Assembly (NCBI GenBank): GCA_027619975.1
Contig: JAQCGX010000022.1
Location: 1 to 54,080, forward strand
Source: Nitrospinota bacterium
Lineage (GTDB): Bacteria > Nitrospinota > Nitrospinia > Nitrospinales > VA-1
Length of the DNA stretch: 54,080 nt
Reading direction: 5' to 3'
In this document: positions 1 to 54,080 of the stretch, in pieces
Layout of the letters: each line of letters opens with the position of its first letter
Position numbering within the stretch: position 1 is the first letter of the stretch
The notes under the pieces: generated by a model
Database searches by the model: none
Told to the model about the DNA's origin: nothing
Seen by the model: the letters and a program-made list of their open reading frames with translations, nothing else
Position numbers and translations under genes: made by a program

Positions 1-38
1 ATTGAACAAACCATCAAAGAAAATGAGCTGTGCCTTGA

Positions 39-983
39 GCATCCAGAAGAGGCCTGCCTGACGAATTTAAGGAACAAAATTATTCTTCCAACCAGCAATT
101 CTGGTTTTTCCTGGCGTTCTTTCTGGCTTTTGCCATAAAAATGCCCATGGTTCCCTTTCATACGTGGCTCCCCGACGCGCACTCCGAAGCCCCTACGGCT
201 GGCAGTGTGATTTTGGCTGGAGTGCTGTTGAAAATGGGAGGTTATGGATTTTTGCGTTTTTGTTTGCCGATGTTTCCAGAGGCTTCGGCGAATTTTGCCC
301 CATATATTTTGTGGTTATCGGTCATAGGCATTATCTATGGCGGGTATCTGGCCTTGGCGCAGTCAGATCTTAAAAAGCTCGTGGCCTATTCTTCAGTTTC
401 CCACATGGGTTTTGTTACTCTGGGAATTTTTGTGTTCAATAGTCAAGGTATTCAGGGGGCCGTCTTGCAAATGTTTAATCACGGGATCACGACTGCGGCC
501 TTATTTATTTGTATTGGAGTATTGTACGACCGCACACACAGTCGAGAGATTTCTGACTACGGCGGATTGCATAAACGCATGCCAAGATTTGTCGCATTGT
601 TCTTTTTGTTTTCAGTCGCCGCCTTTGGGCTACCAGGCACCTGTAATTTCATTGGAGAATTTTTAGTCTTAGTTGGAACTTCCTATGTCAGCTTTGCCAT
701 GGTTCTTATCTCGATGGGCGGTATTCTTTTAGCTGCCTCATATATGTTGTGGATGCTCCAAAGGGTGGCGTTGGGAGAATCATCGACAGAATTCGCCAAA
801 GTGCTCCCGGATTTATCAAATCGGGAATTGGCAACGCTCATTCCATTGGCACTCCTCGTATTGGGTATTGGATTGTATCCCGGACCATTGATGGAGATGA
901 TGGATGTGAGTGTGATTCAACTCATCCAACAAACCACAGGACTGCAAGGTGCTGAAGTGCCTCAGCTTCAACTCAGGCCTTAA
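39..983 (+). CDS. nuoM: NADH-quinone oxidoreductase subunit M, C-terminal part (5' end missing)
   Basis: This is the antiporter-like membrane subunit of respiratory complex I, which takes part in proton pumping. The visible part is strongly hydrophobic and contains the hallmark stretch FAIKMPMVPFHTWLPDAHSEAPTAGS, a helix with SDLKKLVAYSSVSHMG and the downstream NHGI...ALFICIGVLYDR region, all typical of NuoM. Family members are about 500 residues long; only about 314 are seen here. The first ATG in frame is at 141, but homology clearly starts earlier (QNYSSNQQFWFFLAFFLAF). The frame is open back to position 39, above which it meets TGA at 36, 24 and 3. The true start therefore lies outside the window and the frame breaks near its left edge. 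The gene ends with TAA at 981-983. It could be one of several NuoM copies, as is common in nitrite oxidisers; NuoL/NuoN are excluded by the motif order. Confidence 0.9.
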   Translation, partial: ASRRGLPDEFKEQNYSSNQQFWFFLAFFLAFAIKMPMVPFHTWLPDAHSEAPTAGSVILAGVLLKMGGYGFLRFCLPMFPEASANFAPYILWLSVIGIIYGGYLALAQSDLKKLVAYSSVSHMGFVTLGIFVFNSQGIQGAVLQMFNHGITTAALFICIGVLYDRTHSREISDYGGLHKRMPRFVALFFLFSVAAFGLPGTCNFIGEFLVLVGTSYVSFAMVLISMGGILLAASYMLWMLQRVALGESSTEFAKVLPDLSNRELATLIPLALLVLGIGLYPGPLMEMMDVSVIQLIQQTTGLQGAEVPQLQLRP

Positions 984-1037
984 ACTGAACCTACGGGAGA
1001 AGATATTTTATTAGAAGAGTAGCTAGTAAGGAAAGCA

Positions 1038-1090
1038 GGAGGGGGGAGCACCCCTCCCGCTGGTTGGAACACTAAAACCCTGAAGGGTTT
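1038..1090. terminator. Tandem hairpins between convergent nuoM and clpB
   Basis: Two stem-loops lie in the gap between the convergent genes. One pairs GGAGGGG (1038-1044) with CCCCTCC (1051-1057). The other pairs AAACCC (1075-1080) with GGGTTT (1085-1090) around a TGAA loop. The second is followed by a short T run when read on the minus strand, so it could end clpB transcription. Neither has a long U tract, so the terminator call is tentative. Confidence 0.4.
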
Positions 1091-1118
1091 CGCGCCCTAA
1101 TAACCCGGAATAAAAGAC

Positions 1119-3800
1119 TCATTCATGATGAGCTTCTTCATTATTCCTATTCGAGGATGATTTTTTGAAGATAAACTTATCGGACGTGCCGTTGGTTTCT
1201 GCGCTGATGTCATCGCCATCAACAAATTCTTCTTCCAATATTTTCATCGAAATCGGGTCCTGGAGATATTTCTGCACCGCCCGCTTCAAAGGTCGCGCCC
1301 CGAACACGGGATCGTAACCTTTTTCAGCAAGGACACCCTTGACGGCGTCGGACAGATGCAGAGTCATCCGCTTCTCCGCTAAACGTTTCCTGAGGTCAGT
1401 CAACTGGACTTCGACGATCTCTTTGATTTGCTCGCGGCTCAGGTTGCGGAACAGAACGATGTCGTCGATTCGGTTCAGGAATTCAGGGCGAAAGTGGTTT
1501 CGTAACTCCAGCCGAACCGCTTCCTGAACTTTTTCATACTGAGCTTCCCACACTTCTTTATTGTCACTCCCTTCCTTACTCTCCAATTCCACCGCTTCCA
1601 ACCCGGCATCCTGAATCAATTTCCCGCCGATGTTGGATGTCATGAGAATGACAGTATTTTTGAAACTGACCGTCTTTCCGTGGCCATCGGTCAACCGCCC
1701 TTCGTCAAGAATTTGCAAAAACAAATTGAATACGTCCGGATGAGCTTTCTCAACTTCATCGAACAAAACCACGCTATACGGTTTGCGGCGAACATGTTCG
1801 GTCAAATAGCCGCCTTCTTCATAGCCCACATAACCGGGAGGCGCACCTATCAACCGCGCCACGGAATGTTTTTCCATGTATTCGGACATGTCGATGCGCA
1901 CCATCGCCTGTTCGTCGTCAAACAGAAATTCAGCCAGAGACCGGGCCAATTGGGTTTTGCCCACTCCCGTGGGTCCCAGAAACAGAAACGTACCGATGGG
2001 CCGATTGGGTTCCTGAAGTCCCGCGCGGGCCCTGCGGATGGCGTTGGATACCAGGCGCACCGCATCCTCCTGCCCGACGACTGTTTTTCTGAGAGCACTC
2101 TCCATGTGAAGTAGACGATGTTTTTCCGATTGCAGCATGCGTTCAACCGGGATTCCGGTCCAACGGCCAATGATGGCGCAAATTTCTTCTTCCCCGACCT
2201 CTTCATTGAGCATTTTTCCTTCGCCCTGGGCGTCTTTTAACCGCTTTTCCAGATCATCCGCTTCACCTTGCAGCCGCGGTAAACTGCCGTATTTCAATTC
2301 CGCCGCACTTTCTAACCGGCCTTCCCTCTCGGCGTTTTCGGCCTCCTGCCGGGTCTGTTGAATCTTTTCCTGCAAGCCTCTTTTTTCTTCGATGATTTTT
2401 TTTTCCTGCTTCCACTGATCCTGCATAACGGTGCAGGATTTCTTCAATGTATCAATTTCTTCCCCGATCTGTTTCAGCCTCCGATTGGATTCCGAATCAC
2501 TTTCCTTCTTGAGGGCTTCCCGCTCGATTTCCAGCTGGGTGATCTTTCTCTGGTAAGTGTCAATTTCCGCTGGCATGGAATCAATCTGCATGCGCAGACT
2601 GGATGCCGCTTCATCAATCAGGTCGATCGCTTTATCAGGTAAAAATCGATCCGCAATATAACGATGCGAAAGACGGACCGCCGCCAGAATCGCCGCATCC
2701 TGGATGCGCACCCCGTGATGGACTTCATATTTGCCTTTCAACCCGCGCAGGATCGAAATGGTGTCTTCTACCGTCGGTTCGCCCACCATAACAGGTTGGA
2801 ACCGGCGTTCCAGGGCCGCGTCCTTTTCAATATGTTTCTTATATTCACTGAGAGTGGTGGCGCCAACGCAATGCAGTTCGCCCCTGGCCAGAGCCGGTTT
2901 GAGCATATTGGACGCATCCATCGACCCCTCGGCGGACCCGGCTCCTACCAATGTGTGCATCTCGTCAATAAAGAGAATAATTTCTCCATCACTGCTGTTA
3001 ATTTCTTTGAGAACAGCCTTGAGACGATCCTCGAATTCTCCGCGAAATTTGGTTCCCGCGACAAGTTGTCCAAGGTCCAGCATGAGGATGCGTTTATCCT
3101 TCAGTCCTTCAGGAACGTCGCGGCGGTGAATGCGCTGGGCGAGCCCCTCCACTATGGCTGTTTTACCCACTCCCGGTTCGCCGATCAAAACCGGATTGTT
3201 CTTGGTCCGGCGGGAAAGCACCTGTATCACTCTGCGGATCTCGGCGTCACGCCCGATGACCGGGTCCAGTTTTTCGCTCCGAGCCCTCTCCGTCAGATCA
3301 ATACAGAAGCGGTCGAGCACCTGATATTTCGATTCCGGGTTTTGATCCGTGACCCTCTGGCTTCCACGAATGGTTATCAGCGCTTGCAATAACGCATCGC
3401 GGGACAAACCCAGAGACTTAAAAATCTTTCCGGCGCTCGACTTCGAATCTTGAGCGACAGCGAGAAATACATGCTCGGCACTTAAAAATTCATCCTTCAT
3501 TTGACGGGCTTCTTCAAATCCTTTTTCGATCACTTGCTTCAATGCAGGAGAAACATAGACCTGACTCGATGAACCCGTGACCCGTGGAAACGCGTTTCGT
3601 CCCGCCTCCAGTTCTTTCACCAGCCGACCCGGTTCCACACCCACTTTTTTAACCAAAGCAGTGCCGATGCCTTCCACATCCTGCAAAAGACACAGGAGAA
3701 GGTGCTCGCACTCAATGGCCTGCTGGTTTTCTTTCTCAGCCAGGGACTGCGAAGCTGTAAGAGCTTCCTGAAGCTTTATGGTCATTCGGTCAAATCGCAT
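1119..3800 (-). CDS. clpB: ATP-dependent disaggregase ClpB
   Basis: Hexameric AAA+ chaperone that pulls polypeptides out of aggregates together with DnaK. The 893-residue protein has the double Clp-N repeat (about 5-145), a first AAA module with Walker A GEPGVGKT (207-214) and Walker B IILFIDE (274-280), the middle coiled-coil domain (about 405-530) that separates ClpB from ClpA/ClpC, and a second AAA module with GPTGVGKT (609-616), SVVLFDE (about 676-682) and the pore-loop GYVGYEEGG. The start [14 protein letters not shown] matches the usual ClpB N terminus. It is about 35 residues longer than typical, owing to a charged tail after the D2-small domain (DGDDISAE... rich in S, N, E, H). No strong Shine-Dalgarno and no recognisable heat-shock operator were seen upstream. 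It is monocistronic, 182 bp from trxB. Confidence 0.97.
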
Positions 3801-3982
3801 GATTAAATCTTATTAGAAATTTGTAAATTTGAATCAGGGTGGAAATAAGACCCGAAACGGGCAATGTCAAGGCGAGGAAATATAAGAGAACATCTGCTGA
3901 GAAAAAGGAGGGGGGCTCAAAGCGGAAAAATTAATTTATTACTTGTTATTTTTCAATGAGTTAAATAAATTTTCCTAATGTT

Positions 3983-4933
3983 TTAACCGAGGCCTTTTTC
4001 GGCAAGCCAGCGTTCGGCTTCCAGAGCGGCGGCACAACCGGTTCCGGCGGCGGTGATTGCCTGACGGTACTTTTGGTCGTGAACATCTCCGGCGGCAAAG
4101 ATACCTTCCACACTGGTTTGCTGAGTTCCGGGTTTCACATTAATATACCCTTTTTCATCCAACTCTATTTGCCCCTTAAAGACGCTGGTATTCGGAACAT
4201 GGCCGATGGCGTAGAAAATACCCGCAACTTCCAAGTCTCGAGCTTCATCTGTTTTAACATTTTTGACTCGGGCGCCGGTCACGTAATCCTGACCCAGCGC
4301 ATCCTCAAAAACAGTGCTCCAAAGGATTTCCAGCTTCGGGTCCTTGATCGCCCGTTCCTGCATTATTTTAGAAGCGCGTAATTCATCCCTGCGATGCACC
4401 AGATAAACCTTCGATCCAAATTTTGCCAGATAGGTCGCTTCTTCAACTGCTGTGTCACCGCCACCAATGACCATCAAGGGTTGATTGCGAAACATCGGCA
4501 ATGCGCCGTCACAAACTGCACAGGCAGACATGCCGTTATTCCACATTTTTTCCTCGTTGGGAACTCCCATCCTGCTGGCTGTGGCGCCTGTGGCAATGAT
4601 CACCGAATGCGCCAACACTTCCGTATCATCGGATTTGATACGGAAAGGGCGTTGACTGAAATCGACTTCACTGACATCCTGCCCGACCATTTCTGTGCCA
4701 AAGCGATCGGCTTGTTTGCGAAACAGCTGCATCAATTCAGGGCCACTGACCCCTTCTGGAAAGCCCGGATAGTTTTCGACATCGGTCGTCGTGGTCAACT
4801 GACCGCCCGCGGAACCACCCATCATATATCCTTCAAACATGAAGGGAAAAAGGTTCGCCCTGGCCGCGTAAATCGCCGCAGTATGGCCTGCAGGACCGGA
4901 ACCAATAATAACCAAATTTTTCACATCCGACAT
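3983..4933 (-). CDS. trxB: Thioredoxin-disulfide reductase
   Basis: FAD enzyme that reduces thioredoxin with NADPH. From the chosen start the protein is 316 residues, the family norm. It shows the FAD-binding GSGPAG (11-16), the redox pair C138-AV-C141 (SACAVCDGA), the NADPH-binding GGGDTA near 156-161 and the C-terminal FAD motif GIFAAGDV. An in-frame ATG at 4984 would add 17 residues and overlap the upstream gene by 44 bases. The ATG at 4933 (MSDVKNLVIIG) fits the family N terminus, has GGGGAAAGG upstream and leaves a 7-base gap to the SUMF1-like gene, so it is preferred. It is the last gene of the alaC-hom-thrC-SUMF1-trxB run. Confidence 0.95.
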   Translation of the reverse strand: MSDVKNLVIIGSGPAGHTAAIYAARANLFPFMFEGYMMGGSAGGQLTTTTDVENYPGFPEGVSGPELMQLFRKQADRFGTEMVGQDVSEVDFSQRPFRIKSDDTEVLAHSVIIATGATASRMGVPNEEKMWNNGMSACAVCDGALPMFRNQPLMVIGGGDTAVEEATYLAKFGSKVYLVHRRDELRASKIMQERAIKDPKLEILWSTVFEDALGQDYVTGARVKNVKTDEARDLEVAGIFYAIGHVPNTSVFKGQIELDEKGYINVKPGTQQTSVEGIFAAGDVHDQKYRQAITAAGTGCAAALEAERWLAEKGLG

Positions 4934-4940
4934 ATTCAAA

Positions 4941-5690
4941 TCAACCTTTCCCCGATAGAGAAAAAACACAACGAAATCCGACATCGCTGTAGCGCAATTC
5001 GGGAGACCGGGCCACCCGGTCGGACACTCTTAAATAATGACTGAGAGAATTCCACGATCCCCCACGGATTACTTTATCTTTTCCTGATGCCGGGCCTTTG
5101 GGGTTAACAGAAACTCCTGCTGTATCGAATGGGCCGTACCAATCCTGCGTCCATTCATTAACATTGCCCAGCATATCGTATAACCCTTTAGAGTTGGGTG
5201 AAAGTTCTCCAACACCCCTGGGCGAACCCAGTCTGTATTTTTTGCCGAAGTGGGCACCCCCCAGTTCCTTGCCCTGCGCGGCCCGTTCCCATTCCGCTTC
5301 AGTAGGAAGTCTGCCGCCCTTCCATTGGCAATAGCTGTTGGCATCTTCCCAGGTAACAAAAACCACAGGTTGTTTGGGTCCATCAAATTCTTTCGGCCTG
5401 TCTTCGTGCAGAGGGTGCGGCCCACACGCACCGACTGCAAAACACTTGCTATAATCAGCGTTTGTCACTTCGTATTTGTCGATGAGGTAAGAATCCAACT
5501 GCACCTTGTGAGGAACTTCGTCTCTGCACCAATCCGCATTATCTTGTTCCTCAAGGCAATAGGTATCGCCCATCACAAATTCCCCGGTATCAATCTGCAC
5601 GCCAGCTCCATTTAGAGGCTCGGCAAAAAGGAATTGTCCGCAGTTCAGGATGAAGATGGCAATCAACAGCGCTGAGATTGTTCTTTTCAT
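4941..5690 (-). CDS. Secreted SUMF1/FGE-sulfatase-domain protein, probably non-catalytic
   Basis: A signal peptide (about 1-23, MKRTISALLIAIFILNCGQFLFA) is followed by a complete formylglycine-generating-enzyme-like fold. Hallmarks are the opening GEFVMGD, YEVTNADYSKC, QPVVFVTWEDANSYCQW, GGRLPTEAEWERAA, LYDMLGNVNEWTQDW, VIRGGSW and the closing DVGFRCVF. True FGEs carry two active-site cysteines just after the RGGS motif. Here that stretch reads WNSLSHYLRVSDR with no cysteine, so sulfatase activation is unlikely and a binding or structural role outside the cytoplasm is inferred. The many remaining cysteines (for example CLEEQDNADWC) may form disulfides. It sits 10 bases after thrC and 7 before trxB, so it is probably cotranscribed with both. 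C17 is inside a hydrophobic run, but no clear lipobox is present. Confidence 0.85.
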   Translation of the reverse strand: MKRTISALLIAIFILNCGQFLFAEPLNGAGVQIDTGEFVMGDTYCLEEQDNADWCRDEVPHKVQLDSYLIDKYEVTNADYSKCFAVGACGPHPLHEDRPKEFDGPKQPVVFVTWEDANSYCQWKGGRLPTEAEWERAAQGKELGGAHFGKKYRLGSPRGVGELSPNSKGLYDMLGNVNEWTQDWYGPFDTAGVSVNPKGPASGKDKVIRGGSWNSLSHYLRVSDRVARSPELRYSDVGFRCVFSLSGKG

Positions 5691-5700
5691 TTAAACCCCT

Positions 5701-7035
5701 CTACTTTGAGGACTCGATACTTTTCAAAATCGTATCTTTTACTTGATTATAGTCTGCTGGAAGTTCAACTGCCGAAAATGGGTATTCTGACTCGATTCCC
5801 CGCAACTGGTTCATATGATATTTGTAAAGGAAATCGGTGAACTTCAGTCCATTGGCCGTTGAAATAACAACCACCCGGTCTGTCGGTTTGAAAACGCCAC
5901 GCTTGGCCAGCTTTTCCGTGACCGCCAATGCCACCGCCGTATGCGGACAACAAAACAACCCGGTACGATTGGCCTTTCCCGCAGCATTAGCCAGCTCGGC
6001 TTCCGTCGCTTCCTCGACAATCCCGTCAAACGCCTGCAGGGTCCGTATGGCTTTTTTCACGCTGACCGGGTCACCGATCTGAATGGCAGAAGCCAGTGTT
6101 TTTTTAGCGCGAATGGATTTGAATGATTCAAACCCCTTTTTATATGAACGATAAAGCGGATCGGCGCGTTCGGCCTGGGCACAAACTAATCTCGGTAATT
6201 TATTGATGATTCCCAGATCGTGTAGCATCTGAAACCCTTTGCCTATGGCGCTGACATTTCCCAGGTTGCCGCCGGGAACCACTACAAAATCGGGAACTTC
6301 CCAGTTCGATTGCTGAACCAGTTCAAAACTAATAGTTTTCTGCCCTTCGATTCTTAGTGAGTTCATCGAGTTGGCCAGATAAATATCGTCTTCCGCACAG
6401 ATTTTCTGGACGAGTTTCATGCATCCATCGAAGTCGGTATCTAGCGAAAGGGTCAAAACGCCGTGGGTGATCGGTTGAATCAACTGGGTGAGCGAAACTT
6501 TGTTTTTGGGAAGAAACACGATGGCAGGGATTCCCGCAACCGCACAATAAGCGGCTAATGCCGCTGACGTATCGCCAGTGGAAGCGCAAGCCACGGCGCG
6601 GATTCTTTTCCCATTGGCCATCATTTGTTTGACCATGGAGACCAGGACCGTCATGCCAAGATCTTTAAAAGAACCCGTATGAGCCATTCCACATTGTTTA
6701 ACCCAAAGGTCTTTCAACCCCCATTGTTTGCCCAACCTTTCAGCCCAGAAAAGGTTCGTTCCCCCTTCATAGGTGGACACAATATTTTCATTGTCTACAC
6801 TGGGGCATACCAATTCCTTTTTGCCCCACACGGAACTTCCATAAGGCCACTCATTGGTCCGGTAACGCCGGATAAACAGTTCTTTCCACTCCTCGCCGGA
6901 ACGCTGTTTGAGCTGATCCATGTCGTGCTGGACCTCCAGCAGTTCCCCGCAATCGGGGCAGCGATAAATGACTTCAGTCAGCTCGTATTGCCCGGAGCAC
7001 CCGTTGATGCACTGGAACCATGCGCGAAATCCCAT
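5701..7035 (-). CDS. thrC: Threonine synthase
   Basis: PLP enzyme that converts O-phosphohomoserine to threonine, the last step of threonine synthesis. The 444-residue protein starts with a four-cysteine zinc-ribbon-like segment (C9, C13, C26, C29), then the fold-type-II PLP domain with Schiff-base K124 in HTGSFKDLG, the phosphate/substrate loop [11 protein letters not shown] (about 149-159) and the PLP-phosphate loop VVPGGNLGN. It begins 2 bases after the hom stop (TAA-TT-ATG), so the pair is translationally coupled. Upstream alaC and hom place it in an aspartate-family operon. The N-terminal ribbon is frequent in the threonine synthase branch found in deep-branching bacteria and archaea. 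Confidence 0.95.
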
Positions 7036-7037
7036 AA

Positions 7038-8342
7038 TTAATTTTCGACCCTGATCAAGTTGGATTTTTCACAGACCACGTCCAGACGGTCAATTTCCAT
7101 CAGTGCGTCCTGAATATTTTTCTCGTTGGAGCGATGCACCATCATGACCAGCGGCACCCCTTTACCGTCATCGTCCCGCCCTCTTTGAATCATGGAAGCA
7201 ATACTGATGGAATGATCTCCCAGTATGCCGGATATCTTTGAAAGGACTCCGGGGATATCTTTCACTCGAAATCGCAAAAAATATTCCGCTTCAATTTCAT
7301 CAATGCTTTTGAGAGGAAGAGGCTTTACATGCGATTTTTGAAACGACTGGGAAGGAACACGTGTTCCGACACCCACCAGGGAATTGCGGATAATTTCCAC
7401 GACATCCCCCACCACTGCGGCTCCCGTGGGCAACGATCCGGCTCCATGCCCGACTAGAATATTCTCTTCCATCAAATCATCACAAACGCGGATCGCATTT
7501 AGAACCCCATTAACATTTGCCATCGGATGGTCCACCGGGATCATTGCAGGATGCACGCGGACATCGAGAGCCTTCCCGTCATATTTAGAAATAGCCAGCA
7601 GTTTGATTCGATAGCCAAATTCCCTGGCACACTCAATATCTTCTTGAGTGATGCTGGAAATTCCCTGAACGGTGATTCCGTCCACGTCGATGGGCACACC
7701 ATAGGCCAATCGAGTCAATATGGCAATTTTATGAGCCGAATCGATTCCTTCCACATCGAACGTCGGGTCTGCTTCAGCATAACCCTTTTCCTGAGCTTCT
7801 TTCAAGGCCGTTTGAAAATCACAATCCTCATCGGACATCTTACTGAGAATATAATTCGCCGTTCCATTGACGATTCCCTCAATAGCGCTAATTTTATTGG
7901 CCGCAAAAGCCTCACGGATGGAACGGATGATCGGGATCGCTCCGCCTACCGCAGCCTCAAATCCGATGCTCAATCCTTTTTGATCCACGGCTGAGAAAAT
8001 TTCGTCTCCATGCTTTGCCAACAGGGCTTTGTTGGCGGTGACCACATACTTGCCGTTTTCAATGGCTTTGAGGAGAAAAGACCTTGCCGGTTCATAGCCA
8101 CCGATCAACTCGATAACGATCTCAATTTCCGGATCGTTGAGGATATCGTCCACATCGGTGGTCAGCACACCGCTTTCCACGGGAACCCCACGATCGGTCG
8201 TGATATCCAAGTCTGCTATTTTAGCGATTTGAACCGAAGCGCCCAATCTTTTTTGAATAACATCCGCGTTGGAAGACAGAATTTTTACCACACCGGCGCC
8301 TATGGTGCCAAACCCAATCAATCCTAATTTAACGTTCTTCAT
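7038..8342 (-). CDS. hom: Homoserine dehydrogenase with C-terminal ACT domain
   Basis: NAD(P)H-dependent reduction of aspartate semialdehyde to homoserine, the branch point for threonine and methionine. The protein (434 residues) has the Rossmann motif [13 protein letters not shown] (7-19), the ELIGG and [11 protein letters not shown] nucleotide/substrate elements, the catalytic-domain segment [11 protein letters not shown] with [12 protein letters not shown], and a C-terminal ACT domain (about 350-425, [20 protein letters not shown]). The ACT domain suggests feedback control by threonine. It lies between alaC (26-base gap) and thrC (2-base gap). It is monofunctional, with no aspartokinase fused. 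Confidence 0.97.
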
Positions 8343-8368
8343 TGAACCAACTTTTCATCCCAAAGTTT

Positions 8369-9535
8369 TTATAATATTTCTTTAATGCCGCGAATGGCCT
8401 GACGGATTCGATGCTCATTCTCCACAAGCGATATACGAACAAAATGATCGCCCCCATCGCCGAACCCAATACCTGGTGAAACAGCGATTTTTGCTTTTTC
8501 AAGGAGCAGTTTGGAAAACTCCAGCGAACCCATTTTTTTAAAGGCATCGGGAATTTCAGCCCAAACAAACATGGTTGCCCTGGGTGGCTCCACATGCCAA
8601 CCGATCCGGTTCAACCCCTCGCAAAGCACATTCCTGCGGCTCAAATAAGTCTGGCGCACCTCTTCAACACATTCCTGCGGACCGTTCAAGGCAATGATGC
8701 CTGCGATCTGGATGGGTTGAAACATGCCATAATCCTGATAACTTTTCACCTTGGCCAGCGCCTGAACAAGTTCTTTATTCCCCACGACAAAACCCACTCG
8801 CCAGCCCGGCATATTGTAACTTTTTGACAAAGTAAATAATTCCACACCCACATCTTTGGCGCCCGGAACCTGTAAAAAACTTGGAGCCTTGTAACCGTCA
8901 AATACTATATCCGCATAGGCGAAATCGTGGATCACGATCAATTCGTGTTCTTGGGCGAAAGCCACGATCTTCTCAAAAAATTCAATTTCCACCACCGCCG
9001 TTGTCGGGTTGTGAGGGAAATTAATGATGATGGCTTTGGGCCGCGGCAGGGTTCTCTTAAAAGTTTCCAGCAACGCAGGAAAAAAGTTACCGTCCTTGCC
9101 CAACGGAACCTGAATAACATCCCCGTTGGCCAGGATAAAAGCATAAGTGTGAATGGGATACGTGGGCGTCGGAACGAGAACGGAATCCCCTGGACCGATC
9201 AACGCCAGGGCTAAATGAGAAATCCCCTCCTTCGACCCAATGGTGGCTATGGCCTCCGTTTCGGGGTCCAATTCGACATTATAGTTTCGCATGTACCAAT
9301 CGGTAATCGCCAGCCGGAGTTTATAGATCCCCTTTGATAATGAATAACGATGATTGGACGGTTTATTGGCCGCTTCACACATCTTGTCTACAATATGCCT
9401 GGGTGTCGGCATGTCGGGATTTCCCATGCCAAAATCAATAATATCCTCGCCGCGTCGCCGGGCTTGCATTTTCAGCTCTTGGACAATGCTAAAAACATAG
9501 GGTGGTAATCTGTTTATTCTTGGAAAATTTCTCAT
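8369..9535 (-). CDS. alaC: Class I/II aminotransferase, AlaC-like
   Basis: PLP aminotransferase of the aspartate-aminotransferase fold. The N terminus ([19 protein letters not shown], then [13 protein letters not shown]) closely follows E. coli AlaC (YfdZ), a glutamate-pyruvate aminotransferase. PLP-lysine K238 lies in [13 protein letters not shown], with NFPHNPT (about 172-178) binding the cofactor and D204/Y207 in the IHDFAYAD stretch. Length (388) is normal. As first gene of an operon with hom and thrC it may supply alanine or take part in an aspartate-family transamination; related enzymes include LL-diaminopimelate aminotransferases, so the exact substrate is uncertain. It starts with ATG at 9535, after a roughly 390-base intergenic region shared with divergent uppP. 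Confidence 0.85.
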
Positions 9536-9926
9536 CGTTCAATATTTTGAAGCTTAAGGAACCCTCATGTGGATATTTTTAAATATTTTATCAGACTTAT
9601 AGCCTACAGGAGTTTGGTGTTGGACGTAAAATCAAACTGGCCGAAATCAGGAGATGTTCAATATTTTTCAGCCTAAAAATGGGGAAATATCATTAATTTC
9701 AACGTTTACCACTTTTTTAACGGCTAACATAGCATAATTTTCTGGACCCGGCAAAGGTAATAAATTATATTTAAAGCAATAACATTTCAACAAGTTCCGC
9801 TTGTTTTATTTTGTCGTTCCATGCCTTTTTGAAACAACAAAAATTTCTTTTGAGTGCCCCCATCCCTTGTTTATCATCCTTTAAATAGTGAGGCGGATAT
9901 TTTCGCCGAGCCAAGGCATCTTCTGA
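9536..9926. other. Divergent intergenic region alaC / uppP
   Basis: This 391-base AT-rich region separates two divergent genes and must hold both promoters. I see no coding frame, no tRNA and no convincing hairpin or operator. No -35/-10 pair stands out enough to call. Confidence 0.6.
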
Positions 9927-10739
9927 ATGGAATATTTACAAATCATCTTTTTAAGTATCATCCAGGGCTTGACGGAGTTTTTGCCCATCTCCAGTTCGGG
10001 GCATTTAATCCTGGCTCCCCTCCTGTTTGAATTCGAAGATCAGGGTCTGGCCCTCGATGCTATTCTACATCTGGGGACTCTAATGGCCATCATTATCTAT
10101 TTTCGTGAAGACCTGTCCAAGCTATTGTTCAGTTTATTTGACCGGAAAGCGGACCCTTCCATCCGACAAATGGCTATCAACATCCTTCTCGCTTCATTTC
10201 CAGCGGGAATTATCGGCCTGCTTGGCATGGACTATATCGAATCTCATGTCCGCATCCCGCAGTTTATTGCCATCAACCTTTTGGTCTGGTCGGTGGTGTT
10301 CTTTATTGCCGACAAATATTCTGCCAAACGGGAAACCCAAAAAACCGATATCTTTAAAATGTCTCTGGGACAGGTGATGCTGATCGGCTTCGCTCAAGCC
10401 CTCGCTCTTTTACCCGGAACCTCGCGGTCTGGAATCACCATCGCCGCAGGACTCTTCAGCAATCTTTCACACACACAGGCCGCCCGGTTTTCATTTCTAT
10501 TGGGCACGCCCATCATCATGGCGGCGGGACTGCATTCCCTCGTTGACTGGCTATCCAACCCGAAAGAGCATCTTATTTACAATAACGCTCAATTGGGAAT
10601 TGGGTTTCTGGTGAGTTTTGTCGTGGGCTATTTTTCCATCAAACTTCTTTTGAAGATCGTCGCCAAGGTCGGATTGATGCCGTTCATCGTTTACCGGGCG
10701 ATTCTCGGGATTTTTATCCTGGGTTATTTTTGGGATTAA
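9927..10739 (+). CDS. uppP: Undecaprenyl-diphosphatase (BacA/UppP)
   Basis: Integral membrane phosphatase that recycles C55-PP to C55-P for peptidoglycan and other envelope polymers; it confers bacitracin tolerance when abundant. The 270-residue protein has both catalytic signatures: QGLTEFLPISSSGHL (14-28, with catalytic E17) and PGTSRSG (163-169). About eight hydrophobic segments are visible, including the C-terminal FIVYRAILGIFILGYFW. Only a weak ribosome-binding site precedes the ATG (GAGGCGG is about 30 bases away). It is monocistronic and followed by a miniature repeat element. Confidence 0.96.
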   Translation: MEYLQIIFLSIIQGLTEFLPISSSGHLILAPLLFEFEDQGLALDAILHLGTLMAIIIYFREDLSKLLFSLFDRKADPSIRQMAINILLASFPAGIIGLLGMDYIESHVRIPQFIAINLLVWSVVFFIADKYSAKRETQKTDIFKMSLGQVMLIGFAQALALLPGTSRSGITIAAGLFSNLSHTQAARFSFLLGTPIIMAAGLHSLVDWLSNPKEHLIYNNAQLGIGFLVSFVVGYFSIKLLLKIVAKVGLMPFIVYRAILGIFILGYFWD

Positions 10740-10812
10740 TTATCTTGCGGATAGTTTGAATGTGGGTTTCGTTGACATTGTTTCAACTCCTGTCCTTGGC
10801 TTTCCGGTTTAA

Positions 10813-10910
10813 GGACATCTCTAAAAATGGTTCCGGGCCATGAGCGGGCCTTATGAAATAAAGGTCCGCGAGTTGCCAGACATAAAAATAACTAGTTATT
10901 AGAGACACCC
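10813..10910. mobile_element. 98-bp miniature inverted-repeat element (MITE-like) with TTAA target duplications
   Basis: The left end (GGACATCTCTAAAAA) and the reverse complement of the right end (GGGTGTCTCTAATAA) form imperfect terminal inverted repeats of about 15 bases. Both sides are flanked by the tetranucleotide TTAA (10809-10812 and 10911-10914), which looks like a target-site duplication. The interior holds a hairpin pairing GCGGGCCTT with AAGGTCCGC. There is no coding capacity. The same terminal sequence recurs at 19698-19873, showing a family mobilised in trans by an unseen transposase. Confidence 0.65.
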
Positions 10911-11085
10911 TTAATTATTTAAGGTTTTTATTGGGTTTTAAAAATTAAATCCATTTGAAAAATTTTTGCTGTTGTAGCTGGACCTTTGGACCCTGTGCGT
11001 AAACCGTGAAGCGGTTTTCCGCAAGTTCACAGGCTATTTTCGTTCGGGAAACGAACTCGGAAAATTAAAACAATGTATGAGAACC

Positions 11086-11610
11086 CTACATTCTGTTTGG
11101 TATAGATGGATCAAGTAATTTCTTAGCGCTCTCCGCACCACATACAGGCAGACCCGTACGGTCAAGTAAACCAACCTGTACAAGAACACTCGCCTGGTCC
11201 CAGTAGATGTGTTCATGGGTCAACTTTTTGTCTTTAACACCAGCAATCACAACAACTCCAATTTCTACTTTTTTACCCGTTGGTGCAATGTCTGGAAGTA
11301 ACCAATCAATTTCAGTGGTATGTGTAAAACTAATTACCAACTCTTCCACAATTTGATTGGTTCCCACTGTTAGTGACACCCGATTCATTGTTACATCGGG
11401 TGGAAAGAACTTTCCAACAAGATGATTTTTATAAAAACTTCTGACCCCATCGTATCCGTTACCACCCATCATATTTGGAATATTAAAAAGGTGTGGGTTC
11501 TCAGACATTGTTGCCATCGTTGTATCTAAATCACCCGCTAGTTCAGCATTTACATGTTTTTCTAGAAGATTAATGATAGCTAACTCGCTTTCTGAATATT
11601 CGGTTGTCAT
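11086..11610 (-). CDS. SnoaL/NTF2-like cone-fold protein
   Basis: A 174-residue soluble protein whose pattern fits the SnoaL/NTF2-like superfamily of small alpha+beta barrels. It has an N-terminal helix with EKHVNAELAGDLDTTMATM, a central YDGVRSFYKNHL helix, then alternating beta strands ending in the conserved THEHIYWDQASVLVQVGLL. The THEHIYWDQ segment is typical of the ester-cyclase/carboxymethylenebutenolidase-like subgroup. The ligand or reaction cannot be told. The ATG follows a good Shine-Dalgarno (GAGGG). The gene sits alone between a MITE-like element and an IS1380 remnant and looks more AT-rich than its neighbours, consistent with horizontal acquisition. Confidence 0.75.
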   Translation of the reverse strand: MTTEYSESELAIINLLEKHVNAELAGDLDTTMATMSENPHLFNIPNMMGGNGYDGVRSFYKNHLVGKFFPPDVTMNRVSLTVGTNQIVEELVISFTHTTEIDWLLPDIAPTGKKVEIGVVVIAGVKDKKLTHEHIYWDQASVLVQVGLLDRTGLPVCGAESAKKLLDPSIPNRM

Positions 11611-11708
11611 GTTGACCCTCTTAGTTTTATGTAATTTTGTGAGAAGATTAAACTTTTTTAGCGACCCATCTCATTTCATTCCTAAAGAGATTTCGTGTCA
11701 ACAATAAA

Positions 11709-12014
11709 TTATAGCCGGGATTTCCCATTTAACCGTTCATATTCATGGAAAGTGGTCCTGAAAAAATGGACCTTCTCTAGGATCTTTGCCCCGATCCTGA
11801 TCAACTTCGGGTGATCAAGGTCCAATGTTTTATTTTTCGTGGTAACGCCAGCCGTCGCAAAAAGTTTACAACATTATAGGCTAAGGATAGCAATTGCAGT
11901 CCGACTTCATTGTCTCGGAAGGCATGGCAGCAAAGTCGGGTTCTCGCCAGGGCAATTTTGCCTTCCTTGATCCCTTGCCCGGCAGTTCCCCGAATGGGAA
12001 ATGTGGGTTTAACC
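11709..12014 (-). pseudogene. Degenerate IS1380-family transposase, C-terminal remnant
   Basis: On the minus strand one frame reads PIRGTAGQGIKEGKIALART, then CCHAFRDNEVGLQLLSLAYN, VVNFLRRLALP, KHWTLITRS and a TGA. After a one-base shift the reading resumes as KLIRIGAKILEKVHFF and runs to TAA at 11709-11711. This order (IKEGK, TRL.CH.F..NEV.LQL..LAYN, NFLRRLALP..KHWTL, KLI.IGAK) is the C-terminal end of IS1380-type DDE transposases. The N-terminal two thirds and the catalytic residues are missing, and the remnant stops against gltD. It is not functional. Confidence 0.8.
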
Positions 12015-12036
12015 CATTACAATGGGATTCAAACTT

Positions 12037-13506
12037 TCAAAGAAACTGGCTGTGAGGCAGGTGGGTGACACCCATAAGGTATTGATCGACGCCACGGGCG
12101 GCTTCGCGCCCTTCGGCAATGGCCCAGACGACCAGCGACTGGCCGCGGGTCATGTCGCCGGCGGTGAATACGCCTTTTTCACTGGTCATTTTATTTTCAT
12201 CACACGCCACATTGCCGCGTGCATCAAGCTTGACATTAAGTTCCTGAATCATGCCCTCGTGGAGGGGATGCACAAACCCCATTGCCAGCAAGACAAGATC
12301 AACATCCAACTCGAATTCCGACCCCGACACTTCAATGATCGGTTGACGCCCGGTTTTGGGGTCCGGGTCGCCAAACATGATTTTCACGGCGTGCACTTTT
12401 TTAACTTTTCCGTCTTTCCCTGAAAATTTTGTCGTCGAAACACAGAATTCGGTCACTTCATCCTCGGCCTCGGCGTGCGAAGAAGTCACCCGGTAAACCT
12501 TGGGCCACTGGGGCCAGGGATTATTGCCATCTCGTTCCTCAGGAGGATGCGGCAACAACTCGAACTGATGCACTTTTTTCGCTCCCTGGCGCAACGAGGT
12601 CCCCAAACAGTCGGAGCCGGTATCGCCACCGCCGATAATAAGCACATTTTTATCTTTCGCAGTGAGAGAAATTTTTTCAGGAATGGTATCTCCCTCATTG
12701 CGCTTGTTTTGCTGAGGAAGAAACTCCATCGCGAAATGGATCCCAGCCAGATCCCGCCCTTCCACAGAGAGATCTCTTGATTTCTGCGCCCCGCCGCATA
12801 GAACAACGGCATCGAATTCCTTCTGCATTTCCTTGATGGAGCGGTCCACGCCCACGTTCACATTGACCTTGAAAATAACGCCTTCCTCTTCCATCAACTG
12901 GACGCGGCGTTTGACAATTTCCTTTTCCAGTTTGAAATGCGGGATGCCGTACATCAACAACCCACCGACCCGGTCATCCTTTTCAAACACCGTCACCAGA
13001 TGACCTGCCTGATTGAGCTGGGCGGCACAGGCCAGCCCCGCAGGGCCTGAGCCGACAACGGCCACTTTTTTGCCGGTGCGTTTTTCAGGCGGGTTGGCTT
13101 TGATAAATCCCATTTCAAAACCTTTATCGGATATTTGCTTCTCGATCTTGCAGATTGTGACCGGCGGTTCGGTGATCCCCAGAACGCAGGCCCCTTCGCA
13201 GGGTGCAGGACAAATCCTGCCGGTGAATTCAGGAAAATTATTGGTTTTAAGAAGCAGGGCCAGCGCTTCTTCCCACTCGCCCCGATAAACCATGTCGTTC
13301 CAGTCCGGGATCAGGTTCCCCAGCGGGCAACCAGTGTCGGACTGACAAAATGGCACACCACAGTCCATGCAACGCGCTCCCTGGTCGCGGAACTTTTGTT
13401 CGGGAAACTCTTCATAAACTTCCCGATGATCCTTCAACCGATCTTCTACCGGGCGTTCGGGCGGCGTTTCCCGACCGATTTCCATGAATCCTCTAAGTGC
13501 ACCCAT
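12037..13506 (-). CDS. gltD: Glutamate synthase small subunit
   Basis: Passes electrons from NAD(P)H through FAD and Fe-S clusters to GltB. From the ATG at 13506 (MGALRGFMEIGRETPP) it has 489 residues. Cluster cysteines are seen at C46, C49, C54, C60 and C99, C103, C107. The FAD site VVGSGPAG spans about 150-157 and is followed by a second dinucleotide site, IIGGGDTGSD. The frame extends upstream to 13611, but that extra part only overlaps gltB in another frame. The gltB stop and this ATG share one base (TGATG), showing tight translational coupling. The protein works with GltB and glutamine synthetase in ammonium assimilation. Confidence 0.97.
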   Translation of the reverse strand: MGALRGFMEIGRETPPERPVEDRLKDHREVYEEFPEQKFRDQGARCMDCGVPFCQSDTGCPLGNLIPDWNDMVYRGEWEEALALLLKTNNFPEFTGRICPAPCEGACVLGITEPPVTICKIEKQISDKGFEMGFIKANPPEKRTGKKVAVVGSGPAGLACAAQLNQAGHLVTVFEKDDRVGGLLMYGIPHFKLEKEIVKRRVQLMEEEGVIFKVNVNVGVDRSIKEMQKEFDAVVLCGGAQKSRDLSVEGRDLAGIHFAMEFLPQQNKRNEGDTIPEKISLTAKDKNVLIIGGGDTGSDCLGTSLRQGAKKVHQFELLPHPPEERDGNNPWPQWPKVYRVTSSHAEAEDEVTEFCVSTTKFSGKDGKVKKVHAVKIMFGDPDPKTGRQPIIEVSGSEFELDVDLVLLAMGFVHPLHEGMIQELNVKLDARGNVACDENKMTSEKGVFTAGDMTRGQSLVVWAIAEGREAARGVDQYLMGVTHLPHSQFL

Positions 13507-16500
13507 CAGGCTACCTCTCCAATCATCTGCTCTCGCGCTTTCCGTTCTTCCAAAACTCTCCGGTAGTCTCGCGGATACACTTTCACAAAACTCGGAAGCG
13601 TTGCTTCCCATTCATCTAAAACTTTTTTAGCCACGGAACTGTTCGTGCGCAGGTGATGTTCTTCAATGAGGGATTTTAAAAGACCAATATCTTCACCCTC
13701 TTCCACCCGCTCCAAATCAACCACTCCCTTATTGCAATGGATATCGAACAGATTATCTCGATCCAGAATAAATGCCAGCCCGCCACTCATGCCGGCGGCA
13801 AAGTTTCTCCCGGTTTCTCCGAGAACCACAACCACGCCTCCGGTCATGTATTCGCACCCGTGATCGCCCACGCCTTCCACAACGGTACGAGCACCACTGT
13901 TGCGAACAGCGAATCGTTCGCCGGCAATTCCCCGGAAAAAGGCGCTCCCAGAGACGGCCCCATAAAGAACCGTGTTACCGATCAGAATATTTTCTTCCGG
14001 AACTATTGGAGATTCCTTGGGAGGGTAAACAATAATTCTTCCTCCAGACAGGCCTTTTCCAACATAATCGTTGGCGTCACCTGCCAAATCAAAGGTGACG
14101 CCATGAGCAAGAAACGCTCCGAAACTTTGACCTGCGGATCCCTTGAAATTGATGTTCAGAGTGTCCGCCGGAAGTCCCTCTTCTCCATACTTTTTGGAAA
14201 TCCGGTAACTCAACATGGCCCCGACCGCCCGGTCGGTATTTCCGATCGGAAAATCCAGATGCACCTGAAACTTACTGTCCAGAGCGGGCCTGGCGGCCTC
14301 AATCAATTGGTGGTCCAGCACATTGTCCAGGTCACCGCTTAAATCCTGCTTGCATACATTACGAATGGCCACCGTTTCGGCAACTTTCGGTTTATAAAGA
14401 ATATTGCTGACATCGACTCCTTTCGACTTCCAATGATCGACTGCCTTTTCACCTTCCAGGAATTCCACATGGCCGATCAGATCCTCAAACTTTCTGAACC
14501 CAAGCTCGGCCATGATTTCTCGCACTTCCTGAGCGATAAAGTTGAAATGGTTAACAACGGCCTCCGGTTTGCCAGTGAATTTTTTTCTTAAGGCCGGGTC
14601 CTGAGTGGCAATGCCCACAGAACAAGTATTGAGATGGCATTTCCTCATCATGATACAACCCATGGCGACCAGGGCGGTGGTCGAAAAACCAAATTCATCC
14701 GCACCCAGTAAGCCGCCGATGACCACATCCCTTCCTGTTTTCAGTTGACCGTCCACCTGAACGCGAATCCGGCCCCGAAGATCGTTCATCACCAGAACCT
14801 GCTGGGTTTCGGAGAGACCCAGCTCCCAGGGCAGACCCGCATGCTTGATGGATGTTTGTGGCGATGCCCCCGTCCCCCCATCATGACCGCTGATGAGAAC
14901 GCCTTCCGCACGCGCCTTGGAAACACCTGCAGCAATGGTCCCGACTCCCGCTTCTGCAACCAGCTTGACGCTCACCGCCGCGTCCGGATTGGCATTGTGC
15001 AGATCAAAAATCAACTGTTGAAGGTCTTCAATAGAATAGATATCGTGATGCGGCGGGGGAGAAATCAGACCCACTCCAGGCGTCGAGTGGCGGATTTTAG
15101 CAATATATTCGCTCACCTTATGACCGGGAAGCTGTCCCCCTTCTCCCGGCTTGGCGCCCTGGGAGATTTTAATCTGCATCTCATCGGCATTGGCCAGGTA
15201 ATAGCTGTTGACGCCGAACCGACCGGATGCCACCTGTTTGATCCGGCTCCTGCGAGAATCCCCATTAGCATCGGGCGTGTATCTTACCGAGTCTTCTCCG
15301 CCCTCCCCGGTGTTGCTTCTACCGCCCAGACGGTTCATGGCAATAGCCAGAGTTTCATGCGCCTCGCGGGAAATGGACCCGATGGACATGGCCCCGGTAC
15401 AAAACCGCTTGGTGATGGCCTCGACGGGCTCCACCTCATCAATGGGAATGGACTTTGCTTTCTTAAACTTAAAAAGCCCGCGTAACGTACACTGGCGGAT
15501 ATGGACCTCGTTCATTTGACTGGAATATTTTTTGAAAAGCGAATAGTCACCGGATTGAGTGGCGTGCTGAAGCAAGGCGATAGAAGAAGGGTTGATCATG
15601 TGTTTTTCCTCGCCCCGGCGCCAATGATAATTCCCTCCCTGATCTAGAGCCATAGGAACTTCCTGCGCCCGGTGATACCCATTTTGATGGCGCATCAAAC
15701 TTTCCCTGGCAATCACCTGAAGCCCCGCACCGCTCACTCTGGAGGAAGTACCGGTAAAATACTTTGCCACCACATCATTTGCCAATCCGACCGCTTCGAA
15801 GATCTGCGCTCCCCGATAACTCTGGATGGTTGAGATGCCCATTTTAGCGATAATTTTAAACAAACCCTTGCGGGTGGATTTGATATAGTTTTTGAGTGCG
15901 GTTCGCACTTCCATCTTTTCGACATACAATCCATCCCTGGCCATGTCTGCCGCCGTCTCATAAGCCAGATAGGGACAAACCCCACCCGCCCCGTAACCAA
16001 TCAACAGAGCCAGATGCATCATTTCACGCGCTTCACCCGTTTCCACCACAAGCCCAACCCGCGTCCGCGTCAATTCACGCAGTAAGTGTTGATGGACCGC
16101 TCCTGTCGCCAGCAAACTGGGGATGGGAACATGATCCGCATCCATGCCGCGGTCGGAAAGAATGAGAAGGGTCGCGCCTTCTTCAATGGCCTTGGATGCC
16201 TGCCTGCAAAGCTCATTGAGCGCTTTTTCCAGCCCTGCTTCTCCCTCGGAAGCGGGGAACAGGATCGGCAACACCACGCTTTTCATATCCGGCTCATTTA
16301 AGACCTTGATCTTTTCAAGCTCCTCAACCGTCAGAACAGGATGGGTGACCTTAAGTTTCTTACAATGATCCGGCGATTCCGACAACAGATTGAGCTCTTT
16401 TCCAAGCGTCACTTCCATCGACATCACCAGTTCCTCGCGAATGGAATCGATGGCCGGATTGGTTACCTGTGCAAATAATTGTTTGAAATAGTGGAAACAC

Positions 16501-18044
16501 AATTGTGGTTTTTCCGAAAGCACCGCAAGCGGCGTGTCGTTCCCCATGGAACCCGTGGCTTCCATCCCCTTGCCGACCATGGGTGCAAGAACGATTTTTA
16601 TATCCTCGGCGGTGTAGCCAAAAGCCACCTGCCGGGTGAGCAACGTTTCGAAATCGGGCTCGAATTTATCCCCTGTGGATGGTAGCGAATCCAGATTGAC
16701 CTGCTTTTCCCGGACCCATTGGGTGTAAGGTTTTTGTGTCGATATTTTACCTTTGAGTTCTTTGTCAGAAATGATTCGTCCCTCGCGGAGATCGACGAGA
16801 AACATCTTACCCGGCTGAAGCCTGCCTTTATGAACGATGTCCGCTTCAGCGATGGGTAAAACACCCACTTCCGAAGCCATAACCACCAAATCATCCTTGG
16901 TGACGATATACCGGGAGGGCCGCAACCCATTTCGATCCAGAACCGCGCCAATCACATCGCCATCGGTGAAGGCTATCGAGGACGGTCCATCCCAGGGTTC
17001 CATCATGGACGCATGAAACTCGTAAAAACCGCGCTTGTCGGCATCCATCGTTTCATGTCCACTCCATGGCTCGGGAATCATCATCATCATTGCATGCGGA
17101 AGAGAGCGTCCCGATTGCACCAGCAATTCCAGAGCCTGATCAAAATCGGCGGAATCGCTTCCTCCCCGGGCAATAACAGGCAGGATTTTTTCGATTTCAG
17201 GAAAGAGCGGCGTCTCAAACATCCCCTCTCTTGCCTGCATCCAGTTTTTATTTCCACGGATGGTATTTATTTCACCGTTATGGGCAATATAGCGAAATGG
17301 CTGAGCCCTGCCCCAGGAAGGGAACGTATTGGTACTGTACCGGGAATGGGCTAAGGCCAGAGCAGAGTCCATCTCCGGATCCTTAATATCCAGAAAGTAG
17401 GTCTCCACCTGTGGCGCCATGAGCTGGCCTTTATAGATAAACGTCTTGCAGGAAAGACTGACTATATAGAAACTTTCGTTATCCTGATTGTAACCGGCGG
17501 CACGAACGGCATTCGCCACTTGCTTGCGCACACAAAACAGACGACGCTCGAACTGCACCTCATCCTTAATATCATCGCCAGCGCCAATAAATACCTGTCG
17601 TATCATAGGCTCGGCACTGCGGGCCACATGGCCGATGCTCGTGTTGTCAACCGGAACTTCCCGCCAGCCCAACAAATTCAGGCCCTCCTGGGAGACAACA
17701 TCTTCTAAAATTTTAACGCATTTTTTTGCATTGTATTCTCTAGGGAGAAACACCAGTCCCGATGCATAACGACCCGGTTCGGGCAAATCAATGCCAATTT
17801 TAGCGCACTGGGTGCGAAAGAGGTTATGGGGCATCTGGATCAATAATCCAGCGCCGTCACCGGTCAAAGGGTCCGCTCCGCAAGCGCCGCGGTGCTCCAG
17901 GCGTTTTAAGATGTCAAGTCCCTGAAGAACAATCTCATGCGACCGCTTGCCTTTCATATGAACGACAAACCCAACGCCGCAACTGTCTTTTTCAAAAGCC
18001 GGGTCATACAACCCTTGCTTCTTTGGTCTTATATATTTAGCCAT
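13506..18044 (-). CDS. gltB: Glutamate synthase large subunit
   Basis: Converts glutamine and 2-oxoglutarate to two glutamates. The protein of about 1512 residues has an N-terminal class-II glutamine amidotransferase domain whose nucleophile is C22 after a short propeptide (DSCGVGFVVHMKG). Central and FMN domains follow (RSNTGEGGEDS, GAKPGEGGQLPG, SGHDGGTGASP), then the 3Fe-4S cysteines in CIMMRKCHLNTCSVG and a C-terminal GXGXG beta-helix. The frame also allows a GTG start two codons upstream (18050); the ATG at 18044 (MAKYIRPKKQG) is preferred, though neither has a clear Shine-Dalgarno. The bacterial GOGAT form is indicated by the separate gltD. With the amt gene 19 kb away, it indicates assimilation of ammonium. 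Confidence 0.97.
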   Translation of the reverse strand: MAKYIRPKKQGLYDPAFEKDSCGVGFVVHMKGKRSHEIVLQGLDILKRLEHRGACGADPLTGDGAGLLIQMPHNLFRTQCAKIGIDLPEPGRYASGLVFLPREYNAKKCVKILEDVVSQEGLNLLGWREVPVDNTSIGHVARSAEPMIRQVFIGAGDDIKDEVQFERRLFCVRKQVANAVRAAGYNQDNESFYIVSLSCKTFIYKGQLMAPQVETYFLDIKDPEMDSALALAHSRYSTNTFPSWGRAQPFRYIAHNGEINTIRGNKNWMQAREGMFETPLFPEIEKILPVIARGGSDSADFDQALELLVQSGRSLPHAMMMMIPEPWSGHETMDADKRGFYEFHASMMEPWDGPSSIAFTDGDVIGAVLDRNGLRPSRYIVTKDDLVVMASEVGVLPIAEADIVHKGRLQPGKMFLVDLREGRIISDKELKGKISTQKPYTQWVREKQVNLDSLPSTGDKFEPDFETLLTRQVAFGYTAEDIKIVLAPMVGKGMEATGSMGNDTPLAVLSEKPQLCFHYFKQLFAQVTNPAIDSIREELVMSMEVTLGKELNLLSESPDHCKKLKVTHPVLTVEELEKIKVLNEPDMKSVVLPILFPASEGEAGLEKALNELCRQASKAIEEGATLLILSDRGMDADHVPIPSLLATGAVHQHLLRELTRTRVGLVVETGEAREMMHLALLIGYGAGGVCPYLAYETAADMARDGLYVEKMEVRTALKNYIKSTRKGLFKIIAKMGISTIQSYRGAQIFEAVGLANDVVAKYFTGTSSRVSGAGLQVIARESLMRHQNGYHRAQEVPMALDQGGNYHWRRGEEKHMINPSSIALLQHATQSGDYSLFKKYSSQMNEVHIRQCTLRGLFKFKKAKSIPIDEVEPVEAITKRFCTGAMSIGSISREAHETLAIAMNRLGGRSNTGEGGEDSVRYTPDANGDSRRSRIKQVASGRFGVNSYYLANADEMQIKISQGAKPGEGGQLPGHKVSEYIAKIRHSTPGVGLISPPPHHDIYSIEDLQQLIFDLHNANPDAAVSVKLVAEAGVGTIAAGVSKARAEGVLISGHDGGTGASPQTSIKHAGLPWELGLSETQQVLVMNDLRGRIRVQVDGQLKTGRDVVIGGLLGADEFGFSTTALVAMGCIMMRKCHLNTCSVGIATQDPALRKKFTGKPEAVVNHFNFIAQEVREIMAELGFRKFEDLIGHVEFLEGEKAVDHWKSKGVDVSNILYKPKVAETVAIRNVCKQDLSGDLDNVLDHQLIEAARPALDSKFQVHLDFPIGNTDRAVGAMLSYRISKKYGEEGLPADTLNINFKGSAGQSFGAFLAHGVTFDLAGDANDYVGKGLSGGRIIVYPPKESPIVPEENILIGNTVLYGAVSGSAFFRGIAGERFAVRNSGARTVVEGVGDHGCEYMTGGVVVVLGETGRNFAAGMSGGLAFILDRDNLFDIHCNKGVVDLERVEEGEDIGLLKSLIEEHHLRTNSSVAKKVLDEWEATLPSFVKVYPRDYRRVLEERKAREQMIGEVA

Positions 18045-18693
18045 CGTCACAAATAAATGGTGTTATTAATTATTCGATTCCCGCAAGGGGATGAAGGTAT
18101 TATACGTACATCGGAAGGAATTATCAGGTGAACGACATTCCACAAAACCACCAATGCAAAGTGCAAATAATATGCCTCTGCAATAAAGCCAGATTTTACA
18201 GGGATTATGGCAGTATTAGCAAAAAAGATTACTGTTACTACACAAAAAATAATGTCTTTTCAACACCAATCAATTTCCAGCGTTGGATGAACTGCGACAA
18301 TCCGACAAAATATTGGCGCTCGGGTTTCCACTTGCCTTGGTTCATGTCAGGGAAATCGCACTAGAGAATGGCAGGATTGGTTTCCGTTTTCAACTAATTT
18401 TCTTTATCGCCACATATGGACAAAAATATAACCTTTACAAAGCTTTGGCTTCACGGGTCCATCGTACTCCATACTTCCCCCCTCCACTGCTCTTAAATAA
18501 CTGTAATCTTGAAAGGAATTCTGGTAAAAATGGTACGATTGACTTTTAAACAGCAGTTTCTTTAAATAAAAAAAAGGAACCACAATAACTTTAAAATGAA
18601 AGCCAATCGGTGATACCCGGTTTTTTCATAGAATGGTGGTCGCATGCTTGTTTGCAAAGATAATTTTGTATCCAGTTACACCCGGAGGAAAAA
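18045..18693. other. Intergenic region gltB / CBS-ACT gene, no gene recognised
   Basis: About 650 bases separate the divergent genes. Short open frames exist (for example GTG 18128-18364 and 18283-18549) but they show no recognisable family pattern and no good start signals, so I do not call them. No tRNA, hairpin cluster or riboswitch was recognised. The region must contain the gltB promoter and that of the CBS gene. Confidence 0.5.
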
Positions 18694-19316
18694 ATGATCG
18701 TTGAAGAAATCATGGTCAAAAAACCATTCACTGTCAAGCGGATGATAGCCTGGATACCGCTCAGAACCTGATGGTTAAAAACTCGGTTCGCCATCTTCCC
18801 GTGGTTGATGGAAAAGAGCTGGTGGGTATCATTACAGAAAGTGACATTCGCAGTTCTTTTCTTGAAAAACCGGAAACCGCCCTGAAGCCCAAAAATATGA
18901 AGGTTCGGGACCACATGACCAGGGAATGCTTGACCGTATCTCCGGAAACCAATATCGAGGATGCCGCTCTGGTAATTTATAAAAATAAAGTCGGGTCATT
19001 GCCAGTAATCGCGGATAATAAACTGGTGGGAATTATAACCACCATGGACCTTCTCGGGCTTTTTATTGATATGATGGGCATCATCCATTCCAGTTCGCGC
19101 ATTGATGTCGTCATGGGGAAAGATCCCAAAAACTTTGAAGCCGTTTCCGGAATTTTTCATGACCATAACATTAATATCATCAGCGTCGGCATGTCACCGT
19201 TCAAGAAAAACAACAATAAATGCATTTATCTGTTCCGCCTGGACCTGTGCGAAACAGCGCCATTGGTGAAGGCCATCGAGGAAGCCGGTTTTAAAGTAAA
19301 ATCGGCGATTGATTGA
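18694..19316 (+). pseudogene. CBS-CBS-ACT (AcuB-like) protein, frame-shifted near codon 16
   Basis: ATG at 18694 has an excellent Shine-Dalgarno (CGGAGGA, 18683-18689) and starts MIVEEIMVKKPFTVK. The frame then runs into TGA. Restoring one base near 18737-18741 gives KPDDSLDTAQNLMVKNSVRHLPVVDGKEL, a perfect first CBS domain that continues in the long frame from 18771. The full product (about 207 residues) has CBS1 (about 1-60), CBS2 (KVRDHMTRECLTVSPE to MDLLGLFIDM) and a C-terminal ACT-like domain (RIDVVMGKDPKNFEAVSGIF...INIISVGM). Such AcuB-like proteins sense adenine nucleotides or amino acids. The defect is either a real frameshift or a sequencing error; an internal start at ATG 18771 would lack half of CBS1. 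Confidence 0.75.
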
Positions 19317-19342
19317 TTTTGGCAACCCTCTACAAAGCATTT

Positions 19343-19412
19343 AAATCCCCCCAACCCCCTTCGTGGAAGGGGGAGCAGGTTCCCCCCTTTTTAAAGGGGG
19401 ATAGGGGGATTT
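19343..19412. repeat. Palindromic intergenic repeat, C-rich/G-rich family
   Basis: AAATCCCCCCAACCCCCTT at the left mirrors AAGGGGGATAGGGGGATTT at the right. An inner CCCCCTTCGTGGAAGGGGG hairpin and a CCCCCCTTTTTAAAGGGGG hairpin lie between them. It is non-coding and REP/BIME-like. A partial copy (TTCCTTCACGGAAGGGGGAGG) lies just before the gcvPB stop, near 19995-20015. Confidence 0.7.
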
Positions 19413-19466
19413 TGGTTATCACTTTCTCGTCCAAAGAGGGAAAAATAATAAACAACAGAGCTCCCT

Positions 19467-19709
19467 ATGAATATATATGAGGAAAATACATATTCACTTT
19501 CGCAACTAAAAAACGAGGTTCTTGACAAAGAATGCAGACCAATGGCATTAATCATTGGGAACCAAACATTTGAAGTTTCTGACTGGACTGAACTTTCTAT
19601 AAAATTTGTTGAATGGTTGATTAGAAAAAACTTATTAAGCGAAAGCAATCTCCCGGTTTACAACCATGCCAAAAAGAGAAGTATTTCATTAATTATAGGG
19701 CACCTCTAA
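19467..19709 (+). pseudogene. Truncated small hypothetical gene, cut by a MITE-like element
   Basis: An 80-residue frame (MNIYEENTYSLSQLKNEVLD...) reads as a real protein up to WTELSIKFVEWLIRKNLLSE and LPVYNHAKKRS. Its last codons (GHL-stop) come from the terminal repeat of the miniature element that starts at 19698. The natural protein was probably longer, so this is a fragment. I cannot name the family with certainty; the WTELSIKFVEWLI...LPVYNHAKK pattern recalls small proteins found beside restriction or nuclease-type genes. There is no good Shine-Dalgarno before the ATG. Confidence 0.5.
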
Positions 19710-19873
19710 AAATTAGTTTTTAAAAGAGAATCGAACATTGTAAAGAGTTTCTTAAATCAGTGGCACGGGCTTTCCAGCCCGTGCGAACAGGCTGGAAAGC
19801 CTGTTCCACTATAACAAAGACACCTCTTTGAATTGACGACATAAGAACATTTAGTCAATTTTTAGAGATGCCC
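19698..19873. mobile_element. 176-bp MITE-like element, second copy of the GGGCATCTCTAAAAAT family
   Basis: The left end GGGCACCTCTAAAAATTAG and the reverse complement of the right end GGGCATCTCTAAAAATTGA match at about 16 of 19 positions. The same terminus bounds the element at 10813-10910. A third, internal inverted copy begins near 19829 (GACACCTCTTTGAATTGAC) and pairs with the right end, so a shorter 45-bp derivative may be nested inside. A palindromic REP pair is also nested (19759-19810). No clear target duplication is seen here. Confidence 0.6.
19759..19810. repeat. REP/BIME-type double hairpin (GGCTTTCCAGCC family)
   Basis: There are two adjacent hairpins: GCACGGGCT-TTCC-AGCCCGTGC and AACAGGCT-GGAA-AGCCTGTT. 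They are themselves inverted copies of one unit (GGCTTTCCAGCC against GGCTGGAAAGCC), bracketed by AGTGG and CCACT. This is the architecture of a bacterial interspersed mosaic element. A related unit is cut by the right window edge at 54047-54080. Confidence 0.75.
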
Positions 19874-19904
19874 TCAACTCTTTTGATCTTATCCCATAGG
19901 TCTA

Positions 19905-19983
19905 CGTCATTGCGAGAAGCCAACGGCGACGAAGCAATCCAGAAATTCTGGATCGCCGCGCCGCTATGCGGCTCGCGATGACG
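19905..19983. repeat. Palindromic repeat, CGTCATTGCGAG family
   Basis: The outer arms CGTCATTGCGAG and CTCGCGATGACG are near-perfect inverted repeats. Inner sequence GAAGCAATCCAGAAATTCTGGATCG forms a second hairpin (CCAGAAATTCTGG). This is a widespread type of intergenic palindrome in Proteobacteria-like genomes. It lies between the MITE-like element and the 3' end of gcvPB. Confidence 0.7.
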
Positions 19984-20018
19984 GATTAACTAAAGTTCCT
20001 TCACGGAAGGGGGAGGTA

Positions 20019-21521
20019 TTATTTCCTCCACCTGAGCGTAGGGTTGCGCGCGGCGTGGGCTTCGTCGGGCCGGGAGACTTTGGGCATTTTGGGCGTGTTG
20101 TGAACGGCGTCGGGGTCGTCCTTGGCTTGCTGGGCGATGTCTTTCATGGCCTGGATGAACTGGTCTAAAGTTTCCTTCGACTCGGATTCCGTGGGCTCCA
20201 CCATCAGCGCGGCTCTCACGATCAGCGGGAAATACACCGTGGGCGGATGAAACCCGTGGTCGATGAGCGCCTTGGCGATGTCCATCGTGGTGACTTTCGG
20301 GGCCTGGTTTTTATCGTTGAAGACGCACTCGTGCAGGCTCGGGCCGGGGTAGGGCAGGTGGTAGAAATCTTTCAATTGCGATTTGATGTAATTGGCGTTG
20401 ATCACAGCGCCCTCGGCGGCTTCTTTGATGCCTTCCGCTCCCAAGGTTCGTATATAGGCATAGGCGCGGACGAGAATGCCGAAGTTGCCATAAAAGGCTT
20501 TCAGTTTTCCGATGCTTTCGGGACGGTCGGTATTCATGTGGTATTTGGACCCCTTTTTCTCGATGACCGGAACCGGGAGAAACGGTTCGAGTTTCGACTG
20601 TACGCCCACCGGGCCTGCGCCGGGGCCGCCGCCGCCGTGCGGAGTGGAAAAGGTTTTGTGCAGGTTGAAGTGCAGAACGTCGATGCCCATATCGGCCATT
20701 TTAACTTTTCCCATGACGGCGTTCAAATTGGCACCGTCGCAGTACACCAGCCCGCCTTTTTTATGCACGATGTCGGTGATCTCCAGAATATTTTTCTCGA
20801 ACATTCCCAGGGTGTTGGGGTTGGTCAGCATGATCGCCGCTGTGTCCTCGTCCATCAACTGCCTGAGTTTTTCGATGTCGATCAACCCTTCCTTGTCGGA
20901 CGGGATTTGCACCGCCGAGTATCCGCAGAGTGAGGCGCTTGCGGGATTGGTGCCGTGGGCGGAGTCCGGGAGCAGGACTTTGGTTTTGGGCTTGCCTTGG
21001 GCCGCATGATAGGCGTGAATCATGAGCATGCCCGCGAACTCGCCTTGAGCGCCGGCGGCGGGTTGCAGACTGACGTGTTCCATGCCGCTGATTTCTTTCA
21101 GACATTCCTGAAGTTCAAACAGCAGGTGCAGACTGCCCTGAGAAAAAGCCTCCGGCGTTAAGGGGTGGTGCTGGCTGAAGCCCGGTAGCCGCGCCATGTT
21201 TTCGTTGATCTTCGGGTTGTATTTCATGGTGCACGACCCCAGCGGATAGAAATTAGTGTCGATGCTGAAGTTCCATTGCGAAAGCCGGGTGAAATGACGC
21301 ACGACATCCAACTCGCTCAGTTCGGGGAAATCGTCGAGGGAATCGCGGATTTCGTCCGGCGGCAGAAGGGTTTCGATTTCCACCTCCGGCACGTCGCATT
21401 CCGGTAAGGAATAGGCTTTTCTGCCCGGAGACCCCATATCGAAGAGGACCGGCTCGTTGAATATGATTCCCTTGGTGGCAACCGCTTGCGGGTTGTCGGT
21501 GTCAGAGATTTTTTCGTTCAT
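20019..21521 (-). CDS. gcvPB: Glycine dehydrogenase (decarboxylating) subunit 2
   Basis: P-protein subunit of the glycine cleavage system in its two-subunit form. PLP is bound at K289 in HFNLHKTFSTPHGGGGPGAG, and the characteristic segments PLGSCTMKYNPKINE (93-107), AAGAQGEFAGM and DSAHGTNPASA are present. Length (500) matches the GcvPB class rather than the roughly 950-residue fused enzyme. The partner gcvPA, gcvT and gcvH are not in the window. It lies 55 bases downstream of a glycosyltransferase gene in the same direction, so it could be read through from that operon. A Shine-Dalgarno-like AAGGA lies about 11 bases before the ATG. The region looks GC-richer than the neighbouring genes. Confidence 0.95.
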   Translation of the reverse strand: MNEKISDTDNPQAVATKGIIFNEPVLFDMGSPGRKAYSLPECDVPEVEIETLLPPDEIRDSLDDFPELSELDVVRHFTRLSQWNFSIDTNFYPLGSCTMKYNPKINENMARLPGFSQHHPLTPEAFSQGSLHLLFELQECLKEISGMEHVSLQPAAGAQGEFAGMLMIHAYHAAQGKPKTKVLLPDSAHGTNPASASLCGYSAVQIPSDKEGLIDIEKLRQLMDEDTAAIMLTNPNTLGMFEKNILEITDIVHKKGGLVYCDGANLNAVMGKVKMADMGIDVLHFNLHKTFSTPHGGGGPGAGPVGVQSKLEPFLPVPVIEKKGSKYHMNTDRPESIGKLKAFYGNFGILVRAYAYIRTLGAEGIKEAAEGAVINANYIKSQLKDFYHLPYPGPSLHECVFNDKNQAPKVTTMDIAKALIDHGFHPPTVYFPLIVRAALMVEPTESESKETLDQFIQAMKDIAQQAKDDPDAVHNTPKMPKVSRPDEAHAARNPTLRWRK

Positions 21522-21576
21522 GAATTTGGGTCCTTGAAATGGTTTTCTTGAGGTATCGGTATATGTGAAAAAAAGT

Positions 21577-22665
21577 TCAGCGTCCAGGCTCTTCCTGCAG
21601 TCGGCTTTTTCCCATTTTCAATAATTCTTCTATGGATTCGAGAACCGTATCCGGTGTCAGCGAATCGTTGAATCTTTCTTCCAGAATAATGCTCGGCGTA
21701 TTATACGGCCCCCAGCGGGCGATTTCCCCATGTTTAAATATCGCCAGGACAGGGGTGTTGACGGCAGACGCCAGATGCATGATTCCCGTGTGGTTGCAAA
21801 ACAGAAGATCGCTTTTTTGTATCAGCAATGCCAGTTCCATGATGGATAGGGGTGGAAGTCGCACAGGCGGGCGCTCCATACTGCTCATGAAATCATCGGT
21901 CATATTTTCTTCACCGGGGCCGCTGATTAGAAAAACCTCTGCGGCTTCCGTATCGATGAGTTGTTCTGCCACCTTTTGAAATTTTTCCAATCGCCATCCC
22001 CATTCGGGGACGCGGGTTCCGGGTTTGATGAGGATCAACGGGCGGTCGGGATGCTTGCGCTTTGCATTCAGTAAAGCATCAATGGTTTGCTCTTCCTGCG
22101 CATTGAAAAAAAGTTGCGGCGCGGGGTGGATTATTGGCAATCCCACGGTTTTTAACAGTTCAAGATTATTTTCGACTTCATGCCGGGGGTTGTTGTCGAT
22201 GGGCACTTGCACGTCGACCATCCACGCGTTTTGCGGATTTTGATATCCGACCCGGCAGGCCGCTCCTGACAACAGGGTGAGAACGGCGGCGGTGGCGCTG
22301 AAAGTTTTATTGAGAGTGAACGCCAGGTCGTATTTCCCCCGGCGCAAGGCTCTAAATATTTTCCAGGGCCGCTTGGAGTCCCACTCCAGAACCGCATCGA
22401 CATTGGGGTTATTGGCCAAAAGTCCAGCGTTGGACTGGTCCACCAGAACGGTCACCTTTACTCCAGGGATGGATGCTTTAATGGATGCGTAGACTGGTGT
22501 TGAAAGCACCACGTCCCCCAGCCGATCGGGGCGCACCACCAGCACGGATTTTATCTTCGCCAGATCGACGGAAAGTCCGGGTTTCCTTTTAGAGAAAAAC
22601 AATCCCGGAGCCTCCCACAAGATATTTTTGGCGACCTTTTCCAGTCTTCTTAAATTGAGACCCAT
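21577..22665 (-). CDS. Glycosyltransferase family 9 (heptosyltransferase-like)
   Basis: A 362-residue GT-B fold enzyme of the ADP-heptose:LPS heptosyltransferase family. The N-terminal VLVVRPDRLGDVVLSTPV (about 41-58) is the family signature. The C-terminal half has the donor-binding LIKPGTRVPEWGW, the SGPGEE loop and LLFCNHTGIMHLASAVNTPVLAIF. It probably transfers a heptose to the LPS inner core or a related envelope glycan. A second GT9 gene and a PAP2 phosphatase lie just upstream in the same direction. The acceptor and exact donor cannot be deduced. Confidence 0.9.
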   Translation of the reverse strand: MGLNLRRLEKVAKNILWEAPGLFFSKRKPGLSVDLAKIKSVLVVRPDRLGDVVLSTPVYASIKASIPGVKVTVLVDQSNAGLLANNPNVDAVLEWDSKRPWKIFRALRRGKYDLAFTLNKTFSATAAVLTLLSGAACRVGYQNPQNAWMVDVQVPIDNNPRHEVENNLELLKTVGLPIIHPAPQLFFNAQEEQTIDALLNAKRKHPDRPLILIKPGTRVPEWGWRLEKFQKVAEQLIDTEAAEVFLISGPGEENMTDDFMSSMERPPVRLPPLSIMELALLIQKSDLLFCNHTGIMHLASAVNTPVLAIFKHGEIARWGPYNTPSIILEERFNDSLTPDTVLESIEELLKMGKSRLQEEPGR

Positions 22666-22713
22666 GATTTCCTGACGTTTTTACTGGCGGCGTGTTCGGG
22701 ATCTGGAAAGTTC

Positions 22714-22884
22714 TCAGTCCAGGGGAATCGCTTCATTGATCAGCATGATGGGAATATCCTCTTTGATGGGATATTTCAGTTTGCAGGCGTTGCAGATGAT
22801 CCCATCCTCTTCGGGAGTGAGGTCAAGATCGCCCTTGCATTTGGGACACACCAGAATTTCAAGCAATTCCTTATCGATTGCCAT
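22714..22884 (-). CDS. Trm112-family small zinc-ribbon protein
   Basis: A 56-residue protein: MAIDKELLEILVCPKCKGDL, then a second cysteine pair in IICNACKLKYPIKEDIPIML. The pattern LL.IL.CP.CKG...Y...C..C...YPI.D.IP.ML is the Trm112/YcaR (DUF343) family, which in other organisms activates methyltransferases or sits beside LPS genes such as lpxK. Four cysteines (CPKC and CNAC) form the zinc site. It starts with ATG at 22884, 7 bases after a GAGGT ribosome-binding site. It lies between two GT9 genes, as is common for this family. Confidence 0.9.
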   Translation of the reverse strand: MAIDKELLEILVCPKCKGDLDLTPEEDGIICNACKLKYPIKEDIPIMLINEAIPLD

Positions 22885-22910
22885 ATTTAGTACCTCATAT
22901 TTAAAGCGTT

Positions 22911-23996
22911 TTAGTTAACTTCGGGAGCCGCCACGTTTACAAATTTGGCGACACTGCTCTTGACCGTTTCAAAGACCTCATCGACTTCGATTTGTTGCAT
23001 GCAGTCATGCGTCTGAATGCGGCACACTTTCTTCCAGCAAAAACTGCACGGCAGGGTCTTAACGACCACTTGATGATTGGGCCCATAAGGTCCGTTGCGT
23101 GTTGGGTCCGTGGGTCCGAAAATGGAAACCGTGGGAATGCCCATTGCCGCCGCCAGATGCAACGGGCCGGAATCGCAACTGATCATCAAAGCCGCATGAC
23201 GAAATAGAACGATGGACTCCTGAATGGATGTCTTAGGAGCGATCCAGAATTTTTGCTGCATCTGATCGGCAATCTGTTCCGCCATGCCTTTTTCTCCTGG
23301 ACCCCAGCCCAGCAATATAGAAAGCCCCAGCTCTTCAGCCACGCGGTCCGCCAGTTTTGCGAACCGTTCCAGTTTCCAGAGCTTGGTTGGAAAACCCGCC
23401 CCAGGGTTTATGATGGCTATGGGTTTCGCCGAGATTTCAGGATTCTCCTGGAAAAACAGGTCCACAGGGAGGCTGGTACCCTCAGGAACGTCCAGAGGGT
23501 GGGTTTGCAGCGCTTGCTGGTTGTCTCCCAGTAATCGAATCAGGTTCAGGTAAATGTCCACCACGTGGTTTCTCGGACCGATAAAAGCGGCTCTCCTATT
23601 GGTGAAAAGTGCGTTCAACGGCTCCTTACAGTTTTTCCGGTTGAGGCCCAGGCGCTGGCGTGCGCCAGAGAGGCGGGCAATCAACCCCGTTTTTATCAAC
23701 CCTTGCAGGTCCAGCGCCACATCAAACCTGCGTTTCCTCAATAGAGAAACCGTTGCCCAAATTTCGCCCAGCGTTTTTAAAGTCCAGTTTTTACGCCAGC
23801 GCCGGGTGCGGATGACGATGATTTCATCCAGATCCGGGTTATTATATAGAAGATCCTGGTAGGGCGCCTCCACCAGCCAGGCAATATACGAATGCGGATG
23901 ATTGGCGCGAAGCGTTCGCAAGGCGGGCAAGGCGTGCACGACATCGCCCAATGAACTCACCTTGATGAATAAAAATTTTTTACGGGGATCTGCCAT
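22911..23996 (-). CDS. Glycosyltransferase family 9, heptosyltransferase II/WaaF-like
   Basis: A second ADP-heptose transferase of about 361 residues. It has FLFIKVSSLGDVVHALPALRTLRA at the N terminus, and in the C-terminal half GAGFPTKLWKLERFA, GWGPGEKGMAEQI and SCDSGPLHLAAAMGIPTVSIFGPTDPTRNGPYG, the standard heptosyltransferase donor site. Six codons upstream a TTG (24014) overlaps the stop of the PAP2 gene by 4 bases (TTGA) and could also be used; the ATG at 23996 (MADPRKKFLFIKV) is the conservative choice. It probably adds a heptose to the LPS core. The WaaC/WaaF/WaaQ subtype is not certain. Confidence 0.9.
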   Translation of the reverse strand: MADPRKKFLFIKVSSLGDVVHALPALRTLRANHPHSYIAWLVEAPYQDLLYNNPDLDEIIVIRTRRWRKNWTLKTLGEIWATVSLLRKRRFDVALDLQGLIKTGLIARLSGARQRLGLNRKNCKEPLNALFTNRRAAFIGPRNHVVDIYLNLIRLLGDNQQALQTHPLDVPEGTSLPVDLFFQENPEISAKPIAIINPGAGFPTKLWKLERFAKLADRVAEELGLSILLGWGPGEKGMAEQIADQMQQKFWIAPKTSIQESIVLFRHAALMISCDSGPLHLAAAMGIPTVSIFGPTDPTRNGPYGPNHQVVVKTLPCSFCWKKVCRIQTHDCMQQIEVDEVFETVKSSVAKFVNVAAPEVN

Positions 23997-24010
23997 TTGG
24001 GGATCGGGTC

Positions 24011-24550
24011 TCAAGCCTTTAAGAATTTGCGAAACTTTTTGTACAGTTTATACCCCAGGACACCCATTCCGATACCCAAAAGGGCTCCGCCTAAGACATC
24101 GAAAGGGTAGTGGACTCCCAGGTAAACTCTGGAATAGCACACCAGGATGGCGAATGTATAGGCCAAAAAGGCCAGGTTTTTGAAGCAAAGGCTCAGCACA
24201 GTTGCCACAGTGAACATATTGCTGGCGTGGTTGGATGGAAAGGAAAAGCTGTTGGAGCAATTGGTGATGTGCTGTAAATCGGGTAGTGTGTGGCAGGGGC
24301 GAGGCCGCGCCACAAGCTCTTTGATAAAATTGTGACTGATGAAATCATTCAACCCCACCATGATTCCCCCCGCCAGCAGGCAGGCGAGCCCTCGTAATCG
24401 ATAGACCCAGAGCAAAAGGATAACTGCAATCGCTCCGGGGATAATAAAATTTTGTTTGATAGAGATGAATGACATAAACTTCTCTATCATCGGATTTTGG
24501 AAATGCGAATTGACCCAGTAGAATAGATTCTTGTCCCAATCGGATAAAAT
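24011..24550 (-). CDS. PAP2-family membrane phosphatase, probable ATT start
   Basis: Type 2 phosphatidic-acid phosphatase family: membrane enzymes acting on lipid (di)phosphates such as undecaprenyl-PP or lipid A phosphates. The three signature motifs are visible: KELVARPRP, PSNHAS and SRVYLGVHYPFDVLGG. The first ATG (24490) would begin inside a conserved helix, because the codons before it encode LSDWDKNLFYWVNSHFQNP, typical of the family N terminus. The upstream frame has no ATG, GTG, TTG or CTG before a TAA. An AGGAGG Shine-Dalgarno (24557-24562) sits 6 bases before an ATT codon at 24550, so I place the start there (179 residues). It heads the PAP2-GT9-Trm112-GT9 operon. Confidence 0.8.
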   Translation of the reverse strand: MLSDWDKNLFYWVNSHFQNPMIEKFMSFISIKQNFIIPGAIAVILLLWVYRLRGLACLLAGGIMVGLNDFISHNFIKELVARPRPCHTLPDLQHITNCSNSFSFPSNHASNMFTVATVLSLCFKNLAFLAYTFAILVCYSRVYLGVHYPFDVLGGALLGIGMGVLGYKLYKKFRKFLKA

Positions 24551-24690
24551 GATGCGCCTCCTTCGGACTTAATTGATAAAACGGACCTAAATATTATGGG
24601 GTTTGTGAAAGCGAGTCAAACTCTTTGTCGGTCACTAAATATTTGAAATGAAGAAGGCATCAGTGAATTGCCAGGGGATTTACTTTTAAA

Positions 24691-25389
24691 ATGACAAAAA
24701 CGCAAACAAAAGTTATCATCCTTTTCGCCAGGGACCCGGTGGTGGGGCAGGTGAAAACCCGTCTTCATCCCTTCCTGAGCGAGGAGTCGATTTTTGAACT
24801 CTACACCCATTTTTTGCACGACAGTATCCAGAAAATCGGGCGCGTGAAATCCGCAGACCGTTTCATAGGTGTAACTCCTGCCGATGCTTCTGGTTTTTTT
24901 TCCCGTTTGAAAGATGAGTGCGCTTTGGAGATATTTTCCCAGGTAGGTAATGACCTGGGAGAAAAAATGGCCAATGCTTTTCAAGCGCGATTTGCGGAAG
25001 GATACGAGCGGGTGGTCATCATCGGTTCAGACAGCCCGTCTTTGCCGGTAGATTACATTGAACAGGCATTGAGTTCGGAAAAGGATTTGACGATCGGCCC
25101 GAGCACCGATGGTGGTTATTATCTGATAGGCATGTCAGGGAAGCTGGTGAATGTTTTTGAGGATGTTGCCTGGGGATCGGATGCGGTATTGGCGCAAACG
25201 CTGGAGCGTGTTAAAAAATCCGGCTGTTCGCTGGAACTGCTTCCTCCCTGGTACGATGTGGACCGTCCTGAAGATTTAAAGTTTTTGCAGACGCACCTGG
25301 AACTGATAGAGCAATCGGGACAGGAAAGTACCGGGGGAACCGGTGAATTTTTAAAAAGCTTGGATATACAACTCAATGAAAATTTATAA
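24691..25389 (+). CDS. TIGR04282-type glycosyltransferase (DUF2064)
   Basis: A GT-A-like nucleotide-sugar transferase of the TIGR04282/DUF2064 group. Diagnostic are the N-terminal VIILFARDPVVGQVKTRLHP (about 8-27), GNDLGEKMANAF, the metal-binding-like VVIIGSDSPSLP, IGPSTDGGYYLIG and the C-terminal WYDVDRPEDLKFL. Length 232 is slightly above average because of an S/G/E-rich tail. The last 14 bases overlap hisD, so the two are cotranscribed. The substrate is unknown; family members often sit near genes for cell-surface or cofactor glycosylation. The start at ATG 24691 follows a loose CAGGGGA motif. Confidence 0.85.
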   Translation: MTKTQTKVIILFARDPVVGQVKTRLHPFLSEESIFELYTHFLHDSIQKIGRVKSADRFIGVTPADASGFFSRLKDECALEIFSQVGNDLGEKMANAFQARFAEGYERVVIIGSDSPSLPVDYIEQALSSEKDLTIGPSTDGGYYLIGMSGKLVNVFEDVAWGSDAVLAQTLERVKKSGCSLELLPPWYDVDRPEDLKFLQTHLELIEQSGQESTGGTGEFLKSLDIQLNENL

Positions 25390-26659
25390 GTTTACAGATG
25401 CTGATTATATTGCTGTGGTCGATGCCCTGGTGAACCGGGCGAACGTGAATTTCATGAGTCATGATGAGACGGTGCGTAATATTCTGCAGGATGTCAGGCA
25501 GAAGGGCGATTCAGCGTTGCTGGAATACACCCATCGCTTCGATCAACATGATTTGCCCATGGATCGCCTGCAAGTGACCCCTGAAGAAATTCAGCAAGCT
25601 TACAGCCAGGTAAAGCCTGAGCAAATTGACGCCCTCAGGCTGGCCGCAAAGAATATTCGAGCGTTTCATCAGCGCCAGGTCCAGTCCTCCTGGGAATATC
25701 GTGAAGACGATGTACTTCTCGGACAAATAATTAGGCCTCTCGAAATTGTAGGGATCTATGTTCCCGGCGGGAAGGCATCGTACCCGTCATCCGTATTGAT
25801 GAATGCTATTCCTGCACAGGTAGCCGGGGTGGAGCGTGTGGTCATGTGTAGTCCGGCACCCAAGGGAGAGTTCAGCCCGCATGTTCTGGTCGCCGCTGAT
25901 TTGGCGGGGGTGACGGAAATCTTTAAGGTGGGCGGCGCGCAAGCCGTTGGAGCTATGGCCTTTGGAACCTCCAGCATTCCCCGTGTGGATAAAATTGTCG
26001 GGCCGGGGAACATCTATGTGGCTCTCGCCAAGCGCATGGTTTTCGGCGTCGTCGATATTGACATGATCGCCGGACCGAGCGAAATATTGATTGTGGCCGA
26101 TGAGAGCGCCAGAGCGGATTTCGTGGCGGCGGACCTTTTGTCTCAGGCAGAACATGATGAGGAAGCGGTGCCGATTCTGGTAACGCCTTCGGAGTCTCTT
26201 GCCAGGGCCGTCGTGGAAGAACTAGAAACACAGACAAAACAAAGGGATAGGGGAGGTATTATCAAGGCTTCCCTTGATAATCATTGCCGGTTGCTGGTGG
26301 TGGCATCTTTGGAGGATGGCATCGACCTTGCCAATCGCATCGCGCCGGAACATCTTGAATTAGCGGTAGATAAGCCCGAGTTCTGGGCCAAAAGAATAAA
26401 GAATGCCGGAGCCATATTCCTTGGCCACTTCACTCCCGAGGCGATGGGAGATTACCTTGCCGGACCGAACCATGTACTGCCCACGAGTGGCACAGCACGA
26501 TTTTCTTCCCCTTTGGGAGCGTATGATTTTATCAAGCGAACCAGCTTGATTGGCTATTCTCAGGAAGCTTTGAAAAAAAGCGCTGCTTCGCTGACGATAT
26601 TGGCTGAAATGGAGAGCCTGGATGCTCATGCCGAAGCCGTCAAAATAAGAGTTGGATGA
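25376..26659 (+). CDS. hisD: Histidinol dehydrogenase
   Basis: Zinc enzyme for the last two steps of histidine synthesis (histidinol to histidinal to histidine, two NAD+). The 427 residues include PGGKASYPSSVLMNAIPA (about 130-147), KVGGAQAVGAMAFGT, VGPGNIYVALAK, AGPSEILI, the QAEHDE segment with Q257/H260 and APEHLE with the catalytic E325/H326 pair, then PTSGTARFSSPLG. All match functional enzymes. It overlaps the upstream TIGR04282 gene by 14 bases. No other his genes are in the window, so the pathway is dispersed. Confidence 0.97.
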   Translation: MKIYKFTDADYIAVVDALVNRANVNFMSHDETVRNILQDVRQKGDSALLEYTHRFDQHDLPMDRLQVTPEEIQQAYSQVKPEQIDALRLAAKNIRAFHQRQVQSSWEYREDDVLLGQIIRPLEIVGIYVPGGKASYPSSVLMNAIPAQVAGVERVVMCSPAPKGEFSPHVLVAADLAGVTEIFKVGGAQAVGAMAFGTSSIPRVDKIVGPGNIYVALAKRMVFGVVDIDMIAGPSEILIVADESARADFVAADLLSQAEHDEEAVPILVTPSESLARAVVEELETQTKQRDRGGIIKASLDNHCRLLVVASLEDGIDLANRIAPEHLELAVDKPEFWAKRIKNAGAIFLGHFTPEAMGDYLAGPNHVLPTSGTARFSSPLGAYDFIKRTSLIGYSQEALKKSAASLTILAEMESLDAHAEAVKIRVG

Positions 26660-27141
26660 ACGGTTTTTGCAAGCAGGTAAAGCCCGTGTTTTTAATAATT
26701 CCCGTGGATTTCGATTTACCTTGACTTGGTTTTTTGCCTATGGTAAATAATTCAAAAATTTATAGATTTCCGAAGGCTGTCTTGGGCGGGTGGAAAAGCA
26801 GATTTTATCCTTAAAAAAAAGTTGAAAATCGAGGGTTATTTTTTGCGGGTTTTTAAGCTAAGAGTTTTAAAATAAGTTGAAAACCGAGTTTGCCTTGAGG
26901 TGTGTTGTCAGGCAAAGGGCGAGCTTTGGGTTTGTTTTTTTGTGCTAAATGTGACGGTCACCAATATTGAGAGTTAATGCCGGTGATTTTTTCTCACCCA
27001 CTTAAGAGAATGGTTTAGGTATTTTTGCATCGGTTTATAAGTATAAAAAATGTTCTTAATTTTTAATTGCATATAGATTTGTAGATTTCGCGAAATATTT
27101 TTTATTGAAGGGTCCTTAGGATTCCAAAGGAGGTTAAAACC
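26660..27141. promoter_or_regulatory. AT-rich leader upstream of the respiratory cluster, with direct repeat and palindrome
   Basis: A 480-base non-coding leader. Visible elements are a 13-base direct repeat GTTGAAAAYCGAG at 26821-26833 and 26876-26888 (55 bases apart), and a perfect 11-base palindrome GTGACGGTCAC at 26951-26961. The spacing between its arms does not fit CRP/FNR sites. A strong Shine-Dalgarno AAAGGAGG lies just before the first ATG. No promoter hexamers could be assigned confidently and no coding frame is seen. Confidence 0.45.
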
Positions 27142-29115
27142 ATGTTGGGGAAACAAAAGAGAAGATACACAGCATTTTCATTAGCAATGGTTATGGCATT
27201 CGCCATCTATCTATTGCCCGGTTTGGCGACCGATGCGTATGCGAAGGAAGCATATGCGGGGCAGGCTTTCGCCGAAAAGGCTTTTGCCCAGGAAGTTCTG
27301 GCAGAAGAGGCAGTTAAGGGAGAGGGTGAGCCTGAAATTGAGTGGGGTCAGGACGTATTTTACAAGGACTATGAGGGCAATCCTCTGAAAGGTCCTGTAA
27401 GTGGTTTTCCGGCTCCTGAATTAGGCGAGTCTGATTACAATCATTATGAATTTGCACCCAGTCGGATGATTCTTTGGATTGCCAATCAGCAGCATCTGTA
27501 TTTTGGCAGTTTCGTTCTGGCGGTGCCGATTTTCTGTATGCTCATTGAGTTCGTTGGAATCCGTTCAAGAGAATCAGATCCTGTTATGGCTGGGAAGTAT
27601 GACAGGCTGGCTCACGATCTCATGAAGGTCAGCTTGACGGCTTACTCCTGGACCGCCATCCTGGGTGGCATCCTTCTTTTTACCTTTATTACGTTGTTCC
27701 CTGGTTTCTTCAAGTACATGGCTGGAGTTTTCCGCCCTGTAATGCATGTCTACGCTCTGATGTTTTTGGCGGAGAGTGGGGTTCTGTATGTGTATTACTA
27801 CGGTTGGGATAAGATGCAAGACGATCCTTTTCTGAAATGGATTCATTGCAGTCTTTCAGTTTTATTGAACCTCATCGGTACGGTTTTGATGTATCTGGCC
27901 AATTCATGGGCCACTTTCATGCAGGCTCCCGGTGGTATCGATGAGCAGGGAAGGTTCCTTGGTAACATCTGGCATGTCATTCATTCCACTTTGTGGAATC
28001 CGGTCGGTGTTCACAGGATTCTCGGTAACATCGTTTTTGGTGGTGGTATCGTTGGCGCGTATGCGGCCTATCACTATCTGACAGCTAAAACTGAAGAAGA
28101 AAGAGCGCATTACGACTGGGTTTGTTATGTTGCGATGTTTATCTGTATCTTCGGTTTGATTCCCCTGCCTTTCGCGGGCTACTGGTTGATGAAAGAGGTT
28201 TATGCTTTCCGTCAGCAGATGGGTATCACCCTGATGGGCGGAATCATGGCCTGGCTCTTCATCATTCAGGCGGTTATGATCGGCCTGCTCTTCTTCGCCG
28301 CAAACTCATACCTGCATAACGGGATGGCGCGCGTCAAAGGGGCGCACCGTTATATGAAGTACGCAAAATACATGATTCTGTTGTTGATCGTATGTTTCAC
28401 CATGTGGATGACTCCGCATACCATCGTTATGACTCCTGCAGAGCTCAAGGTCATGGGCGGGGCTCAGCATCCCATTGTTGGGCATTTCGGGGTTATGTCG
28501 GCGAAAAACACTGCGGTTAACCTGATGATCGTTACGACCATTTTATGTTTCCTTCTTTATCAAAGAGCGAATAAGAAAATTACCGTGCCGTGGGCAACCA
28601 TCGGCAATTGCTGGATCGCCGCGATTTTTGTAGGCGCTGCCGCTAATATTGTTTTCTTAGGTGTGTATGGTTATTTTCTTCCTGCTAACGTGCGGGTAGG
28701 GCTCTCCGTACCTCAGGTGTCAACCACTCTGACCACGCTGTTTGTCGGGACGGCCATTAATATTTCCATGTTTAAGGATTCAGAGTCCTATGGAGAAATT
28801 CAGTGGGGAACCCAGTCCAAAGTGGGAACTTACGCAATTTTCCTTCTGGCCATCTCCTTCACCTGGTTGATGGGGCTTATGGGCTACATCCGCTCAGCCG
28901 TAAGGTTGTTCTGGCATGTGACCGAGGTTATTCGCGATAACTCTGTGGATGCCTATACCCTGACCATTGGTGAGGCTGGAAAAATGCTGACATTCAATAC
29001 GCTGTTTGTATGGACACAATTTATAATTGTTTTCTGGATTGCCAGCTTGACCGCCAAAAAAGTACAGGCAGAGGCGCCAGAGGGCATTCCAGTTCCAGCT
29101 CAACAGCAACAGTAA
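27142..29115 (+). CDS. Cytochrome bd-like oxidase subunit I (CydA-like), large variant
   Basis: Large polytopic membrane protein (657 residues). After a signal/anchor (about 8-34) and a five-residue A-x-A-x-x repeat stretch (33-56), the core aligns by eye with CydA. IANQQHLYFGSF (H118) corresponds to the MYHF heme ligand region. GKYDRLAHDLMK corresponds to RYDRLARDFGK, LMFLAESGVLYVYYYGWDKM to FLESTF...FFGWDRL, NSWATFMQAP to NGWMQNP, and NPVGVHRILGNI (H291) to the second heme histidine region. The E. coli MEFQFGTNW glutamates are replaced (LLFTFITLF) and no GRQPW is present. No CydB follows. Bd-like oxidases of this kind occur in Nitrospira and Nitrospina; the terminal acceptor is unproven. 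The start has a strong GGAGG site. Confidence 0.82.
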   Translation: MLGKQKRRYTAFSLAMVMAFAIYLLPGLATDAYAKEAYAGQAFAEKAFAQEVLAEEAVKGEGEPEIEWGQDVFYKDYEGNPLKGPVSGFPAPELGESDYNHYEFAPSRMILWIANQQHLYFGSFVLAVPIFCMLIEFVGIRSRESDPVMAGKYDRLAHDLMKVSLTAYSWTAILGGILLFTFITLFPGFFKYMAGVFRPVMHVYALMFLAESGVLYVYYYGWDKMQDDPFLKWIHCSLSVLLNLIGTVLMYLANSWATFMQAPGGIDEQGRFLGNIWHVIHSTLWNPVGVHRILGNIVFGGGIVGAYAAYHYLTAKTEEERAHYDWVCYVAMFICIFGLIPLPFAGYWLMKEVYAFRQQMGITLMGGIMAWLFIIQAVMIGLLFFAANSYLHNGMARVKGAHRYMKYAKYMILLLIVCFTMWMTPHTIVMTPAELKVMGGAQHPIVGHFGVMSAKNTAVNLMIVTTILCFLLYQRANKKITVPWATIGNCWIAAIFVGAAANIVFLGVYGYFLPANVRVGLSVPQVSTTLTTLFVGTAINISMFKDSESYGEIQWGTQSKVGTYAIFLLAISFTWLMGLMGYIRSAVRLFWHVTEVIRDNSVDAYTLTIGEAGKMLTFNTLFVWTQFIIVFWIASLTAKKVQAEAPEGIPVPAQQQQ

Positions 29116-29183
29116 GATATAGTGGATATTCAGTAATTAGATTGAATAGTTTAATTTGATGGAAAAAAGGAGAGGAGTAAGGA

Positions 29184-30536
29184 ATGTTACCTGAACAGCA
29201 TGACATTTTGTGGACGTATATGACCATGGCGTACACATTTTTCGCACTCTTCGTCTTCGGTAATGTGGTCAAGCATTGCCGGGAACGGGAGGGGGTCAAC
29301 ACCACCTTGTGGGGGGGGATATTTGGTGTTTTGGCTCTGGTAAGTTTTTTTGAAACTGTGCATATGTTCGATTTGACGCAAGTCGAGCAAATCAGTTTCT
29401 TCTTTAATTACCAAATATTAACCGTGTTTGCAATTTTGCTGTGCTGGGGTGTGTTTTTCAAGAGCCAGCAAATCGAAGCTCAATCTCCACCTATTGTCAG
29501 AGCGTTTTTCTTCTGGAGCACGGTTTCTGTATTGCTCGCCGGTTACACCAACTGGTTGCCTCAACAAAGAAGTGATCCGCCTCCGAAGGCGGCGGCAATC
29601 TCTGCAGATCTCACCATGGAAGACTATGTTGAGATGGGCCGTGTCATTGTTATGGGTGCCAAGCAAGTGGCGGGTCAGAAGTCGATCGGAAAAGGTCAGT
29701 GTCCTCTTTGTCACACGTTTGATCCTGGTGATAACATAGGTCGTTGCCCGAATCTGTTCGGTGTTGAAGAGCGGAGTCACGGCCGCATTAAAGAGGATAG
29801 GTATAAAACCAGTCCTGTTGCGATAGGTGAGACAGAGCCGGCCACTGGTACTGTTAAGGGGAAACCCGATCAAATTCCTGCGGAGTACCGAAGAGCGGGA
29901 AGTGCTGATTTGATAGGGGAAGATTATTTGCGTGAATCCCTGATGTGCCCTACCTGTTACGTTGTGACGGGTTATGGTAAGGATGGCGACACTAAAAGTC
30001 CGATGCCTGTTATCAACAAGCCGCCGATCAGTTTAACTCCCGTTGAGTTGAATGCGGTCATCGCCTGGTTGCAATCTAAGGACACTCCTGGTGAGTTTGC
30101 GAAAATTACTGTTCCCCTGCCAACTGGTGGTGGAGCTACAGCGGAAGCCGCTCCTGCAGAAGAAGGCGATAAGCCGGTATTCGTGACTGGGAACGAGTCC
30201 ATGGATCAGATGATCAATACCTTGGGTTGTCCGCTTTGCCACACCATCCCTGGAATTGAGGGAGCGGTTGGAGAGCTCGGACCCAAGCTCCATGAAAAAA
30301 CCAATGCCCCTAATAGAATCAAAGATTCAAACTATAAGGGGAAGGCCAAGAATACCAAGGAGTATGTCAGGGAGTCTATTTTGAGCCCTGGCGCTTATGT
30401 GGTCTTCAATGAGGAAGCAGGCGAGTCCTTTCCAGATGGTCTGATGCCCACAACGTTCGGGCAGATGCTTTCAGTTGAAGCACTGGATAAGCTCGTTGAT
30501 TTTATTAGCCAGACAGAAGCCCCTCCAAAGGGTTGA
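29184..30536 (+). CDS. Membrane-anchored diheme cytochrome c
   Basis: The first 125 residues hold four hydrophobic helices (about 11-30, 42-58, 72-93, 104-122). A periplasmic part follows with two CPLCH heme-c motifs at 173-177 and 349-353, each opening a similar module (GQCPLCHTFDPGDNIGRCPNLFGV and LGCPLCHTIPGIEGAVGELGPKL). Each module ends in a possible Met ligand (KSPMPVI and GLMPTTF). The first module also carries a CPTCY motif at 255-259, which lacks the heme histidine and looks like a degenerate or non-heme site. The linker is PTGGGATAEAAPAEEGD. It probably passes electrons to or from the CydA-like partner 68 bases upstream. A GGAG site precedes the ATG. Confidence 0.88.
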   Translation: MLPEQHDILWTYMTMAYTFFALFVFGNVVKHCREREGVNTTLWGGIFGVLALVSFFETVHMFDLTQVEQISFFFNYQILTVFAILLCWGVFFKSQQIEAQSPPIVRAFFFWSTVSVLLAGYTNWLPQQRSDPPPKAAAISADLTMEDYVEMGRVIVMGAKQVAGQKSIGKGQCPLCHTFDPGDNIGRCPNLFGVEERSHGRIKEDRYKTSPVAIGETEPATGTVKGKPDQIPAEYRRAGSADLIGEDYLRESLMCPTCYVVTGYGKDGDTKSPMPVINKPPISLTPVELNAVIAWLQSKDTPGEFAKITVPLPTGGGATAEAAPAEEGDKPVFVTGNESMDQMINTLGCPLCHTIPGIEGAVGELGPKLHEKTNAPNRIKDSNYKGKAKNTKEYVRESILSPGAYVVFNEEAGESFPDGLMPTTFGQMLSVEALDKLVDFISQTEAPPKG

Positions 30537-30550
30537 TCACATAGGAGAAA

Positions 30551-31558
30551 ATGATGAACAAAACGTTAATGAGTTTCATCGTATTTGTTGGTGGTTTGCT
30601 GGTGTTTCATAATGTGGTGTTTCCCATATTCACAACCAAAGAGCCCGGCTGGATCCTGAACAGGTACGTGTATTATCTAACAATCCCTGCATTCCTGATA
30701 TTTGTTAATATCACTTTGCGGCTGAAGCCTCCGATCGCACTGAATGCGTTAGTGGTTTGGTGTCTGGGCTTCTACTTTTACAAATATATACTTTTTCCAC
30801 CGATTCCCTGGACCCTGTTCATCACTTATATGATGTTGTGGTCAATCGGAACATTCCTTTACATCAGTCAGGATGCGGATACTTTCCGGGAATTTAGAGC
30901 GCCAATCGCCAAGACCATTGCAGGTGAATACAAATTGGCGCGAATGGTTCTTTTTGTCTTGTTGCCGGTCCTGGTTGGGTTTGCAACTTACAAGGCTATC
31001 TATCCTGCTTTCGAAGAACCTGTTGAATTGCGGACGGTGCATCCTGCGCCTCCCGCAACCACCAAAGTTCATGGGAAAACGTATACCCTGGAATCCGCTA
31101 GAAATCCTTTCAGGGTTGACGAGCAGGATAATTATAAAGATAGTTTCCCGTTTCTGGATGCGGATAAAAATGAGTACATGAAAAACGTAACCGAAGGTGG
31201 AACGGTGTTCTTTCAGAACTGCCATTTCTGTCACGGGGATCAGCTCAACGGGCTGGGAATGTTCTCTCATGTGTTTAATCCGACACCGGCGAACTTTATT
31301 GATCCTGGTACCATTGCCATGCTGAGAGAGTCCTTTCTGTTCTGGAGGGTTTCAAAAGGTGGCCCTGGGCTTCCGAACGAATCAACTCCGTGGTCTTCTG
31401 CAATGCCCCCTTGGGAAGAGCATTTGACAACAGAAGAGATTTGGAAGGTCATCCTTTTCGAGTACTGGTACACAGGATGGCATCCAAGGACGTTTGATAC
31501 GGAAGAGAACTATGTCGGTCAATGGGAGAAAGAGGGCAAGCCAAAGGGCATCTACTAA
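30551..31558 (+). CDS. Membrane-anchored monoheme cytochrome c
   Basis: The N-terminal 150 residues contain several hydrophobic helices (about 8-26, 38-55, 62-80, 84-104, 130-148). The C-terminal periplasmic domain has one heme motif, CHFCH (224-228), in GTVFFQNCHFCHGDQLNGLG, and a likely Met ligand in WSSAMPPWEEHLT. The heme-domain layout (FQ.CHFCHGD..NG.G, SAMPPW...L...EIW..I.FEYW) is typical of class I cytochrome c subunits found in nitrite- and sulfur-oxidation clusters. Two ATGs in tandem follow a GGAG site. It sits 14 bases after the diheme cytochrome and 66 before the NxrC-like gene, in one operon. Confidence 0.88.
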   Translation: MMNKTLMSFIVFVGGLLVFHNVVFPIFTTKEPGWILNRYVYYLTIPAFLIFVNITLRLKPPIALNALVVWCLGFYFYKYILFPPIPWTLFITYMMLWSIGTFLYISQDADTFREFRAPIAKTIAGEYKLARMVLFVLLPVLVGFATYKAIYPAFEEPVELRTVHPAPPATTKVHGKTYTLESARNPFRVDEQDNYKDSFPFLDADKNEYMKNVTEGGTVFFQNCHFCHGDQLNGLGMFSHVFNPTPANFIDPGTIAMLRESFLFWRVSKGGPGLPNESTPWSSAMPPWEEHLTTEEIWKVILFEYWYTGWHPRTFDTEENYVGQWEKEGKPKGIY

Positions 31559-31624
31559 CCCGGCCAAGGACCATTTAATAAGTAATAAACACAAACAACC
31601 TTCAAACAGAGGGAACTAGGTGTT

Positions 31625-33346
31625 ATGAATAAGATTAGAAAAATAAACATTGGCCGGTTGTTCTTTCTGGGAGTGATGCTGATAGCATTCTGCCTGTTGG
31701 CATCCCCGGTTGCGGCAGAGCAACCGGCGGACCCTGTAAAAAAAGAACTGCTGGAAAAGGGTAAGAAAGTCTATTACAAACGCTGTGTCTGGTGTCATGG
31801 TGTTGAGGGCGGTGGCGATGGTCCCTCTGCGGATCGTTTATTTACGCGCCCACGTAACTTTATCCAGGGTACGTTCAAGATTCGCCGCACGGACTCAGGC
31901 GAGCTTCCATTGGAAGATGATCTTATCCGTACCGTCAAAAACGGTCTTCCGGGTTCGGCAATGCCGGCCTGGGGTGAGTTTTTGTCGGACGATGAAATCG
32001 TAGCGGTTGTCAACTTTGTTAAAACTCTGGTTCAGGACCGGAGTTTTGATGATGCGGATGATACTGTGAACGTTCAGGATTTTGGCACCAATCCCTGGGG
32101 CACCAAAGCCCCTTATCATTTAGGGATACCGCAGGAAGCCATTGATCAAGGCAAAGAAATTTTTACCAAGAATAAATGCTTTGAGTGTCATGGTGGTGAA
32201 GGTCGCGGCGATGGTAACCCAACTATGAAAGATGATTGGGGTTTCCCGATTGTTGCCGCAAATTGGCAGCAATGCTGGAACTTCCGTGGTAGCCGACGGA
32301 ACCATTACGATCCTTTCAATGTGGTGCGAACTGTTTCCACAGGGTTGAATGGCACGCCGATGCCGAACTTCAAAGATCGTATTACGGTTGAAGACCGGTG
32401 GAAGCTGGCGGCTTTTGTTAACTCTCTTTGTCCAAGAAAGAAAATAGACAACTTGACGAGCAAGCCGATTCCGGATTTTCTCATCAGTTCCAAATACACT
32501 GAAGGGAAAGTTGTTCCCAAGATTGACGATCCTTCCTGGTATATTCCAGATGATGATCCGAGCATCAAACCCTGGGCAAAAGAGTTTAAGGACAACCCAA
32601 AAAAGCATTACATCGCGATGGCGGGCCAGATTACCCGGGGAAAAAGAAACTTTGATCCCAAAACGGATAATCTTTGGGTGTCTTCCCGATGGAGTGCTGA
32701 GGATAATGCGGTTTATTACCTGTTAGAGTATCACCTGCGCTTCATGTCTACCGACCCTGAATATCCGGATGCGGTTGCCATGCAGTGGCCAGCCAAACTT
32801 CAAGATCTCTTTGGAGCTGAAAAGCCTTACTTTATCAATGGCGATTCCAAAAAACCCGTTGATATCTGGAAGGCGAATTTGATGGTACAGGATTACACTC
32901 CGACCAACGCTCCTAATGCAAAGGGGTATCAAGTTAAAGGCAGTGTCCAGGAAATAGTTGGACATGGCATTGAAGCTTTGGAAGTGAAAAAAGGCGGTCA
33001 GGTGGAGATTGTGGATTCTCTTTTTCAACAAGGTAAAGTCAGGGTGATGCTGAGACGATCCTTGAAGACTGAAGGAGAGTTTGACGTACAGATCCCAACT
33101 GAGACCTTCATTCCCGTTTCTTTTTTGCAGTGGGCGGGTGTTGATAAGGAGAAGGATGAGCACATGGCTATTTCAACCTGGTATTACACCATTTTGGAGC
33201 CGCCTCTGCCCGATTCGTTGTACTACATGCCTCCGATCATGGCCGTTGTTTTCATCGGTCTGCAGGGCTGGTTGGTGTGGATGACCAAACGGACTCGAAG
33301 GATGTACGACGAGGGTAAAGTTAGACGAGATATTATTCCTGAATAA
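31625..33346 (+). CDS. Diheme cytochrome c fused to an ethylbenzene-dehydrogenase/NxrC-type heme domain
   Basis: A signal peptide (about 1-31, ending VAA) precedes two class I cytochrome c domains with CVWCH (54-58) and CFECH (185-189) and Met ligands in GSAMPAWG (M113) and GTPMPNF. A third domain of about 230 residues (about 310-540: HYIAMAGQITRGK, NLWVSSRWSAEDNAVYYLLE, DAVAMQWPAKL, VKGSVQEIVG, VRVMLRRSL) has the beta-sandwich pattern of EB_dh-type heme-b subunits such as NxrC/DdhC. A single C-terminal helix (about 541-561) anchors it, followed by a basic tail. It is a good candidate for the electron-transfer subunit of a nitrite-oxidation-linked complex. The DMSO-reductase-family alpha and beta subunits are not in the window. 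Confidence 0.85.
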   Translation: MNKIRKINIGRLFFLGVMLIAFCLLASPVAAEQPADPVKKELLEKGKKVYYKRCVWCHGVEGGGDGPSADRLFTRPRNFIQGTFKIRRTDSGELPLEDDLIRTVKNGLPGSAMPAWGEFLSDDEIVAVVNFVKTLVQDRSFDDADDTVNVQDFGTNPWGTKAPYHLGIPQEAIDQGKEIFTKNKCFECHGGEGRGDGNPTMKDDWGFPIVAANWQQCWNFRGSRRNHYDPFNVVRTVSTGLNGTPMPNFKDRITVEDRWKLAAFVNSLCPRKKIDNLTSKPIPDFLISSKYTEGKVVPKIDDPSWYIPDDDPSIKPWAKEFKDNPKKHYIAMAGQITRGKRNFDPKTDNLWVSSRWSAEDNAVYYLLEYHLRFMSTDPEYPDAVAMQWPAKLQDLFGAEKPYFINGDSKKPVDIWKANLMVQDYTPTNAPNAKGYQVKGSVQEIVGHGIEALEVKKGGQVEIVDSLFQQGKVRVMLRRSLKTEGEFDVQIPTETFIPVSFLQWAGVDKEKDEHMAISTWYYTILEPPLPDSLYYMPPIMAVVFIGLQGWLVWMTKRTRRMYDEGKVRRDIIPE

Positions 33347-33370
33347 TATGTCGTGATAGAAGTGAATATG

Positions 33371-33402
33371 AAAAGCCCGCCGAAAGGCGGGCTTTTTTTT
33401 TG
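33371..33402. terminator. Strong intrinsic terminator of the respiratory operon (bidirectional)
   Basis: The perfect 7-bp stem GCCCGCC / GGCGGGC (33375-33381 and 33386-33392), with a GAAA tetraloop, is followed by nine T residues on the plus strand. On the minus strand the stem is followed by TTTT, so it can also stop rpoZ transcription. It lies 25 bases after the NxrC-like stop. Confidence 0.93.
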
Positions 33403-33481
33403 TTTTTATTTTAAGGAGAAAATAGGTTGGGAACAACCTGAGGAAGTGGCCCCTTGTGGATAAGGAGGGAATTAGGTGATA

Positions 33482-33721
33482 TTATTCCTCTACAGTTTGT
33501 TCCAGATCCATATTTCCTTCAATGATTTCCTTTAGAGCCAGGGAGAAGAAATATTTTGGAGAAGAATACTCAGACGCATCCACCTCAATGGTGGGTTGGG
33601 CGCCTTTTTCGAGCTGGTGAACCCTTTGAGAGACAAGAATGCATAACAGGTACCGGCTCTTTACAACCTCGAGCGCCCTGCGGGTTAATTCGTTATTCTC
33701 CTGAAAATCCAGTGTTAACAC
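33482..33721 (-). CDS. rpoZ: RNA polymerase omega subunit, probable
   Basis: A 79-residue acidic protein with the omega pattern: RRALEVVKSRYLLCILVSQRVHQLEKGAQP followed by YFFSLALKEIIEGNMDLEQ, matching the usual helix with ...R..L...A..R..QL..GA.P and the AL.EI..G.I segment. The start is GTG at 33721 with GGGAG seven bases upstream. Omega helps assemble RNA polymerase and bind ppGpp. The similarity is seen by eye only, and the N terminus is shorter than in E. coli. It is not obviously in an operon: ltaE lies 105 bases upstream on the same strand. Confidence 0.72.
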   Translation of the reverse strand: MLTLDFQENNELTRRALEVVKSRYLLCILVSQRVHQLEKGAQPTIEVDASEYSSPKYFFSLALKEIIEGNMDLEQTVEE

Positions 33722-33826
33722 AAAATTTCTCCCGGTTTAAAGATTGAGTTGCAAATCTACCTGCATTTTATGGTTTTGTGAGAGCGGTGTCAAACCCTAA
33801 GCCTTTAATCGCCTTATCTTTATCGG

Positions 33827-34861
33827 TCAAACAAGTAGATCTCGGATAGTATATACAACTTTTTTAACCTGCTCTGACGATATTTCTCTATGGAGCACGG
33901 CGCGAAAAATACCCGGTTCGATCATCAGTATTTTAACTCCCCTGAAATCAAGGGTGTTTATAAAGCTATCAGGGGTCATCACGGGGTGGTTCAATTTAAA
34001 AAATATAATGTTTGTTTTAATTTGGTGCAGGTTTAATTCAATTCCCACGATATTTTCCAGGCCTTGGGCGAGTTCCTGGGTGAGTTGATGGTCTTTTTTT
34101 AGCTCGTTGATCTGGTTTTCCAGAGCAACGAGGCCTGCTGCTGCCAGGTGACCGGCCTGTCGCATCCCTCCGCCGACCATTTTACGAAGTTTTCTGGCCT
34201 TGCGGGCAAACTCCTCGGTACCGCATACAAGCGACCCTACGGGTGCTGACAGTCCCTTTGAAAGACAGAACATGACCGAATCCACATGGCGAGCCAGGAC
34301 AGACACTTCAGTATTTAACGCGATTGCCGCGTTGAAGACCCGGGCCCCATCCAGATGAATTTTCAACGAATGTCTGCTTGCTAAATCAGCCACCTCTTCC
34401 ATATAGGCAGGCGTTAACGGCGAACCTTGACAATAGTTGTGGGTGTTTTCCAGACAGATCAGACGGGTGGGAGGGTAGTGGAGATCGGAATGTCTCACCG
34501 CTTTTTCAATTTTATCCAACGGCAAGGTTCCGTCTTCAGAATTTGAGACGATATACGGGTGGACCCCTCCCAGAGCAGAAACTCCCCCGACTTCATTCAG
34601 GAAGATGTGACTGCGGTCTCCAAGAATGATTTCATCGCCTCTTGCGCAGTGCGCCAGAATGGATATTAAGTTCCCCATCGTTCCACTGGGTACGAACAGC
34701 GCCGCTTCTTTCCCTGTTATCTCCGCCGCTTTCTCTTCAAGTTTATTGACGGTTGGATCTTCTCTGAAAACGTCATCTCCCACATCTGCCTTGGCCATAG
34801 CTTCGCGCATGGCCTTTGTTGGCTGAGTCAGGGTATCGCTTCTGAGGTCAATCGGTTTCAT
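33827..34861 (-). CDS. ltaE: Low-specificity L-threonine aldolase
   Basis: PLP enzyme cleaving threonine (and allo-threonine) to glycine and acetaldehyde. The N terminus IDLRSDTLTQPTKAMREAM, GDDVFREDPTVNKLEE, ALFVPSGTMGNLISILAH, HLDGARVFNAA and K202 in CLSKGLSAPVGS are all family signatures. Length 344 is normal. The start overlaps the stop of the upstream membrane-protein gene by 14 bases, indicating coupling. The product could feed glycine to the gcvP-type system encoded elsewhere in the window. Confidence 0.95.
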   Translation of the reverse strand: MKPIDLRSDTLTQPTKAMREAMAKADVGDDVFREDPTVNKLEEKAAEITGKEAALFVPSGTMGNLISILAHCARGDEIILGDRSHIFLNEVGGVSALGGVHPYIVSNSEDGTLPLDKIEKAVRHSDLHYPPTRLICLENTHNYCQGSPLTPAYMEEVADLASRHSLKIHLDGARVFNAAIALNTEVSVLARHVDSVMFCLSKGLSAPVGSLVCGTEEFARKARKLRKMVGGGMRQAGHLAAAGLVALENQINELKKDHQLTQELAQGLENIVGIELNLHQIKTNIIFFKLNHPVMTPDSFINTLDFRGVKILMIEPGIFRAVLHREISSEQVKKVVYTIRDLLV

Positions 34862-35201
34862 TTTGTTCCTGATGCGGTGCGGTTGACGGGCGCTTTTTCT
34901 TTTCCAGATGATTCCTTTTAATTCGGTAATAAACGATGGAAATCAAGAATACGGGAAATATCATCCCAAACAAAAGAATCTTTTGGACTTGTCCCGGTTG
35001 GAAATCAAACAAAAGCAGTGCTCTATATTCAAATTGTGTTGCAAAAACCAGAATAAACGAGAAGATCAAAATATACCCTAGTCTTTTGGAACCCTTGGGA
35101 CCGGGAAAAACCAGTGAATAGGCGATGAAGTTCAAACCCAGAAAAAGAATTCCGTTTAGGAACATCAGATATATGATTGTATTTTGATCTTGAGTGAGCA
35201 T
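34848..35201 (-). CDS. Small membrane protein of unknown function
   Basis: A 117-residue protein with three predicted membrane helices (about 8-32, 41-59, 73-91). A very basic and then polar cytoplasmic-like tail follows (YRIKRNHLEKKKRPSTAPHQEQNETD). I recognise no family. The end overlaps ltaE by 14 bases, so the two are translated together. It starts at ATG 35201; upstream is a gap of about 120 bases and then the porin terminator. Its coding status rests on the overlap and on the coherent helix pattern. Confidence 0.65.
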   Translation of the reverse strand: MLTQDQNTIIYLMFLNGILFLGLNFIAYSLVFPGPKGSKRLGYILIFSFILVFATQFEYRALLLFDFQPGQVQKILLFGMIFPVFLISIVYYRIKRNHLEKKKRPSTAPHQEQNETD

Positions 35202-35321
35202 GAGGGCACAGAAAAAGGGAGATTAATCTTCAACTATTTTACAGGGTTTGCTCGGCAGGTGAAACCTAAATGCTCAATGGAAGTTGGGTTGGATAAAAAG
35301 CACAGGGTGGGGGAATAAAAA

Positions 35322-35348
35322 AGGCCAGACGGAAAAACCGCCTGGCCT
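35322..35348 (-). terminator. Intrinsic terminator of the porin gene
   Basis: An 11-bp stem AGGCCAGACGG / CCGCCTGGCCT (one A-C mismatch) has an AAAAA loop (TTTTT on the minus strand). Read on the minus strand it is followed by TTTTTTATT. It lies 29 bases past the porin stop and could act in both directions. Confidence 0.88.
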
Positions 35349-35376
35349 GATTTTTATCGATTAAAGCGATTGCGTT

Positions 35377-36546
35377 TTAGAAATAAAATAATGCGTTGAG
35401 AGCAACCGTGTCCTGAGTTTTTCGCGTATCTCCGGCACCGCTACCCCAAAAGGCCTTTTGGTTGGACTGGTCATGCCGGTATTCCGCCCGCACGACCAAA
35501 TTTTGATTGATTCGGACTTCCGGAGTCAGGGTGACTGCCCAGAGCTCCTGACCTTGTCCCGTAGGCAGGGTTGCCGCCGTAGTGGCTCGTGTTCCGTCCA
35601 GGTCATTAAAGACTTGGCCTCTTAAATTGATCGAAAACCATTTATTGTAGTCGTGGCGGACGATAGTGGATATCCCCCACCATTCCGCGTCTCCTCTCGT
35701 ACCAGCCGCGCCGTTGGCCTGTATCCCATAAGCCAAATTTATTTGCGCCAGGGTGTTGTTGGTCAACTTGACATCCAGGACGGCATCGAAAAGATTGGTT
35801 ACATCGTTGGAAAACGAGGCCTGATTTCCAATTGTTTCTGGTCCTGACACCCAATTGAGCAATAGGGAAACGCTATCATTGGGAGTGATGGCAATCTGCG
35901 CTCCCACGGATTTGCCATCATTATTTTCGACCGTGTTATCCCAGCCGTTGGCGACCATGCCCAGGACGCTGATCATATCGTTGATGGTGTACGAGGCGCG
36001 AAGGCCGGTGTGGGTGAAGGGACCGAAACTAAACAACCACGACCGGGAAAAGTTGTAGTTCCAGCCATCGTAACCATCCATCACTTCAGCGCCGATATGG
36101 GTGTTGAATTTTCCAAAGTCCAGCTGCAGGCCGGACCCAATGGGGGCTTTATATGAAACAAAACCCTGCTGAACATCGAACTGGTGGGATTGCGTATCTC
36201 CTGTATCGTCGGCGGACTGGTTGACTTCGGGCTGACTGAAGCCATACGTGAGATCTGTTCGGAATCCGACGTCTCCAGACTTCGGGGTGTCCTTTAGAAA
36301 CACCAACTCGCCGACATCGAATTTGAAACTGTTATGGTCCTTGTCATAAACCCGATTGACGTTGGTCGCCGAATTGGGCGCACGCTGGGTGGGTTGATTG
36401 AAATTGAAAGTGTAGGATGAGGAGGCAAAGGCATGCATTTCAACACCCTCCAATACCTTAAGAGAAACATCAGTGGCTTGAGCGGGCCCTGCCAATAAGG
36501 TGAAACCGAGCAAGAGCAATATACATTTAGCGGTGAATCTTTTCAT
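35377..36546 (-). CDS. Outer-membrane beta-barrel porin, OmpL-like (BBP2 type)
   Basis: A signal peptide (MKRFTAKCILLLLGFTLLAGPAQA) is followed by about 365 residues of alternating polar/hydrophobic strands ending in ...VALNALFYF, the terminal aromatic residue needed for barrel insertion. The internal segment LDFGKFNTHIGAEVMDGYDGWNYNFSRSWLF and FTHTGLRASYTINDMISV fit the putative beta-barrel porin-2 (OmpL-like) family. The frame continues upstream to 36606, but the ATG at 36546 has AGGAGG and begins the signal peptide, so it is the start. It is probably a general or anion/nutrient porin; its substrate is unknown. It is transcribed toward its own terminator, in the same direction as amt but 210 bases away. 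Confidence 0.88.
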   Translation of the reverse strand: MKRFTAKCILLLLGFTLLAGPAQATDVSLKVLEGVEMHAFASSSYTFNFNQPTQRAPNSATNVNRVYDKDHNSFKFDVGELVFLKDTPKSGDVGFRTDLTYGFSQPEVNQSADDTGDTQSHQFDVQQGFVSYKAPIGSGLQLDFGKFNTHIGAEVMDGYDGWNYNFSRSWLFSFGPFTHTGLRASYTINDMISVLGMVANGWDNTVENNDGKSVGAQIAITPNDSVSLLLNWVSGPETIGNQASFSNDVTNLFDAVLDVKLTNNTLAQINLAYGIQANGAAGTRGDAEWWGISTIVRHDYNKWFSINLRGQVFNDLDGTRATTAATLPTGQGQELWAVTLTPEVRINQNLVVRAEYRHDQSNQKAFWGSGAGDTRKTQDTVALNALFYF

Positions 36547-36756
36547 CCTCTCCTCCTTTTTAGGCGAATCGAAACAGTATCTCGAACTGTTGGTGAATGC
36601 AGACATTATTTTTATTAGGATAAAATGTCAATCAAATAATTTGGTTATCCGATACTTAAATCAAACCGCCAATTTATACTGGCAGTTAGAGGTAAAAAAC
36701 TGAGTGCAAAAAATTATGATTCAAATCTTAACTGATTATAACATACTTATTAATAA

Positions 36757-38052
36757 TTAAACCAGGTTGTAACCCGTTTCTCCATGTTGAGTGGTGTCGA
36801 GTCCCATTTCTTCATCTTCATCATTGACACGGAACCCGATGGTTTTATCTATAACGGTAACAATCACAAAAGTAACAACGAACGAGTAGGCCGCCGCCGC
36901 CGCGATGCCAATGATTTGAACTCCTACCTGTTTTAAATTTCCTGCTAAAAGCCCCGTTCCGCCCACTGTGACAAACAGCCCTGTGGCCAGGGCGCCCCAC
37001 GCTCCGCCAATGCCATGAATCCCGAAAGCGTCCAGGGAATCGTCATAGCCCATTTTGACTTTCAAGATGACGGCGCCGTAGCAAAAGACCCCGGCGGCAA
37101 ATCCGATGACCATGGCCCACAAAGGTTCCACGAACCCGGCCGCCGGGGTGATCGCGACCAAACCGGCAACAATTCCCGAAGCCGCTCCCAGGGCGCTGGC
37201 TTTGCCAGCTTTATAAAACTCCATGACCACCCAGCCAAGCAGACCTGCGCCTGTTGCTACCTGAGTATTGGTGAATGCCAGGACTGCGATTTCATTTGCG
37301 GCCAGTGCGCTTCCGGCATTGAAACCAAACCATCCGAACCAAAGAAGACCTGCACCGAGAAGAGTAAAGGGCAGGCTGTGAGGAATCATCAGTTTGCCAG
37401 GGAATCCGCGCCGTTTTTTAAGAACTAAAGCGGCAGACAGACCGGCGACGCCTGAAGAAATATGGACCACTGTTCCGCCCGCAAAATCAAACACTCCCAG
37501 GTCGCTCAACCAGCCACCGCCCCATACCCAATGGCAGATAGGGTCATAAACCAGGGTCGACCAGACAAAAATAAAGATAATATAAGAGTTGAACTTCACA
37601 CGTTCGGCCATGCCTCCACTGATGAGAGCGACGGTGATGATTGCGAACATCAATTGAAACATACAAAATAAATATTCAGGGATGGTTCCACTGAGGTCGG
37701 TATAACTGATGCCACTTAAAAAAGCCTTATCCAGGTTTCCGACGAAACTTCCAATATCCTCTCCAAAGGACAAAGAATATCCAATGAGGACCCATTGAAC
37801 CGTTATGACTCCCAGGGGCACAAAGCTGTGCATCAGAGTTCCCAGAACATTTTTTCTTCGGACCATGCCCCCATAGAAAAGAGCCAGGCCTGGAAGCATG
37901 AGCATCACAAGCGCCGAGGAAATCATGATCCATGCCGTGTCCGCATAATTGATCTTTGCCGCCTCTTCGGCTCCTGCCAGGGGTACTGGAGAACACGCCA
38001 TCAGGATTAAAAGCGCAATGGCTATCCGATGCCCTTGATGTTTGATTTTCAT
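36757..38052 (-). CDS. amt: Ammonium channel Amt
   Basis: Trimeric membrane channel for NH3/NH4+. After a signal peptide (about 1-28) come about 11 helices. The first is DTAWIMISSALVMLMLPGLALFYGGMVRRKNVL; the two pore histidines lie in CHWVWGGGWL and FGIHGIGGAWGAL, and the conserved aspartate region is VYDPICHW. The C-terminal cytoplasmic tail DEEEMGLDTTQHGETGYNLV has the standard regulatory GLD..QHGE.GY sequence. PII (glnB/glnK) is not adjacent. A GGGAGG site precedes the ATG. A possible sigma-54 promoter lies about 160 bases upstream. Together with gltBD it indicates ammonium scavenging. Confidence 0.96.
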   Translation of the reverse strand: MKIKHQGHRIAIALLILMACSPVPLAGAEEAAKINYADTAWIMISSALVMLMLPGLALFYGGMVRRKNVLGTLMHSFVPLGVITVQWVLIGYSLSFGEDIGSFVGNLDKAFLSGISYTDLSGTIPEYLFCMFQLMFAIITVALISGGMAERVKFNSYIIFIFVWSTLVYDPICHWVWGGGWLSDLGVFDFAGGTVVHISSGVAGLSAALVLKKRRGFPGKLMIPHSLPFTLLGAGLLWFGWFGFNAGSALAANEIAVLAFTNTQVATGAGLLGWVVMEFYKAGKASALGAASGIVAGLVAITPAAGFVEPLWAMVIGFAAGVFCYGAVILKVKMGYDDSLDAFGIHGIGGAWGALATGLFVTVGGTGLLAGNLKQVGVQIIGIAAAAAYSFVVTFVIVTVIDKTIGFRVNDEDEEMGLDTTQHGETGYNLV

Positions 38053-38593
38053 GAAACGCGGCCTCCCTTTATAAGTTGCACCTGTTTGGTGTGTTGATAC
38101 TCATTACGATCTCCACAACACTTTTTTCTTTACTTGCTTCGAAACCATTGACTTCATCGCCAGGAGGGATTCATCCCAACGATTTGTTCATCTATTATTT
38201 CTTATAGTTTTCAATTCCTGTGCCAAGGGGAAGGAGAACCATTTTTTTTATGAAAAAACCCTTAACCTTTTAATTTTTAAGATGTTATTTTATGCAAGGG
38301 ATTTTGGTCTCCTAGCGAGTAGAAATTTTGTATCCGTGCTTTGCTGAGAAATCGGGCAGTAGCGATTGGTAAATGCATCACAATGAGACAGAAAAATTGA
38401 AGATGGCAACGGTCTCACCATAATTTATGAATTAAGCCTTTATCGGTTCTCTGAATATGTTAGAATTGTTTGTCAAAATTATGACTGCCGAATTTGGCAG
38501 GTTTCACAGATACAGGGAACCCCTTCCTCCTGCTTCAGGTTTAACTGTTGAAAAATCAAAATGTTATTTTTTTTCATTCGGAGATGAGCACTA
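38053..38593. other. Divergent intergenic region amt / flagellar operon
   Basis: The non-coding region between divergent amt and the flagellar genes. On the minus strand CTTGGCACAGGAATTGAAA (about 38212-38227) resembles a sigma-54 promoter for amt, but the -12 element reads TTGAA instead of TTGCA, so it is only a candidate. No tRNA, operon-like ORF or repeat was recognised in the rest. The clear sigma-54 site for the flagellar genes lies just to the right. Confidence 0.45.
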
Positions 38594-38610
38594 TTGGCAC
38601 ATTCTTTGCT
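38594..38610 (+). promoter_or_regulatory. Sigma-54 (-24/-12) promoter of the flagellar operon
   Basis: TTGGCACATTCTTTGCT matches the RpoN consensus YTGGCACN5TTGCW. The GG (38596-38597) and GC (38608-38609) lie exactly 12 bases apart. A start near 38621 would produce a leader of about 80 bases before the small ORF and about 205 before fliL. Class II flagellar operons under RpoN and an NtrC-type activator are well known. Confidence 0.82.
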
Positions 38611-38698
38611 CCGATAATGTATTGTCCTGAAATGTTGGGTTATTTGTGCAGTTAAGCAATTTAAGGCTTAGAACATTCAGCCAATAAGGGGTTTTAAA

Positions 38699-38833
38699 TT
38701 GCAATTCAAAAGGACGGCAAAGGGGATTGAAGAGCGGCTCAAGGGACTCTTGCCCCAAGTTAAGAATCGACTACTAAAAGCCTTAGACGAAGTAGACGTA
38801 TCCATCGGCCTTGGGAGGGCTGTGAATGGCTGA
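38699..38833 (+). CDS. Small hypothetical protein upstream of fliL
   Basis: A 44-codon frame starts at TTG (38699), seven bases after AAGGGG, and stops at TGA 38831-38833 inside the fliL start (ATGGCTGA, 8-base overlap). The product is basic and helical: LQFKRTAKGIEERLKGLLPQ, then NRLLKALDEVDVSIGLGRAVNG. I recognise no family, and it is not FlbD. Support comes from the Shine-Dalgarno, its position right after the sigma-54 promoter and the overlap with fliL. It may be translated as a coupling leader for fliL. Confidence 0.4.
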   Translation: MQFKRTAKGIEERLKGLLPQVKNRLLKALDEVDVSIGLGRAVNG

Positions 38834-39338
38834 ACAACGAGAAGATATTCTGGACGAAGTCGATATAGACGATCAAGCTCCGGCAAAAAAGTCCTCCCTT
38901 AAGATGATCTTCATTTTATTGGTGGTTTTATCGGCGCTTGGGGGCGGTGGGTATTACGCCTATATAACTTATTTTAACGAGCAAGCCCCGGCGGCGGTGG
39001 CTTCCAAGGAATCTGCTCAGCAAGAAGCGCCCAATCTTGGGGTCATGTTTCCTCTGGACCCGTTCGTTGTGAATCTGGCGGGAAGTGAGGGAAAAAGATT
39101 TTTAAAGGTAACGGTATCCCTTGAGTTGAGCGCCCCGGAAGTGCATGTGGAAGTTAAAGAGAACCTGCAAAAAATTACGGACTCTATTCTGGTTCTTTTG
39201 AGCAGTAAAAACTTTGAGGATGTTTACTCGGTACAGGGAAAGTTCAAACTGAAAGATGAAATCACGACGCGGGTGAATCGCTTTCTGGTTCTCGGTCACA
39301 TCAAAGAGGCTTATTTTACTGAATTCATCATTCAGTGA
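38826..39338 (+). CDS. fliL: Flagellar basal-body protein FliL
   Basis: A 170-residue single-pass inner-membrane protein that supports the stator/motor. A charged cytoplasmic N terminus (about 1-25) precedes one membrane helix (about 27-49, MIFILLVVLSALGGGGYYAYI). A periplasmic domain follows with the conserved FPLDPFVVNLAGSEGKRFLKVTVSLELS and the C-terminal LRD-type segment LKDEITTRVNRFLVLGHIKEAYFTEFIIQ. The start codon lies within the end of the small upstream ORF. It is the first recognised gene of the operon; fliM follows after 106 bases. Confidence 0.93.
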   Translation: MAEQREDILDEVDIDDQAPAKKSSLKMIFILLVVLSALGGGGYYAYITYFNEQAPAAVASKESAQQEAPNLGVMFPLDPFVVNLAGSEGKRFLKVTVSLELSAPEVHVEVKENLQKITDSILVLLSSKNFEDVYSVQGKFKLKDEITTRVNRFLVLGHIKEAYFTEFIIQ

Positions 39339-39444
39339 GCCAATGAAGGACAACATTTTTTTTAATTATCCAGGTTGCCGGGTTTACGCAGGCCAGACGC
39401 GGGCAATCAACGTCAGGAACATCTATGGAATAGGTCGATAAAAT

Positions 39445-40425
39445 ATGGGCGAGGTCTTATCACAAAGCGAAGTGGATGCTCTGTTGAGAGGAGTGGGTGG
39501 CGGTGAGGTAGAGACGGAGACTGATGAGCCGGTTGATACTTCCGCAGTCACGCCTTACGATCTGACCAGCCAGGAGAAAATTCTACGCGGACGTCTTCCA
39601 ACGCTGGATATCATAAATCAAATGTTTTCCCGTTTGTTCCGGTCAACATTTTCTTCCCTGATGAGGAAATCCGTAGATGTGAGTGTTGTGTCCACCGACA
39701 CCCTTAAATTCGGAGATTTTTTACGGTCCCTTCCGGTTCCATCGAGTCTCCATATATTTCGTATGGAACCCTTTAGAGGCCACGGATTACTGGTGGTGGA
39801 AAGTAAACTGGTTTTTTCAGTTGTCGATAACTTTTTTGGCGGGTCAGGGGCCAGTGCGGCAAAAATTACCGGACGGGATTTCAGCGCCATTGAAATTCGG
39901 ATGATAAAAAATGTGGTTCTGAATGCGTTAGAAGATTTGGAAAAAGCCTGGAAGCCCGTTCATCCGGTGACCACCACCTATGTTCGTTCGGAGGTCAATC
40001 CGCAGTTTGCCGCTATAGTGCCGCCTTCCGATATGGTACTGGTTTTACTGTTTGATATTGAAATGGAAACTATTTCGGGAACTCTGACGATCTGTCTTCC
40101 CTATGCTTCGATCGAACCCATCCTGCCAAAGCTTAAGGCCTCATTTCAAAGTGAGGAGATGGAGGTGGACCAGGTTTGGGCCAAGCGTATGCGCTTGGAA
40201 TTGTTGAATACGGAAATTGAAGCGGTTGCTGAATTGGGGAAAGCCCAGGTCACTCCCGGTCAATTGCTCAAGTTTAAAGTGGGTGATATTCTGATGCTCA
40301 CAGCGGATGTTTCCGAACCCTTGACTTTGAAGGTGGAAGGGATCGAGAAAATAAAGGGATACCCAGGCGTCTATAGGGGAAACAAGGCGATCCAGGTAGA
40401 TACAATCATAGAAAGGGAGAGCTAA
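39445..40425 (+). CDS. fliM: Flagellar motor switch protein FliM
   Basis: C-ring protein that binds phosphorylated CheY and sets rotation direction. The N-terminal CheY-binding peptide is present (MGEVLSQSEVDALLRGV). The middle domain (LPTLDIINQMFSRLFRSTFSSLM, FRMEPFRGHGLLVVESKLVFSVVDNFFGG) and a C-terminal SpoA domain (LLKFKVGDILML...VEGIEKIKGYPGVYRGNKAIQV) follow. Length 326 is normal. It ends 4 bases before fliN, with which it forms the switch. Confidence 0.97.
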   Translation: MGEVLSQSEVDALLRGVGGGEVETETDEPVDTSAVTPYDLTSQEKILRGRLPTLDIINQMFSRLFRSTFSSLMRKSVDVSVVSTDTLKFGDFLRSLPVPSSLHIFRMEPFRGHGLLVVESKLVFSVVDNFFGGSGASAAKITGRDFSAIEIRMIKNVVLNALEDLEKAWKPVHPVTTTYVRSEVNPQFAAIVPPSDMVLVLLFDIEMETISGTLTICLPYASIEPILPKLKASFQSEEMEVDQVWAKRMRLELLNTEIEAVAELGKAQVTPGQLLKFKVGDILMLTADVSEPLTLKVEGIEKIKGYPGVYRGNKAIQVDTIIERES

Positions 40426-40429
40426 GCAA

Positions 40430-40804
40430 ATGGCAGATGATCTGGATAAGGATCAGACAAATTCCGTAAAAGATCAGGACGGGTCCCCTCCTGCCGATGA
40501 AGAAGCGGGAGAAGATCTGGGAAGGGACGAGAAAGGTCAGGGCGCCAAAAGCCTGGATCTGATTCTTGATATTCCTCTTACCGTGACCGTAGAACTAGGG
40601 CGCAGCAAGATGTTGATCAACGATCTACTGCAACTGGGGCAGGGGTCGGTTATTGAATTGACCAAGCTGGTTGGAGAGCCGCTTGAGGTTTTGATCAACC
40701 AAAAACTGGTGGCCCGGGGTGAGGTCGTGGTCGTCAATGAAAAATTCGGAGTTCGCTTGACAGACATTATAACTCCCATGGAAAGAGTGCAGTCACTCGC
40801 CTGA
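40430..40804 (+). CDS. fliN: Flagellar motor switch protein FliN
   Basis: A 124-residue protein: an acidic, disordered N terminus (about 1-40, with EEAGEDLGRDEKGQG) and then the SpoA/FliN domain LDLILDIPLTVTVELGRSKMLINDLLQLGQGSVIELTKLVGEPLEVLINQKLVARGEVVVVNEKFGVRLTDIITP (shortened here only in description; residues about 43-118). It forms the lower C-ring with FliM and helps deliver export substrates. It starts 4 bases after fliM. A 350-base gap follows before fliO, unusual within this operon. Confidence 0.97.
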   Translation: MADDLDKDQTNSVKDQDGSPPADEEAGEDLGRDEKGQGAKSLDLILDIPLTVTVELGRSKMLINDLLQLGQGSVIELTKLVGEPLEVLINQKLVARGEVVVVNEKFGVRLTDIITPMERVQSLA

Positions 40805-41154
40805 TCCTTACAAAAGACTGCAGTTTCCACCACGTCCATTTATGATTCATTTTGTTTATCCGTACCGCCCAACTTTCCTTCCTTCTCTCTAAGTACCTCC
40901 GTCATAATCCCGTCTTTCCATCATAAAATGAAAATTTTTTAAAGTCTGGAACTTTAAAAAAAACAAATTTCTTCGTCCTTCCGAAAAACCAAACTATCTG
41001 ATTTTCTTAAACTAAACGGAATAAGAAAGTCGCTCCGATTCTGCCACTCCATTTTTGTTACGATTCGGTATAGCCCTTGCACTTAAAACATTTAAGTAAG
41101 TTTATGAGTTTTTTTTGACACTACAACGCCGCTTAAATCGGCCTTCCACCAGTC
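40805..41154 (+). other. 350-base non-coding gap inside the flagellar operon
   Basis: The region between fliN and fliO has no frame longer than about 16 codons with a start and no strong hairpin. It is pyrimidine-rich on the left (CCTTCCTTCTCTC) and AT-rich on the right (ATTTAAGTAAGTTTATGAG followed by a T8 run). It may carry an internal promoter for fliO onward, but I see no secure sigma-54 or sigma-28 site. Confidence 0.4.
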
Positions 41155-42330
41155 ATGCAAGAAAAGTGCAAAGGGATAAAATGGGTTTTTTTCCTCATGA
41201 TTTTGTTTTTTCCTCCAGAGATAGGGTCTGCAAGCTCTGCAAGTGAAAACTTATTACAGGGTGTTTCCTCAGAATTAAGCGAAGGCAAGTTGACCGTACG
41301 GTTTGAATTTAGTGAACCTGTTTTAAACAGAGGAAAACCGGTTTTCGATAGAACATTCGTTCGCGTGAATGTTCCCAGGGCCTTTGTCCGCCCAACAAAA
41401 CGTTTTTATTACACAGGCGATTCCAGGATCCCGCAAATTTTTGTGTCGCAACTCGATCCGGGCTCCTTGCAATTGCAATTCGTGCTTGGCGAGCAACTTC
41501 CCAATCTTCGAGAAAATTTTCAAGTGGAGGATCAAGGGCGATCTCTGGTTTTTCACTTTTTTAAAAAGGAAGAGGATGTGCTGAGTGAGTTTCTGACGCG
41601 GGCCGCGAACAGGGAGGAACCTCCCAATGTCCAGGAAACGAAGACCCTTCCGGTGCCTGATGAACGCACAATCCAGAACCTACCCGATCTTTTGGAAGCA
41701 AATAACAAGGGATTTATTTTGGATCAGGTCGCAGCCGAATCCCCGGCACCCGTAGCATCTTCCGAGCAAAAAATCCCCTCGACCCCGTCCCTGCGTTTTG
41801 AGGAGAACAAAGAGCGCGACTCCGGGGGGCCTATGGACCCTGTTTCCATCACCGTGAAAACGTTCACCATGTTTGCACTGGTCTTAGCGCTCATGTTTCT
41901 GGTCTTTTATTTATTCAAAAAGTTTGTTTTGAAAAATACAATTTTTGGCGGCAATGAAAAGTTCGTGCGGGTATTGGGTACGGGGTTTTTGGGGCCCAAG
42001 AAAAATATTGTCCTGGTGGAAGTGGTGGGCGAGATTCTTGTATTAGGAACGTCAAACGACAATATTTCTCTCCTCACTCATATTCAGGATAAGGAAAAAA
42101 TAGAAAAGATCAAAGCCTTCGGGAAAGAAATGAACGGGAAAAAATTTTGGAACCCACAAAAAGGCAATGATCCCGTTCCAGAGCCTATTAACGAGCCTAG
42201 CAAACCGCAGGGTGAGTTTGCAAACTACCTCAAACAATTTTCCGGGGCCCCCTCTGAAAAAGAAAAGTCGTCGGTAGAAGAGGTGACCGAGCTGATTCGG
42301 AAAAACCTTGGAAAACTCAAAGCGCTATGA
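41155..42330 (+). CDS. fliO: Flagellar biosynthesis protein FliO with N-terminal AMIN-like periplasmic domain
   Basis: Assembly factor of the FliPQR export gate. The 391-residue protein is far longer than typical FliO (about 120-220). A signal peptide (about 1-26) is followed by an extracytoplasmic region of about 110 residues (LTVRFEFSEPV, RTFVRVNVPRAFVRPTKRFYY, SLQLQFVLGEQL, GRSLVFHFFKKE) with an AMIN-like strand pattern. A long linker follows, then one membrane helix (about 233-259) and the cytoplasmic FliO domain (KFVRVLGTGFLGPKKNIVLVEVVGEILVLG). It ends with an ATGA overlap with fliP. It starts with ATG at 41155; no strong Shine-Dalgarno is seen. Confidence 0.85.
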   Translation: MQEKCKGIKWVFFLMILFFPPEIGSASSASENLLQGVSSELSEGKLTVRFEFSEPVLNRGKPVFDRTFVRVNVPRAFVRPTKRFYYTGDSRIPQIFVSQLDPGSLQLQFVLGEQLPNLRENFQVEDQGRSLVFHFFKKEEDVLSEFLTRAANREEPPNVQETKTLPVPDERTIQNLPDLLEANNKGFILDQVAAESPAPVASSEQKIPSTPSLRFEENKERDSGGPMDPVSITVKTFTMFALVLALMFLVFYLFKKFVLKNTIFGGNEKFVRVLGTGFLGPKKNIVLVEVVGEILVLGTSNDNISLLTHIQDKEKIEKIKAFGKEMNGKKFWNPQKGNDPVPEPINEPSKPQGEFANYLKQFSGAPSEKEKSSVEEVTELIRKNLGKLKAL

Positions 42331-43091
42331 TGCAAAGAAGCCGATGGTTTATTTTTTTATTGGCAGTCGTTCTGGGGCTTACACTGGCCTGGCCGGTTTC
42401 TGATGGATGGGCCATTCCGTTTCCCAGCATTCAGTTGGGGATCGATGATGTGAACGAACCCGCAAAAATATCCAGCGCCCTTCAAGTTCTGATCCTGCTC
42501 ACCGTTCTGGCCCTCGCTCCTTCAATTCTTATCATGACGACGGCTTTCTCGCGAATCATCATTGTGCTGAGCTTTCTGCGTCAGGCCATGGGGACTCAGC
42601 AGACGCCGCCCACTCAGGTGTTGATTGGCCTGGGCATGTTTCTAACCTTTTTCGTGATGAGTCCTATTTGGGACGAAATCAATGTCCGGGCATTACAACC
42701 CTATATGGCAGAAGAAATGTCACAATTGGATGCTTTAAAACAGGCTGAAATTCCTCTGAAAAAATTCATGCTCAAGCAAACGCGGGAAAAAGATTTGTCC
42801 CTGTTTGTCAATCTTGTTGATGGCACGAGACCGGAAAAATCTGAAGATGTCGCCATGAGCACCCTGATCCCTGCTTTTATTATCAGCGAATTAAAGACTG
42901 CATTTCAGATAGGGTTTTTGATCTACATTCCATTTCTTATCCTGGATATGGTGGTCGCCAGTATTTTGCTATCCATGGGTATGATGATGCTTCCCCCCGT
43001 TTTGATATCCCTGCCGTTCAAGCTGATGCTGTTTGTCATGGTGGATGGCTGGTATTTGACGGTCGGGTCCTTAATGAAGAGTTTCAGCTAG
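42327..43091 (+). CDS. fliP: Flagellar export gate protein FliP
   Basis: Core of the type III export gate, with a cleavable signal peptide (about 1-29). It shows the conserved TAFSRIIIVLSFLRQAMGTQQTPPTQVLIGL and the C-terminal ELKTAFQIGFLIYIPFLILDMVVASILLSMGMMMLPPVLISLPFKLMLFV (shown only partly in motif terms). Four helices flank these. Length 254 is normal. The start ATGATG overlaps the fliO stop; either ATG could be used. Confidence 0.97.
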   Translation: MMQRSRWFIFLLAVVLGLTLAWPVSDGWAIPFPSIQLGIDDVNEPAKISSALQVLILLTVLALAPSILIMTTAFSRIIIVLSFLRQAMGTQQTPPTQVLIGLGMFLTFFVMSPIWDEINVRALQPYMAEEMSQLDALKQAEIPLKKFMLKQTREKDLSLFVNLVDGTRPEKSEDVAMSTLIPAFIISELKTAFQIGFLIYIPFLILDMVVASILLSMGMMMLPPVLISLPFKLMLFVMVDGWYLTVGSLMKSFS

Positions 43092-43101
43092 AGAGAGAAT
43101 C

Positions 43102-43371
43102 ATGACACAGGCATTTATCATCGATTTCGCGATGGACAGCATGAAAACCACCTTGCTATTGTCCGCCCCCATGCTGGGGTTTGGGTTAGTGACAGGTCTT
43201 TTGGTTTCTATCTTTCAGGCGGTCACCTCCATTCAGGAGCTGACCCTGACCTTTATTCCGAAGATTCTGGCAGTTTTTTTCGCGATGATACTTTTTTTCC
43301 CCTGGTTGTTGCAGACCATGATGAGTTTCACGTCGAATATTCTGATCAACTTCCCTGAATTCATCCAGTAA
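43102..43371 (+). CDS. fliQ: Flagellar export gate protein FliQ
   Basis: An 89-residue protein with two membrane helices (about 17-39 and 50-73) around a hinge FQAVTSIQELTLTFIPKI, the FliQ hallmark. It begins MTQAFIIDFAMDSMKTTLL and forms part of the FliPQR helical gate. It shares one base with fliR (TAATG). Confidence 0.96.
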   Translation: MTQAFIIDFAMDSMKTTLLLSAPMLGFGLVTGLLVSIFQAVTSIQELTLTFIPKILAVFFAMILFFPWLLQTMMSFTSNILINFPEFIQ

Positions 43372-44147
43372 TGGACATTCTGAATTTTAACTTTTCCCAG
43401 TTGGAATCTTTTTTTTTCGTATTTTCCAGGGTAGTGGCGATTATCCTGTTTGCCCCCATTTTGGGGAGTGCACAGGTTCCTCCACGGCTGAAAGTTGGGT
43501 TGGCTCTGGGCTTCAGCCTATTGATTTTTCCCATGGTGAAGTCTCAGTCCTTGCCCGAACCCCTGGGAGTGTTCGATTTTGCGATTCACTTGGCGACCGA
43601 TGCGGCGATTGGTCTGGCCATCTCTTTTGCAGTGCGCCTTATATTCACCGCCGTGCAGCTTGCAGGAACCGTGGTGGATTTTCAAATGGGATTTGGTGTG
43701 GTCAACGTCATCGACCCTCAAACCCAGGCGCAGGTATCCGTTACTGCGCAGTTTAATAATATTCTTGCGATCCTGATTTTTTTGGCCGCCGATGCGCACC
43801 ATTTTATCATTGGCGCGGTGGTGCAAAGTTTTGAGTTGATCAATCCGGCCCTTGTGGATTTTTCGGATGTGACTCCAGAGTTTATCTTGAAAATTTTTGC
43901 ATCAATGTTTCTGGTCGCAATCAAAATCTCTGCTCCCATCATGGCCATTTTGTTTTTTTTGAGCGTGGGTCTGGGGCTTGTGGCCCGAACCGTTCCACAG
44001 ATGAACGTTTTTATTGTTGGGTTTCCCCTGCAAATCGGTGTGGGATTGGTCATGGTCGGTCTGTTCCTGCCTTTTTTCAGTGTTGTTTTGCAAAACCAGA
44101 TAGCAGAGTTGCCTGCCAGGCTGGCTACCTTGATGCGGACATTTTAA
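43371..44147 (+). CDS. fliR: Flagellar export gate protein FliR
   Basis: A 258-residue polytopic gate component. The N terminus FVFSRVVAIILFAPILGSAQVPPRLKVGLALGFSL matches the family, as do the G-F-x-V-x-V-I-D-P core (MGFGVVNVIDPQTQAQVSVTAQF) and the FFLSVGLGLVARTVPQMNVFIVGFPLQIGVGL stretch. Start and stop are standard. After it comes a 226-base gap with a palindromic repeat before flhB. Confidence 0.96.
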   Translation: MDILNFNFSQLESFFFVFSRVVAIILFAPILGSAQVPPRLKVGLALGFSLLIFPMVKSQSLPEPLGVFDFAIHLATDAAIGLAISFAVRLIFTAVQLAGTVVDFQMGFGVVNVIDPQTQAQVSVTAQFNNILAILIFLAADAHHFIIGAVVQSFELINPALVDFSDVTPEFILKIFASMFLVAIKISAPIMAILFFLSVGLGLVARTVPQMNVFIVGFPLQIGVGLVMVGLFLPFFSVVLQNQIAELPARLATLMRTF

Positions 44148-44187
44148 ACTTTAGGGAATGTTTACAAAACATGGAAAAGAACCAATA

Positions 44188-44270
44188 TCCCCCTCACCTG
44201 AATCCTCTCCCTCAAAGGGGGAGAGGACGAATCTCCTTCTCCCCTTTGGGGAGAAGGCTGGGATGAGGGG
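44188..44270. repeat. Palindromic repeat between fliR and flhB
   Basis: The outer arms CCCCTCACC and GGATGAGGGG, with inner arms CCTCTCCCTCAAAGGGGGAGAGG and CTTCTCCCCTTTGGGGAGAAGG, form two hairpins inside a larger inverted repeat. It is REP/BIME-like, non-coding, and different from the families near 19.8 kb. It separates flhB from the preceding genes and could reduce read-through or stabilise the upstream mRNA. Confidence 0.75.
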
Positions 44271-44373
44271 CTATGTTCTGTTCTTTTGCTCTCTATATTG
44301 AGAGTTTGTAAATGAAGGAATCGATAAATGTCTATAATTTAGGGTTTCCCTTTTAAAGGTTTAGAAAAGAAAA

Positions 44374-45447
44374 GTGGCAGAAGAAAACAAAGACCAAAAA
44401 ACCGAAGAGGCATCGAGCAAGCGCGTCACGGATGCGGAGGGCAAGGGCAACTTTGCGCTCAGCAAGGAACTGACCTCGTCCTTCATTCTATTGGGGGCGA
44501 CGCTCTCCCTTTATGCTGTGGGGCAACAAGGGCCATTGAAAATGATGGTCTTGTGGCGTGCGCTCTTGTCTGAAGCGCATGTCTTTCAGTTGACCACAGA
44601 GGAATTGTACAAGGCGTTTGTTCTGGTCATGAAAAGCACCTTTTTTATTTTAAGCCCTATTCTTTTTACAATTATGATCGCGGGCATCATTGCCAACCTC
44701 ATTCAAACCCGTGGGTTGAAAATCTCAACGCATCCTCTCATCCCAAAGTTTAACAAGCTGAACCCTCTCAAAGGGTTTGGCAGAATATTTTCGAAAAACT
44801 CTTTGATGGAGCTTTTAAAATCTCTCTTCAAAGTTTTTATCGTTTCGGTCATTGCTTATCAAACCATAAAGGGGCATTGGGATGAAATTCCTCCTTTAAT
44901 GCATTTCGAAGTGGGGCAGATTTTGATATTTCTGGGGAAAGTGTCCCTGGAAATTATGATCAAGGTGTTGCTGGTCATGATTTTTCTTGCCCTGGTGGAT
45001 TATTTATTTCAAAAATACACCTATATGGAAAACCTGCGCATGAGCAAGCAGGAGGTGAAGGATGAAAGAAAGGAAACGGATGGCAATCCACAGATCAAAC
45101 AAAGGATTCGCCGCGCTCAAATGGAGATGGCTCGCAAGCGAATGATGAGCGCCGTTCCCCAAGCGGATGTTGTGGTCACCAACCCGACGCACCTTGCCAT
45201 AGCCATCAAATATGATATCGATAAATACGCGGCCCCCATTCTGGTGGCGAAAGGAGCCGGAGCCATCGCACAAAGAATCCGCTCCATTGCCGAGGAGCAT
45301 GGCATTCCAATCGTGGAGGACAAGCCTCTGGCCCGGGTTCTTCACAAGACGGTGGAAGTGGGGCAATTGATCCCCGCCAGCCTGTATAAGGCTGTTGCGG
45401 AAATTCTGGCTTATGTGTACCGCTTAAAAGGAAAATCCAACCTTTAA
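44374..45447 (+). CDS. flhB: Flagellar export switch protein FlhB
   Basis: Controls substrate-specificity switching during hook and filament export. Four helices are followed by a cytoplasmic domain containing the autocleavage motif NPTH (270-273, cleaved between N and P) in VVTNPTHLAIAIKYD. The start is GTG at 44374 (VAEENKDQKTEEASSKR) with a weak Shine-Dalgarno; the first hydrophobic segment follows at about 36-50. Length 357 is standard. flhA follows 46 bases later. Confidence 0.97.
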   Translation: MAEENKDQKTEEASSKRVTDAEGKGNFALSKELTSSFILLGATLSLYAVGQQGPLKMMVLWRALLSEAHVFQLTTEELYKAFVLVMKSTFFILSPILFTIMIAGIIANLIQTRGLKISTHPLIPKFNKLNPLKGFGRIFSKNSLMELLKSLFKVFIVSVIAYQTIKGHWDEIPPLMHFEVGQILIFLGKVSLEIMIKVLLVMIFLALVDYLFQKYTYMENLRMSKQEVKDERKETDGNPQIKQRIRRAQMEMARKRMMSAVPQADVVVTNPTHLAIAIKYDIDKYAAPILVAKGAGAIAQRIRSIAEEHGIPIVEDKPLARVLHKTVEVGQLIPASLYKAVAEILAYVYRLKGKSNL

Positions 45448-45493
45448 AAGTGGATGTAAAAAATAACTCAATCTGAAAATGGAAACTTGACAC

Positions 45494-47581
45494 ATGGCAA
45501 AGGTAAACCCTTTTAGCTTAATAATGGAGAGACCTCAGGAATTGGTCGTGGCTGTCGGAGTCGTGGGGATTCTGGCGGTTATGGTCATGCCGATTCCGAC
45601 TTTTTTTCTAGACATCCTGCTGTCCTTCAGTCTCACTTTCGCCATCATTATTTTACTGGTCTCTATTTTCATGCTGGAGCCTTTGGAATTTTCCATTTTC
45701 CCGTCTCTCCTGCTGATCGTGACCCTTTTACGCTTGTCACTCAACGTGGCCACCACCCGAATCATATTATTGCATGGCAGTGAAGGCCCTGCTTCAGCGG
45801 GACAGGTGATCGAATCCTTTGGTTCCTTTGTCGTTGGTGGAAATTATGCGGTCGGGACAGTTATTTTTATCATCCTGGTCATGATCAATTTCATCGTTAT
45901 TACTAAAGGTTCCGTCAGGACCTCGGAAGTCGCGGCGCGTTTTACCCTGGATGCGATTCCGGGAAAGCAGATGAGTATTGACGCCGATTTAAATGCAGGA
46001 ATTATCACCGATCAGGATGCCCGCCTTCGCAGGCAGACTCTGGAAAGGGAGGCCGATTTCTATGGGTCTATGGACGGTGCCATCCGGTTTGTACGGGGGG
46101 ATGCCATTGCCGGAATACTCATTACCCTGATTAACATCATCGGCGGGTTCAGTATAGGCGTGCTCCAGCAGGGCATGGATGTGGCGGAGGCTGCCCAGAA
46201 CTACACCTTGCTTACCATTGGCGACGGTCTGGTTTCGCAATTACCGGCGCTGGTAATTTCCACGGCGGCGGGTCTTGTGGTCACGCGTGCGGTTTCCGAT
46301 AAAAGTCTTCCCTACGAGCTCATGGGGCAGTTGCTCAATCAACCCTACGCATTTGTAATCGCTTCTGTATGCTTGTTATTTTTCGGTCTGATTCCCGGAC
46401 TGCCGCATTTTCCGTTTTTTCTGCTAAGCCTGCTTACCGGGATTGTAGCTTTTATCCGATTAAAAGATATCCAGACTAGTGATGCAAAAAAATTGAAAAA
46501 AATAGATGATGAAGCCAGGGCTCCCGTCCCGGAACGGGTGGAGTCCATCCTGCCTCTCGATATCATGGAGCTTGAGGTCGGGTATGAGCTGATTCCCCTG
46601 GTAGATGCGGACCGCAATGGCGAGCTTCTGGATCGTATCAAATCCATCCGCAGACAATTTGCCCTGGAGATGGGATTTATTGTTCCCCCATTGCATATCC
46701 GCGACAACCTGCAATTGAAAGCCAGTGATTATGCCATTGTGCTCAAGGGCGTGGAAGTGGCGAAAGGAAGTATCATGATGGGCCGTCTTTTGGCCATGAA
46801 CCCCGGAACAACGGAAAAGGAAATCGAAGGCATCAAAACCCAGGAACCGACTTTCGGATTGCCGGCGGTATGGATTCCTACCAGCGCCAAGCAGGAAGCG
46901 CAGATGGCCGGGTATACGGTCGTCGATCCCGCCACGGTGATCACCACTCATATCAAGGAAACCATCAAGCGCCATGGCCACGAACTTTTGGGCCGTCAGG
47001 AAGCCCAGGCTCTGATGGATAAGTTCAAGGAATCCAATCCCAAGGTGGTGGAGGAACTCATCCCCAACCTGCTCAGCCTGGGCAAAGTGCAAAAAGTGTT
47101 ACAGAATCTTCTGAAAGAGCAAATTACCATTCGCGATCTCCGTACCATTCTGGAGCAGTTGGCGGATTATGCTCCATCGACTCAGGATACGGATATTCTG
47201 ACTGAATTTGTCCGCCAGGCGCTGGCGCGGCCCATCACCAAACAGTATCAGTCGGCAGATGGAACCCTGTCCGTCATGACCCTGGACCGGGGGATCGAGG
47301 GCATCATCGAAGGGTCCATACAGAGAACGGAGTCGGTGTCTTTTCTGGCATTAGAACCCGGCATTGCAGAGAAACTATTGGCGAGGCTCAAAGAAGCTAT
47401 GGAAATATTGGCGCCCAGGCTGGAATCATCCCCGATTTTGTTGGCGTCGCCATCCATTCGTCTCCATCTGCGGCGATTTACAGAGAGATTCCTTCCGGAT
47501 CTGGTGATTTTGTCGCACAACGAAGTGACGCCTTCCGTTCAGATCAAGACGTTGCGAGTGGTGAATATCAATGCGAATTAG
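45494..47581 (+). CDS. flhA: Flagellar export apparatus protein FlhA
   Basis: A 695-residue export engine forming a nonamer. Eight helices lie in the first 330 residues. The FHIPEP signature is EVAARFTLDAIPGKQMSIDADLNAGIITDQDARLRR (shown as a motif region, about residues 140-176). The cytoplasmic domain from about 335 carries the DIMELEVGYELIPLVD segment and RLEVPVLSHNEVTP-like ending (LVILSHNEVTPSVQIKTL). Its last 11 bases overlap flhF. Confidence 0.97.
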   Translation: MAKVNPFSLIMERPQELVVAVGVVGILAVMVMPIPTFFLDILLSFSLTFAIIILLVSIFMLEPLEFSIFPSLLLIVTLLRLSLNVATTRIILLHGSEGPASAGQVIESFGSFVVGGNYAVGTVIFIILVMINFIVITKGSVRTSEVAARFTLDAIPGKQMSIDADLNAGIITDQDARLRRQTLEREADFYGSMDGAIRFVRGDAIAGILITLINIIGGFSIGVLQQGMDVAEAAQNYTLLTIGDGLVSQLPALVISTAAGLVVTRAVSDKSLPYELMGQLLNQPYAFVIASVCLLFFGLIPGLPHFPFFLLSLLTGIVAFIRLKDIQTSDAKKLKKIDDEARAPVPERVESILPLDIMELEVGYELIPLVDADRNGELLDRIKSIRRQFALEMGFIVPPLHIRDNLQLKASDYAIVLKGVEVAKGSIMMGRLLAMNPGTTEKEIEGIKTQEPTFGLPAVWIPTSAKQEAQMAGYTVVDPATVITTHIKETIKRHGHELLGRQEAQALMDKFKESNPKVVEELIPNLLSLGKVQKVLQNLLKEQITIRDLRTILEQLADYAPSTQDTDILTEFVRQALARPITKQYQSADGTLSVMTLDRGIEGIIEGSIQRTESVSFLALEPGIAEKLLARLKEAMEILAPRLESSPILLASPSIRLHLRRFTERFLPDLVILSHNEVTPSVQIKTLRVVNINAN

Positions 47582-48662
47582 AAAAATTTTGGCAAATAGT
47601 TATTCCGAGGCCCTGTCCAGGGTGAAGCAAGAACTTGGGGAGGATGCTCTGGTTTTAAGTACCCGTTCCCTGAAACCAGGCACGACTTTTGGCAAGGTGG
47701 GAAATTACGCCAGGGTGGAAATCACTGCGGCTTTTGAACCCCCAGAAAGTAAAGAACAAGTGGCTATCAAAAGTGGTCCCTGGAATGATGAGAAGACCCT
47801 TTCTTTAAAAGAGGACGACCTGGATCTGAAGACCCTGATATTTTCATTGTTGAGCCGGACGGAACGGGCGCAAACTATGGGGTTGAAAAGCCACCAGGTG
47901 GAATCGTATTCGCGTTTGGTGGCAGGGGGGGTGGACGAGCGGCTGGCATCCAAAATAATCGAAAAAGCCTCCAGGGGGAGTTCAGCGGATAACCGCAATT
48001 TCCGTTCGGAGCGTCAGGAAATTGTTGATCTGATGAAGCAGGTTCTGCTTTGTGATGGTGAAATCAAGCTGGAGGGGAAACGAACCAAAAAGGTGATTTT
48101 TGTCGGACCCACCGGAGCGGGGAAGACCACCACGATCGCCAAGATTGCTGCAGATTTTGCCTTGCGGAAGAAGAAAAAGGTGGCGATGGTGACTCTCGAC
48201 ACCTTCCGGATAGGAGCCATCGACCAATTGAAAACGTACGGGGAAATCATGGGAGTTCCGGTAGAAACAGTACGCAACTGCCAGGAACTAAAGGCACTTG
48301 TCCAGAAACATGCCGATAAGGATCTTCTTTTGATCGACACGATGGGGAAAAGTCATAAGGATAAGGCTTATTCAGGTCAACTCAAGGTGATGCTCAATGA
48401 GTTGGGGAGCGTGGAAACTCAATTGGTGCTGAGTGTCACGACTCAGGAAAAAATTTTGCAGGAGTCCATGAAACAATTTTCCATGTTGGGAATTGACCGC
48501 GTACTATTTACTAAACTGGATGAAGGAATGAGTTTTGGTTCGTTGTTTAATTTCTCACTGCGGACACGGATTCCTTTTTCTTATTTTACTACGGGACAGA
48601 GAGTTCCAGAGGACATTGAAATTGCCAACAAGGAAAAGGTAATTAAATTGATTTTTAATTAA
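47571..48662 (+). CDS. flhF: Flagellar biosynthesis GTPase FlhF
   Basis: SRP-family GTPase that places the flagellum. A basic N-terminal domain (MRIRKILANSYSEALSRVKQE) and helical N domain precede the G domain: GPTGAGKT (179-186), the DTFRIGAIDQLKTYG region, DTMGKS and TKLDEG. Length 363 is typical. It overlaps flhA by 11 bases and is followed by flhG, the usual pair for polar flagellation. With FlhG it implies one or few polar flagella. Confidence 0.96.
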   Translation: MRIRKILANSYSEALSRVKQELGEDALVLSTRSLKPGTTFGKVGNYARVEITAAFEPPESKEQVAIKSGPWNDEKTLSLKEDDLDLKTLIFSLLSRTERAQTMGLKSHQVESYSRLVAGGVDERLASKIIEKASRGSSADNRNFRSERQEIVDLMKQVLLCDGEIKLEGKRTKKVIFVGPTGAGKTTTIAKIAADFALRKKKKVAMVTLDTFRIGAIDQLKTYGEIMGVPVETVRNCQELKALVQKHADKDLLLIDTMGKSHKDKAYSGQLKVMLNELGSVETQLVLSVTTQEKILQESMKQFSMLGIDRVLFTKLDEGMSFGSLFNFSLRTRIPFSYFTTGQRVPEDIEIANKEKVIKLIFN

Positions 48663-48689
48663 ATTCCATATAGATTGGGGAACGAAAAC

Positions 48690-49556
48690 TTGGCTTTTGG
48701 AGATCAGGCATCCACGTTAAAAAAAATTGTACGCAATGAAATGAGAAACTCATCCCTCAGGGTGATGGCTGTGAGTAGCGGTAAGGGTGGTGTTGGAAAA
48801 ACCAACATTGTCGCTAACCTGGCTTACGCACTCTCAAAAAGAGGCAAGAAGGTATTGGTCGTTGATGCAGACCTTGGCCTTAACAATATCGATATTCTGC
48901 TCGGTTTGACGCCCAAATATCATATCGGGCATGTGTTGTCGGGCGAGAAAAATGTTGAGGATATCATCGTCAAAGGGCCCGGAGGCCTTACTGTCCTTCC
49001 CGCAGGCGATGGTCTGCAGGAGCTGACTCAGCTGGAAAGCGAGAAGAAGATGCTTCTCATGGACGAGTTGGACAAGATCAGCTCAGGCTACGATTTTCTC
49101 TTTTTCGATACCGGCGCCGGAATATCCGCCAATGTCACGTATTTTTGTAGCGCCGCCCATGAAATTATCCTGGTCGCCACCACAGAACCCACCTCATTGA
49201 CGGATGTGTACGCCTTGATTAAAGTCTTGCATCAAAAGCACGCACAAAAACATTTCCGGCTCGTCATCAACGCCGTGAGTTCGGAAAGAGAAGCGCAATC
49301 CGTATTTCGTAATTTATCTGCCGTGACGGATAAGTTTTTAAGAAACGTATCTGTAGAATACCTTGGTTTTATTTTGTCCGACCCCAATGTTCCCAGGGCC
49401 GTTCGCCAGCAAAAGGCTGTGATGGATTTATACCCGTACTCAAAATTCAGCCAATGCCTCCATACGCTAGCGGAAAAAATTGATTATGAAAAAAGGCTGG
49501 AAACGGTAGAGGGCGACCGTCCTTTCTTTTGGAAAAGTACGTTCCAAATCCAATGA
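48690..49556 (+). CDS. flhG: Flagellum number regulator FlhG (MinD-like ATPase)
   Basis: Deviant Walker A ATPase GKGGVGKTNI (31-40 of this start), VDADLGLNNIDILLGL and FFDTGAGI. It represses flagellum number together with FlhF. An upstream TTG (48675) is also in frame, but the TTG at 48690 is preceded by GGGGA eight bases away and gives the family-like N terminus (AFGDQASTLKKIVRN). The C terminus overlaps the next ORF by four bases (ATGA). Length is about 288. Confidence 0.94.
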   Translation: MAFGDQASTLKKIVRNEMRNSSLRVMAVSSGKGGVGKTNIVANLAYALSKRGKKVLVVDADLGLNNIDILLGLTPKYHIGHVLSGEKNVEDIIVKGPGGLTVLPAGDGLQELTQLESEKKMLLMDELDKISSGYDFLFFDTGAGISANVTYFCSAAHEIILVATTEPTSLTDVYALIKVLHQKHAQKHFRLVINAVSSEREAQSVFRNLSAVTDKFLRNVSVEYLGFILSDPNVPRAVRQQKAVMDLYPYSKFSQCLHTLAEKIDYEKRLETVEGDRPFFWKSTFQIQ

Positions 49557-49795
49557 CTAAGTTTCAAATTAAAAAAATGGCCGTATCCTTTGCCCTTTTG
49601 TCCTTTGCAGTTCTGGCGTTTGGGAGTGTATTCAGTGGTTCCCGGTTGACGACTGCATTTGTCCGGGGGATAGAAGCCGCTTTGCTTTTTGGAGGCGTCG
49701 CCTGGGCTTTGGGTTCTATGATAATGCAGGATACGGATGAAAAACCCCAGGATGAGAAAATCCCCAAGGAAGCTAATCTGGATGAACCAGTTTGA
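49553..49795 (+). CDS. Small two-helix membrane protein between flhG and fliA
   Basis: From ATG 49553, inside the flhG stop (ATGA), an 80-residue protein: MTKFQIKKMAVSFALLSFAV and a second helix around GIEAALLFGGVAWALGSMI, then an acidic tail (QDTDEKPQDEKIPKEANLDEP). There is no recognisable family. The tight overlap and 24-base gap to fliA indicate cotranscription. An upstream in-frame ATG (49529) is inside flhG and is less likely. Confidence 0.6.
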   Translation: MTKFQIKKMAVSFALLSFAVLAFGSVFSGSRLTTAFVRGIEAALLFGGVAWALGSMIMQDTDEKPQDEKIPKEANLDEPV

Positions 49796-49819
49796 AAAAA
49801 GTAACGAAAGAATTTTTGA

Positions 49820-50617
49820 ATGGCTGAAAAACCCCATGTAATAACGAAACCAGGTGGTTCAGGAAAGCCTCAGGTTTTGCAGGAAATCGAAATTTCCCAC
49901 GAAAACCGGGATGAGGTTAACCAGGAATATGGGCCAATGATCAAGTATGTCGCCAATCGTATTGCGATGCGCCTGCCGCCTCATATTGAGGTCGATGATT
50001 TGATCAGCGTCGGTGTTTTGGGTTTGATCGATGCGATTAAGAAATATGATCCCGGCCGTGGGGCCAAGTTTAAAACTTATGCCGAATTTCGGGTGCGGGG
50101 AGCGATCCTTGATGAACTCCGCTCAATGGACTGGGTTCCCCGCTCGGTCAGACAAAAAGCCGCCTCTTTGGATGCCGTCGTCCAAAAAATGCAAAGCAAG
50201 CTGGGACGGCCCCCTGAAGACGATGAGGTGGCCGCCGAGATGGGTATGGAAATGGATGATTATTTTGATGTCCTTAATGAAACCCGAAGCATGCCGGTTC
50301 TGAGTCTTGAGGATCTTGGTATCGCAAAAGATACGGGAGAGCAGCAAAGTCTTCTGGACTGTCTGGCAGGGAAGGGGGACGCCGATCCGCAGACGCAACA
50401 CCGTCTCACTGAGCTGAAAGAAATCATTGCCAAAGCTATCGACCAGCTTCCCGAGAAAGAAAAATTTATGATTTCTTTATATTATTATGAAGAACTCACC
50501 ATGCGGGAAATTGGCGAGGTTCTTAGTATTACAGAATCCCGAGTTTCGCAGATTCACTCCAAAGCGGTATTTCGCCTTAGAACCAAACTCAAATCCTTGA
50601 TCGCCGAAGAAATGTAG
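49820..50617 (+). CDS. fliA: Flagellar sigma factor FliA (sigma-28)
   Basis: A 265-residue sigma-70 family factor of the FliA/WhiG group. Region 2 is seen in YVANRIAMRLPPHIEVDDLISVGVLGLIDAIKKYDP, KFKTYAEFRVRGAILDELRSMDWVPRSVR; region 3 follows, and region 4 ends with LTMREIGEVLSITESRVSQIHSKAVFRL. It directs late flagellar genes (filament, chemotaxis). It is the last gene of the operon and converges with the acyltransferase gene 12 bases away. It shows that sigma-28 and sigma-54 both work in this organism. Confidence 0.96.
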   Translation: MAEKPHVITKPGGSGKPQVLQEIEISHENRDEVNQEYGPMIKYVANRIAMRLPPHIEVDDLISVGVLGLIDAIKKYDPGRGAKFKTYAEFRVRGAILDELRSMDWVPRSVRQKAASLDAVVQKMQSKLGRPPEDDEVAAEMGMEMDDYFDVLNETRSMPVLSLEDLGIAKDTGEQQSLLDCLAGKGDADPQTQHRLTELKEIIAKAIDQLPEKEKFMISLYYYEELTMREIGEVLSITESRVSQIHSKAVFRLRTKLKSLIAEEM

Positions 50618-50629
50618 CCTCTTCTTGAT

Positions 50630-51571
50630 TTAATAGATTTTATTTCCTCTTTCCTCTGGTGGCCGGGTTTTCCAGCGACGGTGCACCCACATCCAATTCT
50701 CCGGGTGTTTCCTGACCACGGACTCGATGACTTTTTGGCATTCCTGAGTCCAGCTTAAAACGTCTTCTTCTTTATTTCCGGTTTTTTCCAGCTTCAGCTC
50801 GGGTTGAATTTCTATTGTGTAGGTGCCATTGCTATTGGGATGAACAAAGATGGGCAGGATAGGGGTGTTCATTTTGTAGCTCAATAAGGCGACAGACCGG
50901 GCAGTGGCCGCCTTTTTCCCAAAAAAATCGACAAAAACGCCGCCCACAGCGGTATTTTGATCCATCATCACCGCGACGCAGGAATTGTTTTTTAAAGCGC
51001 GGACGATCTTGAGAGGGGAGTCGTCCCGAAAAAATATGCCGTTGCCGGAGCGGGTTCTAAAATCGCAAGTGGCTTTTTCCAAATACGGGTTGTCCTGTCG
51101 CCTGACAATGGAGTATAGGTGCATGGCTCCAATATAGCCGTTGTACATCGCCATGGCTTCCCAGTTACCGTAGTGGGCCATCAGGATAAATGCCCCTTTG
51201 TTCTTTTGTAAACAATCGGTAAGAATGTGCAGGTTTTCTGGAACCTCTGGAAACAGTAGGTAGGTGCGTTTTTTGGTGTCGTGCTGGAGCCACAGGCACT
51301 GCAGGGCGGAAATCGTCATCTGCATGAAGGATTGGCGGATGATCTGTTTTTTTTCCTGCTGTGATTTTGAATCTGCAAAGGCGATATCGAGATTGGTCAT
51401 GGCGACTTGAATTCTCTTCTCAGAAAATACGTGGAGCAACCTGCCCAGAGTTCGGCCAATATGATAAACCCCACAGGCAGAAAAAGGGCGGACGGCGAGG
51501 GAAAGGAGTTCCATTCCTCCATACTCGACAAGATGCCTTAGCTTATTGAGGAATGTTTTTTTTCTGGACAT
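50630..51571 (-). CDS. Lysophospholipid acyltransferase, LpxL/HtrB-like
   Basis: A 313-residue membrane-associated acyltransferase with the HX4E catalytic motif H133-YGNW-E138 (MAHYGNWEAMAMY), a DQNTAVGGVFVDFFGKKAA acceptor-site segment and a hydrophobic N terminus. It most resembles lipid A late acyltransferases (LpxL/LpxM group), which supports an LPS-bearing envelope. The exact acyl donor and position are not known. The gene is transcribed opposite to fliA. Confidence 0.9.
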   Translation of the reverse strand: MSRKKTFLNKLRHLVEYGGMELLSLAVRPFSACGVYHIGRTLGRLLHVFSEKRIQVAMTNLDIAFADSKSQQEKKQIIRQSFMQMTISALQCLWLQHDTKKRTYLLFPEVPENLHILTDCLQKNKGAFILMAHYGNWEAMAMYNGYIGAMHLYSIVRRQDNPYLEKATCDFRTRSGNGIFFRDDSPLKIVRALKNNSCVAVMMDQNTAVGGVFVDFFGKKAATARSVALLSYKMNTPILPIFVHPNSNGTYTIEIQPELKLEKTGNKEEDVLSWTQECQKVIESVVRKHPENWMWVHRRWKTRPPEERGNKIY

Positions 51572-51675
51572 GATCCGTGAGGTTTCAAGGTGTTGGGTAA
51601 TGGCTGGCGGACAACCATGAGTTCTAACGGATTAAAGGAGCGCATTCTGAGATTCACGGATAGCGAAGTGTGTTC

Positions 51676-52053
51676 TTAACTTTCTGCGATGGCTTGAGCT
51701 ATGGCGTAATTGTTGTCATGCGACAGGGAAATATGGATGGTTTTGATTTCTAATTGCTTCGCTATTTCTTTCCCTTTTCCGGACAAAGTTACCAGAGGTT
51801 TTCCGGTTTTCGTATTGGTGACCTCAATGTCCTTGAAAGATACTTCCTGGTCCATTCCTGTTCCCAGACATTTCATCACGGCTTCCTTGGCGGCAAAACG
51901 GGCGGCAAAATGGATGCTGGGTTCGGCCCTCGCTTGACAATAAAGGATTTCGTTCGCTGTGAAAATCTTTTCTTCAAACCGGGTCGCATATTTTTCCAGG
52001 GACTTTTTTATTCGGGCCACTTCGACGATGTCTACTCCTGTTCCGATGATCAT
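51676..52053 (-). CDS. acpS: Holo-[acyl-carrier-protein] synthase
   Basis: 4'-phosphopantetheinyl transferase that charges ACP. A short (125-residue) family member with Mg-binding D8 in GVDIVEVARI and E57 in RFAAKEAVMKCLGTG, and the ending HISLSHDNNYAIAQAI. It is in the same direction as the upstream tsaC and purE genes but 73 bases away. Confidence 0.96.
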   Translation of the reverse strand: MIIGTGVDIVEVARIKKSLEKYATRFEEKIFTANEILYCQARAEPSIHFAARFAAKEAVMKCLGTGMDQEVSFKDIEVTNTKTGKPLVTLSGKGKEIAKQLEIKTIHISLSHDNNYAIAQAIAES

Positions 52054-52126
52054 AAAAGGTTCCGGGTATCAAAGAGAATCTGAGAAAATCGTATTATTGC
52101 AAATCCAGTGAACTGAAACCAATCCT

Positions 52127-52789
52127 TTATTGGGGAACAGAAATGCAGGGCATTTCCAGGGCCGTTTCGATTTCTTCCCTGGACATCGCCCCATTTCGAA
52201 CGATGAGGGGAGGCGACAGGGCTACGTCCAGAACGGTGGATTCCTTTCCACTGGTTGCGGGGCCTCCGTCGATAATCAGGTCCACCTGGGACCCGAGCGT
52301 TTCCTGTACTTCTTCCGCAGTCGTGGCATTTGCAGATCCGCTGATATTGGCGCTGGTCGCGGTTATGGGATAACCAATTCCTGCCAAGAGTTTGCGGACC
52401 TGTTCATTACCCGGCTGACGGATTCCTATTTTACCTGTATTTGCAGTCAACTGGGTCGGCAAATGAGGGTGGGCGGAAAATAAAATCGTTAACGGGCCCG
52501 GCCAAAGTTTCTTGATTAAAATTTTTGCTGTTGGATTAATTTCCAAGGCCAGAATACTCACCTGATGGATGGTGCTAATTAATACCAGCAACGGTTTATC
52601 TTCCGGCCTTTGCTTGATTTTAAAAATCCTGGAAAGGGCTTTTTTGTGGAAAGGATTGGCTCCAAGACCGTAAAAAGTATCGGTTGGAAAAGCGATCACT
52701 CCCCCAAGGTTGAGGACCCGTTTTATTTTTACGACTTGAGCCTGGAAAACGGTCTCGTTATCGAAGTCAATCTTTATTATTTTGGGCAT
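52127..52789 (-). CDS. tsaC: L-threonylcarbamoyladenylate synthase
   Basis: Makes the activated threonylcarbamoyl used for t6A37 in tRNA. A 220-residue YrdC/Sua5-domain protein with the N-terminal GGVIAFPTDTFYGLGANPF and KIKQRPEDKPLLVLI (substrate-binding). The PGNEQVRKLLAGIGYPITATSANISGSANATT core and DLIIDGGPATSGKESTVLDV complete it. It lacks the extra Sua5 C-terminal domain, so tsaC fits better than tsaC2/sua5. It overlaps purE by 23 bases. Confidence 0.94.
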   Translation of the reverse strand: MPKIIKIDFDNETVFQAQVVKIKRVLNLGGVIAFPTDTFYGLGANPFHKKALSRIFKIKQRPEDKPLLVLISTIHQVSILALEINPTAKILIKKLWPGPLTILFSAHPHLPTQLTANTGKIGIRQPGNEQVRKLLAGIGYPITATSANISGSANATTAEEVQETLGSQVDLIIDGGPATSGKESTVLDVALSPPLIVRNGAMSREEIETALEMPCISVPQ

Positions 52790-53285
52790 GAGCGGTTTGG
52801 ATCTTACGGCTTTTGATTTCCACTTCTTTGGCTTGATATTTTTTGTATTGAATTAGTTTTGAGCGCAGCTTGCTGTCTTCCAGCGCCAGTATTTGAACGG
52901 CAAGAAGGCCTGCGTTTTTGGCTCCGGATTTTCCGATGCCCATCGTTGCGACCGGCACGCCTCCTGGCATTTGCGAGGTTGACAATAGAGCATCCAGACC
53001 TTTGTGGGGGCTGGAATCCACAGGGACGCCAATAACCGGTAATACGCTCTCGGCGGCGATCGATCCCGCGAGATGGGCTGCGGCTCCTGCGCCTGCGATC
53101 AAAATTTTAACGCCATTTTTTTCTGCTTTTTTGACGTAACTTCTCGTTCGAGACGGGGACCTGTGGGCTGAGGACACAAGAATCTCATGCTCCACGCCGA
53201 ATTGCTTCAGAATGTTGCTGGTTTCTTCCATGACTGGAAAATCTGAATCGCTGCCCATGATGATACCGACAAGTGGTTTGCTCAA
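52767..53285 (-). CDS. purE: N5-carboxyaminoimidazole ribonucleotide mutase
   Basis: Class I PurE of purine synthesis. The 172 residues contain GSDSDFPVME (11-20), the catalytic SAHRSPSR (H41), GAGAAAHLAGSIAAESVLPVIGVPV and LLSTSQMPGGVPVATMGIG. A C-terminal basic tail (KYQAKEVEIKSRK) is longer than the usual end. It heads the purE-tsaC pair (overlapping by 23 bases); purK is not in the window. Confidence 0.97.
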   Translation of the reverse strand: MSKPLVGIIMGSDSDFPVMEETSNILKQFGVEHEILVSSAHRSPSRTRSYVKKAEKNGVKILIAGAGAAAHLAGSIAAESVLPVIGVPVDSSPHKGLDALLSTSQMPGGVPVATMGIGKSGAKNAGLLAVQILALEDSKLRSKLIQYKKYQAKEVEIKSRKIQTAHAQNNKD

Positions 53286-53585
53286 TCCGGGAGTCTCCTC
53301 AAATGAATGTTGGTTATTTAATACCCAGAGACAGGGGTGGAACTGAATTTATAGCAAGTTTTTTCCGGGGGATCAAGGAAGGACTCCAACCCAGGTGATA
53401 TCAGTTCAGTTTTTTTCGTGACCGTTAAGTCAAAAAACGGAATTTACAAGTGGACTTGAAAGAAACGCGTATTGTTTCTTACTAAAAATCAAACCTGAAA
53501 AATTTGTTTTACTAGGAAGTTTGTGCATAATCAAATGGTATTTTTTGGTAAGTCTAAAAATTATTGATAACACTGGCAGATATAC
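53286..53585. other. Intergenic region purE / receiver protein
   Basis: A 300-base AT-rich gap between divergent genes. I see no coding frame, no stable hairpin and no recognisable promoter motif strong enough to name; the promoters of both genes must lie here. Confidence 0.5.
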
Positions 53586-53966
53586 GTGAAAACTCTCAAA
53601 GTTTTATTGATTGAAGATGATTCTGAAGATCGTCTTATTATAAAGGATCTGCTCGAAAAATCTAATTTGCAGATTGACCTCGATGAAGCGGCTTCGTCTT
53701 CGGAGGGGTTGGAAAAACTAAAATCCAATTCCTATGACTGTGCAATAGTTGACTATGTCATTCCCGGTGTAACAGGCTTGGATGTTTTCATGCTTTCCCG
53801 TGAAGCTGGCGTTAACACCCCGTTTATCTTCCTGACCGGCTACGGGGATAATGATCTGGCTGCGGAACTGATTCGCCGGGGTGCTTTCGATTATTTGTGT
53901 AAAAGAGAATTAAACTGCGGCAATCTGTCATACAAGATAATAAAAGCGGTAACTGATTCGAAATGA
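53586..53966 (+). CDS. Stand-alone response-regulator receiver (CheY-like)
   Basis: A 126-residue single receiver domain with no output domain. Acidic pocket E10-D11-D12 (LIEDDSEDRL), phospho-acceptor D56 (CAIVDYVIPG), T84 (IFLTGYGD) and K106 (YLCKREL) are all present, so it should be phosphorylated. The start is GTG at 53586. The partner kinase is not in the window. The EDDSEDR / FLTGYGDNDLAAELIRRGAFDYL pattern is that of receiver-only regulators used in signalling hubs rather than CheY of chemotaxis, but a motility role cannot be excluded. Confidence 0.9.
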   Translation: MKTLKVLLIEDDSEDRLIIKDLLEKSNLQIDLDEAASSSEGLEKLKSNSYDCAIVDYVIPGVTGLDVFMLSREAGVNTPFIFLTGYGDNDLAAELIRRGAFDYLCKRELNCGNLSYKIIKAVTDSK

Positions 53967-54046
53967 GTAGAATTTAGGACTCTAGCAGGTTGCTGAAAAA
54001 GAGAAAAATCCGTCAGCGAGTTAAGTTTTACAGGTTTTTGCTTTTA

Positions 54047-54080
54047 AGTGGCACAGCCTTTCCAGGCTGTGCGCACAGGC
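54047..54080. repeat. Partial palindromic repeat at the window edge (GGCTTTCCAGCC-type)
   Basis: AGTGGCACAGCCTTTCCAGG followed by CTGTGC folds as a GCACAGCCT-TTCC-AGGCTGTGC hairpin. The next bases (GCACAGGC) begin the inverted second unit. It is the same family as 19759-19810 and is cut by the window end. Confidence 0.7.

Follow-up and report, generated by a model that had tools for sequence, protein, structure and literature searches.

The PAP2 phosphatase gene studied here, whose frame offers no usual start codon from the upstream TAA up to codon 20, raises the question of where its translation begins, and of what a start other than ATG would mean for the heptosyltransferase-like gene that follows it. 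The window, that is, the whole stretch of 54,080 nucleotides that was analysed, is contig G000:C22 from a genome bin of 2.9 Mb, and the closest named relatives of this genome are Nitrospinaceae MAGs with a protein identity of 72–73%. The features of the locus are the following.

24011..24550, minus strand: PAP2 phosphatase gene, 179 codons, assigned start ATT at 24550–24548 (Pfam PAP2; homologues)
24557..24563, minus strand: Shine-Dalgarno sequence (SD) AAGGAGG of PAP2, 6 nt before the ATT, conserved in homologues
22911..23996, minus strand: GT9a, heptosyltransferase I-like (TIGR02193, 197.7 bits; cut-off 185.3)
21577..22665, minus strand: GT9b, second GT9 glycosyltransferase (Pfam PF01075, 105.3 bits)
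24691..25389, plus strand: DUF2064 gene, divergent from PAP2 (TIGR04282, 188.5 bits; cut-off 134)
24591..24619, minus strand: candidate sigma-70 promoter of the PAP2-GT9 genes, TTGACT-17-TAATAT (promoter scan; homologues)
24488..24532, minus strand: PAP2 codons 6–20, with nucleotide-level (synonymous) constraint (same-codon ratio)
24497..24524, plus strand: candidate opposite-strand promoter TTGGAA-16-TAGAAT, inside PAP2 and pointing to DUF2064 (promoter scan)

GT9b scores under every NCBIfam cut-off. DUF2064 is a conserved neighbour of PAP2 in the order, and hisD lies downstream of it on the plus strand, the two genes overlapping.

Start Region of the PAP2 Gene in the Window

The PAP2 frame runs from the TAA at 24571–24569 through GTC CGA AGG AGG CGC ATC ATT TTA TCC GAT TGG to a TGA at 24013–24011. 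A preliminary description of this DNA had stated that no ATG, GTG, TTG or CTG occurs between the TAA and the ATT at 24550–24548, that AGGAGG stands 6 bases before this ATT, and that the N-terminal sequence of the family is encoded ahead of the first ATG. All three statements were borne out when the frame was read again: none of the four codons is present in that interval, the AGGAGG at 24562–24557, which is part of an AAGGAGG at 24563–24557, ends 6 nt ahead of the ATT, and LFYWVNSHFQNP is encoded before the earliest downstream ATG, at 24490 (codon 20).

An SD followed by ATH (ATT, ATC or ATA; AUH likewise at the RNA level) is by itself common by chance and uninformative, AAGGAGG-N6-ATH occurring at 27 sites in the window genome versus 18 for the reversed pattern; it is the conservation of the arrangement that exceeds chance. 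Among 45 frames of the window, taken from a greedy rough list that is not a gene annotation, PAP2 is alone in having ATH behind a 7-nt SD and no usual start in the vicinity; a single further frame (51676–52068) has ATC after a 5-nt SD, and this one contains an ATG as well. Taken alone, the window makes a start at the adjacent ATC (24553–24551) possible. This candidate was rejected on comparison with relatives, which conserve the ATT column and not the ATC column; the latter has ATC or ATT in genus g1 and in a small number of others, its remaining entries being GCT, ACC, CCC, GTC, TTC and similar.

Start Codon in Related Genomes

Searches of the phylum and of the class returned the same 77 genomes. 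The PAP2 gene is present in 55 of the 64 genomes of the order, and its start could be read at 54 loci of 53 genomes, G041 and G054 having a PAP2 match with no readable start. The ATT proposed as the start in the preliminary description is upheld by the alignment of these homologues: the start is ATH at 44 of the 54 loci (43 of the 53 genomes), as ATC in 22, ATT in 21 and ATA in one. ATG is found at the other ten, which belong to genus g3 (three), g13 (one) and g14/g16 (six). Among ten genomes from outside the order in which the start can be read, three (families f6 and f8) begin PAP2 with ATT and the other seven with ATG or GTG. The ATG and GTG loci indicate that an ATH start is not essential. 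More distant PAP2 genes (L156 of G072, L157 and L158) were excluded from these counts, and L159 (G059) is cut. In G029 (L031) both ATC at −1 and ATT at +1 are possible starts; it was counted as ATC in the start and SD counts and entered as ATT in the tree described below.

A sequencing or assembly error hiding a true ATG, the main doubt raised in the preliminary description, could account for one genome by a single-base difference, and is refuted, at a negligible residual probability, by the independent occurrence of ATT, ATC or ATA at the same position within and outside the order, in separate assemblies of which two are single contigs (G005 and G037).

At 39 of the 44 ATH loci no in-frame ATG, GTG or TTG lies between the upstream stop (or contig edge) and the start, and at the remaining five (G005, G008, G011, G013 and G027) the upstream ATG, GTG or TTG is at least 12 codons away. 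Of the 44 order loci without ATG, 43 have an SD match of 4 nt or longer, and 37 one of 5 nt or longer, at proper spacing ahead of the ATH; for random codons of the same genes, taken as a control, the corresponding numbers are 74 and 19 of 880. Genus g6 lacks one codon behind the start, and its ATH stands one codon nearer to the conserved Asp; the start there is still ATC or ATA, and the former start column has become ACC, ACT or GCC. The ATH codon has thus moved with the start, holding its place as a start and not as an isoleucine of a fixed column.

Neighbouring genes at the same loci have normal starts throughout (DUF2064 53/53, GT9a 51/51, hisD 42/42). In the same genomes infC starts with ATT, ATC or ATA in all 28 readable loci out of 30, L061 and L062 having been missed by the start motif. 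An initiator-type tRNA anticodon loop, GGGCTCATAACCC (CAT), was found in 15 of 15 genomes, so that no changed initiator is needed; among seven loci scanned with ARAGORN five were called, all CAT and all tRNA-Met. An altered initiator tRNA was rejected as a candidate, since only CAT loops were found besides one GGGCTAATAACCC in G039, for which ARAGORN gave no tRNA.

A tree of 62 PAP2 loci, calculated from codon 27 on and without L035, L047, L048 and L049, required at least nine changes among ATT, ATC and ATA and six between ATH and NTG; many forks of this quickly made tree are weak, and gain and loss are indistinguishable in it. As judged from the aligned sequences, the start is kept non-AUG across the whole order, drifting within AUH and going to AUG in a few lineages. 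This order-wide conservation, of which the preliminary description had no knowledge, suggests that PAP2 output is held low by start-codon proofreading. In the window itself, PAP2 is very probably translated from the ATT at 24550.

The gene can be lost, since G003, which is 96% complete and of the same genus as the window genome, has no PAP2 orthologue at E ≤ 1e-15. In genome G026 two contigs (L024 and L038) each carry PAP2 and contain N letters, which points to either two copies or a mixed assembly.

The PAP2 Protein and Its N-Terminal Helix

The motifs of the PAP2 superfamily are K-x6-RP, PSxH and SRx5Hx3D. The protein encoded from the ATT scores 93.4 bits with Pfam PF01569 (PAP2; cut-off 27.2), and K77, R84-P85, P105-S106-H108, R141, H147 and D151 are invariant in 20 aligned PAP2 rows. 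Its AlphaFold2 model (mean pLDDT 91.6) aligned with LpxE (6ebu) over residues 2–169 (Z 19.2, rmsd 2.6 Å, 159 residues aligned) and with Bacillus subtilis PgpB (5jki) over residues 1–175 (Z 17.1). It therefore has the fold of LpxE, a fold that is common to other PAP2 enzymes. As both structural alignments begin at residues 1–2, the first helix (residues 2–16) is part of the enzyme, and gene callers restricted to ATG, GTG and TTG will trim it away.

The NCBIfam cut-offs for the undecaprenyl-diphosphatase SepP (76 bits; cut-off 250), PRK11837 (57.2 bits; cut-off 229) and the PgpB equivalog (29.4 bits; cut-off 261) were not reached. With a heptosyltransferase I following it, PAP2 is likely to be an envelope lipid phosphatase, with a putative LpxE-like or undecaprenyl-diphosphate phosphatase activity. 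It shares with the LpxE and undecaprenyl-diphosphate phosphatases the motifs and the fold that are common to PAP2, and differs from them in scoring below all the NCBIfam equivalog cut-offs.

The structural comparison bears on another start, at the downstream ATG (codon 20 in the window, 25 in most relatives), in which case residues 1–24 would be conserved through a promoter on the opposite strand. Met25 is indeed ATG in 46 of 53 aligned loci, and the most conserved part of the protein (LFYWIN.HFQ) coincides in part with the DNA element described in the next section. However, 4 of 43 loci show an SD match of 4 nt or longer at Met25, and none one of 5 nt or longer, compared with the 43 of 44 for ATH. 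Genus g3 has lost the DNA element, yet the protein stretch is retained there, with an ATG shortly before it, and element-free relatives outside the order begin with ATG or GTG at the same place and keep the sequence of the N-terminal helix. Beginning at codon 25 would moreover delete the first helix of the fold. A start at 24490, which the preliminary description had named as the alternative, is thus very improbable, the downstream Met almost never having an SD and the helix of residues 2–16 aligning with the LpxE N-terminus.

Nucleotide Constraint in Codons 6–20

The same-codon ratio relates the pairs with the same amino acid that also have the same codon to their expectation. Calculated for 53 aligned genes (including L103 from outside the order and without L035, L047, L048 and L049), it reaches up to 1.72 in windows of PAP2 codons 6–20, against 0.84–1.15 in the rest of the gene, from codon 20 on. 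No such peak is seen in DUF2064, GT9a and hisD, where the ratio is at most 1.22. On the other strand the constrained bases read TTGAAA or TTGCAA, 16 nt and TAGAAT in most loci, and the promoter scan located the 24497..24524 site of the window unprompted, with a predicted RNA start at about 24531. Relative to this promoter the constraint, which the preliminary description does not mention, spans about −44 to +1. It is reasonably probable from these sequences that codons 6–20 carry a promoter aimed at DUF2064-hisD.

In three genus mates this promoter is weaker, with 7 of 12 consensus bases in G002 and in G001 and 8 of 12 in G004. A synonymous-shuffle test on 50 loci, after five and those with N had been dropped, gave no more than a suggestion (median p 0.08; p below 0.05 at 18 of the 50). 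Given also that the spacer is constrained, the promoter by itself may be too simple a view, and an operator or another DNA site in codons 6–20 is possible. No regulon of the element was found in 21 genomes, one site per genome being the rule (one in 15 genomes, two in G042, none in five). A small antisense ORF (ATG...TAG opposite codons 8–15) was rejected as a candidate: in G002 a TGA comes right after the ATG, and the stop is not kept.

The constraint might instead belong to an element of the PAP2 mRNA which aids AUU initiation or binds a regulator, and not to a DUF2064 promoter. Such an element would fit the position of the constrained codons, right behind the AUU, and the constraint on third bases of the spacer (codons 12, 14 and 15), needless for a bare promoter. 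On the other hand, no conserved fold was obtained (RNAalifold −0.23 versus −0.05 for shuffled columns, z −0.68) and Rfam gave no match of note, the ATG lineages g13 and g14 keep the element, and the conserved bases spell TTG(A/C)AA-16-TAGAAT on the opposite strand, over just the extent given above. An mRNA element is therefore a rather unlikely explanation, and the opposite-strand promoter, with or without a further DNA site, is preferred.

The promoter of the PAP2-GT9 genes has its predicted RNA start at about 24584. Its form in homologues is TTGACT-17-TAAAAT or a near variant, mostly placed at −66 to −76, and almost every ATH locus has kept it. Both it and the inner promoter are sequence predictions and are presumed to be active; they face each other, and the SD and the AUU would lie in a stretch of about 54 nt shared by the two predicted leaders. 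Nearly all ATH loci have both, and in g3 the AUH start and the two promoters have gone together. The ATG lineages g13 and g14/g16 retain the inner promoter, so that the link between the element and the ATH start is not a strict one. If the inner promoter is real, it would be a case of one short stretch constrained simultaneously by the protein, by the start codon and by transcription of the opposite strand.

At the three g3 loci (L009, L010 and L014), with their ATG start and no recognisable promoter of either kind, the divergent DUF2064-hisD pair is nevertheless kept.

Translation of GT9a

The ATG of GT9a (23996–23994) lies 14 nt past the PAP2 stop and has no SD of its own. At the 45 unfused loci listed, GT9a starts near or within the PAP2 stop, and an SD of at least 4 nt at any candidate start was found only at L006, L010 and L088. 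Because GT9a almost never has an SD of its own, it is probably translated by coupling to PAP2. The preliminary description had suggested that both GT9 genes may be affected by the weak start; this is strengthened by the position of the GT9a start and by its almost always missing SD. In g14/g16 (L090, L091, L092, L093, L101 and L102) PAP2 and the heptosyltransferase are fused into one frame that spans about 540 codons and starts with ATG. The lineages that have gone to ATG, one of them with this fused protein, are natural controls.

Proposed Mechanism

Our main reading, to which we give a probability of about 0.8, is that a conserved IF3-sensitive non-AUG start keeps PAP2 and, by coupling, the heptosyltransferase low. 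Its starting points are read directly in the genomes: the start position and its conservation, the lack of other starts, the SD, the missing SD of GT9a and the nucleotide constraint. Translation of PAP2 would begin at the AUU at 24550, where the strong SD (AAGGAGG) would hold the mRNA and fMet-tRNA(CAU) would pair with two of the three bases. By analogy with infC, IF3 would reject most of these complexes, and PAP2 output would be low and dependent on IF3; that the start is IF3-sensitive, as the preliminary description had proposed, appears quite likely. With GT9a translated by coupling, the weak start would determine how much of either protein is made. The non-AUG start would be under selection, drifting among AUU, AUC and AUA, with AUG only in g3, g13 and g14/g16, where in g14/g16 the move to AUG would have come together with the PAP2-GT9 fusion. 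The first 20 codons would separately hold the promoter for DUF2064-hisD on the other strand. An AUH start kept in at least 43 species would be good comparative evidence of selection on the output of a weak start.

A rival explanation is that the non-AUG start gives merely a constitutive low translation, the level of IF3 never varying enough to matter. Low output alone would suffice for a membrane lipid phosphatase, and a limiting AUU start is reportedly the reading given by Binns and Masters in 2002 for translation of Escherichia coli pcnB. The sequences offer no argument against it; infC also starts with ATH in the same genomes, so that feedback by IF3 probably exists there. We consider purely constitutive low translation a serious alternative with somewhat less than an even chance, and retain the IF3-sensitive start as the main reading.

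A wider proposal is that the output of PAP2 and the heptosyltransferase is governed throughout the order by a switch in which proofreading by IF3, interference between the promoters and antisense pairing with the leader of DUF2064-hisD act jointly; this is speculative and rather improbable. If true, a switch in the start region would tie the modification of envelope lipids to the translational state.

Comparison with Known Systems

To our knowledge, few bacterial genes besides infC keep an AUU, AUC or AUA start. A literature search that covered only a minority of subscription papers yielded no account of a non-AUG start for a PAP2 gene or for a Nitrospina gene. PAP2 is a deeply conserved addition to the small class of AUH-start genes represented by infC, pcnB, sigR and ccpN/cvfC1, and comparison of conserved AUH starts is a way to find more such genes.

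Like PAP2, infC has in the same genomes a conserved AUH start with a strong SD, presumed to be IF3-sensitive; the two differ in that infC regulates IF3 itself through a feedback loop, whereas no role of PAP2 in translation is apparent. E. coli pcnB resembles PAP2 in having an AUU start on a gene that does not encode an initiation factor, and the proteins are unrelated. The overlapping divergent transcripts of excludons may have a counterpart here, in the leaders of two facing promoters that are both conserved sequence predictions.

According to PMC5472188, IF3 represses the non-canonical starts of E. coli infC and Streptomyces sigR. As described there, sigR has, like PAP2, a non-canonical start with an extended SD, conserved within a genus; it is repressed by IF3, as proposed for PAP2, and has a further promoter inside the coding region, as predicted for PAP2. 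It differs in the codon, GTC or GTT, and in the direction of the internal promoter, which runs the same way as the gene, to rsrA. In Staphylococcus aureus reporters, AUU and AUA starts with an extended SD gave about 10–30% of the AUG level, as reported in PMC13009471. The S. aureus genes ccpN (AUA) and cvfC1 (AUU) described in the same text have, like PAP2, a conserved AUH start with an extended SD, cvfC1 being conserved among Staphylococci and ccpN between S. aureus and B. subtilis; their proteins differ from PAP2, and cvfC1, like PAP2, heads an operon.

Follow-up and report, generated by a model that had tools for sequence, protein, structure and literature searches.

Four genes (A to D) at positions 27142-33346 of the 54,080-nt stretch of DNA analysed here (the window) are predicted, with good support from sequence comparison, to encode one membrane complex. 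They appear to form a general respiratory module, because the cluster also occurs in many bacteria without the nitrite-oxidising enzyme, although the exact reaction is one that we infer. For Nitrospinia our best guess, put forward tentatively, is that A-D act as a cytochrome c-facing O2 reductase. The cluster is already known: a bd-like oxidase, an alternative NxrC and two cytochromes c were published as a set for anammox bacteria, Nitrospira and Nitrospina gracilis (Lücker 2013, PMC3578206). It was later named bd-like_3 with alt_NxrC_2 and ranked by transcription within the top 40 genes of N. moscoviensis (Mundinger 2019, PMC6606698), and the same synteny was reported again alongside two Nitrospinae strains without any canonical heme-copper oxidase (Mueller 2020, PMC8026999). 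No structure or purification of the A-D complex was found in our literature search. What is new here are comparative data on gene order, fusions, ligands, distribution without NxrA and the oxidase census.

The window corresponds to contig C22 in the genome (2.93 Mb, 96.6% complete) of a marine, nitrite-oxidising member of the Nitrospinota, whose named relatives are Nitrospinaceae MAGs. The four open reading frames (ORFs) all lie on the + strand with intergenic gaps of 68, 14 and 66 bp. Gene A (27142..29115) encodes a CydA-like integral membrane protein of 657 aa without CXXCH motifs, assigned by a PF01654 match over residues 107-355 (E 5.7e-19) and by profile-profile alignment to CydA (hhalign probability 98.7%). 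It is followed by gene B (29184..30536), for a membrane-anchored diheme cytochrome c of 450 aa (CXXCH at C173 and C349), gene C (30551..31558), for a membrane-anchored monoheme cytochrome c of 335 aa (C224), and gene D (31625..33346), for a diheme cytochrome c of 573 aa (C54 and C185) with a C-terminal EB_dh/NxrC-type domain and a C-terminal helix, the "alternative NxrC". A Rho-independent terminator on the same strand (33370..33397; 12-bp stem, 4-nt loop, T run) closes the cluster, and the ORFs, CXXCH motifs, PF01654 match and hairpin together confirmed the layout that the sequence-only reading had proposed. The flanking genes serve housekeeping, cell-envelope, nitrogen-transport and flagellar functions, with HisD, DUF2064, PAP2 and heptosyltransferases upstream and a threonine-aldolase-like lyase, a porin, Amt and flagellar genes downstream. 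Neither a cydB, already noted as missing, nor any gene for nitrite oxidoreductase (NXR) was present among the identified neighbours in the window; nxrA, nxrB, a TorD-like chaperone and the soluble NxrC of this genome are located apart from A-D, on contig C17.

Gene A was matched in 72 of 77 Nitrospinota genomes, which argues against a chance observation. Adjacency of the homologues in related genomes, proposed earlier as a check, was borne out: within the named collection all four genes stood in order in 33 of 47 Nitrospinota loci and in a different order in none, the remaining loci being interrupted by contig ends or by ORF picking. The order A-B-C-D also recurred in 27 of the 29 divergent loci having all four genes, with gene order in GC-rich loci taken from tblastn. 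Counted over 36 A, 35 B, 35 C and 29 D proteins, CXXCH motifs numbered zero in 34/36 A, two in 31/35 B, one in 34/35 C and two in 28/29 D, and wherever an A, C or D protein exceeded its usual number, it was a fusion. The A proteins of G073 and G001 (loci L125 and L126) have at their C-terminus a heme domain with homology to B, and C and D are joined in a single 729-aa ORF with three CXXCH motifs in G192 (L156), which supports the view that A associates physically with B, and C with D. The conserved order, these natural fusions and the near-constant heme counts thus uphold the proposal that the four products belong to one complex.

Profile alignment with CydA paired His118 of A (codon 27493..27495, + strand) with E. 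coli His19, the high-spin heme ligand, and His291 (28012..28014, + strand) with His186, the heme b558 ligand. Both are invariant in 36/36 A proteins, which settles in the affirmative an earlier query as to whether the first gene keeps any heme ligands. H235 and E211 pair with E. coli His126 and Glu107, respectively. His323, the counterpart of His186 in a first global alignment, was dropped, as the profile alignment gave His291 and His323 was not invariant in the wider set. The Glu99 position is occupied by Tyr204 (27751..27753, + strand), invariant in A and also Tyr in the CydA-like paralogue described below. The segment M577-G-L-M580-G-Y-I-R584-S-A-V-R588-L-F-W591-H592 (28870..28917, + strand) is the counterpart of the CydA segment with Glu445 and GRQPW. 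MEFQFG and a literal GRQPW are indeed absent from A, as the sequence-only reading had stated, but the loss it implied is partial, for the core of GRQPW is kept as R588-L-F-W591-H592 and Glu107 as E211. Although the alignment over the GRQPW region is weak (58%), the C-terminal part of A is probably also homologous to CydA, because this core aligns and because the PF01654 match extends to position 407-408 in three relatives. The Glu445 position then corresponds to L579, which is flanked on either side by an invariant Met, and no conserved Met stands in for Met393; both losses are read from the global alignment, with partial support from the weaker C-terminal profile alignment. No Q-loop match to CydA was seen in the global alignment of A. 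The residues invariant among the 36 A proteins are H118, Y204, H235, H291, H443, M577, M580, R588, W591 and H592. Measured against the canonical bd residues, A therefore keeps the His19 and His186 equivalents and not Glu99, Glu445 or Met393. The earlier view that the set is neither a standard bd nor a standard cbb3 oxidase is supported. The AlphaFold2 model of A (31 homologues) had a mean pLDDT of 43.7, too poor for placing hemes, and no heme placement is claimed for that reason.

The last subunit had been called NxrC-like, and as modelled D is NxrC/EbdC-like in fold. The EB_dh domain of its AlphaFold2 model was of fair quality (blocks mostly 75-93 pLDDT) and matched EbdC (2ivf_C) with a TM of 0.72 and Kuenenia NxrC (7b04_C) with a TM of 0.55, both by target length, while the diheme part matched Kustc0458 (6h5l_B) with a TM of 0.72. 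The Pfam EB_dh match of the window's D was weak (19.6 bits, below the cut-off); that of the natural C-D fusion relative scored 71.6 bits, above it. We take a Met and a Lys to be the axial heme-b ligands of NxrC/EB_dh gamma subunits. The own NxrC of this genome keeps both, and the presumed Lys position holds K in 29/35 D proteins. That D holds a canonical heme b is nonetheless doubtful, since the presumed Met position is Asn405 and is Met in only 10/35 D proteins.

The distribution of A did not follow that of NXR. Among 194 genomes searched around a named Poribacteria genome, labelled here the Poribacteria group, A was found in 67 at 75-100% identity, and no NxrA was detected in any of these 67. 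A also occurs without NxrA in Nitrospinota family f9 (52-56% identity) and in several other lineages, and genomes with and without NXR are interspersed on a maximum-likelihood tree of A. Together with the position of nxrABC on another contig in the window's own genome, these results contradict the idea that nitrite oxidoreductase defines the set. They speak against annotating the set as NXR-specific, and the presence of A-D without NxrA in the Poribacteria group opens the basic reaction to study outside slow-growing nitrite oxidisers.

In these bacteria A-D lie among respiratory genes that act at the level of cytochrome c. In all six Poribacteria-group loci examined A has genes for a bc complex and cupredoxins, and in some cases for aa3, as neighbours. 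The fullest layout (L050) reads Rieske, cytochrome b (two ORFs), 8-heme cytochrome, cupredoxin-like protein, A-B-C-D, second cupredoxin-like protein, ABC transporter, coxB and coxA, and is partly matched by the five others. In other genomes A-B-C-D is followed by cupredoxin, coxB and coxA (L155 and L158), A-B-CD by coxB and coxA (L156), and coxA lies near A-D (L162). It is possible that A-B-C-D, a CydA-based module with five c-type hemes, is a general respiratory complex and no mere add-on to nitrite oxidation: in Poribacteria and other NXR-less lineages it would form one supercomplex with the bc complex and aa3 oxidase, and nitrite oxidisers and anammox bacteria would have coupled it to NXR.

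A census of oxidases bears on the role of A-D in Nitrospinia. No heme-copper oxidase (PF00115) match exceeded the cut-off in the window's own genome or in G047, a closed single-contig Nitrospinota relative with two nxrA copies. PF01654 picks out just two proteins in each of these genomes, A and a paralogue; G047 has no canonical CydA and no other recognised O2 reductase, whereas the single-contig G010 has a canonical CydA in addition to both. In the window's genome the paralogue is a CydA-like protein of 702 aa, encoded on contig C9, unlinked to A and with its own diheme partner; its sequence retains the first three His as well as H592, whereas H443 is missing. The two proteins fall in separate starred clades of the maximum-likelihood tree and co-occur in most Nitrospinia genomes, and no such paralogue was detected in the A-bearing genomes of the Poribacteria group or in several others with A. 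Within Nitrospinia only, O2 reduction thus has two candidates, of which A-D are one. The NXR-less genomes with A-D carry aa3-type oxidases, as well as either a bc-type cytochrome b or proteins of the NrfD type, among which alternative complex III (ACIII) may be represented, so that no gap in the rest of these genomes dictates a function for A-D. We had considered whether a lack of any other complex III in A-D genomes forced that role on the set, and the presence of these proteins showed that it does not.

In the mechanism that we favour, D, C and B provide five c-type hemes that would take up electrons from periplasmic high-potential donors, such as cytochrome c and cupredoxins, and in Nitrospinia those released by NXR. 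From there the electrons would move on to b-type hemes in A, whose ligands would include His118 and His291. The A protein of Nitrospinia would most likely reduce O2 as a cytochrome c:oxygen reductase in place of a heme-copper oxidase, either by itself or jointly with the CydA-like paralogue; we infer the direction of the electrons, O2 as their acceptor and the number and type of hemes in A. This reading is favoured by the counterparts of His19, His126, His186 and Glu107 in A and by the bc-complex, cupredoxin or aa3 genes that adjoin the set in the Poribacteria group as well as in four further genomes. It also agrees with a 2024 study of the phylum, in which most Nitrospinota CydA fall in OR-N1 and OR-N2 and a cytochrome c:O2 reductase role of OR-N is proposed and described as unconfirmed (PMC10839748); A probably belongs to this family. 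The reading is weakened by the missing Glu445 and Met393 ligands, by the occurrence of the cluster in anammox bacteria, which live without O2 (PMC3578206), and by the paralogue on C9, which has a diheme partner to itself and may be the protein that really reduces O2; in the NXR-less genomes O2 reduction by A would be redundant given their aa3-type oxidases.

The main rival, which we hold to be less likely, is that A-D are quinone-linked and analogous to complex III, in nitrite oxidisers and anammox bacteria driving electrons uphill from NXR/cytochrome c to quinone at the expense of proton motive force, and in aerobes with aa3 running forward from quinol to cupredoxin. An alternative complex III was proposed in PMC3578206 and reverse flow in PMC6606698, and the anammox occurrence fits such a role, as do the cupredoxin and coxB-coxA after the set in L155 and L158 and the coxB-coxA after it in L156, which resemble ACIII-cox clusters, and the Mrp/Nuo-type antiporter subunits in two related clusters. 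Against it, all canonical quinol-binding residues are reported to be missing in the Nitrospina homologue (PMC3578206), a bc complex directly adjoins the set in the Poribacteria group, and the bc-type cytochrome b or NrfD-type proteins of the tested genomes mean that none forces the role. We prefer O2 reduction to quinone coupling on account of the Nitrospinia oxidase census and the CydA ancestry of A.

That A is half of a heterodimer in which the 702-aa paralogue holds the catalytic site, with A-D only feeding electrons, is improbable; the co-occurrence of both proteins and a hypothesised CydAA' association (PMC10839748) speak for it, but the genes are unlinked, the paralogue has its own diheme partner, and A occurs where no paralogue was detected. 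Least likely is an NXR-specific membrane anchor and electron acceptor with D as a dedicated NXR gamma subunit, rejected as a general role on the distribution of A and the poorly conserved Met of D, despite the fold of D, the A-D genes adjoining NXR genes in G217 and G156 (the latter with TorD and NxrB) and the unknown immediate acceptor of the NXR-C heme (PMC8387239).

Several marine nitrite oxidisers have no canonical heme-copper oxidase, which raises the question of how they reduce O2 (PMC8026999). Our comparative data narrow it, as the only recognised candidates left in the closed genome G047 are A-D and one paralogue, and cytochrome c:oxygen reduction by A-D is the answer that we tentatively prefer.

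With E. coli CydAB, A shares the N-terminal half, the three His counterparts, Glu107 and the Arg..Trp of GRQPW; unlike CydAB, it has no CydB nearby, Glu99, Met393 and Glu445 are replaced, and five c-type hemes reside on its partners. The C-terminal domain of D has the fold of the NxrC/EbdC gamma subunits of type II DMSO reductases, but D has membrane helices and two c-type hemes in addition, and the presumed heme-b Met is not conserved. The TO_2 complex of Ca. Manganitrophaceae (PMC9040806) combines a bd-like protein and cytochromes with MrpD-like subunits, as do the L125/L126 relatives, whereas the window's cluster is without MrpD-like subunits. As far as the OR-N family is described in the accounts available to us (Murali 2021, via PMC10839748 and PMC12342949), its members and A are alike in being CydA-like proteins without CydB, in cytochrome c surroundings and from Nitrospinota. 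The closest match is the published bd-like/alternative NxrC cluster, which comes from the same phylum and likewise places a bd-like protein, cytochromes c and a membrane alternative NxrC with two heme-c sites side by side; its mono- and diheme cytochromes in the 2013 account (PMC3578206) are those found here, the 2020 account (PMC8026999) counting di- and triheme ones, and nothing important differs between the two clusters.

Downstream of the A-D cluster, between it and a lyase gene, lies a small minus-strand ORF of 79 aa with a GTG start (window 33482-33721), which, judged by eye only, looks like an RNA polymerase omega subunit.

The same genome encodes a second CydA-like protein on contig C9, of 702 aa and with additional helices inserted past the first helix, and the gene that follows encodes a membrane diheme cytochrome c. 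The two (L113, 7572-10993) form a bd-like pair separate from A-D and are the genome's other oxygen-reductase candidate.

In genome G071, A (CydA-like), B (diheme cytochrome c) and C (monoheme cytochrome c) stand behind the gene of a molybdopterin enzyme (L115, 1-11214). This enzyme, with only 24% identity to NxrA, has NxrB-like, TorD-like and NxrC-like genes of its own, and it may be a further type II DMSO reductase that shares this module. The sole NxrA match at E<=1e-100 in Nitrospinota genome G049 (C73, 2164-5616) was 56% identical, as against 93-96%, which may point to a separate NXR lineage or to an error in binning.

Cluster relatives with fused A and B were found in Nitrospinota genomes G073 (L125, 634-6735) and G001 (L126, 1867-10258), where A and C are separated by one or two antiporter subunits of the Mrp/Nuo type (PF00361). 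The L125 relative of D (5194-6735) has swapped domains, EB_dh preceding two heme-c domains, an order (EB_dh before heme-c) also found in L124. The L125 and L126 clusters resemble TO_2, a bd-like complex described as confined to Ca. Manganitrophaceae (PMC9040806).
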